Positions 1 through 64,000 of a DNA stretch of 64,000 bases are shown one piece after another. Both the position numbers and the translations under genes were made by a program. The notes beneath the pieces are model-generated. The model was not told where the DNA came from and searched no databases. It saw nothing but the letters and a program-made list of their open reading frames with translations. The stretch's first letter is position 1. Each line of letters opens with the position of its first letter. The stretch is from Solimonas sp. K1W22B-7 (GTDB lineage Bacteria; Pseudomonadota; Gammaproteobacteria; Nevskiales; Nevskiaceae), in NCBI RefSeq assembly GCF_003428335.1, contig NZ_CP031704.1, positions 5,096,071 to 5,160,070 on the forward strand, written 5' to 3'.

Positions 1-61
1 CTTCGGCGCGACGCACCCGCAGACGCAGCGGATCGCGGTGGAGTTGCAGCGGCTGCAGTAG
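1..61 (+). CDS. C-terminal tail of a probable TPR-containing protein (partial)
   Basis: An open frame enters from the left edge and ends at TAG 59-61. The 19 readable residues include GATHPQTQRIAVELQRLQ. The pattern G-x-x-HP-x-T followed by a short amphipathic helix is the hallmark of TPR_10-type repeats, as found in serine/threonine kinase-TPR and similar signalling proteins. Nothing upstream is visible, so the protein's main domain is unknown. It is followed by a large inverted repeat that could end transcription. Confidence 0.5.
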   Translation, partial: FGATHPQTQRIAVELQRLQ

Positions 62-75
62 AGCCGGGAAGATTT

Positions 76-151
76 CAGTCCGCAAATAAACGCGAATCAA
101 CGCAAATTCAAGAATGGGTGCTTGCGTGTATTTGCGTCCATTTGCGGACTG
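76..151. repeat. Long imperfect inverted repeat, possible terminator
   Basis: CAGTCCGCAAA (76-86) is mirrored by TTTGCGGACTG (141-151), and inner CGCAAAT/ATTTGCG words extend the pairing. The element sits between two convergent genes, so it could act as a bidirectional terminator or be a dispersed palindromic repeat. It is more A+T-rich than the genes beside it. Confidence 0.6.
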
Positions 152-169
152 CCTGGTCTTTGTATCGCC

Positions 170-1228
170 CTACGCCAGGTCCCCGACCGGAATCGCGTCG
201 TACCCGCCTTCAAGGTACCGCGCGTCGTAGCCGTACTTCGACATCATGTAGGCGATCACCGGCGAGTCGCGGCGGTTGTCGCAGACCACGATGTAGCGGT
301 ACGAGGGATCGGCGGTGAACAGGCGCGCGCGCACCACCGGGTGCGGGATGTAGATCGCCTCCGGCAGGCGCCGTCCGCCGATCTCGCCGGGCAGGCGCAC
401 GTCGAGCCAGCGCGCGCCGCTGCCGGCCATCTCGCGGGCCTCGGCATAGCTCACCGGCAGCGCCAGCGCCGGCTGCAGCAGGCGGCGGAAATCGTCGCCG
501 GACAGGCGCATCAGGCAGCCGTCGGTCAGCATGCGCACGCTGGCATTTCGCGGGCTCTGTGCCAGGAGGCCGTCCTCGCCCAGCGTGGCGCCTGGGCCGT
601 ACTCGGCCACGCGCATCGGCTCCGGCAGGTCGGGCAGACGCCGCGTCACCTCGCAGCTGCCCTCCGCGACGATATAGAAACAGTCGGCGGTCTCGCCCTC
701 GCGGATGAAGCAGTCGCCGGCGCGCACCGGCACCGGCAGCAGCGCACGGAACAGCTGGTCCAGGCGGTCGCGGCCGATGCCGGCGTAGCCGCGCGCGCGC
801 AGGAAGGCCTCGGGCCAGGCGCCGCCGGGCACCGCGTCGGCATAGGCCAGCTCGATCGCGTGCGCGCTGTCGGGCTGGTCGCTCAGCATCACCTGGTTGA
901 GCAGTTCGCGGTCCACCTCGAGCAGCCGGCTGGGCGCGGCAACGCGCAGTTCCTGGGCGCTGGGGACGTCCTGCGGCAGCGCCACCGGGGCCGCGCCGGG
1001 CGCCACTTCCGGCGCCAGCAGCAGGCGGCCGTGGGCATCGAGCAGTTCGACCCGGCCGGCCAGCAGGTAATAGTGGCTGGCCGGGGTCTCGCCGACCCCG
1101 AACAGCCGGGTGCCAGCGGCCACCTCGCGCAGGCGCAGGCCCGCGGACAACTGCGCCAGCGCCTCCGGGCTCAACCGGTTCAGCGGGTAGATGTCGCGGA
1201 AATCGAGGGCAGTGACGGCGCTGCTCAT
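170..1228 (-). CDS. Dual cyclic-nucleotide-binding domain protein with C-terminal rhodanese domain
   Basis: 352 residues. Residues about 10-115 form a degenerate cNMP-binding fold. Residues about 145-250 form a second one with a better phosphate-binding cassette, LGEDGLLAQSPRNASV, in which Glu218 and Arg227 match the residues that hold cyclic nucleotide ribose and phosphate. Residues about 255-350 are a rhodanese domain with a candidate sulfur-carrying cysteine, Cys316, in VVCDNRRDS. No DNA-binding helix or membrane segment is evident, so it is probably a cytoplasmic cAMP-responsive sulfur-transfer or regulatory protein. It is divergent from a class III adenylate cyclase, which suggests producer and sensor of the same nucleotide. 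Proteins of this composition are known in proteobacteria but their role is not settled. Confidence 0.85.
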   Translation of the reverse strand: MSSAVTALDFRDIYPLNRLSPEALAQLSAGLRLREVAAGTRLFGVGETPASHYYLLAGRVELLDAHGRLLLAPEVAPGAAPVALPQDVPSAQELRVAAPSRLLEVDRELLNQVMLSDQPDSAHAIELAYADAVPGGAWPEAFLRARGYAGIGRDRLDQLFRALLPVPVRAGDCFIREGETADCFYIVAEGSCEVTRRLPDLPEPMRVAEYGPGATLGEDGLLAQSPRNASVRMLTDGCLMRLSGDDFRRLLQPALALPVSYAEAREMAGSGARWLDVRLPGEIGGRRLPEAIYIPHPVVRARLFTADPSYRYIVVCDNRRDSPVIAYMMSKYGYDARYLEGGYDAIPVGDLA

Positions 1229-1406
1229 GGGTTCAAGGCGTGGCCGGCAACCAGGCTGCCAGCGGATTCAGGTGTCGACAATCCTACCCCAGGGTGTGAT
1301 CCAGGCCCCGGATCGGGTTGACTTGAACGCGGCAAAGCCTTTGACTGCAAAGGAGACATTTACGGAGATTCAGGGCGGCGGGCTTTGTCCGGTGCCACTG
1401 TCATTC

Positions 1407-4400
1407 ATGCCAACCGGGCCAATGCAGGCTCCTGCCGGACGCCATCCGGCAAGCCCCGCCGATCCCGCCGAGGGCCGGCGGGCGCTGGCCCGCTACCTGC
1501 CGGCCTGCGTGCTGGCCGACTGCGCCGGCGCCTCGCCGCGGCAGCGGCGCTTCCGCGGCGCCGTGCTGGTGGCCGACATCGCCGGCTTCAGCCGCCTGAC
1601 CGAACGCTTTGCCGCCCAGGGACCGGAGGGCGCCGAGCGCCTGGCGGCCGTGCTCGATGCCTGGTTCGGCCGCATGACCGAGGCCGCCCTGGACCACGGT
1701 GGCGACGTCGTCGACTTCGTCGGCGATGCCCTGGTGGTCAGCTGGACCGGCGAAGACCTGCAGCAGGCGCTGCTGGGCGCCGCGCAGGCGGCCTGGGCGC
1801 TGCGCGCGGCCGGCGACGAGGTGGCCACGGCCACCGGCCTGGCGCTGAAGCAGCGCATCGCCATCGGCGCCGGCGAGCTGGCCCTGTTCGGCGTCGGCCT
1901 GGGCCAGCAATGGCATGGCCTGGTCGCCGGCGCGCCGGTGGCAGGTGCCGCCGCCCTGTACCGTCACGGCCAGCCGGGCGACATCCTGGTCTGCGCCGAC
2001 AGCTGGCCGCTGCTGGCGCCGCTGGCCCGCGGCCAGAAGCTGGACACCGGCGCGGACATGCTCCTGCAGGCGCTGGAGCCGATGCCGCCGCCCGCGGCGG
2101 CCGAGCCGCCGGAAGCCGGCCCCGGCATGGAGCAATACCTGCCACCGGCGCTGGTCGGGCGCAGCCGCGCCGACGCGGCACCCTGGCCCGGCGAGTTCCG
2201 CATGCTCAGCACGCTGATGATCGGCTTCCCCGGCCTGGATCCGGCGGCGCCCGGCGCCCTGGCACGGCTGCAGACGGCGGTCAGCACGACGCAGCGCGAA
2301 CTGCAGCGCAGCGGCGGGCGCATCGAGCGCCTGTCGATGGACGACAAGGGCATCAGCATCCTCACCGCCTGGGGCCTGCCCCAGGCCAGCTTCGACGACG
2401 ACGCCGCGCGCGCGCTGCGCGCCGCCGGGGACAGCGAGGCGGCGCTGCGCCAGCAGGGCATTGCCTGCGCACTGGGCCTGTCCAGCGGCCGCGTGTTCTG
2501 CGGCGACAGCGGCGGGCACCGGCGCCGCCACCTGAGCCTGGCCGGCGCCAGCGTCAACCGCGCCGCGCGGCTGATGCAGCTTGGCCCCGGCCTGCGCTGC
2601 GACGCCGCCACCGCCCACGCCGCCTCGCGCGACTGGAGCTTCGAGCCCGAGAGCAGTGCGGCCGATGCCGCGCTGCGGCCGCAACGGCGCCAGGCGCCGG
2701 TGCTGCGGCCGCGCGAGGCCGCACTGATCGGCCGCGAAGCCGAGCAGCACCGCGTCGGGCAGGCGCTGCAAGCCGCAGGCAGCGGCCATGGCGGCCTGCT
2801 GCTGGTGATCGGCGAAGCCGGTATCGGCAAGTCGCGCCTGCTGGCCGACAGCACCGCGCGCGCCGCGGCGCAGGGCCTGCAGGTGATCTCCACCGGCGGC
2901 ATGGCAGTGGAAGCGAACACGCCGTACTTCCCCTGGCGCCGCGTGCTGGAGCAGGTCCTGCTGCGCGACGGCGCGCCGGGCCCTGCGGCGCTGCTGCAGG
3001 AACTGCAGGCCCGGCTGCAGGACGAGCCGCGCCTGCTGCCCTGGCTGCCGCTGGTCAACGACATCCTGCCGCTGCAGATTCCGGACAACGAGCTGACGCC
3101 GCAGATCACCGGCGCGGCGCGCGCGCGCAACCTGCAGGAGCTGCTCAGCCGCCTGCTCGACGGGCCGGCACCGGGCGCGCTGCTGCTGCTCGACGACCTG
3201 CACTGGTGGGACGAAGCCTCGCTGGCGATGCTGGAGGCGATCCTGCAGCGCCTGCCGCTGCTGCCGGTGATTGCCGCCAGCCGGCCCGCCAGCGACATCG
3301 CCGCGGCCGCCGGCGACGGACTGCAGCGCCTGTTGCTGCGCGAGCAGTCCGGCGAACTGCGCCTGGAAGCCCTGCAGCGCGACGCCGCGGCACAACTGGC
3401 GGCGCGCACCCTGGGCCTGCAGGATGCCGGCGCCTCCGCGCTGCCCCATGCCCTGGTGGAGCTGCTGTACCAGCGCACCGCCGGCAACCCCTTCTTCTGC
3501 GAGGAACTGACCCTGGCGCTGCGCGACAGCGGCGTGCTGCGCGTGGACGGCAACCGCGTGCTGCTCGACAGCCCGGCCGACGACGCGGCGCTGGCCGAGG
3601 CGCCGACGACGCTGCGCGGCACCATCGTCAGCCGCTACGACCGCCTGCATCCCTCCGCGCAGGCGGCGCTCAAGCTGGCCAGCGTGATCGGCCGCGAGGT
3701 CAGCCCGCAGACCCTCGCGGCACTGCTGGGCGAGCACGACGTCGACGCCGCGCTGCAGCAACTGCGCGACACCGGGCTGCTGCGCCAGGACGATGGCGCG
3801 CAGACCGCGGCCTACCACTTCAAGCACGCGCTGCTGCGCGACGTGGTCTACGACCTGCTGCCATTCGCGCAGCGGCGCAAGCTGCACCGCGACGTCGCGC
3901 GCCATATCGAGACGCAGGGCGAAGCGCTCGCGCGCGCAACCGAGCTGGCGATGCACTGGGAAAGCGCCGGCGACATCGCGCAGGCGCTGCACTACCTGGA
4001 GCACGCCGCCCGCAACGCGCTGGCGCGCGACGCCAATCGCGAGGCGATCCGCCACGTGCAGCGTGCCTATGCGCTGGCCGCACGGCTGAGCGGCACGCCG
4101 GAGAGCGCGCGCCTGGGCGAGTGGGAGGCGATCCTCGGCGATGCGCACCAGGAGCTGTTCGAGTATGGCCCCTCGGTCCACCACTACCACCGCGCGCTGC
4201 AGCTGATGGGCCGCCCCGGACGCATCGGCGGCCTGCGTCGCGGCTGGCTGCTGCTCAAGGAAGCCGCGATCCAGGCCTGGCACCGGCAACGCCTGCCGCG
4301 GCGCGAGGCCGATGCGCGGCGCCTGCAGCAGCTGTCGCGCGCCGCGCATATCCACCAGCGCCTGGTCGAGACCGCGTTCTTCGACAACCGGCCGGCCGAG

Positions 4401-5450
4401 CTGCTTTACCAGACCCTGGCCTCGGTCAACCTGGCCGAAAAGACCGACTTCACCTACGTCCGCGTCAGCAGCTACGCCGGCCTGGCGATGGCCTGCATGG
4501 CGATGCGCCAGACGCGCCTGGCCGACGACTACAGCCAGCGCTCGCTGCTCGCCAGCCGCGCCGGCGCCAGCACCGACGTCGCCTACTCGCACCTCGGCCG
4601 CATGGTCTACCGCGCCAGCAGCGGCCACTGGCAGCAGGTGCACGAGTCCTACGACGCCGGCACGCCGCTCTATCGCAGCCTCGGCATCACCGGCCGCTGG
4701 CAGCAGATCCGCGTGACCGACCTGGTGGCCTGGTTCGCCCAGGGCCGCTACGACGAATCCGCGGCCGGCGTGCGCGAAGTGCTGGAGGCGCCCGGCGCCG
4801 TGATCCCCGCCCAGATCCAGGCCTGGTGCTGGTCCTACGACACGCTGCTGTCGGCCCTGCGCGGCGACGGCCCTGCGCGCCTGCCGGCGCTGGTGCAGGG
4901 CTACACCGCCCTGCCCCTGCAGGAAGTCAGCCTGGCCGACCGCATGCTCTGCGTGTCCGCGATGGCGCAGGCGCAGTGGCGCCTCGGCGAAACCGAGGCC
5001 GCGCTGGCCCACGCGGACGAGGCCCTGGTGCTGGCGCGCCGCGCACCCCCCTCCACCTTCTACCTGGCACCAGGCCTGGCCGCGGTCGCCGCCGTACTCT
5101 GCGCCGCCTGCGAGCGCGAGACCGATCCCGCGCGGCATGCCGCGCTGCTGGAACGCAGCGGCCGCATGGCACGCGTGCTGCGCCAGATGGCCTGGCTGGT
5201 CCCCACCGCCGGCCCGCGCGCGGCGCTGGCACGGGCGCGCCAGTCCTGGCTGCGCGGCAAGCGCGGCCCGGCGGAAAGGCTGTGGCGCCGCGCCCTGGCA
5301 CAGGCCGAGGCACTGGACATGCCCTACGAGCAGGCACAGGCGCTGGAAGCGATGGGCCGCTGGCTGGACCCGCAGACGGCGCTGGCGGTGCAGCGCCGCG
5401 CAACCGCGGCGGCGATCTATGCGCGCATCGGGGCCTTGCCGCCGCCGTAG
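1407..5450 (+). CDS. Soluble-adenylate-cyclase-like class III nucleotide cyclase with AAA ATPase and TPR-like C-terminus
   Basis: 1,347 residues from the chosen ATG (1422 is also possible; longer in-frame starts would run into the divergent gene). It is expected to make cAMP from ATP in the cytoplasm. A first cyclase homology domain (about 45-215) starts VLVADIAGFSRL and carries both metal-binding aspartates, Asp57 and Asp107 (FVGDALVV). A second (about 265-400) has MDDKG and ASVNRAARLM, the latter supplying the catalytic Asn384-Arg pair. An AAA_16-type ATPase follows, with Walker A GEAGIGKS (469-476) and Walker B LLLLDDLHWWDE (Asp596-Asp597). The remaining 600 residues are helical, TPR-like. 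This order matches mammalian sAC (ADCY10) and its bacterial relatives, which suggests bicarbonate or CO2 responsiveness, though that is inference. Confidence 0.88.
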   Translation: MPTGPMQAPAGRHPASPADPAEGRRALARYLPACVLADCAGASPRQRRFRGAVLVADIAGFSRLTERFAAQGPEGAERLAAVLDAWFGRMTEAALDHGGDVVDFVGDALVVSWTGEDLQQALLGAAQAAWALRAAGDEVATATGLALKQRIAIGAGELALFGVGLGQQWHGLVAGAPVAGAAALYRHGQPGDILVCADSWPLLAPLARGQKLDTGADMLLQALEPMPPPAAAEPPEAGPGMEQYLPPALVGRSRADAAPWPGEFRMLSTLMIGFPGLDPAAPGALARLQTAVSTTQRELQRSGGRIERLSMDDKGISILTAWGLPQASFDDDAARALRAAGDSEAALRQQGIACALGLSSGRVFCGDSGGHRRRHLSLAGASVNRAARLMQLGPGLRCDAATAHAASRDWSFEPESSAADAALRPQRRQAPVLRPREAALIGREAEQHRVGQALQAAGSGHGGLLLVIGEAGIGKSRLLADSTARAAAQGLQVISTGGMAVEANTPYFPWRRVLEQVLLRDGAPGPAALLQELQARLQDEPRLLPWLPLVNDILPLQIPDNELTPQITGAARARNLQELLSRLLDGPAPGALLLLDDLHWWDEASLAMLEAILQRLPLLPVIAASRPASDIAAAAGDGLQRLLLREQSGELRLEALQRDAAAQLAARTLGLQDAGASALPHALVELLYQRTAGNPFFCEELTLALRDSGVLRVDGNRVLLDSPADDAALAEAPTTLRGTIVSRYDRLHPSAQAALKLASVIGREVSPQTLAALLGEHDVDAALQQLRDTGLLRQDDGAQTAAYHFKHALLRDVVYDLLPFAQRRKLHRDVARHIETQGEALARATELAMHWESAGDIAQALHYLEHAARNALARDANREAIRHVQRAYALAARLSGTPESARLGEWEAILGDAHQELFEYGPSVHHYHRALQLMGRPGRIGGLRRGWLLLKEAAIQAWHRQRLPRREADARRLQQLSRAAHIHQRLVETAFFDNRPAELLYQTLASVNLAEKTDFTYVRVSSYAGLAMACMAMRQTRLADDYSQRSLLASRAGASTDVAYSHLGRMVYRASSGHWQQVHESYDAGTPLYRSLGITGRWQQIRVTDLVAWFAQGRYDESAAGVREVLEAPGAVIPAQIQAWCWSYDTLLSALRGDGPARLPALVQGYTALPLQEVSLADRMLCVSAMAQAQWRLGETEAALAHADEALVLARRAPPSTFYLAPGLAAVAAVLCAACERETDPARHAALLERSGRMARVLRQMAWLVPTAGPRAALARARQSWLRGKRGPAERLWRRALAQAEALDMPYEQAQALEAMGRWLDPQTALAVQRRATAAAIYARIGALPPP

Positions 5451-5534
5451 GACTACCTTCTCCTTCATCCGGCCGATGTGCGAAAAGCGCCGGCGTTCCA
5501 GTCTCGAGGCACTCCCCATCGACCGGAACCCGCC

Positions 5535-6026
5535 ATGACCGAGACCGAAGCCCTGCTGGCCATCGAGGAGATCAGGAACGTCTTCGCCCGGCGCCTGCGC
5601 TACATGGACCTCAAGCAATGGGACCTGTACGGCAGCGTGCACACCGAGGATGCCTGGTCGGAAACCTACGGCGACCTGCCGCAGGCCTTGCAGCCGCAGT
5701 CCGGCGGTGTGCACAACAAGGTGGTCGGCCCCAGGGCGCTGGCGGAGGCGATCCGGCATTTCATGGAACATCGCACGCCGATCACCTCCGCGCATCACGC
5801 GCACACGCCGGAGATCGAGCTCACCTCCGACACCACCGCCACCGGCATCTGGCCGATGGAGGATCACCTGTGGTGGCAGGACGGCGAGCGCGAGGAATCG
5901 CTGCACGGCTACGGCCACTACACCGAGCACTACCGCAAGGTCGATGGCCGCTGGCTGATCTGCTACCGCAAGCTCACGCGGCTGCGCGTGGACCGCACGC
6001 CGGGGTTCTACGACCGGCTGATGTGA
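5535..6026 (+). CDS. SnoaL-like / NTF2-fold protein
   Basis: 163 residues, starting at ATG 5535. The sequence has the cone-shaped NTF2 pattern: an N-terminal helix with IRNVFARRLRYMDLKQWD, a core HFMEHRTPITSAHHAHTPEI segment, and the closing strand GHYTEHYRKVDGRWLICYRK, which is characteristic of SnoaL_4 proteins (steroid isomerase, dehydratase and ring-hydroxylating dioxygenase beta relatives). The Tyr/Trp and His-rich core could form a small-molecule pocket, but no family-specific catalytic pair can be assigned. It lies 84 bp downstream of the cyclase on the same strand, with no obvious functional link. Confidence 0.75.
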   Translation: MTETEALLAIEEIRNVFARRLRYMDLKQWDLYGSVHTEDAWSETYGDLPQALQPQSGGVHNKVVGPRALAEAIRHFMEHRTPITSAHHAHTPEIELTSDTTATGIWPMEDHLWWQDGEREESLHGYGHYTEHYRKVDGRWLICYRKLTRLRVDRTPGFYDRLM

Positions 6027-6053
6027 CGGCGTCGAGCCCGGGACAGAACCCGG

Positions 6054-6707
6054 TCAGCCGGCGGATGGCTTGCCGGCGTTGATCGCCAACTGGGCGGCGA
6101 AAGCCCGCTGGTATGCGGGCCGCGCTTCGCCGCGGGCGACGTAGGCCGCCAGCTTGGAAAATTCGCCGAGGATGCCCGATGGTTTCAGCCTGAGCAGCAC
6201 CGACACCATCATCAGGTCGCCCGCGCTGAACGCGGCATCGAGCCAGCCGGCATTGCCCAGGCGGGCAGACAGTTGGCCCAGCCGATTGCGGATGCGACCC
6301 TCGACCAGGGGCAGGCGCTCCCGGGTCCAGGGCTTGTCGCCCTCCAGGACCCTGGCGGTTGCAAGGTCAAGGATCGGCGGCTCCACGGTATTGAGCGCGG
6401 CAAACATCCAGGTGATCGCACGCGCGCGGGCATTGGCATCGTCCGGCAGCAGGCCCGCGTGGCGCTCGGCGATATGGAAGACGATCGCACCGGTCTCGAA
6501 CAGGACGAGATCGCCTTCCTCGTAGGTTGGAATCTGGCCGAAAGGATGAAGGCCCAGATGCGCGGGTTCCTTCATCGCACGGAACGAAACCAGGCGAACC
6601 TCGTAGGCCTGGCCCACTTCTTCAAGCGCCCAGCGAACGCGCGTATCGCGCGCCAGCCCCTTGCCGCCATCGGGCGACCGTTCAAAGGCGGTAATGGTGA
6701 TGGTCAT
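6054..6707 (-). CDS. Glutathione S-transferase family protein
   Basis: 217 residues from ATG 6707, chosen because GAGGAG lies seven bases upstream. The N-terminal thioredoxin-like domain (about 1-80) contains the cis-proline motif in FGQIPTYEEGD and the glutathione gamma-glutamyl contact LFETGAIVFHIAE. The all-helical C-terminal domain (about 90-205) ends with the usual DLMMVSVLLRL element. It probably conjugates or reduces electrophiles with glutathione in the cytoplasm. The N-terminal Ser/Cys that activates glutathione is not obvious (FERSPDGGKG lies at the right place), so the precise class is uncertain. Confidence 0.88.
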   Translation of the reverse strand: MTITITAFERSPDGGKGLARDTRVRWALEEVGQAYEVRLVSFRAMKEPAHLGLHPFGQIPTYEEGDLVLFETGAIVFHIAERHAGLLPDDANARARAITWMFAALNTVEPPILDLATARVLEGDKPWTRERLPLVEGRIRNRLGQLSARLGNAGWLDAAFSAGDLMMVSVLLRLKPSGILGEFSKLAAYVARGEARPAYQRAFAAQLAINAGKPSAG

Positions 6708-6805
6708 CGCCAGACTCCTCGGCTGTCTGCACCGCAGGCCCTTGGGCCTTTTACAGCCAGTCAACAATACGCAAATCCCGATGCAGTAGTCTATCCATGC
6801 AGCTT

Positions 6806-6822
6806 GACCGGAAATGCCGGTC
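6806..6822. promoter_or_regulatory. Short palindrome in divergent promoter region
   Basis: GACCGG-aaatg-CCGGTC is a perfect six-base inverted repeat between the divergent GST and EamA-transporter genes. It could be an operator or part of a leader hairpin. No regulator can be named. Confidence 0.3.
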
Positions 6823-6863
6823 AGGTCAGCAGTGATCGAGGCAGCGTCAACAGATCCTGGACG

Positions 6864-7793
6864 ATGGACAGCTCACCGAGTCAACCCCAAGCCGCAGGCG
6901 GGCAGCCGGCGACGCACTCGCTGCGCGGCGTGCTGCTGTTCATGCTGGGCGTGTTCCTGTTCGCCTGCATGGACAGCAGCACGAAGTACCTGGTGTCCCA
7001 CTACGACGTCCCGCTGGTGGTGGCGATCCGCTACATCGGCAATTTCCTGCTGATGGTGATCCTGCTCACGCCCAGCCACGGCAAGGCACTGGTACGGACG
7101 CAGCGCCGCGGCCTGGTCCTGGCCCGCGGCGCCTGCCTGGCGACGGCGTCGCTGCTGCTGGGCCTGGCGCTGCAGCGCATGCCCGTGGCCGAGACCACGG
7201 CCATCGTGTTCCTGTCGCCGCTGCTGGTGGTGCTGCTGGCGGGCCCCGTCCTGGGCGAACGCGTCGGCATGATCGGCTGGGTCGCCGCCGTTGCCGGCTT
7301 TGGCGGCATCCTGCTGATTGCGCACCCCGGCGGCGGGCTGGATCCGCTGGGAACGGTGCTGGCACTGTGCGCGGTCGCGGTGACGGCGGCCTACCAGTTG
7401 CTGTCACGCATCCTGGCGAGCACCGAAGGCCCCGTGCCGATGCTGTTCTACACCGCGCTGGTGGGCAGCCTGGTCTTCGGCGCGTACCTGCCCTGGTCCT
7501 GGGGCGGCGAGCCGCCGACCCCGCTGCAGGCCCTGCTGTTCCTGGGCACCGGCGCCATGGGCGGACTGGGGCATTACCTGTTCACGGCTGCGCACCGCCA
7601 TACGCCGGCGTCCGTGCTGGCCCCGATGATGTATGCGCAGCTGGTCTGGGCGGCGCTGCTGGGCTGGCTGGTGTTCGGGCACGTACCGGAAGCCATGAGC
7701 ATCCTCGGCATGGGCATCGTCGCCGCCTCCGGCGTGCTGGTGGCGCTGAAGTCGCGCAAGGCGCAGCAGGCCATGTCGGAGCCGGTCGAGTAA
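6864..7793 (+). CDS. EamA (DMT superfamily) transporter
   Basis: 309 residues, ten predicted membrane helices arranged as two EamA repeats of about 140 residues (about 20-155 and 160-295). The first begins LRGVLLFMLGVFLFACMDSS. Helix ends contain the usual LGERVGMIGWVAAVAGFGG pattern of the family. The ATG is placed just before the hydrophilic leader MDSSPSQPQAAGG; upstream in-frame codons overlap the GST gene on the other strand. Substrates in this superfamily include amino acids, nucleosides and other metabolites, and none can be predicted here. Confidence 0.9.
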   Translation: MDSSPSQPQAAGGQPATHSLRGVLLFMLGVFLFACMDSSTKYLVSHYDVPLVVAIRYIGNFLLMVILLTPSHGKALVRTQRRGLVLARGACLATASLLLGLALQRMPVAETTAIVFLSPLLVVLLAGPVLGERVGMIGWVAAVAGFGGILLIAHPGGGLDPLGTVLALCAVAVTAAYQLLSRILASTEGPVPMLFYTALVGSLVFGAYLPWSWGGEPPTPLQALLFLGTGAMGGLGHYLFTAAHRHTPASVLAPMMYAQLVWAALLGWLVFGHVPEAMSILGMGIVAASGVLVALKSRKAQQAMSEPVE

Positions 7794-7824
7794 AATTCCG
7801 GCCCCGCATCCGAAGGCTGCCAAG

Positions 7825-8232
7825 ATGAGCAACAGACATTCCGGTTCCTGCCTCTGCGGCGCGGTCCGCTTCGAAGTGGAAGGGGACTTCCAGCGCTTCT
7901 ATCTCTGCCATTGCGAATACTGCCGCAAGGACAGCGGATCGGCCCATGCCGCCAACCTGTTCTCCTCGACGGCACGCCTCAGCTGGATTTCCGGCGAGGG
8001 CCAGGTCCGGCAGTTCACCCTGCCCTCGACCCGGCACAGCCGCAGCTTCTGCTCGACCTGCGGCTCGGCGCTGCCGGGCACGCAGATGGACGGCGCCCTG
8101 CTGGTGGTTCCAGCGGGCAGCCTGGACGGCGAAGTGCGCATCCGGCCCGACGCTCACCTCTTCATTTCCAGCAAAGCCGGGTGGGACGAGGCGCTGGAGA
8201 CGATTCCGAAGATGGAGAAGTTTCCCGTCTGA
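7825..8232 (+). CDS. GFA / CENP-V family zinc-binding protein
   Basis: 135 residues. It contains the full cysteine set of the GFA fold: GSCLCGAVRFE near the N-terminus, CHCEYCRKDSG at about 28-38, and FCSTCGSALPG at about 72-82. These hold structural and catalytic zinc ions. The prototype is glutathione-dependent formaldehyde-activating enzyme, but many members of this size lack that activity, so no reaction is assigned. It lies 31 bp downstream of the EamA transporter on the same strand and may be cotranscribed. Confidence 0.88.
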   Translation: MSNRHSGSCLCGAVRFEVEGDFQRFYLCHCEYCRKDSGSAHAANLFSSTARLSWISGEGQVRQFTLPSTRHSRSFCSTCGSALPGTQMDGALLVVPAGSLDGEVRIRPDAHLFISSKAGWDEALETIPKMEKFPV

Positions 8233-8253
8233 GGGATTGGCCGTCCCGCCGGA

Positions 8254-9693
8254 TCAGTCCGGCCAGGCGCCGTTGGTCACGCGCACCGCGTAGAAGCCGG
8301 TGGTCAGGTCGGTGTACCAGATCTCCTTGCGCTCCGGTACGAACGACGGGCTGGACACTGCCGAGTTGACCGAGCCCGGTCGCGTCGAGACCGGCGCATT
8401 GAAATAGGCCACTTCGCGCGGGTGGTAGGGATCGCGGATGTCGAACACGCGCAGTCCCGAGAGGAGCATGCTGCAGGCGACGATCTTGGGATCGACGCGC
8501 GTCGGCACGTTGCAGTAGTGGCCGGCGTAGCCGCCGACGAACTGCCGCGCACCGGGGTCGTCCGCCACGACGGGACGGTTCTCGGGCTGGTGCACCTCCA
8601 GGCGCAGGTCGGAGATGACCTTGGGTTTCGTCTCGTCGCCGATGTCGATGATGCGCGCCGCACCGACACGGATGCCGTTGCCGGCGGGCAGCTTGCTCTT
8701 GCCGTTGGTGGCGAACTCGTCGACCTCCACCAGGTAGGGGTGGCCCTTGATGGTGATGGGAATCGCGTTCTGTGGAATGGTGATGTTGTCCCACTTCAGG
8801 CGCGAGATCTCGCGGATCTTCGGGAAGGGCTTGCGCGCCTGCACCTCGGAGACGTCGAGGATGATCAGCGCCGGGTAGTCCTGGCCGCCGCCGATGAAGT
8901 CCTCGGGCGTGGTACTGCCGCCGGCGACGTAGGCGCGGTTGCCGTCGGCACTGATCGACAGGCCGTGCGAATAGATCGGGGTGATGGCCAGCGGCAGGGG
9001 CAGCACCGGATTGGAGATATCGACGGCGGTCAGCGTCGGCGCGGCATTCGACGCCGAGTAGAAGGTGCGGCCGTCCGGCGCCATGCCGCTTTCGTGGCCG
9101 AGGACCCCGACCGGCAGCGACGACTTGAGCACAGGGTTCCGGCAATCGGCAGTCAGGTCGTAGAGGTCGACCACACCGGGCCCGAACACGATGTTGCCCA
9201 GCACCGCCGCCAGCAGGCCGCGCTCCTTGCTCAGCACCAGCGACTCGTGCGGCGACAGCATTGCCGGCGTGAGCAGCCGCGCGGTCCTCACCGGCTCGGC
9301 GGGATTGGACATGTCGAGCACGTTCACGCCCAGCTCGCCCGCGAGGACGCTTTCCGGGAACAGGCGCGTGCTGTCGTAGTAGGCGCACTCATGTCCGGCA
9401 GCGTCGACATAGCGCTCCACCTTGAAGCCCGCCACCGAAACGGCCGCGTCGGTCTTGCTGTGCTGCCCGACCAGTTCGGTATTGCAGCTGAAGCCGGCGG
9501 CGGCGCGCCCGCTGTCGTAGTCCTCGCCCGTCACCCGCCCCTGCAGGTCCGTTTCCGGCCGCGATCCCGGCCCGCACACGGCCCTGGGCGTCGCCGACGG
9601 CGCGGCCCCGGTGCCGACCGGAACGCTGGAGTTGCCGCAGGCCGCGACGACGAAAGACAAGGCCACCGCCGTGGCCGACAGGATGCGATGCAT
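8254..9693 (-). CDS. LVIVD-repeat-type outer lipoprotein
   Basis: 479 residues from ATG 9693, which has GGGGAG upstream. The N-terminus MHRILSATAVALSFVVAACG is a lipoprotein signal peptide with lipobox VAAC, so the protein should be exported and lipidated. The mature part is a beta-propeller-like series of repeats with recurring VDIS/VLDMSNPAEPV motifs, such as LTAVDISNPVLPLP, ALIILDVSE and LRVFDIRDPYHPREVAYF, as in LVIVD proteins. It probably binds a ligand or partner at the cell surface; enzymatic function is not apparent. It is divergent from phoD with a 273-bp shared upstream region. Confidence 0.8.
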   Translation of the reverse strand: MHRILSATAVALSFVVAACGNSSVPVGTGAAPSATPRAVCGPGSRPETDLQGRVTGEDYDSGRAAAGFSCNTELVGQHSKTDAAVSVAGFKVERYVDAAGHECAYYDSTRLFPESVLAGELGVNVLDMSNPAEPVRTARLLTPAMLSPHESLVLSKERGLLAAVLGNIVFGPGVVDLYDLTADCRNPVLKSSLPVGVLGHESGMAPDGRTFYSASNAAPTLTAVDISNPVLPLPLAITPIYSHGLSISADGNRAYVAGGSTTPEDFIGGGQDYPALIILDVSEVQARKPFPKIREISRLKWDNITIPQNAIPITIKGHPYLVEVDEFATNGKSKLPAGNGIRVGAARIIDIGDETKPKVISDLRLEVHQPENRPVVADDPGARQFVGGYAGHYCNVPTRVDPKIVACSMLLSGLRVFDIRDPYHPREVAYFNAPVSTRPGSVNSAVSSPSFVPERKEIWYTDLTTGFYAVRVTNGAWPD

Positions 9694-9896
9694 GCGAGTT
9701 CTCCCCGAAACCGCTGGATCTGCTTTCTTGCTGCGGGCCGCGCGCGCAAGGCGGCGGCCCGGGAGCCTCATCGCAAACTAGTCCCGGCCGGAACAGGGGT
9801 CAAAGCAATGCGCGCAGGGACAAGTGATGCCCGCCCCCGCCTTCCTTCCTGGACTTTTCCGGGCTTGGGTCAAATTTACCGATCCCCGGGCCGGCA

Positions 9897-9914
9897 TCGT
9901 CACCGGACTGCCAT
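9897..9914 (+). promoter_or_regulatory. Possible weak Pho box upstream of phoD
   Basis: TCGTCAC-CGGA-CTGCCAT has the 7-4-7 spacing of two PhoB half-sites (consensus CTGTCAT). The second half matches at six of seven positions, the first only partly. It lies 53 bp before the phoD start. The rest of the 273-bp gap between the divergent lipoprotein and phoD genes shows no clear structure. Confidence 0.25.
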
Positions 9915-9966
9915 CTTCGGCTGCAAGAGTTTCTCTCCACCTTCAATCCCGCGCAGGGGTCCTTGC

Positions 9967-11640
9967 ATGCCGCCGTTCACGCGCCGCGCCTTCGTCATCG
10001 CGTCCGGCGCGACCCTGGTCAGCCTCCTCTCCGGCTGCGGTCGCAGCGACGACGACAGCGGCGGCGATGGCGGCAGTCTCGACGCCGCGGACTTCACCCA
10101 TGGCGTCGCCAGCGGCGACCCGCTGCCCGACGCGGTCATGCTGTGGACCCGTGCGCTGCCCGCGGCGGCCGGCGCCACGCGCGCGCGCCTGCGCTACATC
10201 GTCGCGCGCGACCCGGCGCTGACCCAGGTCCTCAGCCGCGGCTTCGTCAGCAGCACGGCCGAGCGCGACTGGACCGTCAAGCTCGACCTGCGCGACCTGG
10301 CCCCCGACACCGCCTACTACTACTGCTTCGAGTCCGCCAGCGGCCGCTCTCCGGTCGGGCGCACGCGCACCACGCCGGACGGCGCCGTCACGCGCCTGCG
10401 GCTCGCCTTCGTCACCTGCTCCAGCTACATCACCGGCTACTTCCACGCCTATCGCCGCGTGGCCGAGCGCAGCGACCTGCACGCCGTCATCCACCTGGGC
10501 GACTACATCTACGAGAACGGCACGCAGGACCGGGTGCGCCCGCACGAGCCGGCGCACGAGTTGCTGGACCTGGCCGACTACCGCCAGCGCTACGCCCAGT
10601 ACCGCGGCGACGAGGACCTGCTGGAACTGCACCGGCAGCATCCCGTCATCTGGATCTGGGACGACCACGAGGTCGCCAACGATGCCTGGAAGGAGGGCGC
10701 CGGCGCGCACGATGAAGCCGCGGAAGGCGCCTACACCGCGCGCCGCGCCGCCGCCATGCAGGCCGCCTTCGAGTGGATGCCGATCCGTGCGCCCGACGCG
10801 GGCGATCCCTCGCGGGTCTGGCGCGGTTTCCGTTTCGGCGACCTGGCCGACCTCAGCCTGATCGACGCGCGCCATTTCGGCCGTGACGAACCGCTGGAAC
10901 CCAACAGCCTGTTCGGCGACGCCGTGCCGGTCTTCACCCAGAGCGGCGACTTCGCCGATGCCTCAAGGCAGATTCTCGGCCCGGCACAGGAGGCCTGGCT
11001 GGCGCAGCGGCTCGCCACCGGCAGCGCGCGCTGGCAGTTGATTGGCAACCAGGTCTACTTCTCCCCGCTGAAACTGCTCGGCGCGCCCCGTGCCCTGGGC
11101 GGCGGCGGGCTTTACCTGTCCAACGACAAGTGGGACGGCTACGACCCGGCGCGTTCGCGCGTCATCGACATGATCCGCGCCCGCAGCCAGGGCAACGTCG
11201 TTATCCTCACCGGCGACGCGCACGAGGCCTACGCCTTCGAGGTCACCGACGACCCCAACGGCCCCGGCTACCAGCCGCTGAGCGGCGCAGGCGCCGTGGC
11301 GGTCGAGTTCGTCGCCACCTCCGTCACCTCGCGCGGCGACCTGCCCGCCGGCAACGGCCCCACCGCACTGTTCGCCCAGCTCTCGGCCAACGCCGAGCAG
11401 CTGCTGCGGCTGACCAATCCGCACCTCAAGTACTACGAGAACACGCTCAACGGCTACCTGCTGCTCGATCTCACGCCGGAGCGCCTGCAAGCCGAGTTCT
11501 GGATCGTGCCGCGAGTCACCGAGCGCAACGACGAGCAGTCGCTGAACCAGGCCTTCAGCGTGGCGAGCGGCAGCAACCGGCTGGCTGCCGTCGCGGACGC
11601 ATCACAGCCCATCGCGAATGGACCGGCCGCGGCACCCTGA
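9967..11640 (+). CDS. phoD: Alkaline phosphatase D (PhoD) family phosphatase
   Basis: 557 residues. The N-terminus MPPFTRRAFVIASGATLVSLLSGC has a twin-arginine and hydrophobic core ending in a possible lipobox (LSGC), so Tat export and perhaps lipidation are likely. A PhoD_N domain follows (about 35-130, FTHGVASGDPLPDAVMLWTR). The metallophosphatase domain holds the metal ligands: HLGDYIYEN (176-184), WDDHE (231-235) and GDAHE (416-420). The family hydrolyses phosphomono- and diesters with Fe/Ca and is typically induced by phosphate starvation. The start was placed at the Tat signal; the frame stays open far upstream but lacks protein-like sequence there. Confidence 0.92.
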   Translation: MPPFTRRAFVIASGATLVSLLSGCGRSDDDSGGDGGSLDAADFTHGVASGDPLPDAVMLWTRALPAAAGATRARLRYIVARDPALTQVLSRGFVSSTAERDWTVKLDLRDLAPDTAYYYCFESASGRSPVGRTRTTPDGAVTRLRLAFVTCSSYITGYFHAYRRVAERSDLHAVIHLGDYIYENGTQDRVRPHEPAHELLDLADYRQRYAQYRGDEDLLELHRQHPVIWIWDDHEVANDAWKEGAGAHDEAAEGAYTARRAAAMQAAFEWMPIRAPDAGDPSRVWRGFRFGDLADLSLIDARHFGRDEPLEPNSLFGDAVPVFTQSGDFADASRQILGPAQEAWLAQRLATGSARWQLIGNQVYFSPLKLLGAPRALGGGGLYLSNDKWDGYDPARSRVIDMIRARSQGNVVILTGDAHEAYAFEVTDDPNGPGYQPLSGAGAVAVEFVATSVTSRGDLPAGNGPTALFAQLSANAEQLLRLTNPHLKYYENTLNGYLLLDLTPERLQAEFWIVPRVTERNDEQSLNQAFSVASGSNRLAAVADASQPIANGPAAAP

Positions 11641-11653
11641 TGGGCGTCGCCAC

Positions 11654-11824
11654 CTACGCGGCATCGTCATTTCCCTTGCGGAAATAGACGATCCCCAGCC
11701 CCAGGATCAGCAAGGGCATGCCGATGGCGACAAAGCCCTGTTCACCGACATGGCGAAGGTTCGCCAGGAACCAGGCGCCTCCGACAACGATGCCGATCAG
11801 GCCGGATGTCTTCTTGCTCCACAT
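11654..11824 (-). CDS. Small two-helix membrane protein
   Basis: 56 residues from the ATG at 11824 (GGGGGA seven bases upstream); a longer start would add 11 residues. MWSKKTSGLIGIVVGGAWF forms the first hydrophobic helix, and GFVAIGMPLLILGLGIVYF the second, followed by the charged tail RKGNDDAA. No named family recognised. The N-in/C-in hairpin topology is predicted from charged ends. It begins the block of small, compositionally different genes that follows phoD. Confidence 0.6.
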   Translation of the reverse strand: MWSKKTSGLIGIVVGGAWFLANLRHVGEQGFVAIGMPLLILGLGIVYFRKGNDDAA

Positions 11825-11863
11825 GTTCGATTCCCCCGACTCCGTAAGGTGGGCCACATCAAC

Positions 11864-12193
11864 CTAGTTGCAGGGCCGCGACGCCTTGTCGGGATATCGC
11901 TGGGACAGGGCCACGATTTCCGGGTAGGTCAGGCCTTTGACCAGCGCATTGACGTCGTTCCTGTGTCCCGTCAGCTTGGCCTGCTCGTTCTCTCCGATCG
12001 AAACCCTGGCGACCGCATTCAGCAGCATGCAATTTTCCTGCGGCGACAGCTGGCGCTGCATTTCGCCCAGGCTCCTCGCAAAGCTCATGTCATCCGTCGT
12101 ATCAAGCCGAACAGGATCGGATGCAGCGCAGGCGGACAGAACCGCTGCAGAGAACAAAATAGGCAATCTATGCACTGAAATCCCCTCGATCAT
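11864..12193 (-). CDS. Small lipoprotein, resembles DUF6694 family
   Basis: 109 residues from ATG 12193. The signal peptide MIEGISVHRLPILFSAAVLSAC ends with lipobox LSAC. The mature part reads LDTTDDMSFARSLGEMQRQ then LSPQENCMLLNAVARV, a pattern I associate with DUF6694 lipoproteins (short helical proteins with an LSPEE motif). Function is unknown. It lies 39 bp upstream of the small membrane gene on the same strand and may share a transcript. Confidence 0.65.
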   Translation of the reverse strand: MIEGISVHRLPILFSAAVLSACAASDPVRLDTTDDMSFARSLGEMQRQLSPQENCMLLNAVARVSIGENEQAKLTGHRNDVNALVKGLTYPEIVALSQRYPDKASRPCN

Positions 12194-12289
12194 TTCTCTT
12201 GTTGCTGGGCTCATAAAGGCTCGAATTCTCAGAATAGTGTCGAGCTTGGCCCCTTTGATACGGTTCTCTACGCTAGGTCCGTAGGACGA

Positions 12290-12733
12290 CTAACCCGTTC
12301 TAGGCGCCTTGTGTTCGGCAACTCCAGGCTTGCACCTTTCGCGAAGCCATAGGATCGAAGCGGCAGCCAGCCCAGGGCCGATGGCCGCGACTGCAAACCA
12401 ATCCACTCCAACCAACGCCAGCGTTGCGGCGGCGCCAAGAAGAAGAACAATGCCGCTCACCAAATCACGGTGAGAAGGTGCTGTCGCATGAGCCGCCCAG
12501 ACGGCAGCCACGGCCATGAAAGCAGGCGTGGTAGTAAACTGGATCATTGTTGACGAGGGGAAGTAGTCATGGAGGCAGCTCCGGCTCACTATCGGTTCGC
12601 CACATGACCTCTCGGCAATCCCCCAGATCGACCAGTAGGCGAGCATCGCCAGCAGCGGCGCCAAGACTGCCACCACCGGCACCATGGCCCATCGGAATTT
12701 ACTGACTGCACTCATTGCTTCTTGCTTCTCCAT
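12290..12733 (-). CDS. Hypothetical four-helix membrane protein
   Basis: 147 residues; a start at 12715 is equally possible. Four hydrophobic stretches are visible: WAMVPVVAVLAPLLAMLAYW, MIQFTTTPAFMAVAAVWAAH, LVSGIVLLLGAAATLALVG and WFAVAAIGPGLAAASILWL. A cysteine pair, ERSCGEPIVSRSCLHDYF, falls in the loop after the first helix and could be disulfide-bonded outside the membrane. I do not recognise a family. Base composition is lower in G+C than in the flanking housekeeping genes. Confidence 0.55.
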   Translation of the reverse strand: MEKQEAMSAVSKFRWAMVPVVAVLAPLLAMLAYWSIWGIAERSCGEPIVSRSCLHDYFPSSTMIQFTTTPAFMAVAAVWAAHATAPSHRDLVSGIVLLLGAAATLALVGVDWFAVAAIGPGLAAASILWLRERCKPGVAEHKAPRTG

Positions 12734-12833
12734 CCGGCTCTGGCTGCATGCAGGTCTGGCCGCCGATGCTCTCTTCGCGAATGGCGGATCAGTGATCCGC
12801 CTGGGCTTTGATGCATTAAAATCTTTTGCCCAT

Positions 12834-15185
12834 TCACTTCTGACATGTACGCGGATGAAGCTTGAACTCAGTCTTTAGTTCTTCAGCTTTCCCCGGGAGG
12901 CCGCTTCGCTCCAGACTCTGGCTCCATGCTTGGAGCAGTGCAACGTCGTCATGGCCTCCCAATGTATGGGCCATTCGGAACTCAGCTCGGGCCAGTGATT
13001 CCCTCCCGAGCGCGGAGTACCCCCTGCCCAGCGCGAAATGAGCATTCCACTGCCTCGAATCCAACTCAATCGCCTTGCGTGCAAGATTGACAGCAGATAC
13101 CGGCTCCTTTCTCCACAGAAAAGCGTCAGCGAGATCCACGTACTCCCCTGAGATATCTTCGGCTGTTACATCCGATTCCTTCCGCGCCTCGTCAGCGGCT
13201 TCCTCGAAGAGATCGACAATACCGGAAGTGCGCGCATGCCCCCTGGTGTAAACGCCGGCAATGATCCGCTCCAGCTCATTCGTGCCGCCACTTCTGAATC
13301 GGAGCAACTGCGCCTGCATGGAAAATTCACTACGCGCTCGATCTGGATCTCCCAAGCGGAGGAATGCACGCCCCATGTCTCTATGGACCATCGAGCGATT
13401 CACTCTGCCATCCGAGTCATGGGCCGCGGCTTCCAGCGCATCAACAGCATCCTGGAAGCATCCGAGCCTCGAGGAAATCTGTCCGGACAGCAGGAACAGG
13501 GAAACATTCTGTGGGTCCTGTCTTCTGCCACTTTGTATAGCCGCAACGGCTTGATCGATACGACCCGCGTTGATTAGCGATAGCGCCCAGCAGGTATGGC
13601 AGACTAGGTTGTCCCGATTCAAGCGAACGGCACGCGAGAAATGGTCTGCGGCTTCAGAGAATCTTCCAAAGCGCTCCAGTGAATTTCCGAGATTCAACTG
13701 CGCCACTCCTGAATCTGGATTTGACGAAGCTGCATTCTGGAACAACACCAAAGCATCTGCTGACTTCCCTTCCTGCATCTTTATCACACCCATGTTATTC
13801 AGGGCCGATGAATAGCTCGGGTCCAACTCCATCGCGCGCCCAAAAAGCGCCTGGGCGTCCTCTACATCTCCATCGACATACTTCAAGGCCCCCAACGCAT
13901 TGGCAGCCACAGCCGATACAGCTGACGCGCTTTCTAGCAACTGATACATGGATTTTTCATCGACGCATTTTCCCTGCGAAAGACACACGTCCGAAATCTC
14001 ATGCTTGCCGAGTTCCGATTGGACTTGAAGATATATGGAAGACAAGCGCGCCAGATGATCTACAGATTCAGCGGATGATCCATTTTTTGCGTTTACGCCC
14101 AGTGATTCCACCGCTTGAAAGTTTCTGCCTTGGGCCAGAAGCACTTGCGAAAGGCGATACGTCACCAAATCCTTGAACATCGGCCGACTCCCAAGTGCGG
14201 CACGGTAATAGGCCTCTGCTTCGGCGTAGGACGACTTCTGGAATGCAATATCACCAAGAATTGTCAAATAGAATGGCTTGTTGCCGCCTTGTGAGTTCAA
14301 GGACGAGAGCTCTTCGATTCTCGCCGTTGTGGCGTCGAAGCTGGGGTCTGTCGTTGCTCTGTCCAGCTGAAACTGGAAGAGAACCATCTCCTGCGGAAGC
14401 AGCTGATTCGCCACCCAGAACGATACTTTTTCGAGCAGATTGTTGGCCGAAGTCGCCGTTATGGATGTGGTGACGTCGAGATCGTCCCTTACTATATGGA
14501 CCCTGGCAAATAATTCCCCCTCCCCCGGCGCGGTGATACTGACGCTCAGGCGATTGGTTTCTCTCTTTAAAAGGTAAGCCGCGTACGAAAGGGCCTCACG
14601 AATGGTCGAATCCAGCCGTGACGTCACCAGGTCAGGAATGGGGCGTGTGTGCTGTATCAGCAACCGTTGCGTCGATGCGGGAAGCTCGGGCAAAACCCTC
14701 AGCTTATTCTCGGACTGAAGTATGTACGCCAGATCGAGAGTGAACGGCTTCTGTGAATGAGCTGAAACCTGAAATCCCTTTATACGGGACACAATCTCCA
14801 ATTCAATGGTTTCCGGCGATGCCCCCTGCTCCGATACGGCCTTTGGGAGCTGTCCCACCTCGACCAGCATGGCATCTGTCGATAGTTCATGGATCACTAC
14901 CGCTGCGACGGCAATGGCGCCGATGATGAACAAGATGCTCAAAGCGATGGAGCGAAAAACCTCCAGCTTCTTCTGAATGGCTTCCAGAAGGCTTTTTTTG
15001 TCTTTGCCTTTGCTCTCCTCAGCTTCGACCACGTCAAGCTTCACCACAACATTTCGATCGCGATTGAATGAGACCCGAAACGGCCCACGTGCGTTTCGCA
15101 TTCTCATGACCATGCTAGGTGCTTTCAGCGGTCTGGAGGAATAAGGAATCCTCGGCGCGCCTGCCGAGGCTGCCATTCGCAGCAT
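12834..15185 (-). CDS. Membrane-anchored tetratricopeptide-repeat protein
   Basis: Up to 783 residues; the ATG at 15113 is an alternative start. A single membrane helix (about 79-102, SIALSILFIIGAIAVAAVVI) follows a basic N-terminus, so most of the protein is probably extracytoplasmic. A non-TPR domain (about 103-280) starts VEVGQLPKAVSEQGASPETI, resembling a recurrent domain of bacterial membrane TPR proteins. At least eight TPR units follow between about 300 and 765, for example SYSSALNNMGVIKMQEGKS and AVAQLNLGN-like helices. It probably scaffolds a protein complex. Codon use is strikingly less G+C-rich than the neighbours, which suggests recent transfer. Confidence 0.8.
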   Translation of the reverse strand: MLRMAASAGAPRIPYSSRPLKAPSMVMRMRNARGPFRVSFNRDRNVVVKLDVVEAEESKGKDKKSLLEAIQKKLEVFRSIALSILFIIGAIAVAAVVIHELSTDAMLVEVGQLPKAVSEQGASPETIELEIVSRIKGFQVSAHSQKPFTLDLAYILQSENKLRVLPELPASTQRLLIQHTRPIPDLVTSRLDSTIREALSYAAYLLKRETNRLSVSITAPGEGELFARVHIVRDDLDVTTSITATSANNLLEKVSFWVANQLLPQEMVLFQFQLDRATTDPSFDATTARIEELSSLNSQGGNKPFYLTILGDIAFQKSSYAEAEAYYRAALGSRPMFKDLVTYRLSQVLLAQGRNFQAVESLGVNAKNGSSAESVDHLARLSSIYLQVQSELGKHEISDVCLSQGKCVDEKSMYQLLESASAVSAVAANALGALKYVDGDVEDAQALFGRAMELDPSYSSALNNMGVIKMQEGKSADALVLFQNAASSNPDSGVAQLNLGNSLERFGRFSEAADHFSRAVRLNRDNLVCHTCWALSLINAGRIDQAVAAIQSGRRQDPQNVSLFLLSGQISSRLGCFQDAVDALEAAAHDSDGRVNRSMVHRDMGRAFLRLGDPDRARSEFSMQAQLLRFRSGGTNELERIIAGVYTRGHARTSGIVDLFEEAADEARKESDVTAEDISGEYVDLADAFLWRKEPVSAVNLARKAIELDSRQWNAHFALGRGYSALGRESLARAEFRMAHTLGGHDDVALLQAWSQSLERSGLPGKAEELKTEFKLHPRTCQK

Positions 15186-15208
15186 GGCCGATTTGGTGGC
15201 TCACGGAC

Positions 15209-16681
15209 TCACTCCCCCGGCAAACTCCGCGTAATCCGCGACGTAAACATCCCATGCAGATCCTGCGGCACGTGATGTCGTAGCTGCGCCTGCGCCAGCG
15301 GCGCGCGTGAGGGTTCGCGGGCGTCCAGGATCATCAGGCGCGAGCGATGCTTCGCCGGGTCGTAGGCCACGGCGAGCAGCCAGCCGTCATCCTCGGCGGC
15401 GCGGGTATGGCGCGGCACGAAGATCGGTTCGCCGACGACGTGGTCGGGCGGCAACTCATGGGTCTGGCTCTTCAGCAGTCCGTGGTCCACCTTCACGACT
15501 GCGGCGCGGCCGTTGGCGAGCTTGGCGGCGTAGTAGCTGAAGTCGGTGACCGTGCCGGTGCGGCGCCGGTCGTGCTGCGGCAGTTCGCCGACGTGCTCGC
15601 AACAGGGCGCGCCGCTGACGCGGCCGTCGGCGCCGATGCGGTAGCGCCACAGCCGCCCGCCGACGGTGCGCGATTCGGTGGTGCGGAATTCGCGCAGGGT
15701 GCCGTTGAGCTGGTCCCAGTCCTCGTCCCAGCGCAGCAGTTCGACGACCGTGTCGGGGCCTTCCTCCCAGGCGTTGTTGATGTGGAAGTGCATCAGCGCC
15801 TCGTGCTCCACCTGGCGCACGCGGCCGCCGTCGCGCGGCACCAGGATGAAGCGCGTGCCCAGCTCACGGCGGAAGTGCATCAGGCGGTCGATGCTGTTCA
15901 GGCCCAGGGCGATGCGCGGCAGGTCGGGGACGATGGGATCGAGCACGAACACCATGTGCCGCGGCGTGAGGCCGAAGTCATGGTTGAACACCAAGCGCGG
16001 GATGCGCAGGCGGTGGAACTGCGTCAGCTGGCCCCAGGGGTCGATGCGGTAGCAGCGGATGCTGGGCCAGGGCAGCAGCTCCATGCCGAAGTTGAACAGC
16101 TCGCCGCTCTCGGGATCGAACTTGGGGTGGGCGGAGAAGGTTCGCGGCCAGGGCAGCTCGCCCTGGAAGTCGTGCTCGCCGAGGGTCTTGAGCGTGTCCG
16201 GGTCCAGCTCGTAGGGGCGGCCGGCTTCCCACAGCATCAGCAGGCGCTCGGGATGCAGCACGACGTTGGTGTTGGCGGCGTTGGCGGGAAAGCGGAAGGC
16301 ATTGGCCAGCGGCCCGCCGGGGCGCTGCGTACCGCCGCCGCGCAGCGTGATGCCGCGGTTCTTCAGGCCTGCAAGGTATTGCGGGGTGCGCACGTAGCGG
16401 TTGCGGTAGCGCAGGCGCCGGCCGGTCAGGGTGTACTCCGACAGCATGCCGTCGCCGTCGAAGACGTGCTGCAGCGGCGCACGCCCAGTGCCGGTCTCCC
16501 ATTGTCCGGGACCGTTGCGGTACAGGGTGCCGATCAGGTCGGGCGGCAGGCGGCCTTCGATCTCGTCGACCTCGTAGTCCTGTTCCTTGAGCATCGGCTC
16601 GAAGATGCGATGCCAGTCGGCGGCGGTCTCGGGGGGACCGCCGCTGCCGTCGCTGTCCTGCCTGCGCGGTGGGTTGATCAC
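15209..16681 (-). CDS. Carotenoid oxygenase family protein
   Basis: 490 residues from GTG 16681. That start overlaps the stop of the upstream FAD gene as GTGA, indicating translational coupling. It has the four histidines that bind the non-haem iron of this beta-propeller family: about His185 (TFSAHPKFD), His234 (VFNHDFGLT), His300 (LMHFHINNAWEE) and His476 (DLHGMF). The early LIGTLYRNGPGQW and FDGDGMLSEYTL signatures are also present. Members cleave double bonds of carotenoids, apocarotenoids or stilbenes with O2, in the cytoplasm or at the membrane face. Coupling with a desaturase-like flavoprotein suggests an isoprenoid substrate. Confidence 0.92.
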   Translation of the reverse strand: MINPPRRQDSDGSGGPPETAADWHRIFEPMLKEQDYEVDEIEGRLPPDLIGTLYRNGPGQWETGTGRAPLQHVFDGDGMLSEYTLTGRRLRYRNRYVRTPQYLAGLKNRGITLRGGGTQRPGGPLANAFRFPANAANTNVVLHPERLLMLWEAGRPYELDPDTLKTLGEHDFQGELPWPRTFSAHPKFDPESGELFNFGMELLPWPSIRCYRIDPWGQLTQFHRLRIPRLVFNHDFGLTPRHMVFVLDPIVPDLPRIALGLNSIDRLMHFRRELGTRFILVPRDGGRVRQVEHEALMHFHINNAWEEGPDTVVELLRWDEDWDQLNGTLREFRTTESRTVGGRLWRYRIGADGRVSGAPCCEHVGELPQHDRRRTGTVTDFSYYAAKLANGRAAVVKVDHGLLKSQTHELPPDHVVGEPIFVPRHTRAAEDDGWLLAVAYDPAKHRSRLMILDAREPSRAPLAQAQLRHHVPQDLHGMFTSRITRSLPGE

Positions 16682-18873
16682 TCTGCCTGCTCCGGAGGGT
16701 TGGTCAGGAAAAATTCGTTGCAGATCTTTGCCGGCCAGCCGCAGATCGCGCGGCTGGCGGCCATGCCGGACATCACCGCGGCTTCGACGCAGCCGGCGTT
16801 GATCGAGGTGCGGGTCCAGTCGCCGGCAAGCTTGAGGTTGCGGAAGCCGCTGCGATCGGGCGGCAGGCGCCGCTGGTTGTGGCGCGCCGGCGACAGCACG
16901 TAGCGCTCGGAGCCGCCGATGTTGGCGCAGAGCCATTGCTCGTCCAGGCAGGCGACACTGCGGCAGTCGCGGCCGCCCTGCACGTAGAGGTCCATCCAGT
17001 CGTAGGGGCGCTCGCCGGGGTGCGCGGCGCGATGCGGCTCGATTGCCGCCGGCCAGACCCAGCCGGCGTAGTTCTGCAGCCAGCGGATGGTTTCGGTGCG
17101 CACCGCCGCCAGGGCGCGCCGCGGTGTCTCGGTGTCGCTGGCCGCTGCATCGCTGAAATTTCCGGCCAGGGGGCCGCAGAGATACACCGAGGCCACCGGC
17201 GGCCGTTCGCCCCAGTCCTCGGTGGCGATGACCTGGCTCATGTCGGCCCAGACGTTGTGCGGCTCCGGTGCGGCAACCATGGCGCCGATGCCGCCGCGCC
17301 AGCCGAGCTGCTGCAGGCTGCGGTTGAGCCAGAGCTGCGCCGACTGCGTCTCCACCACCGGGATTTCGCGCAGCATCAGGTCCCAGGCGACGCTGTTGTC
17401 GCGTAGGGCTTCGCAGACCGGCGCCAGGCCGCCGAGCGAGATGCCCAGCACCAGCTCGTCTTCGGCGCCGATCTCCAGCGAGGTCTCGGCCACGTCCTCC
17501 CAGCCGGACCATTCCGATTCCAGGTCGATGCCTTTCTCCCGCAGGGGCCCGCCCTCATGCAGCTGCTCGTAGAGGGGTTCTCGCGGCCAGCAGGGCAGGC
17601 CGCTCTTTCCCACCGCAATCAGCGGGCGATAGGTGTCGCTGCCGGCGGGGACGGTGGCCTGGATGCCCAGGCGTACGCGGCCGACACGCTGCCGGTCCTG
17701 CGGATCCAGTTCCAACGCCCGCACGCGGTGGAAGAAGTGGAACTTCACGCCGCGCTTTTCCAGCACCTGGTACAGCGGTGCGATCACGGTCTCGCCCATG
17801 CCGGCCTGCATCTCGTACATGGCGTGGCCGCGCCAGCACACGCCGATGCGCAGCAGCAGGCCCAGTGCGACACCCGCCGCCATGTTCGGGCGGTTGAGAT
17901 CGCCGTCCTCGTAGGCCAGGGTCGCCGAGTAGAGCGCGCGCAGCGGCGTGCAGGCCAGCACCTCGTGGCTGGCACCGTGGCGATGCAACCATTGGCGCAG
18001 TTCCAGGTGATCGATGCTGCCGAGGCCGCGCTGCGGCACCCGGTCGGCGATCATGCCGCGCAGCACGGTGAAGCCCAGCTCCAGCATCTCGCGGATTTCG
18101 GAAAGGCCCGGCGTGTCGGGATCGGGACCCGGCTCCATCAGCTGCCGCAGGGTGACGCGCACGCGCTCGAAGGCCTCGCCGAGTTCCTCGTAGATGAGGT
18201 CGTCCAGTTGCGACAGCGGCGGCAGGAAATCGAACAATCCACTCAGGTGCAGCAGCGCATCGTCCTGGCTCTCGCGGGGCGAATCGACCCACTGCGCCTC
18301 TGCCTGCTCCAGGCCCTGCAAGCCGCTGACATAGTCGCCCTGCCAGCGCAGGCGGCCGGGCATGCAGTTCTCGGCCTGGCGCCACAGCATGGTCAGCAGG
18401 CGCTGCATCAGTTCCTGCGGGCCGGGTTCGACATAGGCACCGTCGCCGGGTTCGCCGGCGGAATCGTCATGGCTGAAGCCCAGCACCAGCCGCCGCCAGG
18501 CGGCGCCCTCGGGCTGCATCAGCGCCACTTCGTCGCGGCCGTCGAAAGCCTGCTCGAACGTGGCCAGTGGCGCGCCGTCGGGGCGCGCGATGTCGGCGTG
18601 GTGCTGCCGCTCGGCGTAGCAGGCGCGCATCATCGCAAAGGCGTTTTCGTAGAAGCCGAACCACATGTGCAGGCCATGCTCCTCGTTGCGCCAGCCGCGT
18701 TGCGGGTTGCGGCTGCTGGCGCACTTGCCGCCGAGCCGCCAGCCCGGCTGGTAGAGGTCGATGGAGGCGTAGCGCTGCTTCCAGGCCGGGTCGGAGGTGA
18801 GGTGCCAGGCCGCGGTCAGCGCGCCGATGCCGCCGCCGAGGATGATGACGCGCGGGCGGGGCGACTCAGTCAT
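16678..18873 (-). CDS. Large FAD-dependent oxidoreductase of the phytoene desaturase / amine oxidase superfamily
   Basis: 731 residues from ATG 18873, overlapping the upstream methyltransferase by 8 bp. The N-terminal Rossmann motif is VIILGGGIGALTAAWHL, followed by GWRLGGKCASSR, which matches the GGR motif of carotenoid desaturases, and by HGLHMWFGFYENAF. The C-terminal flavin motif LAGDWTRTSINAGCVEAAVM is the typical GDW-x(n)-G-x-VEAA end of this superfamily. At 731 residues it is about 200 longer than CrtI-type enzymes; the extra lies in the middle. It probably oxidises or isomerises a lipid or isoprenoid. The exact substrate is unknown. Confidence 0.85.
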   Translation of the reverse strand: MTESPRPRVIILGGGIGALTAAWHLTSDPAWKQRYASIDLYQPGWRLGGKCASSRNPQRGWRNEEHGLHMWFGFYENAFAMMRACYAERQHHADIARPDGAPLATFEQAFDGRDEVALMQPEGAAWRRLVLGFSHDDSAGEPGDGAYVEPGPQELMQRLLTMLWRQAENCMPGRLRWQGDYVSGLQGLEQAEAQWVDSPRESQDDALLHLSGLFDFLPPLSQLDDLIYEELGEAFERVRVTLRQLMEPGPDPDTPGLSEIREMLELGFTVLRGMIADRVPQRGLGSIDHLELRQWLHRHGASHEVLACTPLRALYSATLAYEDGDLNRPNMAAGVALGLLLRIGVCWRGHAMYEMQAGMGETVIAPLYQVLEKRGVKFHFFHRVRALELDPQDRQRVGRVRLGIQATVPAGSDTYRPLIAVGKSGLPCWPREPLYEQLHEGGPLREKGIDLESEWSGWEDVAETSLEIGAEDELVLGISLGGLAPVCEALRDNSVAWDLMLREIPVVETQSAQLWLNRSLQQLGWRGGIGAMVAAPEPHNVWADMSQVIATEDWGERPPVASVYLCGPLAGNFSDAAASDTETPRRALAAVRTETIRWLQNYAGWVWPAAIEPHRAAHPGERPYDWMDLYVQGGRDCRSVACLDEQWLCANIGGSERYVLSPARHNQRRLPPDRSGFRNLKLAGDWTRTSINAGCVEAAVMSGMAASRAICGWPAKICNEFFLTNPPEQAE

Positions 18874-19756
18874 CGGTGGCACTCCCGCGCTTGACCGCAG
18901 TGATCAGCTGGTGGCGCCAGGAGCCGGCGCTGAGCGCCGCGCCCTGCCGGCGCGATCCGCGGATGTTGGCGTGCTGCGCGGCAGTGCGCAGGCGCAGGCA
19001 GCGCAGCAGCCATTCGCCGAAACCCCAGAACCAGGCCATGCGCTGCAATCGCCGCAGCGAGGGCCGCACGTTGTCGGTGATGTCGGTGATGCGGATGTCC
19101 TCGAAGCCGGCCTGCTCCAGCCACTCGCGCCATTCCTCGGCCATGGCGATGTCGGGAATCGCCCAGTCGTCGAGCCAGTCGCGCAGGCCACGCTCCTGCT
19201 TTTCCTGCAGCGGGCGCGCCACGCGCAGATACTCGGCGATGCCGATGCGGCCACCCGGAACCAGCAGCCGCGCCGCTTCGCGCAGGGCCGCCGGCTTGTC
19301 CGGCGAATGGCACAGGCTTTCCATCGCCCAGTAGGCGTCGAAGCTGCAATCGGAGAACGGCGTGGCGTGGTAGTCGGCCAGTTCGAACCAGGCCTTCACG
19401 CCCAGCTTGCGCGAGGCCTCACGCGCCTGCCCCACCTGGTTGGGCGCCAGCGTGATGCCGGTGACGCGGGCGCCGTAATGCCGCGCCAGCCACAGGCTGC
19501 TGCCGCCGATGCCGCAGCCGGCGTCCAGCAGGCGCTGGCCCGGTCGCAGGCCCATGCGCACCGCCAGCTCGCGGTTGAGGTTCAGCAGCGCCTCGGCATG
19601 GCTGCGCGTGCGCTCGTCCCAGTAGCCGAAGTGCAGGGCCAGGGTTTCGCTGGAAGTCCAGGCCATGCGGTAGTCGAGCGAGGTTTCGCGGTAGTACGTG
19701 CGGATGCGCTCCTGCAGTCCGCTGGCAGACGGAGCGTCGCTGGCGGGCGCGTTCAT
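18866..19756 (-). CDS. SAM-dependent methyltransferase, tocopherol/sterol methyltransferase-like
   Basis: 296 residues. Motif I is LLDAGCGIGGSSLWLA, followed by GITLAPNQVGQA and the motif II/III region DAYWAMESLCHSPDK. These match class I enzymes that methylate tocopherols, sterols or related isoprenoids (UbiE, gamma-tocopherol methyltransferase and SMT relatives). It opens the three-gene overlapping operon with the FAD oxidoreductase and the carotenoid oxygenase, so it probably methylates an intermediate of that pathway. C-terminal RRLQRMAWFWGFGEWLLRC may form a hydrophobic lid. Confidence 0.88.
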   Translation of the reverse strand: MNAPASDAPSASGLQERIRTYYRETSLDYRMAWTSSETLALHFGYWDERTRSHAEALLNLNRELAVRMGLRPGQRLLDAGCGIGGSSLWLARHYGARVTGITLAPNQVGQAREASRKLGVKAWFELADYHATPFSDCSFDAYWAMESLCHSPDKPAALREAARLLVPGGRIGIAEYLRVARPLQEKQERGLRDWLDDWAIPDIAMAEEWREWLEQAGFEDIRITDITDNVRPSLRRLQRMAWFWGFGEWLLRCLRLRTAAQHANIRGSRRQGAALSAGSWRHQLITAVKRGSATDD

Positions 19757-19880
19757 CGGTGCGCGCCCGGACCGCGGTCATGCGGGTGTCGAGATTCCAT
19801 GCTTCCCCCTGGGCCGCCTGTCGCCGGCGGCTTTCCCGAGTGTCTGAACTGCCGGATCCCGCCCCCGCGGAACCCGCTTC

Positions 19881-19939
19881 CTAGGACCTGTTAACCCTAT
19901 GTCAGTCGCAGCGACTGGCATAGGGTTAACAGGCCCTAG
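19881..19939. repeat. 59-bp near-perfect palindrome (MITE/REP-like or terminator)
   Basis: CTAGGACCTGTTAACCCTATG (19881-19901) pairs with CATAGGGTTAACAGGCCCTAG (19919-19939), and the inner CAGTCGC/GCGACTG extends the stem to about 28 bp around a single-base centre. It lies between the orphan LuxR regulator's 3' end and the methyltransferase start. It could terminate the regulator transcript or be a small mobile-element relic. Confidence 0.75.
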
Positions 19940-19963
19940 CCTGCGCCCTTCAGGGCGCCCGAC

Positions 19964-20608
19964 TCAACACACCAGCCCGATACGGGTCGCCGCCAGCGTC
20001 GCCTCGGCGCGCGTGGAGACATTGAGCTTGGAATACAGCCGCTTCACGTGGGTGGCCACGGTGTTATAGCTGACGCCGAGATCGTCTGCCGCCTGGCGCA
20101 GCTTGACGCCGCGGGCCAGCACCGTCAGCACCTCGAGTTCCTTGCAGGTCAGTTCGCTGGCGGCCGTCGGCATCGGCACCGTGCGCATGCAGGTCTTGAG
20201 CAGCTGGCGCGCGGCCAGCGGCGACAGCGGCGGGTTGCCGCGGGCCAGGCCGCGCAGGCGCAGCACCAGCTCCTCGGATTCCTCGCCCTTGACCAGGTAG
20301 CCCTCGGCGCCGGCGCGCAGCGCGGCAGCCAGGCGCTGCTCGTTGCAGTCCTCCGCGATCGCCACCACGTGCGCCGGCATGCGGCCGTCATGGGCCAGGG
20401 CGATCAGCTCGCAGGCCTCATCCATGGTGTTGCCGGCTTCCACCAGCACCAGCTGGTAGGCATGGCGCTGCAACAGGCTGCGCGCCGACACCGGGTCGCC
20501 GGCGCTGTGCACGGCGATGCCCGGAAAGGCTTTCTCGACGATGCGGCGCAGGCGCTCGCGGTCTTCGCGGCGGAGGTCGACGATCAAGGCCTGACTGAAC
20601 TGGTGCAC
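19964..20608 (-). CDS. LuxR/NarL-type regulator with degenerate receiver domain
   Basis: 214 residues. Residues 1-125 have a response-regulator receiver fold (ALIVDLRREDRERL, then YQLVLVEAGN and YLVKGEE with the conserved Lys107). The phosphoacceptor aspartate position is Glu57, and the acidic pocket reads VDLRRED rather than a double aspartate. The C-terminal LuxR HTH (about 148-210) is intact: LTCKELEVLTVLARGVKLRQ, then VATHVKRLYSKLNVSTRAEA. It probably works without a histidine kinase, perhaps locked active. No kinase gene is adjacent. It sits upstream of the methyltransferase-FAD-oxygenase operon and is a candidate regulator of it. Confidence 0.87.
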   Translation of the reverse strand: MHQFSQALIVDLRREDRERLRRIVEKAFPGIAVHSAGDPVSARSLLQRHAYQLVLVEAGNTMDEACELIALAHDGRMPAHVVAIAEDCNEQRLAAALRAGAEGYLVKGEESEELVLRLRGLARGNPPLSPLAARQLLKTCMRTVPMPTAASELTCKELEVLTVLARGVKLRQAADDLGVSYNTVATHVKRLYSKLNVSTRAEATLAATRIGLVC

Positions 20609-20683
20609 GCGCTTTCTCCTGCTTCAAGTCCCTGGACCGATTGTGGAAATCCGCCGGGATCCACGCCTGAAAGGGGTCTGACC

Positions 20684-20705
20684 AATTCCTGACTAATTCC
20701 TGACT
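20684..20705. promoter_or_regulatory. Two exact 11-bp tandem repeats in divergent promoter region
   Basis: AATTCCTGACT occurs twice head to tail (20684-20694 and 20695-20705), about one helical turn apart. It lies between the orphan LuxR regulator and the ogt-like gene and 36 bp before the likely alkyltransferase start. Such phasing suits a tandem-bound regulator. The protein is unknown. Confidence 0.45.
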
Positions 20706-20740
20706 TGAACGGCATGGCGGCGCCCCTTAAGGTCGGGCGC

Positions 20741-21373
20741 ATGCAGGCAGGCCCCGACGAAGAAACGATCCTGGAAAACTGGCTGGCCGCGCTGCCGCAG
20801 GGCGGCGGCGCGGGGAAGCTGCACCTGCGCCACCTCGCCACGCCGCTGGGCCCGCTGCTGGCCGGCGCGACGGAGGCGGGCGTGGTGCTGCTGGAATTCG
20901 CCGACCCGGCGCGCCTGCGGCGCCAGGGGGCGGCGCTGCGGCGGCATTTCCGCGAGGCCTGGGTGGCGGCGGACCACCCCATGCTGCGCCGGCTGGAAGC
21001 CGAGCTGGCGGACTACTTTGCCGGCCGGCGCCGGCAGTTCGAGGTTCCGCTGGTGTTTCCCGGCACGCCGCTGCAGCAGGCGCTGTGGCAGGCGCTCACC
21101 GAAATTCCCTGGGGCGAGCGGCGCAGCTACGAGCAGATGGCGGCGCAGCTGGGCGTGCCGGCGGCGGTGCGCGCCGTGGGTACCTGCAACGGCCTCAACC
21201 GCCTGGCGATCCTGGTGCCCTGCCACCGCCTGGTGAACAAGGATGGCCGTGGACTGGGCGGGTATGGCGGCGGCTTGTGGCGCAAGCGGCGGTTGCTGGA
21301 GCTGGAAGGGAGTCCACCACGAGGGCGTCCTAATGTAACTCCCTCTCCCGCTGGCGGGAGAGGGCTGGAGTGA
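20741..21373 (+). CDS. ogt: Methylated-DNA--[protein]-cysteine S-methyltransferase
   Basis: 210 residues from ATG 20741 (AAGG nine bases upstream; ATG 20714 is possible). It repairs O6-alkylguanine by irreversible transfer to a cysteine. The active-site motif PCHRLV (Cys161) is preceded by the conserved VGTCNGLNRLAIL. The DNA-binding helix region is RSYEQMAAQLGVPAAVRAVG. An N-terminal ribonuclease-like domain covers about residues 20-110. There is no Ada-type transcriptional domain, so it is an Ogt-type stand-alone enzyme. The last 20 or so residues (SPPRGRPNVTPSPAGGRGLE) are encoded by the adjacent dispersed repeat, so the C-terminus has been extended by a repeat insertion. Confidence 0.9.
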   Translation: MQAGPDEETILENWLAALPQGGGAGKLHLRHLATPLGPLLAGATEAGVVLLEFADPARLRRQGAALRRHFREAWVAADHPMLRRLEAELADYFAGRRRQFEVPLVFPGTPLQQALWQALTEIPWGERRSYEQMAAQLGVPAAVRAVGTCNGLNRLAILVPCHRLVNKDGRGLGGYGGGLWRKRRLLELEGSPPRGRPNVTPSPAGGRGLE

Positions 21374-21462
21374 GGGTGGAGCCTGCAATCGGAGGCGAGG
21401 TGCGTAACCGCCCCTGCACCACCCTCACCCTAACCCTCTCCCGCCAGCGGGAGAGGGAATTA
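21337..21462. repeat. Composite CCCTCTCCCGC palindromic repeat, paired copies
   Basis: Two palindromes of the form CCCTCTCCCGC-tg-GCGGGAGAGGG, at about 21342-21363 and 21437-21458, flank a core whose ends also pair (GTGAGGGTG with CACCCTCAC). Both arms together could form one long cruciform. It lies between two convergent genes and overlaps the ogt 3' end. Confidence 0.75.
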
Positions 21463-21471
21463 ATATGAAGC

Positions 21472-22311
21472 TTAGCCTGAGCGCGTCACCGCCCGCAGCA
21501 GCGCCAGCGCCCCCAACTCCCGCAACTGCTGCAGCTGCGCCTCATCCCGCAGCAGCAACGTCCCGGCAAACCCCAGGGCATTGACCCCCAGCCCCTCGTG
21601 CACTCCCTTGCTGCGCCGCACGGCCATCATCCAGTCCGGCGTCATCAGCAGGTTGTAGCCGCTGTAGCCCGCCGCGCCGCCCATGCCCAGCGCGCCCAAC
21701 AGTTCGCTGTAGTGCGCCAGCAACCGCTCCGGCCGCGCCAGGTCGTCCGGCGCCAGCGTGGCCCAGGCATGCGCGAAGGGCCAGCCGGCGCCTCGCTCGC
21801 CCTGGGCCCAGCGGCGCGGGTCGAAGGGCTCGCCCTGCTCCACCGGCAGCAGCGGCCAGGGCAGCAGCTGGACGTGCCGGTGCCGCTGGCTGGCGCCGGC
21901 CGCGGCGCCGCTGTTGAAGAAGGCCAGTCCGGCAGTCTGGCGCAGCGCGCCGCCGACCGCGGCGAAGTCGGCCGGCTCCAGCGCCGCCTCCTGCTCGGCG
22001 TAGGCGCGGGTCACCACCAGCGCGTGCCCGGCCAGCACCTGGAACTTGTTGAGCAGCAGCACGTGCGTAGCCGAAAGATCGGCAACGAACATCGCCGGAT
22101 CGTAGGGCAGGAAGGGGTTGGCCGGCTGCGCCGATTCGCGCTGCTGCCGCTCGGACTCGCTCTTGCGCCGCAGGTCGGCGACGCGCAGCACGAAGCTCAG
22201 GCCATGGTCTTGCAGCAGCTCGACCCGCGTGGGAATCGGCTGCAGCGCGCCACTGGCTCGCGCGCGGCGGGTCGCCGCGGCGATCGCGGCGTTCAGATCC
22301 AACGCCGGCAT
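21472..22311 (-). CDS. ATP adenylyltransferase / Ap4A phosphorylase family
   Basis: 279 residues. HIT-superfamily protein of the Apa1/Apa2 type: the nucleotidyl-transfer motif ASQRHRHVQLLPWP contains HxHxQ, in which the central His carries AMP. SATHVLLLNKFQVLAGHALVV is the conserved N-terminal strand pair and GYNLLMTPDWMMAVRRSKG the C-terminal domain signature. It should phosphorolyse diadenosine tetraphosphate to ATP and ADP. It follows an ACT-domain gene by 4 bp on the same strand and is probably cotranscribed with it. Confidence 0.88.
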   Translation of the reverse strand: MPALDLNAAIAAATRRARASGALQPIPTRVELLQDHGLSFVLRVADLRRKSESERQQRESAQPANPFLPYDPAMFVADLSATHVLLLNKFQVLAGHALVVTRAYAEQEAALEPADFAAVGGALRQTAGLAFFNSGAAAGASQRHRHVQLLPWPLLPVEQGEPFDPRRWAQGERGAGWPFAHAWATLAPDDLARPERLLAHYSELLGALGMGGAAGYSGYNLLMTPDWMMAVRRSKGVHEGLGVNALGFAGTLLLRDEAQLQQLRELGALALLRAVTRSG

Positions 22312-22315
22312 TGCG

Positions 22316-22729
22316 CTACTTGGCTTTCAGCAGCTTGGCGGCCTTGGCGACGTCCTTGGCCGGTACCCAGAAGATTGCGCCGAAGCGCTGCTTGCCGGCG
22401 CTGACCGCGTCGATCGCGGTGATGCCGATGCCGGCGTCGCCGAGCACCTGCAGGATCGGCAGCAGCGCGCCGGTGGCGTCCTTACCCTGCACCAGGAAGC
22501 CGCTCTTCTCCTGCGACAGCTTGGCCGACAACAGCTTGGCGATGGCCTTGAGCTTCTCGGGCTTTTCCGGCACCAGGTCGACCTGGCACCCCTTGCCCTC
22601 GGGGAAGGCGGTCAGCGCCAGCAGGTTGATCTTGTTCTCGCGCAGGGTCTGCAGCAGCAATGCACCGACGCCGGGCTTGTTGGGGGTGCGCAGCTTGTAG
22701 TAACCGACCTTGCGGATGCTTGTCGCCAT
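22316..22729 (-). CDS. ACT-domain protein
   Basis: 137 residues. Tandem ACT-like halves: VGYYKLRTPNKPGVGALLL (about 8-26) has the N-terminal ACT loop, and the second half contains PILQVLGDAGIGITAIDAV. It lacks a catalytic domain, so it is probably a small amino-acid-sensing or adapter protein. A basic C-terminus (KDVAKAAKLLKAK) is present. Located between the pteridine reductase and the Ap4A phosphorylase genes on the same strand, with short gaps on both sides. Confidence 0.78.
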   Translation of the reverse strand: MATSIRKVGYYKLRTPNKPGVGALLLQTLRENKINLLALTAFPEGKGCQVDLVPEKPEKLKAIAKLLSAKLSQEKSGFLVQGKDATGALLPILQVLGDAGIGITAIDAVSAGKQRFGAIFWVPAKDVAKAAKLLKAK

Positions 22730-22762
22730 GGGCCTTCTCCTGTGAGGACGCCAGCTTACGCC

Positions 22763-23491
22763 TCAGCCCAGGCGGATGCCGCCGTCGACCGGCAGGATCG
22801 CGCCGGTGATGTAGCCGGCCTCTTCCGACAGCAGGAACTTCACCGCGCGCGCGATCTCCTCGCCGCCGCCGAGGCGCGCCATCGGCACGCGCGCCAGCTC
22901 GGCGCGCTGCTGCAGTTCGTTGAGCTGGTTGCCGGTCGGCCAGATCATGTGCCCCGGCGCCACGCCGTTGACGCGGATGCGCGGCGCCAGCTCCAGCGCC
23001 AGCGCCTCGGTCAGCGCCCAGAGGCCGGCCTTGGCGGCGGTGTAGGCGCTGTAGCCGCGCTGCGGCCGGTGGGCATGGACGTCGATGATGTTGACGACGC
23101 TGCCCTGCTCCATGCGCGCGGCGCAGGCCTGGGTCAGCAGCAGCGGCGCGCGCAGGTTGCTGCCCAACAGATCCTCGAAGGCCTCCGGCGTCACCTGGCC
23201 CAGCGGCGTGGCGTAGTAGGTGGAGGCGTTGTTGACCAGGGCATCGAGCCGGCCCCAGCAGTCCCGGGCGGCCTGCGCCAGGCGCTCCAGCGCGGCGGCG
23301 TCGAGCAGGTCGGCCTGCAGGGCCTGGGCGGAATCGGGCCGCGACTGGTTCAGGGTCATGGCCAGGGCCCAGGCTTCCTCGAAGGAGCGGTGGGCGTGGA
23401 TCACCACGTTCCAGCCCGCCGCATGCAATTCGCGCGCGGTCGCCGCCCCTACCCGCCGGGCCGCGCCCGTGATCAGCACCACCGGTGACAT
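22763..23491 (-). CDS. Pteridine reductase (SDR family)
   Basis: 242 residues from ATG 23491, chosen because AAGGTAGG lies at proper spacing; ATG 23497 adds two residues. Short-chain dehydrogenase with the pteridine-reductase form of the cofactor motif, TGAARRVGAATA, where Arg replaces the usual Gly and supports NADPH binding. NNAS (active-site strand), YSAYTAAKAGL (catalytic Tyr-x3-Lys) and the PGHMIWP segment follow. It probably reduces dihydrofolate or dihydrobiopterin, giving a backup route to tetrahydrofolate, as in FolM. It is divergent from uppP. Confidence 0.88.
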   Translation of the reverse strand: MSPVVLITGAARRVGAATARELHAAGWNVVIHAHRSFEEAWALAMTLNQSRPDSAQALQADLLDAAALERLAQAARDCWGRLDALVNNASTYYATPLGQVTPEAFEDLLGSNLRAPLLLTQACAARMEQGSVVNIIDVHAHRPQRGYSAYTAAKAGLWALTEALALELAPRIRVNGVAPGHMIWPTGNQLNELQQRAELARVPMARLGGGEEIARAVKFLLSEEAGYITGAILPVDGGIRLG

Positions 23492-23555
23492 TCCCATGAC
23501 CTACCTTTGCTTTATCCTTGCCGCACTTTCCTCAGATTCAAAGTCTACCTGTCCC

Positions 23556-24344
23556 GTGGACAGCATCCTCGAAGCCATCCTCCTCGGCGTCCTTGAAGGC
23601 GTCACCGAATTCCTGCCCATCTCCAGTACCGGCCACCTGCTGATCGCCCAGCACTGGCTGGAGCGGCGCAGCGACCTGTTCAACATCGCGATCCAGTGCG
23701 GCGCGATCCTGGCCGTGACCCTGGTCTACCGCCTGCGCCTGCTGGACCTGGCGACCACCTGGCGCGACCCCGGCACGCGCGACTACCTGGCCAAGCTGGC
23801 CACCGCCTTCGGCATCACCGCCGTGCTGGGCCTGGTGGCCAAGAAGCTGGGTGCGGGGCTGCCGGAGACGGTGCAGCCGGTGGCCTGGGCCCTGATCGCG
23901 GGCGCCGGCGTGATCTTTGCCGTGGAGCGCTGGAACCGCGGCCGGCCCATCGTCGAGGCGGTGACCTGGAAGGTCGCCATCGCGGTGGGTGTGGCGCAGA
24001 TCATCGCCGCCGTCTTCCCCGGCGCCTCGCGCTCGGCCGCGGCGATCTTCGCCGCCCTGCTGATGGGCCTGTCCTGCCGGCCGCGCGCGGCGGAGTTCGC
24101 CTTCCTGGTCGGCGTACCGACGATGGTGGCCGCCACCGGCTACGAGCTGCTCAAGACCCTGCGCGACCCGGCGGCGCTGCAGGCCGAGCCCTGGCTGGAA
24201 CTGGCCCTGGCCTTCGGCGTGTCGGCGGTGGTGGGTTTCGTCACCGTGAAGTGGCTGATGAAGTTCATCTCCAGCCACAGCTTCGAGCCGTTTGCGTGGT
24301 ATCGGCTGGGGCTGGGGGTGTTGTTGCTGGCGACGGTGAGTTGA
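23556..24344 (+). CDS. uppP: Undecaprenyl-diphosphate phosphatase
   Basis: 262 residues from GTG 23556, giving the family's normal N-terminus VDSILEAILLGVLEGVTEFL; ATG 23496 would add 20 atypical residues and overlap the divergent gene. An integral membrane enzyme of about eight helices that recycles undecaprenyl phosphate for cell-wall synthesis. Active-site motifs are EFLPISSTGHL (Glu and Ser/Thr cluster with His) and FPGASRSAAAIFAAL (PGxSRS). PRAAEFAFLVGVPTM follows. Also called BacA. No strong SD precedes either start. Confidence 0.93.
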   Translation: MDSILEAILLGVLEGVTEFLPISSTGHLLIAQHWLERRSDLFNIAIQCGAILAVTLVYRLRLLDLATTWRDPGTRDYLAKLATAFGITAVLGLVAKKLGAGLPETVQPVAWALIAGAGVIFAVERWNRGRPIVEAVTWKVAIAVGVAQIIAAVFPGASRSAAAIFAALLMGLSCRPRAAEFAFLVGVPTMVAATGYELLKTLRDPAALQAEPWLELALAFGVSAVVGFVTVKWLMKFISSHSFEPFAWYRLGLGVLLLATVS

Positions 24345-24350
24345 ATCTGT

Positions 24351-24527
24351 CCCCTCTCCCGCCTGCGGGAGAGGGTGGCCCGAAGGGTCGGCGAGGGGAT
24401 GGATCCCCGAGGTAGGGCAACGCATGGAGCAGTTGCCGAGAGAGGGCTTCTGTAACGGACGAAGGGCCAATACTTCTCGATTTACAGAACCCCTCTCCCC
24501 TCCCCCTCTCCCGCAAGCGGGAGAGGG
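24351..24527. repeat. Intergenic pair of CCCTCTCCCGC palindromes with TTCTGTAA core
   Basis: CCCCTCTCCCGC-ctg-CGGGAGAGGG (24351-24375) and CCCCTCTCCCGC-aa-GCGGGAGAGGGG (24504-24527) bracket an inner inverted repeat: GAGAGGGCTTCTGTAA (24440-24455) with TTACAGAACCCCTCTC (24482-24497). It lies between the convergent uppP and cca genes, where it may terminate both. The same architecture recurs at about 50996-51103. Confidence 0.75.
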
Positions 24528-24538
24528 GATAGAAGCGG

Positions 24539-25774
24539 CTAACTCTGCGCCTTCCGCTGCTCTTTCCACTCCTTCAGCCGCCGCGTCCGCCGCTCCTTCA
24601 GCGCCTCGCCGATCGCCGCGCCGCTGATGCCGTCGGCCATCACCTGCGCCGCCTGGATCTCGTTGGCCGCCACGCGCGCCGCGCGCAGGTAGTCGGCCTG
24701 CTCGTAGGCGCTGTCCTCGAAACCGAGACGGCCGCGGGCGTCGCAGATGCTGGCCTGCAGCACCTGCTCGAAACGCTCGCCCTTGGCGAAGCCACCGATG
24801 CGCTCGACCAGGCCGAGCAGCGTCGAGGGCCGGAGCTCCAGGGCCTGGTGGATGATCAGGTGTTCCTTGGTGTGCACCAGCGCCAGGTCGCGGCAGGCGG
24901 CGGGCACGCGCAGGCGCTCGCTGAATTTCTCCACCAGCGGCACGCCGCGCATGTCGTGCATGCGGTGGCTGGGCCATTCCTCTTGGGGCGTGGCACCCTT
25001 GCCGAGGTCGTGCACCAGCACGGCGTAGCGCGTTTCCAGCGGCAGCTGCAGCGCCGCCGAGGTGTCCACGCACATCAGCACATGCACCAGGGTGTCGACT
25101 TCCGGGTGGTAGTCGGCGCGCTGCGGCACGCCCTCCAGCGCCGACAGCTCGGGCATGATCCGCGCCAGCGCGCCGCAGTCCTGCAGCGTGCGGAAGTAAC
25201 GGCCCGGAGCGTCCGTCATCAGGGCCTTTTTCGTTTCCTGCCAGACACGCTCCGGCACCAGGTGATCGACCTCGCCGTCGGCCACCATCTTGCGCATCAG
25301 CGCCAGGGTCTCGTCGGCCACGCTGAATCCCAGCGAGGCGAAGCGCGCATGGAAGCGTGCCAGGCGCAGGATGCGCACCGGGTCTTCGCAGAAGGCTTCC
25401 GACACGTGGCGCAGCACGCGCGCGTCGAGGTCGCGCTGGCCGCCGTAGGGATCGACCAGGACCCCATCGTCGCCGCGGGCGATGGCGTTGATCGTCAGGT
25501 CGCGCCGGACCAGGTCGTCTTCCAGCGTCACCTCCGGCCCGGTGTGGAAGCTGAAGCCCTTGTAGCCCGGGGCGGTCTTGCGCTCGGTGCGTGCCAGCGC
25601 ATGCTCTTCCTTGGTCTGCGGGTGCAGGAACACCGGGAAGTCCTTGCCCACCGGCAGGTAGCCGGCCGCATCCAGCTGTTCCGGCGTGACGCCGGTGAGC
25701 ACCCAGTCGCGCTCGCGCACCGGCAGGCCCAGCAGCTCGTCGCGGATGGCGCCGCCAACCAGATACCTTTTCAT
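24539..25774 (-). CDS. cca: Multifunctional CCA tRNA nucleotidyltransferase
   Basis: 411 residues, like E. coli Cca (412). It adds or repairs the 3' CCA of tRNAs without a template. The N-terminal catalytic domain begins MKRYLVGGAIRDELLGLPV, has ERDWVL (metal-binding acidic pair) and RRDLTINAIA, and continues with the nucleotide-recognition segment EDPVRILRLARFHARF. The C-terminal half holds an HD phosphohydrolase domain (HDLGKGATP), giving phosphatase/phosphodiesterase activities. The ATG overlaps the stop of the upstream transglycosylase gene as ATGA, so the two are coupled. Confidence 0.95.
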   Translation of the reverse strand: MKRYLVGGAIRDELLGLPVRERDWVLTGVTPEQLDAAGYLPVGKDFPVFLHPQTKEEHALARTERKTAPGYKGFSFHTGPEVTLEDDLVRRDLTINAIARGDDGVLVDPYGGQRDLDARVLRHVSEAFCEDPVRILRLARFHARFASLGFSVADETLALMRKMVADGEVDHLVPERVWQETKKALMTDAPGRYFRTLQDCGALARIMPELSALEGVPQRADYHPEVDTLVHVLMCVDTSAALQLPLETRYAVLVHDLGKGATPQEEWPSHRMHDMRGVPLVEKFSERLRVPAACRDLALVHTKEHLIIHQALELRPSTLLGLVERIGGFAKGERFEQVLQASICDARGRLGFEDSAYEQADYLRAARVAANEIQAAQVMADGISGAAIGEALKERRTRRLKEWKEQRKAQS

Positions 25775-27729
25775 ACGCAACCCGCGCCGCCCTTCAGGCA
25801 GGCCCGCTCGGCCGGGGTCGTTATCGACACCGGCAGCAGCAGCGCCGAGGCATCCTGCGGCTGGCCGGTGCTGAGCCAGCCGTCGGCGGTGATGTGCCAG
25901 AGGATCTTCTGGATGTAGGCGCGGGTCTCGTTGTAGGGCACGTTCTCGATCCAGACGTCGGCATCCTTCGGCTGCGCCGGCAGCCAGCGCGCGACGGCGT
26001 TGGGGCCGGCGTTGTAGGCGCCCAGCGTCAGGATGAAGCGGCCGCCGAAGCGGTCGGTCTGGTCGCGCAGGTAGGCGGCGCCCAGCGGCACGTTGATCGC
26101 CGGGTCGAACAGGTCCTCGCGCGAGGGCGACGGGCGTCCCCACTTGCGCGCCACCTGCTGCGCGGTGGGCATCAGCAGCTGCAGCAGGCCCAGGGCCTGC
26201 GAGCGCGACACCGCGGTGGGCAGGAACAGGCTCTCCTGGCGCATCACGCCGTAGATCCAGGGACCGGGAATGCCGGCGAACTTCGCCCCCGCTTCGATCT
26301 CTTTCGTGAAGGCCTGCGGGTAGAGCAGCGTCAGGTCGCGCGTCAGGTTCATCTGGTTGAGCATGCCCACGGACTGGATGTGCCAGCCCCAGGCCGAGGC
26401 GATGCGCGCGGCCTGCGTCCTGGTCAGGTCGTCGGCGCCCTGCAGCGCCAGCTTCCATTCCGGGCCGGCCAGATCCGTGCGATCGAGCAGGAACAGTTCG
26501 CGCGCGCGCTGAATGGCCGGACGTGCCAGCAGATCGCGCTGCACCGCTTCGTCGATGACCAGCTTCTGCGACACCGGCGCCAGCTTCTTCTGCAGGCGCC
26601 AGGCCGCCAGCACCGCGTAGTAGCCGTTTTCCTGCAGCAGGGAGTTGTAGATCGGGTCGCTCTGGGCACGTCGGCCCAGCTGCTCCAGCGAGCGGGCGCG
26701 CCAGTAGCTCCAGCGCGGTTCGGCGGCCTGCGCCGGCGGCATGGCGTGCAGCCATTGCGCGGCCAGTTCCCACTGGCCGTGCCACAGGGCGGCGCGGGCG
26801 CGCCATTCCTGGCCCTTGTCGTCCAGCACTTCGTCCGGCACCAGCTTGTAGAGGGCGATGGCCTCGGGCCGGCGGTCCAGCGCGTAGCCCATCGCCAGGT
26901 CGCGGCGCAGTTCAGCCACCTGGCGCGCGTCGAGCTTGCGGCGCTCGGCCAGTTGCGGCAGCAACGGCGCCACGTCGTCGGGCCTGGATCGCGCCAGCTT
27001 GGCGAAAGCCGCTTCCAGCGGCGCCCACTCGACCGCGGCCTGCGGGTCCTTGATCAGCGCCTCGATCGCCGGGCGCGGCTCGCGCAGCAGCTGCGACCAG
27101 CGCTGCAGCGGCGCGGCGCGCGCCAGCGGCACCGGGCGCAGCAGCCAGTCGGCCAGGTCGGTGTTGCCCGCCTCCAGCGCCAGGCGCGCGCGCTGCTCCA
27201 TGCGCTCGGGCGTCAGCAGGCCGGAGGTCTGCAGCCACTGGAACGGCGGCACGCAGGCCTGCGACAGGGACTGGCCGGTGGTCCAGGTGGCGAGAATCTC
27301 GTCGCGCAGGGCCGGCTCGATGCCGCCGGTCTGCAGCCAGGCGTTGTAGCGGTGGCAGCGCAGCGCGTCGTCGGTCGTGCCCGGCTCGCTGTTGGCCAGC
27401 AGCGTCGCCCACTGCTGGCGCTGCGCCAGGTTGGCGAGCCAGTCGCGCTGCAAGGTGCGCGCTGCGGGGATCTCGGCATTGGCGCGGTACCAGGTGCCGA
27501 GTTCCGCATCCAGGGTGTCGCCCGGGCGCGTCTTCAGCGCCTGCCGGAAACGCGCGGCCTGCAGGTAGGGATAGAGGATGTAGTTGCGCAGGCCCGGGCT
27601 TTCCGCCGCTTCGCCGCCGGCCTCGACGGTCTTGAGCGCGACGCGGAACTCGATGCGCAGCACCTCGTCGTTGGCCAGGGTGGCGCCGCTCAGGCATAAG
27701 CACAGAATGAATGCGAGGGAACGGAACAT
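25771..27729 (-). CDS. slt: Soluble lytic murein transglycosylase (Slt70-type)
   Basis: 652 residues from ATG 27729. Signal peptide MFRSLAFILCLCLSGATLA, so periplasmic. The large N-terminal alpha-helical superhelix (about 25-480) forms the doughnut of the Slt70 fold. The C-terminal lysozyme-like domain (about 490-640) has the catalytic glutamate in VMRQESLFLPTAVS, then QALGLLQLLMPTAQQVA and LGAYNAGPNAVARWLP. It cleaves peptidoglycan glycan strands to 1,6-anhydro ends. The next gene, cca, overlaps its stop by 4 bp. The start is uncertain: ATG 27765 is possible but would put extra residues before the signal peptide. Confidence 0.93.
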   Translation of the reverse strand: MFRSLAFILCLCLSGATLANDEVLRIEFRVALKTVEAGGEAAESPGLRNYILYPYLQAARFRQALKTRPGDTLDAELGTWYRANAEIPAARTLQRDWLANLAQRQQWATLLANSEPGTTDDALRCHRYNAWLQTGGIEPALRDEILATWTTGQSLSQACVPPFQWLQTSGLLTPERMEQRARLALEAGNTDLADWLLRPVPLARAAPLQRWSQLLREPRPAIEALIKDPQAAVEWAPLEAAFAKLARSRPDDVAPLLPQLAERRKLDARQVAELRRDLAMGYALDRRPEAIALYKLVPDEVLDDKGQEWRARAALWHGQWELAAQWLHAMPPAQAAEPRWSYWRARSLEQLGRRAQSDPIYNSLLQENGYYAVLAAWRLQKKLAPVSQKLVIDEAVQRDLLARPAIQRARELFLLDRTDLAGPEWKLALQGADDLTRTQAARIASAWGWHIQSVGMLNQMNLTRDLTLLYPQAFTKEIEAGAKFAGIPGPWIYGVMRQESLFLPTAVSRSQALGLLQLLMPTAQQVARKWGRPSPSREDLFDPAINVPLGAAYLRDQTDRFGGRFILTLGAYNAGPNAVARWLPAQPKDADVWIENVPYNETRAYIQKILWHITADGWLSTGQPQDASALLLPVSITTPAERACLKGGAGCV

Positions 27730-27802
27730 CAGCGGGGGGAGCCTGTTGTAGGATGCGCGCCTCATTGTAGTGCGACGCGGCTCGCTTGCAGGCTGCACGA
27801 TC

Positions 27803-28591
27803 ATGGAATCCTTGCTCATCTACGTTCTGACCGGCGCCATCGCCGGATTGCTCGCCGGACTTTTCGGTGTCGGCGGCGGCATGATCATGGTGCCGGCCCT
27901 GGCGCTGGTGCTGCCGGGCCAGGGCGTGCCGCCGGACGTGGTCATGCAGGTAGCGGTGGCCACCTCGCTGGCCGTGATCTCGGCCACCTCGGTGTCGTCC
28001 ATGCTGAGCCACCAGAAGCACGGCGCGGTGCTGTGGCCGGTGTTCCGCTGGATGGCCCTGGGCCTGGTGCTGGGCTCGGTGGCCGGCGCCTTCGTCGCCG
28101 ACAGGCTGGCCAGCCGTACCCTGGCGCTGTTCGTCGGCTGCGGCGCACTGGCCGTAGCCGTGCAGATGGCCCTGGATCTCAAGCCCAAGGCGGCCGCCCC
28201 GCTGCCGGGCCCCGGCGTCTTAATCGGAGCCGGCGGTGTCATCGGCCTGCTGTCGGCCCTGGTCGGCATCGGCGGCGGCTCGCTGACCGTGCCCTTCCTG
28301 GGCTGGCGCAGCGTCGACATCCGCAAGGCCGTAGGCACCTCCGCGGCCTGCGGCGTGCCGATCGCCTGGGCCGGCGCCCTGGGCTTCATCGCCTCGGGCT
28401 GGGACCGGACCGACCTGCCGGCGCCGCACCTGGGCTATGTCAGCCTGCATGGCTTCGCCGGCCTGGCCGTGGCCAGTGTGCTGATGGCGCCCCTGGGCGC
28501 CAGGCTTGCCCACCGCCTGCCGCCGCAGCAGCTGAAGCGCGGTTTCGCCCTGTTGCTGGCCGGCGTTGGGCTGAAGATGCTGATTGGCTAG
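27803..28591 (+). CDS. TauE/SafE family sulfite/organosulfonate exporter
   Basis: 262 residues, eight predicted membrane helices in two repeats. Each repeat starts with the family's glycine-rich loop: GLLAGLFGVGGGMIMVPAL (about 12-30) and LLSALVGIGGGSLTVPFLG (about 150-170). Members export sulfite, sulfoacetate, taurine-derived or other small organic anions. No sulfur-oxidation genes are next to it, so the substrate is not predicted, though an ATP sulfurylase lies 2 kb downstream. It is divergent from slt, with a 73-bp gap between the start codons. Confidence 0.9.
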   Translation: MESLLIYVLTGAIAGLLAGLFGVGGGMIMVPALALVLPGQGVPPDVVMQVAVATSLAVISATSVSSMLSHQKHGAVLWPVFRWMALGLVLGSVAGAFVADRLASRTLALFVGCGALAVAVQMALDLKPKAAAPLPGPGVLIGAGGVIGLLSALVGIGGGSLTVPFLGWRSVDIRKAVGTSAACGVPIAWAGALGFIASGWDRTDLPAPHLGYVSLHGFAGLAVASVLMAPLGARLAHRLPPQQLKRGFALLLAGVGLKMLIG

Positions 28592-28630
28592 AATCAGCGT
28601 GACGGCGCTGCTGCCGTTGGCGAGGGACAC

Positions 28631-29260
28631 TTGGATAAACGAGGCATTGGGGGGAAGGGCATCCGCTATCCGGGCCGCGCACTGCTGGCCGGGCTGATGC
28701 TCGCCGTCTCCGCTGCCCAGGCCGCCGAGGTCTACGTCTACCGCGAGCCGGGCGGCATCCGCCTGTTCACCGACCGCCAGGTGCGGGACCCGGCCTACGT
28801 CTTCATCTCCAAGTACGGCCGCCCCACCGCCTACACCTCCTGCAAGGGCCTGAGCGCCGCCGGCCTCGACGCGCGCCTGCGCAGCTACGAGGACCTGATC
28901 TACAAGTACGCCGCCCAGCAGCAGGTGGAGCCGGCGCTGGTCAAGGCGGTGATGCGCGTGGAGTCCTGCTTCGACCACCGCGCGGTGTCGCGCGTGGGCG
29001 CCCGCGGCCTGATGCAACTGATGCCCGGCACCGCCGCCGACCTCGGCGTCAGCGACAGCTTCGACCCGGCGCAGAACATCCGCGGCGGCGTCACCTACCT
29101 GCGCCTGATGCTGGACCGCTTCGGCAACGACCAGAAGCTGGCCCTGGCCGCCTACAACGCCGGCCCCGGCGCGGTGACCAAGCACCAGGGCGTGCCGCCG
29201 TTCAAGGAAACCCAGGCCTACGTCGAGAAGGTGCGCTCGCACTACCAGCGGTATCACTAG
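28631..29260 (+). CDS. Lytic transglycosylase, SLT domain, TTG start
   Basis: 209 residues. TTG 28631 is preceded by CGAGGGA, and only this start gives a full signal peptide: basic n-region then GRALLAGLMLAVSAAQA. Mature protein starts AEVYVYREPGGIRLFTDRQ, a short DUF4124-like region. The SLT catalytic domain (about 85-205) contains VMRVESCFDHRAVSRVGA (catalytic Glu), GLMQLMPGTAADLGV and AAYNAGPGAVTKHQGVPPF, all standard for family 1. It is a single-domain periplasmic glycan cleaver, unlike slt. It ends shortly before a 22-bp hairpin. Confidence 0.9.
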   Translation: MDKRGIGGKGIRYPGRALLAGLMLAVSAAQAAEVYVYREPGGIRLFTDRQVRDPAYVFISKYGRPTAYTSCKGLSAAGLDARLRSYEDLIYKYAAQQQVEPALVKAVMRVESCFDHRAVSRVGARGLMQLMPGTAADLGVSDSFDPAQNIRGGVTYLRLMLDRFGNDQKLALAAYNAGPGAVTKHQGVPPFKETQAYVEKVRSHYQRYH

Positions 29261-29301
29261 CCGCTGAGGGCCGGGGTCATCCATCCCCGATCGCGGCTTG
29301 A

Positions 29302-29323
29302 GTAGGAGCGAGCTTGCTCCTAC
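29302..29323. repeat. 22-bp REP-like hairpin overlapping a LysR stop codon
   Basis: GTAGGAGC-gagctt-GCTCCTAC is a compact palindrome typical of gammaproteobacterial intergenic repeats. Convergent genes end here, and the LysR stop codon (29320-29322) sits inside the right arm. It may terminate both transcripts. Confidence 0.7.
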
Positions 29324-30198
29324 CTGTCCGGAAGAAACCCCAGGAAGGCCTCCAGCGCCGGGCTCAGCCAGGCGCTCTTGAGCTGCACGCGGTACAGCGG
29401 CCGCCGGATGCGCAGGCCCTTCACCTCCACCACCCCCAGGGTGCCGGCCTTGAGTTCGGTGCGCACCGCCTGCGCCGACAGGAAGGCCAGGGCCACGCCG
29501 GTGGCCACCGTGTGCTTGATCGCCTCGGTGCTGGCCAGGGTCATGGCCGGGCGCAGGCGGATGTTCTTGGCCGCCAGGGCGCGCTCGGTGACGGCGCGCG
29601 TGCCGGAACCCACCTCGTGCATCAGCAGCGGACAGCCGGCCAGCGCCGCCAGGCTCAGCGCCGCGCCTGACGCCAGGGGATGGCCTGGGGCGGCGATCAG
29701 CACCAGTTCGTCCTCGGCGAAGACCTGGTAGTCCAGCAGGCCGCTGCTGACGATGCCCTCGGCGAAGCCGATGTCGATCTCGCCGGCCAGCAGCTTGGCC
29801 TCGATGGCCTGGGTGTTCTCCACCTGCAGTGACAGCTCCACGCCGGGATGGCGGCGGCGGAAGGCGGCCAGCGTGTCGGGCAGCATGTAGCCGCCGATGG
29901 TGCGGCTGGCGCCGATCGCCAGGCGGCCGCGGCCCAGCTGCTGCAGGTCGCCCAGGGCCTGGGCGGCCTCGGCCTCGATCGCGAACAGGCGGTTGGCATA
30001 GCCCAGCAGCAGGCGGCCGGCCTCGGTGGGACGCACGCCGCGCGGCAGGCGGTCCAGCAGCAGCACGCCCAGGGCGCGCTCGAACTCGGCCAGCTGCTTG
30101 GACACCGCCGACTGGCTGATGTGCAGCTCGCGGGCGCCGCCGCTGATGCTGCCGCTGGCGGCCACGGCCTGGAAGATCGAGAGGTGGTTGAGATTCAT
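29320..30198 (-). CDS. LysR-family regulator, likely controlling the adjacent ATP sulfurylase
   Basis: 292 residues from ATG 30198 (ATG 30213 adds five residues). N-terminal winged HTH: LSIFQAVAASGSISGGARE then ISQSAVSKQLAEFERALG. The effector domain (about 90-290) has the LysR pattern GRLAIGASRTIGGYMLP and ATGVALAFLSAQAV. It is divergent from sat, which makes it a candidate sulfur-assimilation regulator. It is not CysB by sequence length or DNA-recognition helix. The 138-bp region between the genes is AT-rich and holds ATAAAA/TTTTAT inverted words. Confidence 0.88.
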   Translation of the reverse strand: MNLNHLSIFQAVAASGSISGGARELHISQSAVSKQLAEFERALGVLLLDRLPRGVRPTEAGRLLLGYANRLFAIEAEAAQALGDLQQLGRGRLAIGASRTIGGYMLPDTLAAFRRRHPGVELSLQVENTQAIEAKLLAGEIDIGFAEGIVSSGLLDYQVFAEDELVLIAAPGHPLASGAALSLAALAGCPLLMHEVGSGTRAVTERALAAKNIRLRPAMTLASTEAIKHTVATGVALAFLSAQAVRTELKAGTLGVVEVKGLRIRRPLYRVQLKSAWLSPALEAFLGFLPDR

Positions 30199-30336
30199 CC
30201 AGCGGCCATCCATGAATAAAAGAGAATCTAGGCATCGATATATTGCATTTTATTTATGGCGTGCGGGGGCCCTACAATGCCGGTCCGGCGCCCGGGATTC
30301 CGGTCCCGCCCTCCTCTCATCCAGCTGGACACGACC
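30199..30336. promoter_or_regulatory. AT-rich divergent promoter region between LysR gene and sat
   Basis: ATAAAAGAG near 30216 and GCATTTTATTTAT near 30244 form a loose inverted repeat around ATCGATAT. This is the kind of site a LysR-type tetramer occupies. No individual -35/-10 pair was assigned. Confidence 0.45.
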
Positions 30337-31530
30337 ATGATCAAGCCGCACGGCTCCGACGCCCTCAATCCGCGTTTCGTCTACGACACCGCCCGCCACG
30401 CCGCCCTGCAGAAGGAAGCCGCGGGCCTGCCGAGCCTGCTGCTGAACTCGGCCGCCGCCGCCAACGCGGTGATGCTGGGCGCCGGCTACTTCAACCCGCT
30501 GACCGGCTACATGACCAAGGCCGATGCCCTGGGCGTGGCCAAGGACCTGAAGACCGCCTCGGGCCTGTTCTGGCCGGTGCCGATCGTCAACCTGACCCGG
30601 GAATCCGGCATCAAGGCCGGCAGCCGCATCGCGCTGCGCGACCCCAACGTCGAAGGCAACCCGGTGCTGGCGGTGATGGACGTGGAGACGGTGGAGAACG
30701 TCAGCGACGAAGAGCTGCAGTTCATGGCCAAGGAGATCTTCGGCAACCTCGACGCCAAGCACCCGGGCGTGCAGACCTTCCTGGGCCTGGGCAACACGCT
30801 GCTGTCGGGCCCGATCGAAGTGCTGAACTTCAGCTACTTCCAGGGCGAATTCCCCGACACCTTCCGCACCGCCGTGGAAATCCGCAACGAGATCAAGGAG
30901 CGCGGCTGGAACAAGGTGGTCGCCTTCCAGACCCGCAACCCGATGCACCGCGCGCACGAAGAGCTGTGCCGCATGGCGACCGAGCGCCTGCAGGCCGACG
31001 GCCTGGTCATCCACATGCTGCTGGGCAAGCTGAAAGAGGGCGACATCCCGGCACCGGTGCGCGACGCCTGCATCCGCACCATGGTGGAGAACTACTTCCC
31101 GAAGAACACGGTGATGATCACCGGCTACGGCTTCGACATGCTCTATGCCGGCCCGCGCGAGGCCGTGCTGCATGCGGTGTTCCGCCAGAACATGGGCGCC
31201 GACTACCTGATCGTGGGCCGTGACCACGCCGGCGTGGGCGATTACTACGGCCCCTTCGACGCGCAGACCATCTTCGAAGAGCGCGTGCCGGCCGGTGCGC
31301 TGCAGATCCAGATTTTCGGCGCCGACAACACCGCCTACAGCAAGAAGCTGGGCCGCGTGGTGATGATGCGCGAAGCCCCGGACCATGTGCCGGAAGACTT
31401 CATCGCCCTGTCGGGCACCAAGGTGCGCCAGATGCTCGGCCAGGGCATCGCCCCGCCGCCGGAATTCTCGCGCCCGGAAGTGGCCAAGGTGCTGATGGAG
31501 TACTACCAGCTGATCGACAAGAGCGCCTGA
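30337..31530 (+). CDS. sat: ATP sulfurylase (sulfate adenylyltransferase), Sat type
   Basis: 397 residues. It makes APS from sulfate and ATP, or runs in reverse. The motifs are intact: VVAFQTRNPMHRAHEELC (QxRNPxHxxH) and IVGRDHAGVGDYYG, the phosphate- and sulfate-binding loops. This is the monomeric Sat/Met3 type rather than the GTP-driven CysDN pair that many gammaproteobacteria use. It starts at ATG 30337; there is no APS kinase or reductase in the window. A strong terminator follows, so it is a single-gene transcript. Confidence 0.95.
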   Translation: MIKPHGSDALNPRFVYDTARHAALQKEAAGLPSLLLNSAAAANAVMLGAGYFNPLTGYMTKADALGVAKDLKTASGLFWPVPIVNLTRESGIKAGSRIALRDPNVEGNPVLAVMDVETVENVSDEELQFMAKEIFGNLDAKHPGVQTFLGLGNTLLSGPIEVLNFSYFQGEFPDTFRTAVEIRNEIKERGWNKVVAFQTRNPMHRAHEELCRMATERLQADGLVIHMLLGKLKEGDIPAPVRDACIRTMVENYFPKNTVMITGYGFDMLYAGPREAVLHAVFRQNMGADYLIVGRDHAGVGDYYGPFDAQTIFEERVPAGALQIQIFGADNTAYSKKLGRVVMMREAPDHVPEDFIALSGTKVRQMLGQGIAPPPEFSRPEVAKVLMEYYQLIDKSA

Positions 31531-31549
31531 GGTTCTGGGCGGCAAATGA

Positions 31550-31581
31550 GGGGGAGCGGCCTGGCCGCTCCCCCTTTTTTC
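31550..31581 (+). terminator. Rho-independent terminator of sat
   Basis: A 12-bp stem (GGGGGAGCGGCC / GGCCGCTCCCCC, 31550-31574) is followed by TTTTTT. It is the clearest intrinsic terminator in the window. Confidence 0.93.
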
Positions 31582-31690
31582 GTTTCCACCCCCCAAATGC
31601 GGGGCGTGCCAGTGTGATCCGTATCGCTTACCGGGCCCCTGAGGCGGCCTATAGTGTCGATCCGGAAACTGCTGGGGGGCAGCAACCTAA

Positions 31691-32278
31691 ATGAGCGCAC
31701 CGACTTCTTCGCGACTGCTGACCGCGGGTCTTGCCCTGGCGGCGCAATACACGCTGGACGAGCTGGCCCCCGAAACCATCGCCGACACCACCGGCCTGAG
31801 CCACGAACAGTTCGCGGCGCAATTCGGCAGCGTCGACGGCTACCTGCTGGAGATGAACCAGCAGTTCCTGGATCACATCCTGGACCGCCTGGTGCGCGAA
31901 GCCGGCACCCACTCGCCGGGCCTGCCGCGCATGTGCCGCGCCACCCAGCTGCAGCTCGACATCTGCCTGGAACACCGCGCGCTGCGCAACCTGCTGAGCG
32001 AAGCACGGCGCCGCATGCCGCTGGTGGCGGAAGCCTTCCACCGGCGCAACCACACCACCGGCATCATGATCGGCATCGAGCTGAAGTCGCTCGGCTGCCC
32101 GCATGCGGCGGCGATCGGGCGAATCTACTGCCTGATGGTGCTGGAAACCGCGCAGATCGAATGCGAGACCGGCGCGCCGAACCCGGCGCTGCGCCGCGCG
32201 CTGGCGGACTTCCTGGCGAACGCGTTGTCGGCGCCGCCGGCGAAGGCCGCCGCGCGGGCGACCTCGGACGCGCTCTGA
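31691..32278 (+). CDS. TetR/AcrR-like regulator
   Basis: 195 residues. The N-terminal 50 residues have the TetR helix-turn-helix layout: LLTAGLALAAQYTLDELAP, IADTTGLSHEQFAAQFGSVDGYLLEM (helices 2-4, with the usual phenylalanine-glycine-S/V-D turn). The rest is all-helical, as in TetR ligand-binding domains, with ICLEHRALRNLLSEARRRM. The HTH is less canonical than average, so a diverged member. It precedes the WS/DGAT gene by 141 bp on the same strand and could regulate lipid metabolism. Confidence 0.7.
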   Translation: MSAPTSSRLLTAGLALAAQYTLDELAPETIADTTGLSHEQFAAQFGSVDGYLLEMNQQFLDHILDRLVREAGTHSPGLPRMCRATQLQLDICLEHRALRNLLSEARRRMPLVAEAFHRRNHTTGIMIGIELKSLGCPHAAAIGRIYCLMVLETAQIECETGAPNPALRRALADFLANALSAPPAKAAARATSDAL

Positions 32279-32419
32279 GGGCGTGCCTGTAGAGAATCCC
32301 CCGTTTCGCGACCGCGGAACCAGTAACTGGAATTGCTACGTTCAGGGTATGACGGCCCTGAGGAAAATGCTGCACCTTGCACGGGAAAATCCGCCTGCAC
32401 GCACCCACGAGGAACGGCA

Positions 32420-33805
32420 ATGAGCAATCTGAACCTGATGGATACGGCACTGCTGCGCATGGAGTCCAAGCGCACGCCCATGCATGTCGGCGCCATGCTG
32501 ACGTTCAAGCTTCCGCCCGGTTCGCCCCCCGATTTCTGCCAGCAGCTGGTGCGCGAGATGCGTACCAAGCCCTTCATGCCGTACCCGTTCCACTGCCGGC
32601 TCGCCCGCGGCCGGTTCAAGCGCCTCCGCCCGTCCTGGGTGGAGGCGGAAGTCGACATGGACTACCACCTGCGCTGCTCCGCGCTGCCGTTCCCCGGCGG
32701 CGAGCGGGAACTGGGCGTACTGGTGGCGCGTTTGCATTCGCACCCCCTGGACCTGTCGCGCCCGCTCTGGGAGTGCCACATCATCGAAGGCCTGGAGAAC
32801 GGCCGCTTCGCGCTGTACTTCAAGGCCCATCACTGCGCGATCGACGGCATGGGCGCCATGCGCATGATCAACGACTGGCTGTCGAGCGACCCCGCGGACG
32901 CGCGCGGCATGGGCCCCTGGGTGGTCGCCGCGAAGCCCGAGCGGCCGGCGGAGCCGCCCCTGTCGCTGGGCGCACGCGTGAAGAAGCCGATGGCCGGCGT
33001 GGCGGGGCAGGCCAAGGCGCTGCAGGAGCTGGTCAGCGGCCTGAACCGGATGGCAAAGGGCGAGGACAGCTTCGCGCGGATGACGCTGGACGTGCCGCGC
33101 AGCCTGTTCAACATGCCGATCTCGCAGCAGCGGCGCCTGGGCACGCAGATCCTCGCGGTCTCGCGCCTGAAGGCCGTGGCCAAGGCCGCGGGCGGCGGCG
33201 CCAAGCTCAACGACGCGCTGCTCGCCGTGCTCGGCGGCGCGATACGGCGTTACCTGATCGAGCAGGGCGCCCTGCCGGAGAAGACCCTGGTGGCCTCGGT
33301 GCCGATCGGGCTGGAGCGTTCGGACGGCACGCCCGGCAGCATCGCCACCGGCTTCGTCGCGCCGCTGGGCACCAACCTGGACGATCCGCTCGAGCGCATC
33401 CAGTGGATCCGCCGCGTCACCACCCGCGCCAAGGCCGAGCTGCAGGACCTGTCGCGCGATGCGCAGCTGCAGTTCGCCCTGCTGGGCCTCGCGCCGCTGC
33501 TGCTGGGGCAGATCACCGGCACGCTTCCCAAGCTGCCGCCGCTCTTCAACTGCGTGGTGTCGAACGTGGTGCTGTCGAACAAACCGCTGTACCTGATGGG
33601 CGCCGAACTCGAAGCCGTGTACCCGGTGTCCTTCCTGTTCGACGGCTACGCACTCAACGTGACCCTGGTGGGCTACAAGGACAGCGTCGCGGTCGGCTTC
33701 CTCGGCTGCCGCAGTGCGATCCCGAGCCTGCAGCGGCTGGCGGTATATACGACCGATGCGCTGGCGGAGCTGGAGCGGGCGGTGGGGATCGTGCCGCCGC
33801 AGTAG
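32420..33805 (+). CDS. Wax ester synthase / diacylglycerol acyltransferase (WS/DGAT) family
   Basis: 461 residues from ATG 32420, with GAGGA upstream. Condensing-type motif HHCAIDG (137-143) holds the catalytic His; the SRPLWECHIIEGL signature precedes it. The C-terminal domain has SVPIGLERSDG and NCVVSNVVLSNKPLYLMGA (the family's NVxGP-like region). The enzyme esterifies fatty alcohols or diacylglycerol with acyl-CoA to form storage lipid, working at the membrane. It suggests neutral-lipid inclusion formation, common in hydrocarbon-degrading gammaproteobacteria. Confidence 0.9.
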   Translation: MSNLNLMDTALLRMESKRTPMHVGAMLTFKLPPGSPPDFCQQLVREMRTKPFMPYPFHCRLARGRFKRLRPSWVEAEVDMDYHLRCSALPFPGGERELGVLVARLHSHPLDLSRPLWECHIIEGLENGRFALYFKAHHCAIDGMGAMRMINDWLSSDPADARGMGPWVVAAKPERPAEPPLSLGARVKKPMAGVAGQAKALQELVSGLNRMAKGEDSFARMTLDVPRSLFNMPISQQRRLGTQILAVSRLKAVAKAAGGGAKLNDALLAVLGGAIRRYLIEQGALPEKTLVASVPIGLERSDGTPGSIATGFVAPLGTNLDDPLERIQWIRRVTTRAKAELQDLSRDAQLQFALLGLAPLLLGQITGTLPKLPPLFNCVVSNVVLSNKPLYLMGAELEAVYPVSFLFDGYALNVTLVGYKDSVAVGFLGCRSAIPSLQRLAVYTTDALAELERAVGIVPPQ

Positions 33806-33827
33806 GCGCGCGGCGCGACAGGCAGGG

Positions 33828-34055
33828 CTAGACCCGCCCCACGGGACTGGCACGCCACCGCGCGACATGGGGCAGCGCGAACAGGTACAGCCCCGTGAAC
33901 CACAGCAGGAAGAGCGGGGGCAGCGGCGAGTAGGTCACCCAGGCTGGCGGCTGTCCCTGCGTCATGGCGATGAAATTGGCTGCGACGGTCAGGGTAAAGA
34001 TCATCGATACCCAGCGGTGGACCTGCCGGATCCAGTGGCCCGGAGAAGTGCTCAT
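33828..34055 (-). CDS. Small conserved two-helix membrane protein
   Basis: 75 residues. Helices WVSMIFTLTVAANFIAMT and LPPLFLLWFTGLYLFALPHV are separated by a short loop containing PPAWVTYSPLPP. Proteins of this length and loop sequence occur as unnamed membrane proteins in proteobacteria. It follows the VOC gene by 14 bp and probably shares the araC-VOC transcript. No function assigned. Confidence 0.65.
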   Translation of the reverse strand: MSTSPGHWIRQVHRWVSMIFTLTVAANFIAMTQGQPPAWVTYSPLPPLFLLWFTGLYLFALPHVARWRASPVGRV

Positions 34056-34069
34056 GCTTGTCTCCGGCT

Positions 34070-34477
34070 TCAGCGACGCAGCTGGATCATCTTCCAGCCA
34101 TTGCCGGAAGGGTCGCGGAAACCGGCATCGACCGTACCGTAGCGATCCACCGGCTCCTGCGTGAACTCCACGCCCTTGGCGCGCATCTGCTCACAGACCA
34201 CGCGGCAGTCATCCACCGTCAGCACCAGCGGCGGCATTGCACCCTTGGCGACGCTGGCTCGCAGCGCCTGTGCTGTCGCAGGATCGTGCATCGGCGGCCC
34301 CGGCACGAACAGACCGAGCTGGAACGACGGCTGATCCGGATGCTGCACCGTCAGCCAGCGGTAGTCGCCGTTGCGCACGTCGGTGTGGACGCGAAAGCCG
34401 AGCTTGTCGACGTAGAACGCCAACGCTTCATCCTGGTCGTGCACGTACACGCCTGCCACCTGAACACCCTGAGTCAT
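34070..34477 (-). CDS. VOC (glyoxalase/dioxygenase fold) family protein
   Basis: 135 residues with two betaalphabetabetabeta modules. The first carries GVYVHDQDEALAFYVDKLGF and the second ends YGTVDAGFRDPSGNGWKMIQ, a standard VOC closing motif. The metal-binding pattern is not fully clear, so it may be a resistance or binding protein, or a dioxygenase. The ATG overlaps the stop of the preceding AraC gene as ATGA. Confidence 0.85.
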   Translation of the reverse strand: MTQGVQVAGVYVHDQDEALAFYVDKLGFRVHTDVRNGDYRWLTVQHPDQPSFQLGLFVPGPPMHDPATAQALRASVAKGAMPPLVLTVDDCRVVCEQMRAKGVEFTQEPVDRYGTVDAGFRDPSGNGWKMIQLRR

Positions 34478-34965
34478 CGGACCTCCTTGGTTGAGGTGTT
34501 CTTTTTACCGCCAGAGGGACGGCGCCGCTTCTCCAAAACTGAGGTTCTCAGATCGGGGCGGTGCACCGCGCTGACAATGCACGCGGGGACACTCCCCAGC
34601 GGCCCGGCGCCGGCCCGTGCCTGCGCGCGAAGTTCGCTGGGCTTCTGGCCGGTGATGTCGCGAAAGATGCGCCCGAAGGTGCCCAGGCTGCGCCAGCCGG
34701 TCTGGAAGGCGATCTCGGTGATGGGCAGGTCGCTGTCGCGCAGCATCGCCATGGCCCGCTCGATGCGCCGCGTCAGCAGGTAACGATGGGGCGGCACACC
34801 GAAAGCCTCCTTGAAGGAGCGCGCGAAATGCGCCTCGGACACATGGCTCACGCGAGCAAGCCTCTGTACCGGCCAGTCTTCATGCGAGGCCGCATCCATG
34901 CGGTCCTTGGCGCGCAGCAGGCGCCGCAGGAGCTCGGGGGTCTGGCTGGCGGAGTCGTCGGTCAT
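34474..34965 (-). CDS. AraC-family transcriptional regulator (stand-alone HTH)
   Basis: 163 residues. AraC HTH domain at about 15-112: DWPVQRLARVSHVSEAHFARSF, then HRYLLTRRIERAMAMLRDSD and the second helix-turn-helix with IAFQTGWRSLGTFGRIFRD. There is no ligand domain, only a basic 50-residue C-terminal tail. It probably regulates itself and the coupled VOC gene. Such AraC-VOC pairs are recurrent in proteobacteria. Confidence 0.88.
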   Translation of the reverse strand: MTDDSASQTPELLRRLLRAKDRMDAASHEDWPVQRLARVSHVSEAHFARSFKEAFGVPPHRYLLTRRIERAMAMLRDSDLPITEIAFQTGWRSLGTFGRIFRDITGQKPSELRAQARAGAGPLGSVPACIVSAVHRPDLRTSVLEKRRRPSGGKKNTSTKEVR

Positions 34966-35008
34966 GTGCGGAAGGCGACAGAAGCAGGGGATGCTGCCTT
35001 ACTGAATA

Positions 35009-35419
35009 TCAGTCCTTGTCCTCGAACCACACGCAGAAATACCGCCCCTCGCCGTAAGTAACGATGACCCCTGCGTCAAACGAGGATTCGCCGAGAGGAT
35101 GCCACCCCTCGCGCGTCTCCCAGTTGCCGTTCGAGTAGTACTTGCTGCCGGGCTTATCGTGGGCAGACAGGATCATGTCCGCCATGCCGTCGGCCTCAGC
35201 CTTCGACATGAGCGGCATCTGGTACGGCATGTCTTTTTGAATGATGGCCGCGAGTATGGAATGCGCGGTGGTCCGGTCATGCTCGATCAGCAGACTGCTG
35301 TCCGGGCGCAACCCCGCCTGGGCCAGCACCCGGTTCAGGTCCTGCGATTCCTCGGAGATGAGGACGCAACGAACCTCGCCGACATTCCGCGCATCCATGA
35401 TTTCCTGCGGGTCGATCAT
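35009..35419 (-). CDS. Hypothetical protein
   Basis: 136 residues, no recognised family. No signal peptide or membrane segment. An acidic C-terminal part reads VIVTYGEGRYFCVWFEDKD, and an aromatic GNWETREGWHPLGES loop precedes it. Composition resembles small solitary proteins such as immunity or Barstar-like factors, but no specific match is claimed. It is flanked by dispersed repeats. Confidence 0.45.
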   Translation of the reverse strand: MIDPQEIMDARNVGEVRCVLISEESQDLNRVLAQAGLRPDSSLLIEHDRTTAHSILAAIIQKDMPYQMPLMSKAEADGMADMILSAHDKPGSKYYSNGNWETREGWHPLGESSFDAGVIVTYGEGRYFCVWFEDKD

Positions 35420-35466
35420 GAGTTCCAGCCTTTCTCCGTTCTGTTCGATGAGGCCGAAGGAGCGAC

Positions 35467-35595
35467 TTCAGGGCTCGTAGGGCGGGAAAGCGTAGCGCAT
35501 CCCGCCTTGTGAGTTCAGGAGGCGGGATGCGCTGCGCTTTCCCGTCGCGGTGAGGCGTATCGCGGCAGGCGGGTCAAGGACCCGCCCTACGGGAC
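35467..35595. repeat. GTAGGGCGGG-type dispersed repeat, palindromic
   Basis: GTAGGGCGGGAAAGCGTAGC (from 35477) is mirrored by GGCGGGATGCGCTGCGCTTTCCC (35521-35543), and a further GCGGGTCAAGGACCCGCCCTAC palindrome ends the element. This motif family is widespread in proteobacterial intergenic DNA. It fills the 176-bp gap between two minus-strand genes. Confidence 0.75.
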
Positions 35596-35949
35596 CTATG
35601 GGCTTATCCCGCCCTGCACTTTTTGGCGATACTTGATGGGAATTTCCCAGATCAGGAAGAATTCAACCTCTTCGCCTCCATCAACATCGAACCAGTAACC
35701 GCCCTCCGGAAATAAGGCGTACTCGCCAGCATTGATGAGGACATTCTCCTGGTCAGCGTCGAATGTGTATCTGACGGCGCCCCTTGAAACAAAGCACTGT
35801 CCTGCAATCATAGACCCGGTGTGCCTCGCTCCCGGAGGATAGACGGACCTCTTTACTTTAAAGGCATTGTTGCCGAATTTTTCAGCAACAAAACTTTCGA
35901 GGGACGAGGCCCCAACCAACTTCTTCCATTTCCTTATCTCAGTCTTCAA
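35596..35949 (-). CDS. Hypothetical cupin-like protein
   Basis: 117 residues. Short, mostly beta: VYPPGARHTGSMIAGQCFVS, then GAVRYTFDADQENVLINAG and EYALFPEGGYWFDVDG. The glycine and proline spacing is like a single-domain cupin, but the histidine metal set is incomplete, so this is only a fold suggestion. G+C is lower than in adjacent housekeeping genes. Confidence 0.5.
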   Translation of the reverse strand: MKTEIRKWKKLVGASSLESFVAEKFGNNAFKVKRSVYPPGARHTGSMIAGQCFVSRGAVRYTFDADQENVLINAGEYALFPEGGYWFDVDGGEEVEFFLIWEIPIKYRQKVQGGISP

Positions 35950-35999
35950 TGGTCACACCTTGCGAATGACTCTGCGGTTGGGATAAAGGCTTCAGTAGA

Positions 36000-36087
36000 G
36001 GGTGGGCAAACAGCTTCATGTTTGCCCACGCGGATGGCGCTCCGACGCGTGGGCAAACGAAAAGACGTTTGCCCACCCTACAACGAC
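36000..36087. repeat. GTGGGCAAAC palindromic repeat
   Basis: GTGGGCAAAC-agcttcat-GTTTGCCCAC (36002-36029) and GTGGGCAAAC-gaaaagac-GTTTGCCCAC (36050-36077) are two stem-loops in tandem ending CCCTAC. This is a second dispersed repeat family in the same patch. Confidence 0.75.
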
Positions 36088-36416
36088 TAGCGCCGAATGA
36101 GCTGCATGCCCGTGGCCATCTCCGTCAAAAAGGCCATCCCGAACGGAACCGCCACACACAGCACGAAGAGGCCTGCTGCACGCCAGAAGGTGGCAGCGTG
36201 ACGTTGGCCTTCTTTAGTGAGGAGCTGCGGAAACAAAAGACCCGCCTGCGGATTAAATGCCGTGCGCCAGCTCCACGGATTGATTTCGGGTCGGTAGTGG
36301 CCAGGAATCGAAATCATCGCGCGCGCCGCAACGACCCACTGCACCAAACCAATGCCAATCCCCAGTACGAGCACGACCAGATTGGCACCTAGCAACATGA
36401 GTTCCAGAATCTTCAT
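36087..36416 (-). CDS. Hypothetical membrane protein
   Basis: 109 residues from ATG 36416 (GGTGGA upstream). Two hydrophobic segments: LMLLGANLVVLVLGIGIGL near the N-terminus and AGLFVLCVAVPFGMAFLT near the C-terminus. A loop of polar residues between them contains HYRPEINPWSWRTAFNPQ. No family recognised. Its 3' end abuts the GTTTGCCCAC repeat. Confidence 0.5.
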   Translation of the reverse strand: MKILELMLLGANLVVLVLGIGIGLVQWVVAARAMISIPGHYRPEINPWSWRTAFNPQAGLLFPQLLTKEGQRHAATFWRAAGLFVLCVAVPFGMAFLTEMATGMQLIRR

Positions 36417-36442
36417 TGAATCCACCGAACACTCCTGCTCTT

Positions 36443-37339
36443 CTACGCTCCGCTACGAATCTTCGCAATGAAGTCCTGCAAGTAAGGCTTCTCCGCCAGA
36501 CTCTCCGGCATCGCCGCATACAGCTCGCAGCGCAGCCCAGCCTCTCCCAACGGCTTGGCCACGACATAACCCCGCTCCAGATACGCCTGCACGCTCCACG
36601 ACGGCAGCGCCGCGATGCCGCGGCCGCTGGCGACCAGTTGCAGGATGGCGACCGTCAGCTCCGCATTGCGTCGCTTCGGTTTGATACCGGCGGGCGTGAG
36701 GAAGTGGCGCATCACGTCGAGCATGTCGTCCTCGACGGGATAGCTGATGAGGGTTTCGCCGGCGAAATCCTGGGGCGACAGCCAGGGCTTCTGGGCCAGC
36801 GGGTGGCTGCGCGACAGGATGGCGACGGTCTCGTAGGTGAACAGCGGCGCCACGGCCACGCCGGCACGCGGCGCGGGACGGTCGTGGATCACGGCGAAGT
36901 CGGAGACGCCGCTCTCCACCAGGGCCATGGGCTCGGCCTGGAAGCCGCCGACCAGGTCCAGCTCCACCTGCGGCCAGTGCTCGCGGAAGGCGTCCATCGC
37001 CGGCATCAGCCAGTCGAAACAGGTGTGGCACTCCACGGCCACGCGCAGCTGGCCGCCGCCGCCGGAGACCCATTGCGCGATGTCGCGCTCGGCCTCGCCG
37101 GTCATCTCGCGCACCTGGCGCGCCAGCCCCAGCAGGCGGGTGCCGGCCTGGGTGAAACGCAGGGGCTTGGTGCCGCGCTCGAACAGCGGGGCGCCGTAGT
37201 GGCCTTCCAACAGCTTGAGCTGGTGCGACAGGGCGGACTGGGTGACGAAAACGCGCTCGGCGGCCCTGGACAGGGAGCCGGTGTCGGCCAGGGCCACCAG
37301 GGTCTGCAGGTGCCGCATTTCCAGGGGGGATTGGATCAT
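36443..37339 (-). CDS. metR: MetR, LysR-type activator of methionine synthesis
   Basis: 298 residues. HTH: LVALADTGSLSRAAERVFV and QSALSHQLKLLEGHYGAPLF. Divergent from metE, the classical MetR target, and the closest functional match: MetR uses homocysteine as coactivator. The C-terminal part has AVECHTCFDWLMPAMDAF, which is typical of MetR. A perfect MetR site, TGAATGAAATTCA, starts on its own ATG, predicting autoregulation. Confidence 0.92.
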   Translation of the reverse strand: MIQSPLEMRHLQTLVALADTGSLSRAAERVFVTQSALSHQLKLLEGHYGAPLFERGTKPLRFTQAGTRLLGLARQVREMTGEAERDIAQWVSGGGGQLRVAVECHTCFDWLMPAMDAFREHWPQVELDLVGGFQAEPMALVESGVSDFAVIHDRPAPRAGVAVAPLFTYETVAILSRSHPLAQKPWLSPQDFAGETLISYPVEDDMLDVMRHFLTPAGIKPKRRNAELTVAILQLVASGRGIAALPSWSVQAYLERGYVVAKPLGEAGLRCELYAAMPESLAEKPYLQDFIAKIRSGA

Positions 37340-37351
37340 GAATGAAATTCA
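37339..37351. promoter_or_regulatory. MetR operator overlapping metR start
   Basis: TGAA-TGAAA-TTCA matches the MetR consensus TGAA-N5-TTCA exactly. Its first base is part of the metR start codon (37337-37339). A further TGAATGATT and ATTGAATCA dyad lies at about 37354-37382, before metE. Confidence 0.85.
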
Positions 37352-37433
37352 CATGAATGATTAAAACTGCGAGATTGAATCATAGCAGCGAGACCCGGAC
37401 CATGAGCGGCCCTCAAAACCACCGGTCTTTGCC

Positions 37434-39698
37434 ATGTCTCATGCTCATATCCTCGGCTTTCCCCGCATCGGTGCCCGGCGCGAGCTGAAGTCCGCCCTAG
37501 AGTCCCACTGGAAGGGCCCGCTCGACGAGACCGGCCTGCGCACGGTCGGCCGCGAACTGCGCGGCCGCCACTGGGCGCTGCAGCGGGCGGCCGGGCTGGA
37601 CTGCGTCACGGTGGGCGATTTCGCCTTCTACGATCATCTGCACAACGCCACCGCCCTGTTCTCGGCCGCACCGGCCCGCTTCGGCCTGGAGGGCCAGGTC
37701 AGCCTGGCGGGTTACTTCGCGATGGCGCGCGGCACGCCGGAGCAGCCGGCGCTGGCGATGAAGAAGTGGTTCGACACCAACTACCACTACCTGGTCCCGG
37801 AAGTGGATGCCGGCACGCGCTTTCGCCTCAACCGCGACTGGCTGCTGCCGGAGCTGCAGGGGGCGCTGGCGGCGGGACACCGCGCCAAGGTCGTGCTGCC
37901 CGGCCCGCTGACCTGGCTGTGGCTGGCCAGCGCGCCGGCCGGCTTCGACAAGCTGTCGCTGCTGCCGGCGCTGCAGTCGGTCTACGCCGAACTGGCGGCG
38001 GAGCTGCGCCAGCCGGGCGTGGACTGGCTGCAGCTGGACGAGCCGATCCTGTCGCTGGACCTGCCGGCCGAGTGGCTGGCGGCCTTCCCGCAGGCCTATG
38101 CGGCGATCACCGCAGCCGCGCCGCCGGTATTGCTGGCGACCTACTTCGGCAGCGTCGCCGAGCATGCGGCGCTGCTGCAGTCATTGCCCATCGCCGGCCT
38201 GCACCTGGACCTGGTGCGCGCGCCGCTGCAGCTCGGCGCCTTCCTGCCGGACTGGCCGCAGGACAAGGCGCTGTCGCTGGGCGTGATCGACGGCCGCAAC
38301 CTCTGGCGCACGGACCTGGCGAAGGTGCTGGCGCTGCTGCACCCGGCGAAGGCGCTGCTCGGCGAGCGGCTGTGGATCGCCCCGTCCTGCTCGCTGCTGC
38401 ACGTGCCCACGGATATCGCGCTGGAAGAGAAGCTGGACCCGACGCTGAAGAGCTGGATGGCCTTCGCGGTGCAGAAGCTGGATGAACTCTCGCTGCTGAA
38501 GCGCGCGCTGGAACAGGGCGAGCCGGCGGTGTGGCGCGAGCTGCAGGCGGCGGCCCAGGCCATCGAGAGCCGCCGCAGCGCGCCCAGCACGCGGCGCGAG
38601 GCGGTGCGGGCGCGCGTGGCGGCGCTGACGCAGGCGGATACCGAGCGGGGCGCGCCGTTCGCGCAGCGCATTGCCGCGCAGCAGGCGGTGCTGCAGCTGC
38701 CGAAGCTGCCGACGACGACGATCGGCTCCTTTCCGCAGACTGCCGAGATCCGCGCGGCGCGGGCCGGCTACAAGGCTGGCCGGCTCGGCGAGGACGAGTA
38801 CGTCGCGGCGATGCAGGCCGAGATCAGGCTCGCGGTGGAGAAGCAGGAACAACTGGGCCTCGACGTGCTGGTGCACGGCGAGGCCGAGCGCAACGACATG
38901 GTGGAGTACTTCGGCGAACAGCTCGAGGGCTATACCTTCACGCAGAATGGCTGGGTGCAGAGCTACGGCTCGCGCTGCGTGAAGCCGCCGGTGATCCATG
39001 GCGACGTGTCGCGGCCGAAGGCGATGACGGTGGCGTGGTCCACCTATGCACAGAGCCTGACGGACAAGCCGATGAAGGGCATGCTCAGCGGCCCGCTGAC
39101 GATGCTGTTCTGGAGCTTCGTGCGCGACGACCTGCCGAAACGCGAGGTGGCGCTGCAGCTGGCGCTGGCACTGCGCGACGAGGTGGTGGACCTGGAGACG
39201 GCCGGCATCAAGCTGATCCAGATCGACGAGCCGACGATCCGCGAAGGGCTGCCGCTGAAGCAGGCGGACTGGCCGGCCTATCTCGACTGGGCGGTGCAGG
39301 CCTTCCGCATCACCGCGGCCGGCGTGCGCAACCAGACGCAGATCCACACGCACATGTGCTACTCGGAGTTCAACGACATCCTGCCGGCCATCGCCGCGCT
39401 GGACGCCGACGTGATCACGATCGAAACCTCGCGGGCGCGCATGAAGCTGCTCGACGGCTTCGCCGAGTTCAACTACCCGAACGACATCGGGCCGGGGCTC
39501 TACGACATCCACTCGCCGCGCGTGCCGGCGCAGGAAGAGATGCAGGAGCTGCTGCAGCGCGCGCTGAAGGTGGTGCCGGCGGAGCGGCTATGGGTGAACC
39601 CGGACTGCGGGCTGAAGACGCGCGGCTGGCCGGAGACGGAAGCGGCGCTGAAGATCATGGTGGCGACGGCCCGCGTCGCGCGGGCCGCGCTGAACTGA
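37434..39698 (+). CDS. metE: Cobalamin-independent methionine synthase
   Basis: 754 residues, the family norm. Transfers methyl from 5-methyltetrahydropteroyltri-glutamate to homocysteine. N-terminal barrel starts [20 protein letters not shown]-terminal barrel holds the zinc ligands His640 and Cys642 ([11 protein letters not shown]) and Cys725 (NPDCGLKTR), and the substrate segment [18 protein letters not shown]. It is controlled by MetR and has no B12 riboswitch. The stop codon overlaps a 57-residue ORF (TGATG), the first link of the operon with glyA. Confidence 0.97.
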
Positions 39699-39871
39699 TG
39701 GGCTTCGGCTACGCGCGGCGCAGTCACGATGCGGCAAAGGATGCCTCCCGGGAGCAGTCCCGGGAGGCAGACCTGCTGGCGCGCTTCGCCTATGTGGAGT
39801 CGCCGGAAGAAGACGAACCTGAAACACACCGCCATGGCGAGCATTGCTCCTGTGGCCTGCGCGGAGAATGA
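39698..39871 (+). CDS. 57-residue ORF between metE and glyA, His/Cys-rich end
   Basis: Starts at ATG 39698, overlapping the metE stop (TGATG). Ends TGA 39869-39871, which overlaps one glyA ATG (39868) and sits two bases before the better-spaced one (39874). [17 protein letters not shown] begins it; the tail is [18 protein letters not shown], with three His and two Cys in close order, suitable for metal binding. No known family. Coupling on both sides supports that it is translated. An internal perfect 12-bp hairpin at 39742-39769 encodes its [10 protein letters not shown] segment. Confidence 0.55.
39742..39769 (+). repeat. Perfect 12-bp stem-loop inside the 57-residue ORF
   Basis: TGCCTCCCGGGA-gcag-TCCCGGGAGGCA. 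It could form in the mRNA between metE and glyA and tune readthrough or stability. There is no U-tract, so it is not a standard terminator. Confidence 0.85.
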
Positions 39872-39873
39872 GC

Positions 39874-41160
39874 ATGTACAGCAACGCCACTAGCCTCGCC
39901 CAATTCGACCCTGAGCTGAACGCCGCCATCCAGAAGGAAGCGGGCCGCCAGGAAGCGCACATCGAGCTGATCGCCTCCGAGAACTACGCCAGCCCCGCGG
40001 TGATGGAAGCGCAGGGCTCGGGCCTGACCAACAAGTACGCCGAGGGTTATCCGGGCAAGCGCTACTACGGCGGCTGCGAGTTCGTCGACGTCGCCGAGCA
40101 GCTGGCGATCGACCGGCTCAAGCAGCTGTTCGACTGCGACTACGCCAACGTCCAGCCGCACTCCGGCGCCCAGGCCAACGCCGCCATCTTCCTGGCCCTG
40201 GTCAACCCCGGCGACACCGTCATGGGCATGAACCTGGCCCAGGGCGGCCACCTGACCCACGGCAACCCCGCCAACTTCTCCGGCAAGCACTACAAGATCG
40301 TGCCCTATGGCCTGGACCCGGTGTCCGGCGTCATCAACTACGACGAAATGGAGCGCATCGCCCTGGAGACCCAGCCGAAGATGATCATCGGCGGCTTCTC
40401 GGCCTACAGCCGCCTGAAGGACTGGAAGCGCATGCGCGAGATCGCCGACAAGGTCGGCGCCCTCTTCTGGGTCGACATGGCCCACGTCGCCGGCCTGGTC
40501 GCCGCCGGGGAATACCCCAGCCCGCTGCCCTACGCCCACGTCGTCACCAGCACCACCCACAAGACCCTGCGCGGCCCGCGTGGCGGCATCATCCTGAGCA
40601 AGGGCCAGAGCGAGGAGTTCAACAAGAAGCTGAACTCCGCCGTATTCCCCGGCATCCAGGGCGGCCCGCTGATGCACGTCATCGCCGCCAAGGCCGTGGC
40701 CTTCAGGGAAGCGCTGGACCCCGGCTTCAAGGTCTACCAGAAGCAGGTCGTGGCCAACGCCCGCGCCATGGCCAAGGTCTTGCTCGACCGCGGCTACAAG
40801 GTCGTCTCCGGCGGTACCGACAACCACCTGTTCCTGCTGGACCTGATCGCCAAGAACGTCACCGGCAAGGACGCCGAGGCCGTGCTGGGCCGTGCCCACC
40901 TGACGGTCAACAAGAACTCCGTGCCCAACGACCCCAAGTCGCCGTTCGTGACCTCGGGCCTGCGCCTGGGCTCGCCGGCCTCGACCACCCGCGGCTTCAA
41001 GGAAGCGGAGATGGCCAAGGTGGCGAACTGGATCGCCGACCTGGTCGATGCGATGAGTGCCGGTGCGGATGTCGAGGCGGTGGTCACCCGCGTGCGCGGT
41101 GAGGTCGAGCAGCTTTGCGCCGGCTTCCCGGTTTACGGTTCGCTGCTGCGGGCCGCCTGA
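39874..41160 (+). CDS. glyA: Serine hydroxymethyltransferase
   Basis: 428 residues from ATG 39874, preferred because GGAGA lies six bases upstream; ATG 39868 adds two residues. Interconverts serine and glycine, supplying 5,10-methylene-tetrahydrofolate, which feeds the methyl donor of MetE. Pyridoxal phosphate lysine is Lys230 in [14 protein letters not shown]-type motif (observed [13 protein letters not shown]). N-terminal [19 protein letters not shown] is the family signature. It is the last gene of the metE operon, followed by REP elements. Confidence 0.97.
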
Positions 41161-41170
41161 AGTTGTACCC

Positions 41171-41335
41171 CGTGGGAGCGGCTTTAGCCGCGATCTTTGG
41201 CGAGCGTGGAGAAAAGATCGCGGCCAAGGCCGCTCCCACAAGGATCGATACTGAAACGGATGTAGGAGCGGCTGTTAGCCGCGAGCGGAGTTCATCATGG
41301 CAACCGGCCTTCGCGGCTGACAGCCGCTCCTACGT
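41171..41335. repeat. Two GTGGGAGCGGC / GTAGGAGCGGC REP palindromes
   Basis: First unit 41172-41239: GTGGGAGCGGCTTTAGCCGC ... GGCCGCTCCCAC. Second unit 41262-41333: GTAGGAGCGGCTGTTAGCCGC ... GACAGCCGCTCCTAC. Both are long hairpins in the 250-bp gap between the convergent glyA and MFS genes. They probably act as terminators. Related hairpins are common in pseudomonads and xanthomonads. Confidence 0.8.
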
Positions 41336-41410
41336 CCGCGCGCCCAGGAAGGTCCGGTTGGAATCCATCCCGGCTTCGCTATGCGAATCCAGGCTGCGAA
41401 ATCCGCAGCA

Positions 41411-42754
41411 TCAATCGTCGCGCATTTCCAGGTTGCGATTCACGCCCAGCGCCAGCAGGGTGCCCACCGCACCCGAGAGCAGGTAGAGGCCGACGTAGCC
41501 CACGCCCAGCTCCGAGGCCAGGAACAGCGCCACCAGCGGCGCGAAGGCGGCGCCGACCAGCCAGGCCAGGTCGGAGGTGATGATCGCGCCGCTGTAGCGG
41601 TAGCGGCTGGGGAAGGTGGAGTTGATCGCGCCGGCGGCCTGGGCGTGGCTGAAGCCCAGCAGCACGAAGCCGACGATGATGAACAGGTAGGCGCCCATGC
41701 GGCTGCCCTGCAGGAATACGGGCAGCATGCCGGCGATGGCGAAGATGGCGATCAGCACGGCGCCCACGGCCAGCGTGGCGCGGCGGCCGATGCGGTCGGC
41801 GACCTTGCCGGAGACCAGCATGCTCAGCACCGCCAGCACCGCGCCGATCATCTGCACCAGCAGGTAGTCGGTGACGGCGTCCTGGGTGAACAGGATGGCC
41901 CAGGACAGCGGGAACACGGTGACCAGGTGGAACAGCGCGAAGCTGCCCAGCGGCGCGAAGGCGCCCAGCAGGATGCTGGCGCGCTGCGTGCGGAACAGCT
42001 CGCCCAGCGGCGCCGGGTCCAGCTCGCGTGACTTCAGCAGCTGCGTGAACTCCGGGGTCACCACCAGGCGCAGGCGCGCGAACAGCGCCACCACGTTGAT
42101 CGCGAAGGCGACCACGAAGGGATAGCGCCAGCCCCAGGACAGGAAGTCCTCCGGCGTGAGCTGCAGCAGCAGGAACATGAACAGGCCGGCGGCGAGCAGG
42201 AAGCCCAGCGGACCGCCGAGCTGCGGGATCATGGCGTACCAGCCGCGGCGCTCGGGCGGGGCGTTCAGGGCCAGCAGCGAGGGCAGGCCGTCCCAGGTGC
42301 CGGCCAGGGCGATGCCCTGGCCGATGCGGAACATCGCCAGCAGCACCACGGAAGCGACGCCGACGCGCTCGTAGCCGGGCAGGAAGGCGATGCCGGCGGT
42401 GGAAGTTCCGAGCAAAAACAGTGCGATGGTGAGCTTGGTGCCGCGGCCGTACCACTCGTGGATGATGCGGAACAGCAGCGAGCCCAGCGGGCGCGCGACG
42501 AAGGCCAGCGAGAACACCGCGAAGGAATAGAAGGTGGCGGTGGTCTTGTCGACGAAGGGGAAGACCAGGGCCGGGAACACCAGCACCGAGGCGATGCCGA
42601 AGACGAAGAAGTCGAACATCTCCGACAGGCGGCCGATGATCACGCCGATCGCGATTTCGCCAGGGGCGACGCGGGCGTGGTCAGCGCCGGCCACGGGGGC
42701 CTGGGCTTCCAGCGAGCCGGGGCCCGCATTCGATTCATGGCTGACGGTCGACAT
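41411..42754 (-). CDS. MFS transporter, metabolite:H+ symporter (MHS) type
   Basis: 447 residues from ATG 42754, 12 membrane helices. EIAIGVIIGRLSEMFDFFVF begins the first, with the intracellular signature VARPLGSLLFRIIHEWYGRG between helices 2 and 3 and its half-repeat ADRIGRRATL between helices 8 and 9. The MHS family carries organic acids, osmolytes or shikimate with protons. Substrate is not deducible. Divergent from cyoA. Confidence 0.88.
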   Translation of the reverse strand: MSTVSHESNAGPGSLEAQAPVAGADHARVAPGEIAIGVIIGRLSEMFDFFVFGIASVLVFPALVFPFVDKTTATFYSFAVFSLAFVARPLGSLLFRIIHEWYGRGTKLTIALFLLGTSTAGIAFLPGYERVGVASVVLLAMFRIGQGIALAGTWDGLPSLLALNAPPERRGWYAMIPQLGGPLGFLLAAGLFMFLLLQLTPEDFLSWGWRYPFVVAFAINVVALFARLRLVVTPEFTQLLKSRELDPAPLGELFRTQRASILLGAFAPLGSFALFHLVTVFPLSWAILFTQDAVTDYLLVQMIGAVLAVLSMLVSGKVADRIGRRATLAVGAVLIAIFAIAGMLPVFLQGSRMGAYLFIIVGFVLLGFSHAQAAGAINSTFPSRYRYSGAIITSDLAWLVGAAFAPLVALFLASELGVGYVGLYLLSGAVGTLLALGVNRNLEMRDD

Positions 42755-42904
42755 CCTGCTCTCGCTTGCTTGAGGGATTACCCCAACTGGTGCATAAGCT
42801 TCACATGGTCCGGGGTGCGCGCGACATAGGACAAAACGTCCAATCGCAGACACCCTTCCTGCTGCTTAAAGTGTGCTTCAGGCAACTCCCCGAAAAGATA
42901 CGCC
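42755..42904. promoter_or_regulatory. Divergent region between the MHS gene and the cyo operon
   Basis: 150 bp expected to hold both promoters. A small inverted repeat GGAC-aaaac-GTCC (42829-42841) is the only structure I can see. No FNR-type TTGAT-N4-ATCAA site is present. RegA sites are too loosely defined to call by eye. Confidence 0.35.
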
Positions 42905-43981
42905 ATGGCCGCCAGAATTGCTCGCTGCTTCATGCTTCTACCGCTGGTCACCATGCTGGCCGGCTGCGACTGGGTGGTGCTGCGGCCGGCGGGCGACATC
43001 GCCCTGCAGCAGCGCGACCTGATCGTGGTCTCCACCATCCTGATGCTGCTGATCGTGCTGCCGGTGATGGCCCTAACCGGGATTTTCGCCTGGCGCTACC
43101 GCCAGTCGAACCGCGAAGCGACCTACGACCCCGAATGGCACCACTCGACCCAGCTGGAACTGGTGATCTGGTCGGCACCGCTGCTGATCATCATCGCGCT
43201 GGGCGCGGTAACCTGGATCGCGACCCATACGCTGGACCCCTACCGCAAGCTGTCGCGCCTGGACGCGGCGCGCCCGCTGCCGGCCGAGGTGCGCCCCCTC
43301 AAGGTGCAGGTGGTGGCGCTGGACTGGAAGTGGCTGTTCATCTACCCGGACTACGGCATCGCCAGCGTCAACGAGATGGCGGCGCCGGTGGATGTGCCGA
43401 TCGCGTTCCAGATCACCGCGTCGAGTGTGATGAATTCGTTCTTCGTGCCGGCGCTGGCGGGGCAGATCTACGCCATGCCGGGCATGGAGACGCAGCTGCA
43501 CGCGGTGATCAACAAGGCCGGCGACTACGAGGGCTTCTCGGCCAACTACAGCGGCCACGGCTTCTCGCACATGCGCTTCCGCTTTGCCGGCATGGACGGC
43601 GCCGCCTTCGACGCCTGGGTGGCGAAGGTCCGCGCCAGTGAAGGCACGCTGAGCCGCGAGGAATACCTGCGGCTGGAGCAGCCCAGCGAGCGCCAGCCGG
43701 TGCGCCACTACGGCGCAAGCACGGCCGGGCTGTTCGACGCCATCGTCAACCTCTGCGTCGATCCGACCAAGATGTGCATGCGCGACATGATGGCGATCGA
43801 CGCCCGCGGCGGCCTGGGCAAGGCCGGCATCTACAACGTTGCGCACCTGGCCTACGACCGCTCGCGCAGCCGCCTGGACCGCTCGCAGGACGAGGCCTAT
43901 GTGCTGTCGCTGTGCAGCATCGCCCCCGAAACGATGGCCTCGCCGGCCCCCGACGCGCCGCAGTACGGCAGCGTCCGCTAG
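42905..43981 (+). CDS. cyoA: Cytochrome o ubiquinol oxidase subunit II
   Basis: 358 residues. Lipoprotein signal ending LAGC, two N-terminal helices (LIVVSTILMLLIVLPVMALT and LVIWSAPLLIIIALGAVTWI), then a periplasmic cupredoxin domain (about 125-290) including VVALDWKWLFIYPDYGIAS and SSVMNSFFVPALAGQIYAMPG. As in other quinol oxidases, the copper A ligands of cytochrome c oxidases are missing. First gene of cyoABCD-surf1. A long C-terminal extension (VNLCVDPTKMCMRDMMA) is typical of CyoA. Confidence 0.95.
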   Translation: MAARIARCFMLLPLVTMLAGCDWVVLRPAGDIALQQRDLIVVSTILMLLIVLPVMALTGIFAWRYRQSNREATYDPEWHHSTQLELVIWSAPLLIIIALGAVTWIATHTLDPYRKLSRLDAARPLPAEVRPLKVQVVALDWKWLFIYPDYGIASVNEMAAPVDVPIAFQITASSVMNSFFVPALAGQIYAMPGMETQLHAVINKAGDYEGFSANYSGHGFSHMRFRFAGMDGAAFDAWVAKVRASEGTLSREEYLRLEQPSERQPVRHYGASTAGLFDAIVNLCVDPTKMCMRDMMAIDARGGLGKAGIYNVAHLAYDRSRSRLDRSQDEAYVLSLCSIAPETMASPAPDAPQYGSVR

Positions 43982-43990
43982 AGAAGAACC

Positions 43991-45997
43991 ATGCAAGAAC
44001 GTTCGGAACTGATGCAGATGCTGTTCGGCCGCCTGACGCTGCAGGCCATCCCCTACCATGAGCCGATCCTGATCGGCACCTTCGCGGTCGTCGCGCTGCT
44101 GGGCCTGGCGCTGCTGGCCTACATCCACAAGCTGCGCGCCTGGAACACGCTGTGGAACGACTGGTTCTGCAGCATCGACCACAAGAAGATCGGCGTGATG
44201 TACATGGTGCTGGGCATCGTCATGCTGCTGCGCGGCTTCGGCGACGCCATCATGATGCGCGCGCAGCAGGCGATGGCCTTCGGCGATGCCATGGGCTACC
44301 TGCCGCCGCATCACTACGACCAGATCTTCACGGCGCACGGCGTGATCATGATCTTCTTCGTGGCCATGCCCTTCGTCACCGGCCTGATGAACTACGTGGT
44401 GCCGCTGCAGATCGGCGCGCGCGACGTGGCCTTCCCCTTCCTCAACAACTTCAGTTTCTGGATGACCACCGCCGGCGCGGTGCTGGTGATGATGTCGCTG
44501 TTCGTCGGCGAGTTCGCCACCACCGGCTGGCTGGCCTACCCGCCGCTGTCGGGCATCGCCTACAGTCCCGGGGTCGGGGTCGACTACTACATCTGGGCGC
44601 TGCAGATCGCCGGCGTCGGAACACTGCTGTCGGGCGTCAACCTGCTGGTGACCATCGTCAAGATGCGCGCGCCGGGCATGACGCTGATGAAGATGCCGAT
44701 CTTCACCTGGACGGCGCTGTGCACCAACGTGCTGATCGTGGCGGCCTTCCCGGTGCTCACGGCGGTGCTGGGCCTGCTGTCGCTGGACCGCTACGCCGGC
44801 ACCAACTTCTTCACCAACGACTTCGGCGGCAACGCCATGATGTACGTCAACCTGATCTGGATCTGGGGCCACCCGGAGGTCTACATCCTGATCCTGCCGC
44901 TGTTCGGCGTGTTCTCGGAGGTGGTCTCGACCTTCAGCGGCAAGCGCCTGTTCGGCTACACCTCGATGGTCTACGCCACGGTGGTGATCACGATCCTGTC
45001 GTACCTGGTGTGGCTGCACCACTTCTTCACGATGGGCTCGGGCGCCAGCGTCAACTCGTTCTTCGGCATCACCACCATGATCATCTCGATCCCCACGGGC
45101 GCGAAGATGTTCAACTGGCTGTTCACGATGTACCGCGGCCGCATCAAGTTCGACGTACCGATGCTGTGGACCATGGGCTTCATGTTCACCTTCGTCATCG
45201 GCGGCATGACCGGCGTGCTGCTGGCGGTACCGCCGGCCGACTTCGTGCTGCACAACAGCCTGTTCCTGATCGCGCACTTCCACAACGTGATCATCGGCGG
45301 CGTGGTGTTCGGCGTGTTCGCCGGCATCAACTACTGGTTCCCCAAGGTGGCCGGCTTCAAGCTCGACGAGTTCTGGGGCAAGGTGTCGTTCTGGTTCTGG
45401 CTGGTGGGTTTCTGGGTGGCCTTCGCGCCGCTGTACGTGCTGGGCCTGATGGGCGTGACGCGCCGCGTCAGCCATTTCGAGGACCCCAGCCTGCAGATCT
45501 GGTTCGTGATCGCGGCGATCGGCGCGGCCCTGATCGGCGTCGGCATCTTCGCCTTCCTGGTGCAGATCTTCGTCAGCATCCGCCGCCGCGAATCGCTGCG
45601 CGACCACACGGGCGACCCCTGGAACGGCCGCACCCTGGAATGGGCCACCTCGTCGCCGCCGCCGGCCTACAACTTCGCCTTCACGCCGCGCGTCCACGAC
45701 CAGGATGCCTGGTACGACATGAAGCGCCGCGGGCACCAGCGCCCGGTGAACGGCTTCGTCGACATCCACATGCCGAGGAACACCGCGGCGGGCGTGGTGC
45801 TGGCGGGCATCAGCATGGTCTGCGGCTTCGCCATGATCTGGCACATCTGGTGGCTGGCGATCGCCTCGTTCGTCGGGCTGATCGCGACCACGATCATCCA
45901 TACCTTCAACTACGACCGCGACTACCACATCCATGCCGATGAGGTGAGCCGCGTCGAGAACGACCGCACGCGCCAGCTCGCGGCGCTGCAGGGATAA
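43991..45997 (+). CDS. cyoB: Cytochrome o ubiquinol oxidase subunit I
   Basis: 668 residues. Catalytic haem-copper subunit that reduces O2 and pumps protons. Copper ligands His294 ([11 protein letters not shown], with Glu296 of the D-channel), the His-His pair in [10 protein letters not shown], and haem ligands His429/His431 ([10 protein letters not shown]) are present. Lys of the K-channel is in PTGAKMFNW. The quinone-site residues Arg81, Asp85 ([10 protein letters not shown]) and His108 are present, all offset by ten from E. coli CyoB, so it is a quinol rather than cytochrome c oxidase. Confidence 0.97.
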
Positions 45998-46000
45998 GCC

Positions 46001-46621
46001 ATGAGCGCACACGCCGAAACGACCTTCCCGCCGGACAGCTTCTACGACACCGGCGAGCATCATCCCGAGAACGGGACGATGCTGGGCTTCTGGCTGTACC
46101 TGATGAGCGACTGCCTGGTCTTCGCGGTGCTGTTCGCGATGTACGGCGTGGTCGGCTCCAACTATGCCGCCGGCCCTTCGGCCAAGGACCTGTTCGACCT
46201 GCCGCTGGTGGCGGTCAACACCTCGATGCTGCTGCTGTCGTCGATCACCTACGGCTTCGCGATGCTGGAGATGGCGCGCAAGCGCCAGGGCGCCGTGCTG
46301 GGCTGGCTGGCCGTCACCGGACTGTTCGGCGCGGCCTTCATCGGCCTGGAGCTGTACGAGTTCCACCACCTGATCCACGAGGGCGCGGGCCCGCAGCGCA
46401 GCGCCTTCCTGTCGGCCTTCTTCACGCTGGTGGGCACGCATGGCCTGCACGTCACCTTCGGCATCGTCTGGCTGGTGACGCTGATGGCGCAGGTGAAGAA
46501 GCACGGCCTGACGGTGTCCAACCAGCGGCGCCTGGCCTGCCTGAGCCTGTTCTGGCACTTCCTCGACGTCGTCTGGATCGGCGTCTTCACCTTCGTCTAC
46601 CTGATGGGAGTGCTGCGATGA
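46001..46621 (+). CDS. cyoC: Cytochrome o ubiquinol oxidase subunit III
   Basis: 206 residues with five membrane helices, as usual for Cyo[22 protein letters not shown] is the first, and helix 3-4 residues include [16 protein letters not shown] and [20 protein letters not shown] (signature of subunit III). It stabilises subunit I. Starts 3 bp after cyoB and overlaps cyoD (ATGA). Confidence 0.95.
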
Positions 46622-47013
46622 GCGCCGTTGACACCGGACACGAACACGACCAGCGCAACGTCCACGGCCACTCCGACGGCGAGGCCCACGGCACGTTCAA
46701 GGGCTACATGACCGGCTTCATCCTGTCGGTGGTGCTGACGGCGATTCCGTTCTGGCTGGTGATGGGCGATGTCATCGCCAGCAAGCAGGCCACGACGCTG
46801 ATCGTCATGGGCTTCGCGGTCGTGCAGATCCTGGTGCACATGGTGTACTTCCTGCACATGAACACCAGCTCCGAGGGCGGCTGGAACATGCTGGCGCTGA
46901 TCTTCACGCTGGTGCTGGTGGTGATCACGCTCGCCGGCTCGCTGTGGGTCATGTACAACATGAACGAGAACATGATGCCGGTCTCGGCGCACGAGATGCG
47001 CAACGCCCCCTGA
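46618..47013 (+). CDS. cyoD: Cytochrome o ubiquinol oxidase subunit IV
   Basis: 131 residues with three membrane helices: [40 protein letters not shown] and [20 protein letters not shown]. Assists oxidase assembly, with the family's [10 protein letters not shown] motif. N-terminus is His/Asp-rich. Its stop overlaps the SURF1 gene start as TGATG. Confidence 0.95.
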
Positions 47014-47747
47014 TGAGTCACAGGGCCGCGCCGCGCTCCACCGCCAGCCTGGTGCTGCTGGGGATCGTCGGCCTGGCCCTGTTCGCGGGACTGGTCGCGC
47101 TGGGCAGCTGGCAGGTCCAGCGCCGGGCCTGGAAGCTGGACCTGATCGAGCGGGTGGATCAGCGCCTGCGGGCTGCGCCGGTCGCCGCCCCGGGGCCCGC
47201 GGACTGGCCCGCCATCAACCGTGGTGACGAGTACCGCCGCGTGTTCGTCGAGGGCGCATTCCTGCATGAACTGGAGACCTGCACCCAGGCGGCGACCAAG
47301 CTCGGTGCCGGCTGCTGGGTGATGACGCCGCTGCGGCAGGCGGACGGCTCGCTGGTGCTGGTCAACCGCGGCTTCGTCGGGCCGGAACGTCGTGACCCGG
47401 CTGCACGCACTGCCGGCCAGCGGACCGGCCCGCAGCGGATCGACGGCCTGCTGCGGCCGAGCGAGCCAGGTGGTGGCTTCCTGCGGCACAACGATCCGGC
47501 CGCCAACCGCTGGCACTCGCGCGACGTCGCCGCGATCGCCGCCGCCCGCGGGCTGCCGGCCGGGCAGGTCGCCCCCTACTTCATCGATGCGGCCGCCACG
47601 GTCGAGGGTGGCCCGGTGGGCGGGCTCACGGTGATCCGCTTCCCCAACAGCCACCTGGTCTATGCGCTGACCTGGTACGGGCTGGCGCTGATGCTGGCCG
47701 GCGGGCTGTTCCTGGTGGGGCGGCGCGAGTGGCGCCTGCGGCATTGA
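47013..47747 (+). CDS. SURF1 family oxidase assembly protein
   Basis: 244 residues. Two end helices (SLVLLGIVGLALFAGLVALG and HLVYALTWYGLALMLAGGLF) flank the periplasmic domain, the classic SURF1 plan. GSWQVQRRAWKLDLIE is the conserved first motif and RFPNSHLVYALTWYGLAL the last. It inserts haem into subunit I of haem-copper oxidases. Here it is translationally coupled to cyoD, so it probably serves the quinol oxidase. Confidence 0.9.
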   Translation: MSHRAAPRSTASLVLLGIVGLALFAGLVALGSWQVQRRAWKLDLIERVDQRLRAAPVAAPGPADWPAINRGDEYRRVFVEGAFLHELETCTQAATKLGAGCWVMTPLRQADGSLVLVNRGFVGPERRDPAARTAGQRTGPQRIDGLLRPSEPGGGFLRHNDPAANRWHSRDVAAIAAARGLPAGQVAPYFIDAAATVEGGPVGGLTVIRFPNSHLVYALTWYGLALMLAGGLFLVGRREWRLRH

Positions 47748-47785
47748 GCTTCCTGCCATGACGGCCAGCGGCTAGGATCGCCCCC

Positions 47786-49129
47786 ATGTCGCTGATCCAG
47801 TCCACCGCCCGGAATCTCTCCCTGCTTGCCTCCATGGGGCAGACGGCCGGCCAGCAGAACATGATGCAGCTGATCCAGCTGCGCTGGCTGGCGGTGTTCG
47901 GACAGGTGCTGACGATCGCCCTGACCACTTCCCTGTTCGGCATCCAGCTGCCGCTGCAGGCGATGTTCGGCATCGTCGGCGGCCTGATCCTGCTGAACCT
48001 GTTCAACCTGGTGCGCCCGCGCCGCAACGGCGAGGTGCGCAACAGCGATCTCATGGCCGGCCTGCTGCTCGACGTGGCCGCGCTCACCGCGCTGCTCTAC
48101 TTCAGCGGCGGCGCCACCAACCCCTTCGTGTTCCTCTACCTGCTGCAGGTCGCGCTCGGCGCGGTCCTGCTGACGCCCCGCTCGACCTGGGTGCTGGTGG
48201 GCGTCACCACCCTGTGCTTCGCCGGCCTGACGCGCTACTACCTGCCGCTGCCGCTGCACTCTGCCGATCCGGGCCGGCTGTTCGAGCTGCACGTCATCGG
48301 CATGCTGGTCTGCTTCGTGCTCGACGTGGCGCTGCTGGTGGTGTTCATGACGCGCATCAACAGCAACCTGCGGCGCCGCGACGCGCGCCTGGCCGACCTG
48401 CGCCAGCAGGCGGCGGAAGAGGACCATATCGTGCGCATGGGCCTGCTGGCCTCGGGCGCGGCGCATGAGCTGGGCACGCCGCTGGCAACGCTGTCGGTGA
48501 TCCTGGGTGACTGGAAGCGCATGCCGCAGTTCCGCGACGACGCCGATCTGCTGCAGGAGATCGTCGACATGGAGGGCGAGGTGCGGCGCTGCAAGGCGAT
48601 CGTCACCGGCATCCTGATGTCGGCCGGCGAGGCCCGCGGCGGCGCGCTGGCACTGACCACGGCGGCGAGCTTCCTCGACGAACTGGTCGGCGAGTGGTGC
48701 AATACCCGCCCGACCGTGGCGCTGGACTACCGCATCGACGACAGCGGCGGCAGCCGCTGGATGAAGGTGCCGATCGTGTCGGACTCCGCACTCAAGCAGA
48801 TCATCTGCAACGTGCTGGACAATGCCGCCGATGCCTCGCCCGCCTGGGTCGGCCTCACTGCCGCCTGCCCCGACGGCCAGCTGAGCCTGTCGGTGCAGGA
48901 CCGCGGCCCGGGTTTTGCGGCGGAAATGCTGGCGCAGGTCGGCAAGCCCTATCAGTCCAGCAAGGGACGCCCCGGCGGCGGCCTGGGCCTGTTCCTGGTG
49001 GTGAACGTGCTGCGCAAGCTCGGCGGCGGCGTCAGTGCCGAGAACCTGCCGGAAGGCGGCGCGCGGGTGACCCTGCGCCTGCCGCTGTCGGCGCTGTCGA
49101 TCGGAGGCGAGGATGAGCGAAGCACCTGA
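47786..49129 (+). CDS. regB: Redox-sensing histidine kinase RegB/PrrB
   Basis: 447 residues, six membrane helices in the first 190. Quinone-site motif SGGATNPFVFLYLLQVA (about 107-123) is characteristic of RegB. H-box SGAAHELGTPLATL has phospho-His227. A conserved redox cysteine, Cys269 (VRRCKAIV), matches Cys265 of Rhodobacter RegB. ATPase motifs are NVLDNAADASP (N) and GGGLGLFLVV (G2). It likely senses the ubiquinone pool or oxygen and phosphorylates RegA. Sited right after the cyo-surf1 operon. Confidence 0.93.
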   Translation: MSLIQSTARNLSLLASMGQTAGQQNMMQLIQLRWLAVFGQVLTIALTTSLFGIQLPLQAMFGIVGGLILLNLFNLVRPRRNGEVRNSDLMAGLLLDVAALTALLYFSGGATNPFVFLYLLQVALGAVLLTPRSTWVLVGVTTLCFAGLTRYYLPLPLHSADPGRLFELHVIGMLVCFVLDVALLVVFMTRINSNLRRRDARLADLRQQAAEEDHIVRMGLLASGAAHELGTPLATLSVILGDWKRMPQFRDDADLLQEIVDMEGEVRRCKAIVTGILMSAGEARGGALALTTAASFLDELVGEWCNTRPTVALDYRIDDSGGSRWMKVPIVSDSALKQIICNVLDNAADASPAWVGLTAACPDGQLSLSVQDRGPGFAAEMLAQVGKPYQSSKGRPGGGLGLFLVVNVLRKLGGGVSAENLPEGGARVTLRLPLSALSIGGEDERST

Positions 49130-49655
49130 GCGTCTGCTGCTGATCGTCGAGGACGACGAGGCCTTCGCGCGCACGCTGAAGCGCTCCTTCGAGCGCCGCG
49201 GCTACCGCGTGCTGCATGCCGCCGATGCCGGCCAGGCGCGCACGCTGCTGCAGGCGGAAACGCCGAGCCACGCGGTGGTCGATCTCAAGCTGGGCTCGGA
49301 GTCGGGCCTGACGGTGGTGCAGCTGCTGCACCAGCAGCAGCCGGAGATGATGATCGTGGTACTGACCGGCTTCGCCAGCATCGCCACCGCGGTGGAGGCG
49401 ATCAAGCTCGGCGCCTGCAACTACCTGGTCAAGCCTTCCAACACCGACGACATCGAGGCCGCCTTCAGCAACGAGCCGGCGGAGCCGCAGCTGCCGGCAA
49501 CCGCGACCCGTCCGACCTCGATCAAGACGCTGGAGATGGAGCGCATCCACGAGGTGCTGGCGGAGACGGGGTTCAATATCTCCGAAACTGCGCGGCGGCT
49601 GGGGATGCATCGGCGGACTCTTGCCCGGAAGCTGGCCAAGCGTTGGGTTCCTTGA
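49113..49655 (+). CDS. regA: RegA/PrrA/ActR response regulator
   Basis: 180 residues, overlapping regB by 17 bp. Receiver phosphoacceptor is Asp57 (VVDLKLGSESG), with the double acidic pocket IVEDDEAF and Lys in YLVKPS. The C-terminal Fis-type HTH NISETARRLGMHRRTLARKL is nearly identical to the invariant RegA DNA-binding helix. The linker contains four prolines in the typical hinge. It is a global activator of oxygen- and redox-responsive genes; the neighbouring cyo genes are an obvious candidate target. Confidence 0.95.
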   Translation: MSEAPERLLLIVEDDEAFARTLKRSFERRGYRVLHAADAGQARTLLQAETPSHAVVDLKLGSESGLTVVQLLHQQQPEMMIVVLTGFASIATAVEAIKLGACNYLVKPSNTDDIEAAFSNEPAEPQLPATATRPTSIKTLEMERIHEVLAETGFNISETARRLGMHRRTLARKLAKRWVP

Positions 49656-49671
49656 AGCGTCTGCTGTAGCT

Positions 49672-49698
49672 CCCTCTCCCCGCCTGCGGGGAGAGGGA
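49672..49698. repeat. CCCTCTCCCC palindrome between convergent genes
   Basis: CCCTCTCCCCGC-ctgc-GGGGAGAGGG hairpin in the 46-bp gap between regA and the ArsC-like gene. Likely bidirectional terminator; same repeat family as at 24351, 21342 and 51000. Confidence 0.75.
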
Positions 49699-49701
49699 GT
49701 G

Positions 49702-50055
49702 TCAGCGGAGCATCTTCAGGATAGCTTCTTCATCCGCCAGCGCAAAACCGGCGTGCACCCACTTTCCTTTCGCAATCACCGGCCGCTTCGCCAGCGAAGG
49801 CTGCGACGACAACAGCGCCGCCGCGTTGCCCGCATTCAACCCTTCGCGCGTCGCCTCGTCGAGCTTGCGCCAGGTCGTGCCCTTGCGGTTGACCACGGTG
49901 TCGACGCCCAGCGCGTCGATCCAGGACTGCGCCAGTTCGCGCGGGAGCCCTTCGGCCTTGAAGTCGTGGAAGCGATAGGCGACGCCCGCCTCGGTGAGCC
50001 GGCGCAGGGTGCGCTGTACCGTGTCGCAGTTCTTGATGCCGTGGACGACGACCAT
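49702..50055 (-). CDS. ArsC/Spx-family reductase, YffB type
   Basis: 117 residues. Thioredoxin-like fold starting VVVHGIKNCDTVQRTLRRL; the CxxS-like motif contains one active cysteine, Cys10 (NCDTV). RPVIAKGKWVHAGF is the conserved Arg-Pro cis-turn of ArsC/YffB proteins. YffB is a glutathione-dependent thiol reductase. It lies 32 bp downstream of mmsB on the same strand, possibly at the end of the valine operon transcript. Confidence 0.88.
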   Translation of the reverse strand: MVVVHGIKNCDTVQRTLRRLTEAGVAYRFHDFKAEGLPRELAQSWIDALGVDTVVNRKGTTWRKLDEATREGLNAGNAAALLSSQPSLAKRPVIAKGKWVHAGFALADEEAILKMLR

Positions 50056-50087
50056 TTCGCAAAGCCCGCAGGAATGAGCCTGCGATT

Positions 50088-50975
50088 TTACTCCGCCTTG
50101 CGATAGAGATTGACGATGCTGGAGAAGTCCTGCGCGCCGGCGTCCTGCGAGTGCAGCGCATAGAGATTGCGCGCCAGCTCGCCCAGCGGCACCGCGCTGC
50201 CGCTGGCGATGGACGCCTCGGTGGCCAGGCCCAGGTCCTTGAGCATCAGGGCGCTGCCAAAGCCGCCGCTATAGCCGCGCGAAGCCGGCACGTTGTCCAT
50301 CACGCCCGGCCAGGGGTTGTACAGCTCCAGCGACCAGTTGCGGCCGGAACTCTTCACCATGATCTCGGACAGCACCTTGGGATCGAGGCCGTTGGCGACA
50401 CCGAGCGCCAGCGCCTCGGCGGTGCCGGCCATGTGGATGGCCAGCAGCATGTTGTTGGCGATCTTGGCCACCTGGCCCGCGCCGCTGCCACCGGCGTGGA
50501 AGATGTTCTTGCCCATGGCGGACAGGTAGGGACGGGCGCGCTCGAGCGCCGCCGTGTCGCCGCCGACGATGAAGGTCAGGGTGCCGGCCGCGGCGCCGGC
50601 GGTGCCGCCCGACACCGGCGCGTCGATGAAGGCCAGGCCGCGCGCCTGCGCGGCTTCGGCGACCTTGCGCGAGGAGACCGGCGCGATGGTGGAGCAGTCG
50701 ATCACCAGGGTGCCGGGCGCGATCTGCGCGACCAGGCCTTCGGTTCCCAGGTACAGGGACTCGACGTGCTTGCTGGCGGGCAGCATCGAGATCACGACCT
50801 CGGCGGCGGCCACGGCATTTGCGGGGCTGGTGGCAACCGTTGCGCCGGCGGCGCGCGCGGCTTCCAGCGCGGCGGGGGCGAGGTCGTATACGGCCAGGGC
50901 GTGGCCGGCCTTGATCAGGTTCTGGGCCATCGGGCCGCCCATGTTGCCGAGGCCGATGAATGCGATTTGAGTCAT
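50088..50975 (-). CDS. mmsB: 3-hydroxyisobutyrate dehydrogenase
   Basis: 295 residues from ATG 50975 (AGAGGAA upstream). Beta-hydroxyacid dehydrogenase with NAD motif FIGLGNMGGPMAQNLIKAG, substrate motif DAPVSGGTAGAAAGTLTF, and catalytic Lys in GSGAGQVAKIANNMLL. Oxidises 3-hydroxyisobutyrate to methylmalonate semialdehyde, the substrate of MmsA encoded upstream. It is separated from the preceding operon genes by a 137-bp repeat cluster. Position and family agree with valine degradation. Confidence 0.93.
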   Translation of the reverse strand: MTQIAFIGLGNMGGPMAQNLIKAGHALAVYDLAPAALEAARAAGATVATSPANAVAAAEVVISMLPASKHVESLYLGTEGLVAQIAPGTLVIDCSTIAPVSSRKVAEAAQARGLAFIDAPVSGGTAGAAAGTLTFIVGGDTAALERARPYLSAMGKNIFHAGGSGAGQVAKIANNMLLAIHMAGTAEALALGVANGLDPKVLSEIMVKSSGRNWSLELYNPWPGVMDNVPASRGYSGGFGSALMLKDLGLATEASIASGSAVPLGELARNLYALHSQDAGAQDFSSIVNLYRKAE

Positions 50976-50995
50976 GAATTCCTCTTGTCTTGTCT

Positions 50996-51103
50996 CCTCT
51001 CTCCCGCTTGCGGGAGAGAGGTCGGGAGAGAGGGTTTCTGTAAATCTTGCAGGAGTTACAGAAACCCTCTCCCTTGATCCCTCTCCCGCAAGCGGGAGAG
51101 GGA
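50996..51103. repeat. Composite palindromic element inside the valine operon
   Basis: CCTCTCTCCCGC-tt-GCGGGAGAGAGG, a central inverted repeat GGGTTTCTGTAA...TTACAGAAACCC (51032-51067), then CCCTCTCCCGC-aa-GCGGGAGAGGG. The architecture matches 24351-24527, so the two are copies of one composite element. It separates the hydrolase and mmsB genes. Confidence 0.78.
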
Positions 51104-51112
51104 AACGCACGT

Positions 51113-52252
51113 CTATGCCACTCCCACCGACGCCAAACTATCCGTCCAAGGCGCCCGGAAATGCTCCGCCACCCACTCCGGCGTCACCTCCGCCAGCGTC
51201 GGCGGCGTCCACTTCGGCGCGTTGTCCTTGTCGATCAGCAGGGCGCGCACGCCTTCGGCGAAGTCCGGGTGGGCGCAGCATTGCAGCGCCACCACCAACT
51301 CCATGCGGAACACCTCGGCAAGGCTCATCGTGGAGGCACGCTCGCGCAGGGCCCAGACCAGGGCCGCCGTGGTCGGCGAGCCAGCGGCGAGCGTCGCGGC
51401 AGCGCGCTTGAGCCAGGGATTGTCGCCGGCATAGCCGGTGATGGCGGCGTAGACCTCGCGCAGGCTGGCGCCGGCGGTGAGGGCTTCGATGGTCTGCGCG
51501 TGCTGCTGCAATGGCGAAGCCGGCAACGAAGCCTGCGCGGCCTCGGCGAAGCCGGCGAGCAGTTGGCTCAGCAGCGCACGATTGGCCCCGGCGGAATCGC
51601 CCCAGTCGGCAGCGGCCAGCTGATCGAAGATCGCCTCCCGATCCGCGGCGCGCACAAAGTAATCCGCCAGGCCCGCCACCCGCAGGTCATGAGCATTGAT
51701 CGAGGCGCCGGTCAGCGCCAGGAACAGGCCCATGCGGCCCGGCATGTTGCGCAGGAACCAGCTGCCGCCGACGTCGGGGAACAGGCCGATGCTGATCTCG
51801 GGCATGGCGACGCGCGAAGTCTCGGTGACGACGCGATGGCTGGCGCCGGCCATGAGGCCGAGGCCGCCGCCCATGACGATGCCGCTGCCCCAGACCAGCA
51901 GCGGCTTGGGATAGCGGTGGATGCGGTAGTCGAGGCTGTATTCCTCGTCGAAGAACGCCATGTTCGCAGCGTTCGGCGGCGGGCCCTGGTGATCCAGGAT
52001 CGCGCGGTGGAGGCTGCGCACGTCGCCACCGGCGCAGAAGGCCTTCTCGCCGGCACCGTGCAGGACCACGCAGGCGATGGCGGGATCGGCCGACCAGCGC
52101 TGCAGCTGCGGATCGAGCAGGCGGATCATCGGCAGGCTCAGGGCGTTGAGCGACTTCTCTGCATTGAGCTGGGCGTAGCCGATGCGCTTGCCGTTGGCCG
52201 CGGTGACTTCGCGGAACAGCACCGGGCTGTCGAGGGGAGCGGTGTCAGCCAT
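51113..52252 (-). CDS. 3-hydroxyisobutyryl-CoA hydrolase
   Basis: 379 residues; longer than enoyl-CoA hydratases, as expected for HIBCH. Crotonase fold with oxyanion motifs GAGEKAFCAGGDVRSLH and GIVMGGGLGLMAGASHRVV, and the catalytic acidic residue in MPEISIGLFPDVGGSWFL. Releases CoA from 3-hydroxyisobutyryl-CoA in valine degradation, making 3-hydroxyisobutyrate for MmsB. Its ATG overlaps the preceding enoyl-CoA hydratase stop by 8 bp. Confidence 0.92.
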   Translation of the reverse strand: MADTAPLDSPVLFREVTAANGKRIGYAQLNAEKSLNALSLPMIRLLDPQLQRWSADPAIACVVLHGAGEKAFCAGGDVRSLHRAILDHQGPPPNAANMAFFDEEYSLDYRIHRYPKPLLVWGSGIVMGGGLGLMAGASHRVVTETSRVAMPEISIGLFPDVGGSWFLRNMPGRMGLFLALTGASINAHDLRVAGLADYFVRAADREAIFDQLAAADWGDSAGANRALLSQLLAGFAEAAQASLPASPLQQHAQTIEALTAGASLREVYAAITGYAGDNPWLKRAAATLAAGSPTTAALVWALRERASTMSLAEVFRMELVVALQCCAHPDFAEGVRALLIDKDNAPKWTPPTLAEVTPEWVAEHFRAPWTDSLASVGVA

Positions 52253-53024
52253 TGGTCCACTCCGGCTTGCGCTTCTGCAGGAAGGCATTGACGCCCTCCT
52301 TCTGGTCCTGGGTGTCGAACAGGTCGACGAAGCGCTCGCGCTCCACCGGCAGGATCTGCCGCAGCGGGTTGCCGCGCGCGCCCTGGATCAGGGTCTTGCA
52401 GATGGCGACGCTGGTCGGGCTCTGCCTGGCGACCTGCCCGGCGAGCGTCAGTGCAGCCTCCAGCGCGCCGCCGCTGGGCACGACCTGCTCGACCAGGCCG
52501 ATGCGCAGGGCGGTGGCCGCGTCGATGCGCTCGCCGCAGAGGATCAGGCGCTTGGCCCAGCCCTCGCCCACCAGCCAGGGCAGGTTCTGCGTGCCACCGG
52601 CACAGGGCAGCAGGCCGACCGTGGCTTCCGGCAGCGCCATCTGCGCATGCTCCTCGGCGATGCGCAGGTCGCAGGCCAATGCCGCTTCCAGGCCGCCGCC
52701 CATGGCGTAGCCGTTGATCGCGGCGATGCTGACGCCGCGGAAGTCCGACAACGCTTCGAAGGCCTCGCCGAAGCGGCGCGCCAGCTCGCGCGCCCGCGCC
52801 TTGTCGCCGTCGGCGAACAGCTTGAGGTCGGCGCCGGCGGAGAAGAACTTGGCGCCCTCGCCGGTGATGACCAGGGCGTAGATCTCGCGGTCGGCGTTCA
52901 GGTCGGCGACCAGGCGCTTCAGGTCGGCGAGGCTTTCCGCCGTCCAGGTGTGGGCCGGCGGATTGCTCAGGAACAGCACGGCGGTGTGATCGCGCTTTTC
53001 CAGCTTCAGGTTGGTGTAGCTCAT
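52245..53024 (-). CDS. Enoyl-CoA hydratase (methacrylyl-CoA hydratase role likely)
   Basis: 259 residues. Crotonase family: GEGAKFFSAGADLKLF and INGYAMGGGLEAALACDLRI form the oxyanion hole. Of the two usual catalytic glutamates, ALPEATVGLLP carries the second. Hydrates methacrylyl-CoA to 3-hydroxyisobutyryl-CoA in this operon setting. Start overlaps the acyl-CoA dehydrogenase stop as ATGA. Confidence 0.92.
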   Translation of the reverse strand: MSYTNLKLEKRDHTAVLFLSNPPAHTWTAESLADLKRLVADLNADREIYALVITGEGAKFFSAGADLKLFADGDKARARELARRFGEAFEALSDFRGVSIAAINGYAMGGGLEAALACDLRIAEEHAQMALPEATVGLLPCAGGTQNLPWLVGEGWAKRLILCGERIDAATALRIGLVEQVVPSGGALEAALTLAGQVARQSPTSVAICKTLIQGARGNPLRQILPVERERFVDLFDTQDQKEGVNAFLQKRKPEWTNG

Positions 53025-54181
53025 CTCAACTCCTCGGTTGCGCCCTCGCGCAGGATGGCGCGGGCAACAATCACCCGCATGATTTCGTTGGTCCCTTCCA
53101 GGATCTGGTGTACGCGGCTGTCGCGGACGTGCCGCTCCAGCGGCAGTTCGCGCGAGTAGCCGTAGCCGCCATGCAGCTGCAGGGCCTCGTTGGAGACCTG
53201 GAAGCCGACGTCGGTGGCGTAGCGCTTGGCCATGGCGCAGTAGGTGGTGGCGTCGGGGCTGCCGGTGTCGAGCTTCCAGGCGGCCAGCCGCACCATCTGC
53301 CGCGCGGCGACCAGGTCCGTGACCATGTCCGCCAGGCGGAACTGCAGGGCCTGGAACTGCGACAGCTCGCGGCCGAACTGCCGGCGGACGGTGAGGTGTG
53401 CCTGCGCCCGGTCGAGCGCCGCCTGCGCCGTGCCGACGGAGCAGGTGGCGATGTTGATGCGCCCGCCGTCGAGGCCCTTCATCGCGATGGTGAAGCCGTC
53501 ACCCTCTTCGCCGAGGCGGTAGTCCTCGGGCACTTCGACCTCGTCGAAGCTGATGGTGCGGGTGGGCTGGCTGTTCCAGCCCATCTTGTGCTCCTTCTTG
53601 CCATAGACGATGCCCGGCGCGTCTGCCGGCACGGCGAAGGCGCTGATGCCCTTGGCGCCATCGTTGCTCGTGCGCGCCATCACCACCAGCAGGTCGGTGC
53701 CGCCGGCGCCGGAGATGAAGATCTTGCTGCCGCTGATGCGGTAGCGGTCGCCATGGCGCACGGCGCGGGTCTTGAGCGAGGCGGCGTCGGAGCCGGCGCC
53801 GGGCTCGGTCAGGCAGTAGCTGCCCAGGGCCTGGCCGCTGGCCAGGCGCGGCGCCCAGTCCGACAGCACCCGCCCCTGGCCCCAGGTCGCGACCACCCAG
53901 GTCACCATGTTGTGGATGGTGATGTAGGCGGTGGTGCTGGTGCAGCCGGCAGCCAGCTCCTCGAAGATCACCGCGGCGTCGAGGCGCTTCAGCCCCAGGC
54001 CGCCCGCGGATTCCGGCGTATAGACCCCGCAGAACCCCAGCTCCCCGGCCTTGGCGATGGTCTCGCGCGGGAACTCGGAATCGGCGTCCCACTGCGCGGC
54101 ATTGGGCGCAAACTCGTGGCGCGCGAAATCGCGCGCCGCCGCCTGCAGCGACAGCTGCACATCATTGAGTGCGAACTCCAT
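53021..54181 (-). CDS. Acyl-CoA dehydrogenase, isobutyryl-CoA dehydrogenase type
   Basis: 386 residues. Three-domain acyl-CoA dehydrogenase; SYCLTEPGAGSDAASLKT is the flavin-binding ACADS motif, and QLHGGYGYSRELPLERHVRD the C-terminal ACADS signature. Oxidises isobutyryl-CoA to methacrylyl-CoA with electrons going to electron transfer flavoprotein. Overlaps the hydratase start and lies 11 bp after mmsA. Confidence 0.93.
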   Translation of the reverse strand: MEFALNDVQLSLQAAARDFARHEFAPNAAQWDADSEFPRETIAKAGELGFCGVYTPESAGGLGLKRLDAAVIFEELAAGCTSTTAYITIHNMVTWVVATWGQGRVLSDWAPRLASGQALGSYCLTEPGAGSDAASLKTRAVRHGDRYRISGSKIFISGAGGTDLLVVMARTSNDGAKGISAFAVPADAPGIVYGKKEHKMGWNSQPTRTISFDEVEVPEDYRLGEEGDGFTIAMKGLDGGRINIATCSVGTAQAALDRAQAHLTVRRQFGRELSQFQALQFRLADMVTDLVAARQMVRLAAWKLDTGSPDATTYCAMAKRYATDVGFQVSNEALQLHGGYGYSRELPLERHVRDSRVHQILEGTNEIMRVIVARAILREGATEELR

Positions 54182-54192
54182 GTGTCATGGCC

Positions 54193-55716
54193 TTACTTCA
54201 GGCTGATCGTGGTGTTCACGCCGACCGACAGCGTGCTGTCGTCGAACCAGCGCTGCGTGACGGTCTTGGTCTGGGTGTAGAACAGGATGACCTGCTTGCC
54301 GTAGGGGCCGAGGTCGCCGAGCTTGGAGCCGCGCGAGCCGGTGAAGGAGAACAGCGGCACCGGCACCGGGATCGGCACGTTGATGCCGACCTGGCCGACG
54401 TCGATGTCTTCCTGGAACTTGCGCGCGGCGGCGCCGGACTGCGTGAACAGCGCCACGCCGTTGCCGTTGGGGTTGCTGTTGATCAGCTCGATGGCCTGGT
54501 CCAGCGTGTCCACCGAGACGATCACCTGCACCGGCCCGAAGATTTCCTGGTCGTAGATCGACATGCCGGGTTTGGCACCCGAGAAGATCGTGGGGCCGAC
54601 GAAGTTGCCCTGCTCGTAGCCGGGCACCGAGGGATTGCGGCCGTCCAGTTCCAGCTTCGCGCCATCGGCGAGGCCGCGTGCGATCAGGCCGTCGACGCGC
54701 TCGCGCGCCGCGCAGGACACCACGGGACCGACATCGGTGCCGGGCTCGTGGCCGGCATTGACCTTCAGCGTCTTCGCCTTGGCGACGATGTCCGGAATCC
54801 ACTGGTTGGCCTCGCCCACCAGCACCGTCACCGAGGCGGCCATGCAGCGCTGGCCTGCGGCGCCGAAGGCGGCGCCGGTGAGATTGTTCAGCGCCTGCTC
54901 CCTGTTGGCGTCGGGCAGCACCACGGCGTGGTTCTTGGCGCCCATCATGCACTGCGCGCGCTTGCCGGCCAGCGTGGCGCGGTTGTAGACGTGCGTGCCG
55001 ACCTTGGTCGAGCCGACGAAGGACACCGCCCTGATGTCCGGGTGATCGCAGAGGCCGTTGACGACGTCCGGGCCACCGTGGACAACGTTGAGCACGCCCC
55101 TGGGAACGCCGGCTTCCAGCGCCAGCTCGACCAGGCGCATGGTCACCATCGGGTCCTGCTCGGACGGCTTCAGCACGAAGGTGTTGCCGGTGGCGATGGC
55201 CATGGGGAACATCCACAGCGGGATCATCGCCGGGAAGTTGAAGGGCGTGATGCCGGCGCAGACGCCCAGCGGCTGCAGGATGGTGTAGGTATCGACACCG
55301 CCGGCGACATTGGTCGCCAGCTCGCCCATCTGCAGCGTGCCGATGTTGGCGGCATGCTCCACCACCTCGAGGCCGCGGAACACGTCGCCCTCGGCGTCCG
55401 GCAGGGTCTTGCCCTGCTCGGCGGTGAGGATCGCCGCCAGCTCCTTCATGTTCTCGCGGATCAGCTGCTGGTACTTGAGGAAGATGCGGGCGCGCGCACC
55501 GATCGGCGTCTTGCGCCAGGTCTTGAAGGCTTCCTTGGCGGAAGCCACCGCGGCATCGAGTTCCTCCGGCGTGGCGAAGGGCACGCGCGCCAGGACTTCC
55601 TGGGTGGCGGGGTTGATGACGTCGCGCCAGTCGCGCGACTTCGACTCGATGAATTCACCGTTGATCAGCAACTTGATGCTGGGGATCGCCGCGTTGGGCT
55701 TGAGGACAGCTGACAT
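54193..55716 (-). CDS. mmsA: Methylmalonate-semialdehyde dehydrogenase (CoA-acylating)
   Basis: 507 residues. Aldehyde dehydrogenase of the MmsA class: [20 protein letters not shown] and [17 protein letters not shown], the latter carrying the catalytic cysteine. Converts methylmalonate semialdehyde and CoA to propionyl-CoA. The ATG is at 55716 with a GGAG seven bases upstream; the in-frame upstream reading is not protein-like. First gene of a five-gene valine operon, and its leader carries a cobalamin riboswitch. Propionyl-CoA needs a B12-dependent mutase further on, which may explain this control. Confidence 0.95.
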
Positions 55717-55895
55717 GAATATGCTCCGCGAGTCTTCGCGGTCTGCCCGGGGAAGGCGCGCACAACCGCCCGGCCGGACGAGGCTCAGGTCAGGGCACGC
55801 ACGCTTCGTGTTCCGTCTGCAAACCGCCATGCCGTCACGCCCACCGCGAACGGGATTCTTGAACGCGCGCTCCGACCGTTGTCGAAACGTGCGCA
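55717..55895 (-). other. Leader segment between riboswitch and mmsA
   Basis: 179 bp with no convincing gene. The frame of mmsA stays open through it, but the sequence lacks protein character. No U-tract terminator is evident, so control is more likely translational. Confidence 0.5.
55726..55741 (-). promoter_or_regulatory. Small hairpin touching the mmsA Shine-Dalgarno
   Basis: On the minus strand CCGCGA-agac-TCGCGG is a perfect 6-bp stem whose 3' arm includes two bases of the mmsA GGAG. It could hide the ribosome site when the riboswitch binds ligand. Confidence 0.5.
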
Positions 55896-56080
55896 TGCAG
55901 GCCGGTCTCCGGACTTGCAAGGATTTCTGCGCGGCCTTCCCGATGTCGACATCAGTGGCGTAGAGGCGCAGCGACGCTTGCTTACCGTTGCGGGGGCAGT
56001 TGCGGCATGACCGGGCTTGTCGCCCAGGGCACCGCATTCCCGTTTCACCCTGGATCCGGATAAGGACCAGGGCACCTGCA
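55896..56080 (-). promoter_or_regulatory. Cobalamin riboswitch
   Basis: Read on the minus strand, P1 pairs TGCAGG (56080-56075) with CCTGCA (55901-55896). Conserved blocks occur in order: GGGAATGCGGTGC (56041-56029), CCCGCAACGGTAAGC (55994-55980), CCACTG (55958-55953) and the B12 box AAGTCCGGAGACCGGCCTGC (55916-55897). These are the core of the adenosylcobalamin/cobalamin riboswitch (Rfam RF00174 type). It lies 180 nt before mmsA, so it likely reduces or alters expression of the valine operon when B12 is plentiful. Confidence 0.96.
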
Positions 56081-56283
56081 TGGGGCGGATTCTAGTGCGG
56101 GATGTGGCAGGGAGCAGTGCCGGAATCCGCCGAAATGATTGAGCGTTTTTGCCATGTTTCGATTCCCGGCAGAGGATCAATGGCCGCGCACACCGGGTAT
56201 TCGCTCCGAAAATCCGACTGCGCCCTTAGTCGCAGGGTCGACCTGCGCGCAGCCACTTTTTACCATGCCGGAGCGTTGCGCCC
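56081..56283. other. Intergenic segment before the riboswitch
   Basis: 203 bp between the riboswitch and the end of the hydrolase gene. It should include the mmsA promoter. I see no repeat, RNA or protein-coding signal. Confidence 0.4.
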
Positions 56284-57489
56284 TCAGGTCTCGGACAGGA
56301 CCGTCTGCAGCAGCGCGCGGTAGTAGGCCACGCGCGGGAAGCGGTTGATGCCGAAGTTGAAGGTCCGGTAGCTCACGCCCCAGTGATGCGTGCGCACGGC
56401 GCCGAGATGCAGATTGTTCTGCGCCGGCACCTGCGGCGCCGGCGGCAGCAGGTTGTCGGGCAGCGCCACCTGGCCGTCGTTGTAGACCGTGATCGGGTCG
56501 GTAACCAGTGCCTGCCGGTGCATGGCCCAGTCGTCGAGGTTGAGCTGCCACCAGCGGCACCGGTAGTCGGCCAGCGGCATCACCGCGGCGGCGGTGTAGT
56601 AGCGCAGCTGCGGCGGCAGGCGGGGCGCGTAGTCGCGGGCGCGGGCCTGGCGCACCGGGTGCCCCAGCGCGCCGACGCCGTGGATCATGTCGTCGCAGAG
56701 CTGCGGCGTGCCCAGGCCCACCAGCTTGCCGAACCAGGGATGGCGCCGCGCGAAGGCCACCAGCTTGTCCATCGACACCAGCTGCGGCGACTCACCGATG
56801 CAGTCGTCCGCAAGATACGACCCGCCGATATCGCCGCAGAGACCGAGGAAGCCGCGCGTGACGCGCAGGATGAACTCGTCGGCGTAGGCGCCGCTGTTCA
56901 GCTCGGCCAGCAATTCCAGCGCCAGCGGGGCGCCGTAAGAATAGCCGACGAAGAACAGGCGGTAGCCCTCGCCCACCCAGCGCCGCAGGCTGGCGCTGCC
57001 CTGCAGCATGCGGAACATCGCCGGCACGATATGCGCGCTGGCGGCATTCGAGCGGGGGTAGCGCAGGTACACCAGCTTGAGCCCGTCGCCCGACTGGTAG
57101 AGCTGCTCGCGCGTCGCGCCCTCTGCCGGGTGCAGCATCAGCACCGTATGCGGCGAGCCCTTGCGCTGCACCTGCTCGTGCCAGGAGAAATTCTTCAGCG
57201 TCTCGTGGGTGAAGCCCGGCACCAGTACCAGCACGGTCTTTTCCCTGCGGAAGAAATGCTCGTCGATGCGCAGCGAAGGTTCGGGCAGCTCCGCCAGCAT
57301 CGCCTCCACTTCCGCCTCGCTGTAGGCCAGCCCGGAAAGATCGCGATCGCGGTCCGGGCCGAGGATGCGCAGGTCTTCGGGGCAGTAGGGCTTCCACATC
57401 CAGCGCGCGATCTGCGCCGGGCTGTGCCCTTTGGCACGCAGCTGCCACAGGAAATGATCTCGGAAACGCCGGGCGGCATCGTCGTTCAT
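56284..57489 (-). CDS. Alpha/beta hydrolase family protein
   Basis: 401 residues from ATG 57489. Nucleophile elbow GYSYG (FFVGYSYGAPLALELL) and a VLVLVPGFTHET oxyanion region define the fold; the catalytic His is likely in VRTHHWGVSYR near the C-terminus. The acid residue is not certain. The first 90 residues (helical, RRFRDHFLWQLRAKGHSPAQ) are not part of the core fold. No signal peptide. Divergent from a lipid-linked metal-dependent protein, which hints at a lipid ester substrate. Confidence 0.8.
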   Translation of the reverse strand: MNDDAARRFRDHFLWQLRAKGHSPAQIARWMWKPYCPEDLRILGPDRDRDLSGLAYSEAEVEAMLAELPEPSLRIDEHFFRREKTVLVLVPGFTHETLKNFSWHEQVQRKGSPHTVLMLHPAEGATREQLYQSGDGLKLVYLRYPRSNAASAHIVPAMFRMLQGSASLRRWVGEGYRLFFVGYSYGAPLALELLAELNSGAYADEFILRVTRGFLGLCGDIGGSYLADDCIGESPQLVSMDKLVAFARRHPWFGKLVGLGTPQLCDDMIHGVGALGHPVRQARARDYAPRLPPQLRYYTAAAVMPLADYRCRWWQLNLDDWAMHRQALVTDPITVYNDGQVALPDNLLPPAPQVPAQNNLHLGAVRTHHWGVSYRTFNFGINRFPRVAYYRALLQTVLSET

Positions 57490-57569
57490 CGCTCCCCCTC
57501 GGTCGACGTCGTTCTTGTAGTCCCCAGCCCCTACGGTAGCGCGAAGAACCGCCATTCATCGAGTGACGC

Positions 57570-57598
57570 TTGAAATGTGCCAGTGTTCAATGTAAATA
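57570..57598 (+). promoter_or_regulatory. Sigma-70 promoter candidate for the PF10118 gene
   Basis: -35 TTGAAA (57570-57575), 17-bp spacer, -10 TAAATA (57593-57598), 40 bp ahead of the ATG at 57638. TTGAA...TTCAA within the spacer forms an inverted repeat that could be an operator. Confidence 0.6.
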
Positions 57599-57637
57599 TT
57601 ACCTCGAAGAAAGTCGTTCGCCGGAGTCCGTAACATC

Positions 57638-58558
57638 ATGACGAGCAGCACCGAACACCACGCCCTCAAGGCCCGTCGCGCCCAGTTCGATTTCAGCCAG
57701 ACCCCGCTGCACTGGATCCCGGGCGACCCTTTCGCCACCCACATGATCAATGGCATCCACCTGCTGCTGCCAGCCGGCGAGCTGTGGTTCTGCCGCGTCT
57801 ACAACCAGGCGCTGCCGCTGGTCAGCGACGCCCGCCTGCGCCAGGACGTGGAAGGCTTCATCCGCCAGGAGGCCTGGCATGCGCGCGCGCATATCGGCGC
57901 CCACGACTACCTCCGGCGCCATCAGCTGGAGACCAACGAGTTCCTCGCACGGGCCAACCACCTGTTCGGCGAGTTGCTGGGGGATGCGCCCTTCGGCCTG
58001 AAGCTGCTGCAGCGGGAGCCGCTCAAGCGTCACTGGCTGGTGCTGCGCGTCGGCCTGATCGCGGCGATCGAGCACTTCACCGGCATGCTCGGCCAGTGGG
58101 CCATGGACAACAAGACCTGGGACAGGGCCGACCCGGTGATGGCGGACCTGTTCCGCTGGCACCTGGCCGAGGAAGTGGAGCACCGCAGCGTCGCCTACGA
58201 CCTGTTCGAGCACCTGTGCCGCACGCAGATCGGCTTCTACGTCAGCCGCCAGGCGCTGATGGCCGTGGTGTTCCCGATGTTCATGCTTGCCCTCACCGAG
58301 AGCTATCGCGAGCTGGCGAGCCAGGATCGCAGCGACCGCGCCAGCCGCGCGCTGTCGCGCCGCTCGCTGCTGCGCCTGCTGCTGGAAGTGGAGCGCGTCG
58401 GCCGCAGGACCGAAAACCTGCCGCCGCTGAGCTTCCTGGTCGCCGGCGCGCTGCGCTGGATCTCGCCGCGCTTCCACCCGGTTACCGAGGGCGACACGCA
58501 GCAGGCGCTGGATTACCTGGCACGCTCGCCAGCCGCGCGGGCAGCGATGCAGCAGTAG
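57638..58558 (+). CDS. Predicted metal-dependent hydrolase, PF10118 family
   Basis: 306 residues. Ferritin-like helices with a probable di-metal set: GFIRQEAWHARAH (about 79-91), AAIEHFTGML and HLAEEVEHRSVAYDLFEH (about 180-195). Annotated as a metal-dependent hydrolase (COG3687), though the di-iron-like Glu/His pattern would also allow an oxygenase. It occurs near lipid-modifying genes in hydrocarbon-degrading gammaproteobacteria. Divergent from the alpha/beta hydrolase. Confidence 0.85.
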   Translation: MTSSTEHHALKARRAQFDFSQTPLHWIPGDPFATHMINGIHLLLPAGELWFCRVYNQALPLVSDARLRQDVEGFIRQEAWHARAHIGAHDYLRRHQLETNEFLARANHLFGELLGDAPFGLKLLQREPLKRHWLVLRVGLIAAIEHFTGMLGQWAMDNKTWDRADPVMADLFRWHLAEEVEHRSVAYDLFEHLCRTQIGFYVSRQALMAVVFPMFMLALTESYRELASQDRSDRASRALSRRSLLRLLLEVERVGRRTENLPPLSFLVAGALRWISPRFHPVTEGDTQQALDYLARSPAARAAMQQ

Positions 58559-58573
58559 GGCCGCAGTGCCGTC

Positions 58574-59521
58574 TCAGTGCCTGCCGTCTTCCTGCAGCTC
58601 GGCATCCGGTAGATAGCTCACACCCTTCATGCCGGATTCCAGGATCGCCTGGCGCAGCACGGCGATCGCCTTGCGGCGCGGCCAGGACTTGCGCCAGATC
58701 AGTGCGATGCGGCGGTTGGGTCCCGGCGGCACGAAGGGCTTGGACAGCAGGTGCCCCGGATCCTCGGCGCGGTTCTCCACCGAGGCGCGCGGCAGCACGG
58801 TGATGCCCAGGCCGCCGACCACCATGTGGCGGATCGTCTCCAGGCTGCTGCCGGTCTGCGGCCGCGGGCCGGCGCCGTCGGGCTCCACGCACTTGGGGCA
58901 GGCCTCGATCACCTGCTCGCGGAAGCAATGTCCCGGCCCCAGCAGCAACAGGGGCTCGCCCGCGAGCTGGCGCGCCGGAATCTGCTTCTCGCCGGCCCAG
59001 TGATGGTCACGCGGAATCAGGACGACGAAGTCCTCGTCGTAGACCGGCCAGGCGGCCAGGCCGGTGAGGTCCACCGGCAGCGCCAGCAACGCCACGTCCA
59101 GCTCGTTGTCGCGCAGCTGCTCCAGCAGCTTGGCGGTGAAGTTCTCCTCGATCACCAGCGGCATCAGCGGCGCGCGCGCGCGCATCAGCGGCACCAGGCC
59201 GGGCAGCAGGTAGGGACCGACGGTGTAGATCGCGCCGAAGCGCAGCGGGCCGTTGAGCTCGTCGCGGCCCTCGCGCGCCAGGTCCTCGATCAGCTTGGAC
59301 TCGGCCAGCACGCGGCGCGCCTGGGTGATGATGCGCTCGCCCACGGGGGTAGGCTTGGCCTCGCCGCGGTTGCGCTCGAACAGGATCACGCCGAGCTCGT
59401 CCTCGAGCTTCTTCACCGCCACCGACAGGGTCGGCTGGGAGACGAAGGAACGCTCGGCCGCGCGGCCGAAGTGGCGTTCCTTGTCGAGGTTTACGAGATA
59501 GCGGAGTTCGGTGAGGGTCAT
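58574..59521 (-). CDS. oxyR: OxyR peroxide-sensing LysR regulator
   Basis: 315 residues. The sensing cysteines align to the E. coli numbers exactly: Cys199 and Cys208 in GHCFREQVIEAC. A third, Cys211, follows. HTH is LRYLVNLDKERHFGRAAERS and QPTLSVAVKKLEDELG. When oxidised by hydrogen peroxide it activates catalase and peroxidase genes. It lies 15 bp downstream of hemF on the same strand, so it is probably cotranscribed. Confidence 0.96.
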   Translation of the reverse strand: MTLTELRYLVNLDKERHFGRAAERSFVSQPTLSVAVKKLEDELGVILFERNRGEAKPTPVGERIITQARRVLAESKLIEDLAREGRDELNGPLRFGAIYTVGPYLLPGLVPLMRARAPLMPLVIEENFTAKLLEQLRDNELDVALLALPVDLTGLAAWPVYDEDFVVLIPRDHHWAGEKQIPARQLAGEPLLLLGPGHCFREQVIEACPKCVEPDGAGPRPQTGSSLETIRHMVVGGLGITVLPRASVENRAEDPGHLLSKPFVPPGPNRRIALIWRKSWPRRKAIAVLRQAILESGMKGVSYLPDAELQEDGRH

Positions 59522-59536
59522 CTCTGGAAGCCGGGG

Positions 59537-60460
59537 CTAGGCCCTGGTCCCCGCAAGCCAGTCCCTCGGCTTCAGATACCGCTCCAGCAGCGCCGCCTCC
59601 GGCGAGCCCGGCTCGGGCCGGTGGTCGTATTCCCAGCGTACCTGCGGCGGCATCGACATCAGGATCGACTCGGTGCGGCCGCCGGACTGCAGGCCGAACA
59701 GGGTGCCGCGGTCCCAGACCAGGTTGAACTCGACGTAGCGGCCGCGGCGCAGCAGCTGCCACTGGCGCTCGCGCTCGCCGAACGGCTGGTCCTTGCGGCG
59801 CGCGACGATGCCGGCGTAGGCCGAGCCGAAGGCCTCGCCCACGCGCTGCATCAGGGCGAAGCCGGCCTCGAAGCCGCCCTCGCTCCAGTCGTCGTAGAAG
59901 ATGCCGCCGACACCGCGCGGCTCGTTGCGGTGCCTGAGGAAGAAGTACTCGTCGCACCAGGTCTTCAGCTTCGGGTAGACGTGCTCGCCGGCCGGGACGC
60001 AGGCCTCGCGCGCCGCGGCATGCCACTCCTGGCAGTCCTGGTCGTAGCCGTAGTAGGGCGTCAGGTCGAAGCCGCCCCCGAACCACCATACCGGCTCCTC
60101 ACCGGGCTTTTCGGCGACGAACAGGCGCACGTTGCAGTGGCTGGTCGGCGCATGCGGGTTGCGCGGGTGCATCACCACCGACACGCCCATGGCGCGCCAG
60201 CTGCGGCCTTCCAGCTCCGGGCGATGTGCGCTCGCCGAGGGCGGCAGCTTGCTGCCGTGCACCAGCGAGAAGCCGACGCCCCCGCGCTCGAACACCGCGC
60301 CGTCGGCCATCACGCGCGAGACCCCGCCGCCGCCTTCGGCGCGCTGCCAGGGATCAGTGCCGAAACGGGCGATGCCGTCGATCGCCTCGAAGCGCTCGCA
60401 GAGACGCGCCTGCAGGCTGCGCAGCCAGGTTTCGACGGTGGTGAAGTCGGGGGTGCTCAT
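59537..60460 (-). CDS. hemF: Aerobic coproporphyrinogen III oxidase
   Basis: 307 residues from ATG 60460. Oxygen-dependent step of haem synthesis, coproporphyrinogen III to protoporphyrinogen IX. Signatures: [35 protein letters not shown] and [38 protein letters not shown] is the metal/His motif. Begins the hemF-oxyR unit; its upstream 240-bp region contains nothing clear beyond promoters. Confidence 0.96.
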
Positions 60461-60702
60461 CGGAGAGATTGTCCCCGTAGTGTTGAAATGATTGCAAACC
60501 AATCGGGACGGTTCCGTTCTTTGGCCGCATGAGGAAGCTGAGCGCACCAAGCCATCCATCCAGGCCCAAGCCCATGAAAACGAAGGTGGAGAGTCCGGCG
60601 CGCACCTCGATACGCGACGCTTCGCGGCGCTACTCGGTGTGAACGGTGAGTTGCATTGGATGCAAGTCAAAAAACGTCGCCGGGCGGCTCCGGGATGAAG
60701 GG
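60461..60702. other. Intergenic region between hemF and tsaC
   Basis: 242 bp. A TTGCAT-tgg-ATGCAA palindrome lies at 60651-60665, and GTCAAAAAACGTCGCC beyond it gives a run of six T on the minus strand that might help end tsaC transcription. A 68-residue plus-strand open frame here lacks a clear start and protein character. Confidence 0.4.
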
Positions 60703-61266
60703 CTATCGCCGCAGGATATGTCCGGTCGCCACGTCGCGGATGGTCGTGGGCCTGGCCAGGTGGCCCAGCGCGGCGGGCATCAGGAAGTCGATGTCGTCGC
60801 CGAAGTAGAGCCGCACCTGCGCCACGCTGGTCGCCGGCGCGCGGCCTGCGGGGTTGGCACTGGTGGACACCACCGGACCGCCGTAGGCCTCGCAGAGCTC
60901 GACCACCGCCGGGTGATTGCTGACGCGCACGGCGACACCGTCATGATCGCCGCTGATCCACATCGGCGTGTGGTCGGTGGCGGGAAACACCCAGGTCGCC
61001 GGGCCCGGCCAGGTCGCCGTGGCGCGCTTCAGGGCGTTGTTGGAGGGCACCTGCACGTAGGGGGCGAGCTGCTCGAAACGCGAGGCCACCAGGATCAGGC
61101 CCTTTTCCCAGGGGCGACCCTTGAGCTGCAGCAGGCGCATGCAGGCGCGCTCATCCTGCGGCTCGCAGCCCAGGCCCCAGACCGCCTCGGTCGGGTAGGC
61201 GATGACGCCGCCGCGCTGCAGCGCGCGTACGGCGGCCTTGAGGCGCAGCGGCGCGACGTCGGACAT
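60703..61266 (-). CDS. tsaC: Threonylcarbamoyl-AMP synthase (YrdC/Sua5 family)
   Basis: 187 residues from ATG 61266, which overlaps the topA stop (TGATG). Makes threonylcarbamoyl-AMP for t6A37 modification of ANN-decoding tRNAs. [16 protein letters not shown] is the nucleotide loop, [16 protein letters not shown] the KxR motif and [16 protein letters not shown] the C-terminal signature. Part of the conserved smg-topA-tsaC block. Confidence 0.95.
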
Positions 61267-63746
61267 CAACTCTTCTTCTTGGCGGCGGCCTTTTTCGCCG
61301 GCGCCTTCTTGGCCGCGGCTTTCTTCACCGCGGTCTTCTTGACCGCAGCCTTCTTGGCGGCCGGCTTCTTTGCCGGTGCCTTCTCGGCCTTCTCAGGCTT
61401 GGCGGCAGCGGTCTTCTTGGCCGCCCCCTTGCCCTTCTTGCCACCCTTCTTCGGCGCGGCCGCGGCGGCTTCCGCCAGCCAGGCCTCGCACTCGAAGACG
61501 GTCACGTCATCGACTTCCTTGTTGCGCGGGACATTCGCGCGACGGGTGCCGTCGGTGATGTAGGCACCGAAGCGGCCCTTGATGATGCGGATGCCGGTGC
61601 CTTCGAACACGCGCAGCGTCGCCGCTTCCAGCGCCGCGGCCTTCTGCTCGATCAGCTCGATCGCGCGCGGCAGCTCGACGGTGTAGGGATCGTCGTCCTT
61701 CTTCAGCGACACGAAGCTCTTGCCGTGCTTCACGTAGGGACCGAAGCGGCCGATGTTGACCTCGACCTGGTCGCCGTTGGGCAGCACGCCGATCTTGCGC
61801 GGCAGCTGGAACAGCGCCATCGCCTGCTCCAGCGTGATGGTGTCGATGCGCTGGTTGGCGCGCAGGGAGGCGAAGCGCGGCTTGTCCTCGTCGTCCTTGG
61901 TGCCGACCTGCACGAAGGGCCCGAAGCGGCCCAGGCGCGCGCTGACCGGCTTGCCGGATTCGGGGTCTACGCCGATGACGCGGGCCTCGGACACCTCCTT
62001 GCGCGACAGCTCCATCTTTTCTTCGACGCGCGGCTTGAACGTGGCCCAGAACTCGGCCAGCAGCGGCGTCCACTGCTTTTCGCCGCGCGAGACGGAGTCG
62101 AGGTCGTCTTCGAGGCGGGCGGTGAACTCGTAGTCCACGTACTGCTCGAAATGGTCGGTGAGGAACTTGCAGACGATCATGCCGACGTCGGTCGGCACGA
62201 AGGCCTTGCCTTCCAGGCGCACGTAGTCGCGGCCCTGCAGGGTCGAGATGATCGTGGCGTAGGTGGACGGACGGCCGATATCGAATTCTTCCAGCGTCTT
62301 GACCAGGCTGGCTTCGGTGTAGCGCGGCGGCGGCTGGGTGAAGTGCTGTTCCGGCAGCAGTTCCAGCAGCTTGACGCGCTCGCCCTCGACCAGCACCGGC
62401 AGGCGCTTGTCGTCCTCGTCGCCTTCGTCGCGGTCTTCCGGATCCTGGGCGCGGATGTCGTAGGCGGCCAGGAAGCCGGGGTCCACCAGCACCGAGCCGT
62501 TGGCGCGGAAAGCATGCTTGTCGCTGGCGCGCAGCTCGGCGCTGACGGTGTCGAAGATCGCGGCCTCCATCTGCGAGGCGACGGTGCGCTTCCAGATCAG
62601 CTCGTAGAGCTTGGCCTGGTCGGGCTTGAGGAACTGCGCCACCTGCCTGGGCAGGCGCGCGGCCGAGGTCGGGCGCACGGCTTCATGCGCTTCCTGGGCG
62701 TTCTTGGACTTGGCCTTGTAGGTGCGCGGCTCCGCCGGCAGGGCGCCGGCGCCGTACTGCAGCTGGATGACGTTGCGGATGTCCTTGATCGCATCCTGCG
62801 CCAGGCTCACCGAGTCGGTACGCATGTAGGTGATCAGGCCGACGGTGTCGCCGCCGATGTCCACGCCTTCATACAGCTGCTGCGCCGTCTGCATCGTGCG
62901 CTTGGAAGTGAACCCGAGCTTGCGATTGGCTTCCTGCTGCAGCGTCGAGGTGGTGAAGGGCGCGCCCGGGTTGCGGCGGCGCTGCTTTTTCTCGATCGAC
63001 TTGACCAGCAGCGTGCCGCCGGCCGCGGCCAGGATCTTTTCCTTCGCCGCCTCGGCACCGCCGGCGTCGCTCAGCGTGAACTGCTCGACCTTCTTGCCGT
63101 CGAGCTCGATCAGCTTGGCGCTGAAGGCCTGCGGTGCCTTTTCGGCACGCGCATCCAGCGACCAGTATTCCTGCGGCTTGAACGCGCGGATCTCGAGCTC
63201 GCGCTCGCAGATCAGCCGCAGCGCCGGCGACTGCACCCGGCCGGCGGACAGGCCCGGCTGCACCTTGCGCCACAGCAGCGGCGACAGGTTGAAGCCCACC
63301 AGGTAGTCCAGCGCGCGGCGCGCCTGCTGCGCGTTGACCAGGTCCTGCGAGATCTCGCGCGGATTGCGGATCGCCTCCTGCACCTCGCGCTGCGTGATTT
63401 CATAGAACACCACGCGCTTGACCGGCTTGCCCTTGAGCGCGTTCTTCTCGCGCAGCAGCTCGGCCAGGTGCCAGGAAATGGCCTCACCCTCGCGATCAGG
63501 GTCGGTCGCCAGCCAGAGCTCGTCGGCGTCCTTGAGCGCGGCGATGATCGCGCGGACGTGTTTCTCGTTGCGCTCGATGATCTGGTACTTCATGGCGAAG
63601 CCGTTCGCGGTATCGACGGCGCCATCCTTGGGCACGAGATCGCGCACGTGGCCATAGGAGGCCAGCACCTCGAAGTCCTTGCCCAGGTATTTCTTGATCG
63701 TCTTGGCCTTGGCAGGCGACTCGACGATGACCAGGTTCTTAGTCAT
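61266..63746 (-). CDS. topA: DNA topoisomerase I with lysine/alanine-rich tail
   Basis: 826 residues. TOPRIM domain: VIVESPAKAKTIKKYLGKDF and TDPDREGEAISWHL. The active-site tyrosine is about Tyr307 in ITYMRTDSVSLA. C-terminal repeats (GRFGPYVKHGKSF, GRFGAYITDGTRRANV) replace the zinc ribbons of E. coli TopA; no tetracysteine motif is seen. The last 60 residues are Lys/Ala-rich (PAKKPAAKKAAVKK), a histone-like tail. Relaxes negative supercoils. Confidence 0.96.
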   Translation of the reverse strand: MTKNLVIVESPAKAKTIKKYLGKDFEVLASYGHVRDLVPKDGAVDTANGFAMKYQIIERNEKHVRAIIAALKDADELWLATDPDREGEAISWHLAELLREKNALKGKPVKRVVFYEITQREVQEAIRNPREISQDLVNAQQARRALDYLVGFNLSPLLWRKVQPGLSAGRVQSPALRLICERELEIRAFKPQEYWSLDARAEKAPQAFSAKLIELDGKKVEQFTLSDAGGAEAAKEKILAAAGGTLLVKSIEKKQRRRNPGAPFTTSTLQQEANRKLGFTSKRTMQTAQQLYEGVDIGGDTVGLITYMRTDSVSLAQDAIKDIRNVIQLQYGAGALPAEPRTYKAKSKNAQEAHEAVRPTSAARLPRQVAQFLKPDQAKLYELIWKRTVASQMEAAIFDTVSAELRASDKHAFRANGSVLVDPGFLAAYDIRAQDPEDRDEGDEDDKRLPVLVEGERVKLLELLPEQHFTQPPPRYTEASLVKTLEEFDIGRPSTYATIISTLQGRDYVRLEGKAFVPTDVGMIVCKFLTDHFEQYVDYEFTARLEDDLDSVSRGEKQWTPLLAEFWATFKPRVEEKMELSRKEVSEARVIGVDPESGKPVSARLGRFGPFVQVGTKDDEDKPRFASLRANQRIDTITLEQAMALFQLPRKIGVLPNGDQVEVNIGRFGPYVKHGKSFVSLKKDDDPYTVELPRAIELIEQKAAALEAATLRVFEGTGIRIIKGRFGAYITDGTRRANVPRNKEVDDVTVFECEAWLAEAAAAAPKKGGKKGKGAAKKTAAAKPEKAEKAPAKKPAAKKAAVKKTAVKKAAAKKAPAKKAAAKKKS

Positions 63747-63817
63747 TTAAATAATGCGCTCGGCGCGGCGGGCCATTGCCCGCAGGGGCCTGCTTATATG
63801 CGGAAGCCGCGCCCGAT

Positions 63818-63844
63818 GTCCAGCGCCGGTTTTCGGCGCTGGAC
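63818..63844. repeat. Perfect 11-bp stem hairpin between smg and topA
   Basis: GTCCAGCGCCG-gtttt-CGGCGCTGGAC. It lies 73-99 bp upstream of the topA start, so it is in the topA leader if smg and topA are cotranscribed. It could be an attenuator or regulatory stem. No U-tract. Confidence 0.6.
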
Positions 63845-63861
63845 GGGCAAGTCACTGATTC

Positions 63862-64000
63862 AGTGCAGAAATTCGCCGCTGTAGTAGACCATCTCCTCGA
63901 GATGGGCAAAGGCGTCTTCCGCGTCGGGCTCGTTCATCAGCACCAGCAGGCAGACCCATTTGACCCTTTCGAGGTCGATTTCCTCGTTCAGCGCCATCAG
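63862..64000 (-). CDS. smg: Smg family protein (DUF494), C-terminal part
   Basis: 46 readable codons, ending at 63862; the rest lies beyond the window. The tail reads EIDLERVKWVCLLVLMNEPD then AHLEEMVYYSGEFLH, matching the conserved LEQLKWVVLMVL-x-QPG-x(n)-LE-x-MV ending of Smg proteins. Function unknown. In gammaproteobacteria smg is normally next to topA or tsaC, which agrees with the layout here. Confidence 0.8.

Follow-up and report, generated by a model that had tools for sequence, protein, structure and literature searches.

A cobalamin riboswitch lies ahead of mmsA, the first gene of a valine-degradation operon, in Solimonas sp. K1W22B-7, and the same pairing recurs in 39 distinct genomes of four families, each case confirmed with Rfam. 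All 39 genomes encode a protein assigned by sequence to IcmF, the fused B12-dependent isobutyryl-CoA mutase. A riboswitch on mmsA was found only in genomes holding both IcmF and mmsA. We consider it probable that the riboswitch controls a B12-independent route from isobutyryl-CoA, with the mms operon off in the presence of B12 and on when B12 is short, and with IcmF as the B12-dependent counterpart.

The riboswitch, its leader and the mms operon

The window analysed here is a stretch of 64,000 nucleotides from the Solimonas genome (G000; 5.37 Mb, one contig). At gathering thresholds, cmscan against Rfam gave a single match in it, a minus-strand cobalamin riboswitch (RF00174) that scores 114.8 bits (E 4.9e-28; gathering score 31.5 bits) and covers all 189 model positions (1-189). 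A preliminary description of this DNA had recognised a B12 riboswitch on this strand; the location it gave, 55896-56080, was right, though slightly short of the Rfam span (Table 1). The aptamer is placed 166 bases before mmsA, and family matches confirm the five-gene order that had been read behind it, with an acyl-CoA dehydrogenase, a hydratase, a hydrolase and mmsB following mmsA. No overlooked gene was seen between aptamer and mmsA (55717-55895). The mmsA reading frame is open upstream and runs through the aptamer, but because one base there is absent relative to congeners in alignment A3, this upstream part is no conserved extension of the coding sequence.

Table 1. Features of the mmsA leader, the mms operon and metE in the window.
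Feature	Position	Strand	Basis and remarks
Cobalamin riboswitch aptamer (RF00174)	55883-56094	-	114.8 bits, full length; conserved before mmsA in 4/4 genus genomes examined and in G041
Candidate -10 hexamer TAGAAT	56089-56094	-	Directly upstream of P1; putative
L5 loop GCCCCCGC	55990-55997	-	Partner of L13; complementarity kept with compensatory change across loci
P13 hairpin, expression platform	55832-55853	-	RNAalifold on five loci
L13 GCGGUGGGC	55839-55847	-	Within P13; complementary to L5
Possible anti-sequestor GCGGUUUGC	55819-55827	-	After P13; complementary to 55738-55746; RNAalifold helix, five loci; putative function
Small hairpin CCGCG-loop-CGCGG	55726-55741	-	Overlaps Shine-Dalgarno; read by eye from alignment A3
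Shine-Dalgarno GGAG of mmsA	55724-55727	-	
mmsA, CoA-acylating methylmalonate-semialdehyde dehydrogenase	54193-55716	-	ATG at 55716; TIGR01722 724.3 bits, cut-off 448.5
Acyl-CoA dehydrogenase (probable isobutyryl-CoA dehydrogenase)	53021-54181	-	Pfam Acyl-CoA_dh domains
Enoyl-CoA hydratase	52245-53024	-	PRK09076 453 bits, cut-off 286
3-hydroxyisobutyryl-CoA hydrolase (start codon unsure)	51113-52288	-	PRK05617 357.7 bits, cut-off 274; PF16113
mmsB, 3-hydroxyisobutyrate dehydrogenase	50088-51110	-	TIGR01692 422.1 bits, cut-off 291.6
metE	37434-39698	+	

Apart from the window, five riboswitch loci and six riboswitch-free loci among those inspected show the complete order mmsA-acd-ech-hibch-mmsB; shorter loci contain just the first genes of the operon. 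From its place in the operon, the acyl-CoA dehydrogenase has isobutyryl-CoA as its probable substrate. The true start of mmsB is probably later than annotated, since the family match starts at residue 51. Across the whole genome there are two RF00174 matches, of which the window copy is one. The other (L003:11352-11542, equal to G000:C1:294351-294541) lies ahead of a gene whose product has a TonB receptor plug domain, and is probably an ordinary riboswitch linked to B12 uptake. As had been noted before, metE of the same genome has no riboswitch: RF00174 is absent there. The ORF directly upstream of the mmsA riboswitch on the same strand, 56284-57555 (-), has no Pfam or NCBIfam match. Elsewhere in the window, at 47786-49655 (+), a kinase/regulator pair resembles the ActS/ActR (RegB/RegA) redox system, with scores below curated cut-offs.

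The candidate promoter hexamer does not vary among the five riboswitch-mmsA loci known from the window's family; a consensus scan of the window's leader gave no complete sigma-70 site. Covariation is seen between the L5 and L13 loops. Among the 39 loci, L5 GCCCCCGC is paired with L13 GCGGNGGGC in 29 and L5 GCCTCCGC with L13 GCGGNAGGC in six, a compensatory change that supports an L5-L13 kissing loop, which passages of PMC9600662 describe as a known link from aptamer to expression platform. The complementary loops and P13 were found in the window and 34 further loci by a pattern in which the covarying position had to be G or A, and four loci (L226, L233, L234, L235) fall outside it. The RNA would bind adenosylcobalamin or another form of B12.

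A terminator scan of the window's mmsA leader found no intrinsic terminator, which makes intrinsic termination unlikely in this genome; control is probably exerted at translation start. At the five riboswitch loci of the window's family, where median Shine-Dalgarno accessibility is 0.23, the segment after P13 can pair with the 5' side of the Shine-Dalgarno hairpin, and in the RNAalifold helix both partners of one of the nine pairs are plainly changed. For the gamma group (Xanthomonadaceae/Rhodanobacteraceae), median accessibility with the riboswitch is 0.04 (n=22) against 0.32 in riboswitch-free Xanthomonadaceae (n=28; p 1.2e-6). Undibacterium's family shows no extra occlusion with the riboswitch, 0.34 (n=12) against 0.41 (n=23; p 0.45). 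Riboswitch-free loci that lacked a start codon, motif or upstream sequence were left out of these two comparisons, 4 of 32 from the first and 15 of 38 from the second. Constrained folding with P13 forced on or off altered accessibility little, giving 0.09 against 0.12 over 22 loci (lower with P13 in 15) and 0.41 against 0.50 over five loci (lower with P13 in 4). In a duplex test, the gamma-group anti-sequestor was about equal to shuffles (mean z -0.64).

Association of the riboswitch with IcmF

A PF01642 search of the Solimonas genome finds a single ORF, which scores 1307.7 bits against PDB 4xc6 ("Isobutyryl-CoA mutase fused") and 262 bits against human methylmalonyl-CoA mutase. Its Pfam domains are B12-binding, MeaB and MM_CoA_mutase; the fused B12-binding, G-protein and mutase domains of IcmF are all present, together with an active-site Phe and Gln. 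We take this Phe and Gln to mark isobutyryl-CoA mutases, and Tyr and Arg at the same positions to mark methylmalonyl-CoA mutases. Judged by these features, the only PF01642 protein of the genome is IcmF, a B12-dependent isobutyryl-CoA mutase. The Phe/Gln signature is present in all 19 IcmF loci read; these represent 16 of the 39 genomes with a riboswitch on mmsA, plus three others. The PF01642 search gave no methylmalonyl-CoA mutase in the Solimonas genome, and a mutase other than IcmF was found in none of the 19 riboswitch-mmsA genomes checked. The methylcitrate genes prpB, prpC and acnD are clustered in the Solimonas genome and give propionyl-CoA a B12-free outlet. With this outlet and with IcmF as the sole mutase, the step at which B12 matters would be isobutyryl-CoA. 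IcmF and the mms operon would thus form two routes from isobutyryl-CoA, one of them requiring B12, the shared substrate being taken from pathway knowledge.

The preliminary description had proposed a search for the same arrangement in related genomes, and it is indeed found there. In the window's family (58 genomes), riboswitch and mmsA adjoin on the same strand in all four genus genomes examined (G000, G048, G049, G050) and in a member of another genus (G041); 7 of the 29 genomes of this family with an mmsA-like match have only paralogues of 46-51% identity, which were not counted as mmsA. Five of the best 80 named mmsA loci listed carry the riboswitch: Stenotrophomonas nitritireducens (L117), Luteibacter sp. 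OK325 (L129) and three from Undibacterium (L143, L162, L163). Of the 117 genomes sampled from Luteibacter's family, ten possess an mmsA orthologue; each of these carries the riboswitch and also IcmF, which was searched in those ten. A regular-expression prescreen, which failed to pick up L162 and L163 and matched L115 and L156 falsely, was replaced by Rfam and by our own covariance model, built from 31 of the 39 collected cores, seven of those 31 being mmsA switches.

Several loci have unusual features of their own. The mmsA riboswitches of Undibacterium pigrum and U. umbellatum (L162:7414-7700 and L163:7410-7696) are unusually long, at 287 bases, and contain a large insert ahead of the L5 segment. 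A relative carries back-to-back cobalamin riboswitches on opposite strands (G001:C1, 421996-422513), one at 421996-422265 on the minus strand and one at 422301-422513 on the plus strand. At the edge of a Stenotrophomonas locus (L138:54-283, minus strand), a cobalamin riboswitch lies about 8 kb from mmsA and faces away from it. Grouping with this locus in the mmsA tree is a Stenotrophomonas-like mmsA from a record named Bacillus subtilis SK7B5 (L116), which looks like contamination of that assembly.

Among the mmsA genomes scanned in the four families, the riboswitch is on mmsA in 38 of 59 with IcmF and in 0 of 73 without it (the 39th riboswitch-mmsA genome, L163, lies outside this sum). The association is one-sided: as in metE-like control, the switch is absent where the B12-dependent partner is absent. 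For the best 80 named genomes listed, IcmF is encoded in five of five with the riboswitch and in one of 75 others; this one, L094, has an mmsA identical to that of G019 from the window's family. No riboswitch was found on mmsA in the 74 IcmF-less genomes of this named set, some of which are also among the 73.

The rule that mmsA carries a riboswitch if and only if the genome encodes IcmF was fixed before testing in two families. In S. nitritireducens's family (247 genomes, 45 with mmsA), the riboswitch is present in 12 of 13 genomes with IcmF and 0 of 32 without (Fisher p 4.5e-10; this and the following p values for association and avoidance ignore relatedness, and genome incompleteness adds noise). 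In U. crateris's family (245 genomes, 70 with mmsA), the figures are 11 of 17 and 0 of 38 (Fisher p 1.0e-7), from a scan of 38 of the 53 IcmF-less mmsA genomes that left out 15 and second mmsA copies. The state was already known for nine genomes, G058, G060 and G087 with the riboswitch and G072, G078, G082, G083, G061 and G089 without; leaving these aside gives 11/12 against 0/28 and 9/15 against 0/36 for the two families, respectively. The negative half of the rule had no exception in either family, and the positive half held in 23 of 30 cases. The seven misses, with IcmF and mmsA, were also negative with Rfam; a weak match in L274 (13.6 bits, E 0.96) was counted as riboswitch-free. In the window's family, the riboswitch is on mmsA in 5 of 19 genomes with IcmF and 0 of 3 without; IcmF was assigned there by PF01642, with the IcmF of G026 in pieces on two contigs and the IcmF-less G010 76% complete. 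Of the genomes that hold both IcmF and mmsA, 14 of 19 in the window's family, 6 of 17 in Undibacterium's and 1 of 13 in S. nitritireducens's have no riboswitch on mmsA. IcmF looks necessary but not sufficient for the riboswitch.

IcmF and mmsA also tend to avoid one another. The 247 genomes of S. nitritireducens's family comprise 13 with both, 193 with IcmF only, 32 with mmsA only and 9 with neither (p 8.6e-22); the 245 of U. crateris's family comprise 17, 129, 53 and 46, in the same order (p 1.9e-12). Two alternative routes for one substrate would give this pattern.

Proposed mechanism and alternative explanations

We propose that when B12 is available as adenosylcobalamin, IcmF would convert isobutyryl-CoA to n-butyryl-CoA, which would yield acetyl-CoA via beta-oxidation. 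In the cofactor-bound riboswitch, the L5-L13 contact would lock P13, and mmsA and the downstream operon would be turned down, in this genome probably at translation start. With B12 scarce, IcmF would be idle, the riboswitch empty and the mms operon expressed, and isobutyryl-CoA would pass through propionyl-CoA into the B12-independent methylcitrate cycle. That the mms operon can replace the function of IcmF is suggested by pathway knowledge. The preliminary description had found the sign of regulation puzzling; with IcmF acting on isobutyryl-CoA as the B12-dependent counterpart, this puzzle goes away. A second methylmalonate-semialdehyde dehydrogenase gene in the Solimonas genome (G000:C1:4318284-4319753, L086; 50% identity) has no riboswitch in the whole-genome RF00174 search, which we count against the proposal. 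This paralogue adjoins a gene resembling that for the pyruvate dehydrogenase E1 alpha subunit, with a score below the family cut-off.

The original rationale for the pairing was a different one, in which valine use is tied to B12 because its product, propionyl-CoA, needs the B12-dependent methylmalonyl-CoA mutase. Valine degradation through MmsA does yield propionyl-CoA, and Streptomyces, for which the pairing is also reported, has a methylmalonyl-CoA mutase. For the genomes studied here the idea is largely refuted, and we regard it as highly improbable: IcmF is the only mutase found in Solimonas and in the 19 riboswitch-mmsA genomes checked, methylcitrate genes are present in Solimonas, and 26 of the best 80 named genomes listed have only a non-IcmF mutase-domain protein (36-39% identity; methylmalonyl-CoA mutase or a relative), with mmsA riboswitch-free in all 26. 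Alternatively, the five enzymes could oxidise propionyl-CoA via acrylyl-CoA and 3-hydroxypropionate to acetyl-CoA at low B12, as in the propionate shunt of C. elegans. The enzyme set is the same, an OFF switch is predicted in this case too, and among NCBIfam families the acyl-CoA dehydrogenase matches acryloyl-CoA reductase best, at 358 bits, below the cut-off of 640. This idea was set back by IcmF as the only mutase and by the methylcitrate cluster, through which propionyl-CoA is already handled without B12; the riboswitch, moreover, tracks IcmF and not other mutases, and a propionate shunt seems quite unlikely. Another alternative would be an ON switch, with B12 raising mms operon expression. 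Forced-P13 folding changed accessibility little, and the OFF direction that we infer draws on the class of riboswitch, on the Streptomyces griseus case and on pathway logic. In passages of PMC9600662, P. megaterium metE is repressed through a cobalamin riboswitch, and the premature termination at the S. griseus mmsA riboswitch is read by its authors as repression (passages of PMC8914203). The IcmF association and the avoidance between IcmF and mmsA would make no obvious sense with an ON switch, which we hold to be very unlikely.

Two further explanations concern the origin of the pairing. The suggestion that the switch is displaced or decaying, having lost the target it once had, could appeal to the second copy in the genome, before the TonB-plug gene, but it is refuted by conservation and keeps almost no probability: the switch occupies the identical place before mmsA in four genus genomes and in 39 genomes of four families overall, with compensatory change between L5 and L13. 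The association with IcmF could instead stem from shared ancestry or from B12 use in general, without functional coupling. Independent contrasts are few. A tree of 200 mmsA proteins, from which duplicates (L177, L047, L094, L117, L143, L230, L121, L151, L139, L153, L115, L164) and the second mmsA copy of G016 (L063) were left out, offers four whose branches are well supported; in 2 to 4 of these, depending on pairing, IcmF and the riboswitch go together, and in none do they go opposite ways, which is not significant. In a 111-row mmsA tree without the duplicate records L177 and L047, the two go together in three to four contrasts. The gamma riboswitches, in addition, are one cluster. Against this, in close contrasts the two traits are absent jointly (G043 next to G041; among riboswitch carriers, the Luteibacter MAG L096), the prewritten rule has no exception in its negative half, and 55 of 58 genomes in the window's family contain RF00174, so that they do not differ merely by sensing B12. 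We therefore judge ancestry or general B12 use an unlikely source of the association.

A riboswitch tree of 62 cores, from a short alignment without L163 and with 9 of 57 inner branches well supported, unites the gamma mms switches with support 87. The mms switches of Undibacterium's family and of the window's family group together, along with three other Nevskiales switches (L005, L006, L023), and the remaining Nevskiales switches fall between those two groups. This topology hints at two or more captures of a riboswitch by mmsA. In a wider form of our proposal, to which we give slightly less than an even chance, B12 riboswitches choose between two carbon routes from isobutyryl-CoA, a pathway-level counterpart of metE/metH. 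The pairing would have been captured independently at least twice in proteobacteria, in Xanthomonadaceae/Rhodanobacteraceae and in Undibacterium relatives/Nevskiales. Streptomyces would perhaps be a further case, and every capture would have taken place where one genome contains both the mms operon and an isobutyryl-CoA mutase.

The pairing places a catabolic branch firmly in the proteobacterial B12-riboswitch regulon. IcmF gains a testable physiological role, in that the riboswitch would mark the mms operon as its B12-free substitute. If the proposal is true, carbon from valine and isobutyrate should reach acetyl-CoA when B12 is present and propionyl-CoA when it is absent, and with such routing B12 supply by neighbours would reroute branched-chain metabolism.

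Relation to known systems

A new member of the B12 regulon was one of the two readings that the preliminary description offered for the mms operon. The operon does lie outside the usual B12 genes, but the pairing itself is already in print: passages of PMC8914203 describe a predicted cobalamin riboswitch before an mmsA-type gene of Streptomyces griseus, with valine-degradation genes downstream. Premature termination was seen there in one growth phase and not in another, and the authors leave the reason for an mmsA riboswitch open. In its main text, the words mutase and isobutyryl are absent and no link to isobutyryl-CoA mutase is made. S. griseus and the present case are alike in riboswitch class, in the mmsA-type gene with valine-degradation genes behind it and in the reading as repression; S. 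griseus differs as an actinomycete and in its premature transcription termination, and we liken the two by description, not by sequence. Isobutyryl-CoA mutase is known from Streptomyces (S. cinnamonensis; the title of a work cited in PMC6759758), so our proposal would fit, and would explain, the S. griseus case. The riboswitch-mmsA pairing is not new; the IcmF rule seems to be. Passages of PMC9600662, PMC2667541, PMC3766115, PMC11494915, PMC8914203, PMC7857532 and PMC6759758 gave no link between a cobalamin riboswitch and isobutyryl-CoA mutase.

The RNA shares the aptamer, conserved core, L5-L13 kissing loop and P13 with cobalamin riboswitches of the btuB type (RF00174), whose targets are B12 uptake or synthesis, whereas the target here is a catabolic operon. 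According to passages of PMC3766115, cobalamin regulons in 197 genomes fall into four classes, namely B12 synthesis, B12 transport, cobalt transport and isozymes of enzymes that depend on B12. IcmF (PDB 4xc6), with the same domains and, where read, the same active-site Phe and Gln, is known as an enzyme; its coupling to an mms operon by a riboswitch was not found in the literature searched. The B12-independent propionate shunt of C. elegans uses the same enzyme types and is raised at low B12. Its substrate is propionyl-CoA and its control is by transcription factor, whereas the riboswitch here follows IcmF. The logic resembles that of metE, in which a B12-independent alternative stands behind the switch and the B12-dependent counterpart, MetH, is encoded elsewhere in the genome. 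MetE is an isozyme of MetH, whereas the mms operon is a five-gene route to another product, propionyl-CoA rather than butyryl-CoA, with a predicted OFF direction. We regard the system as a riboswitch of the ordinary kind that extends the logic of metE to a branch of a pathway, one unexplained instance of which had already been published.
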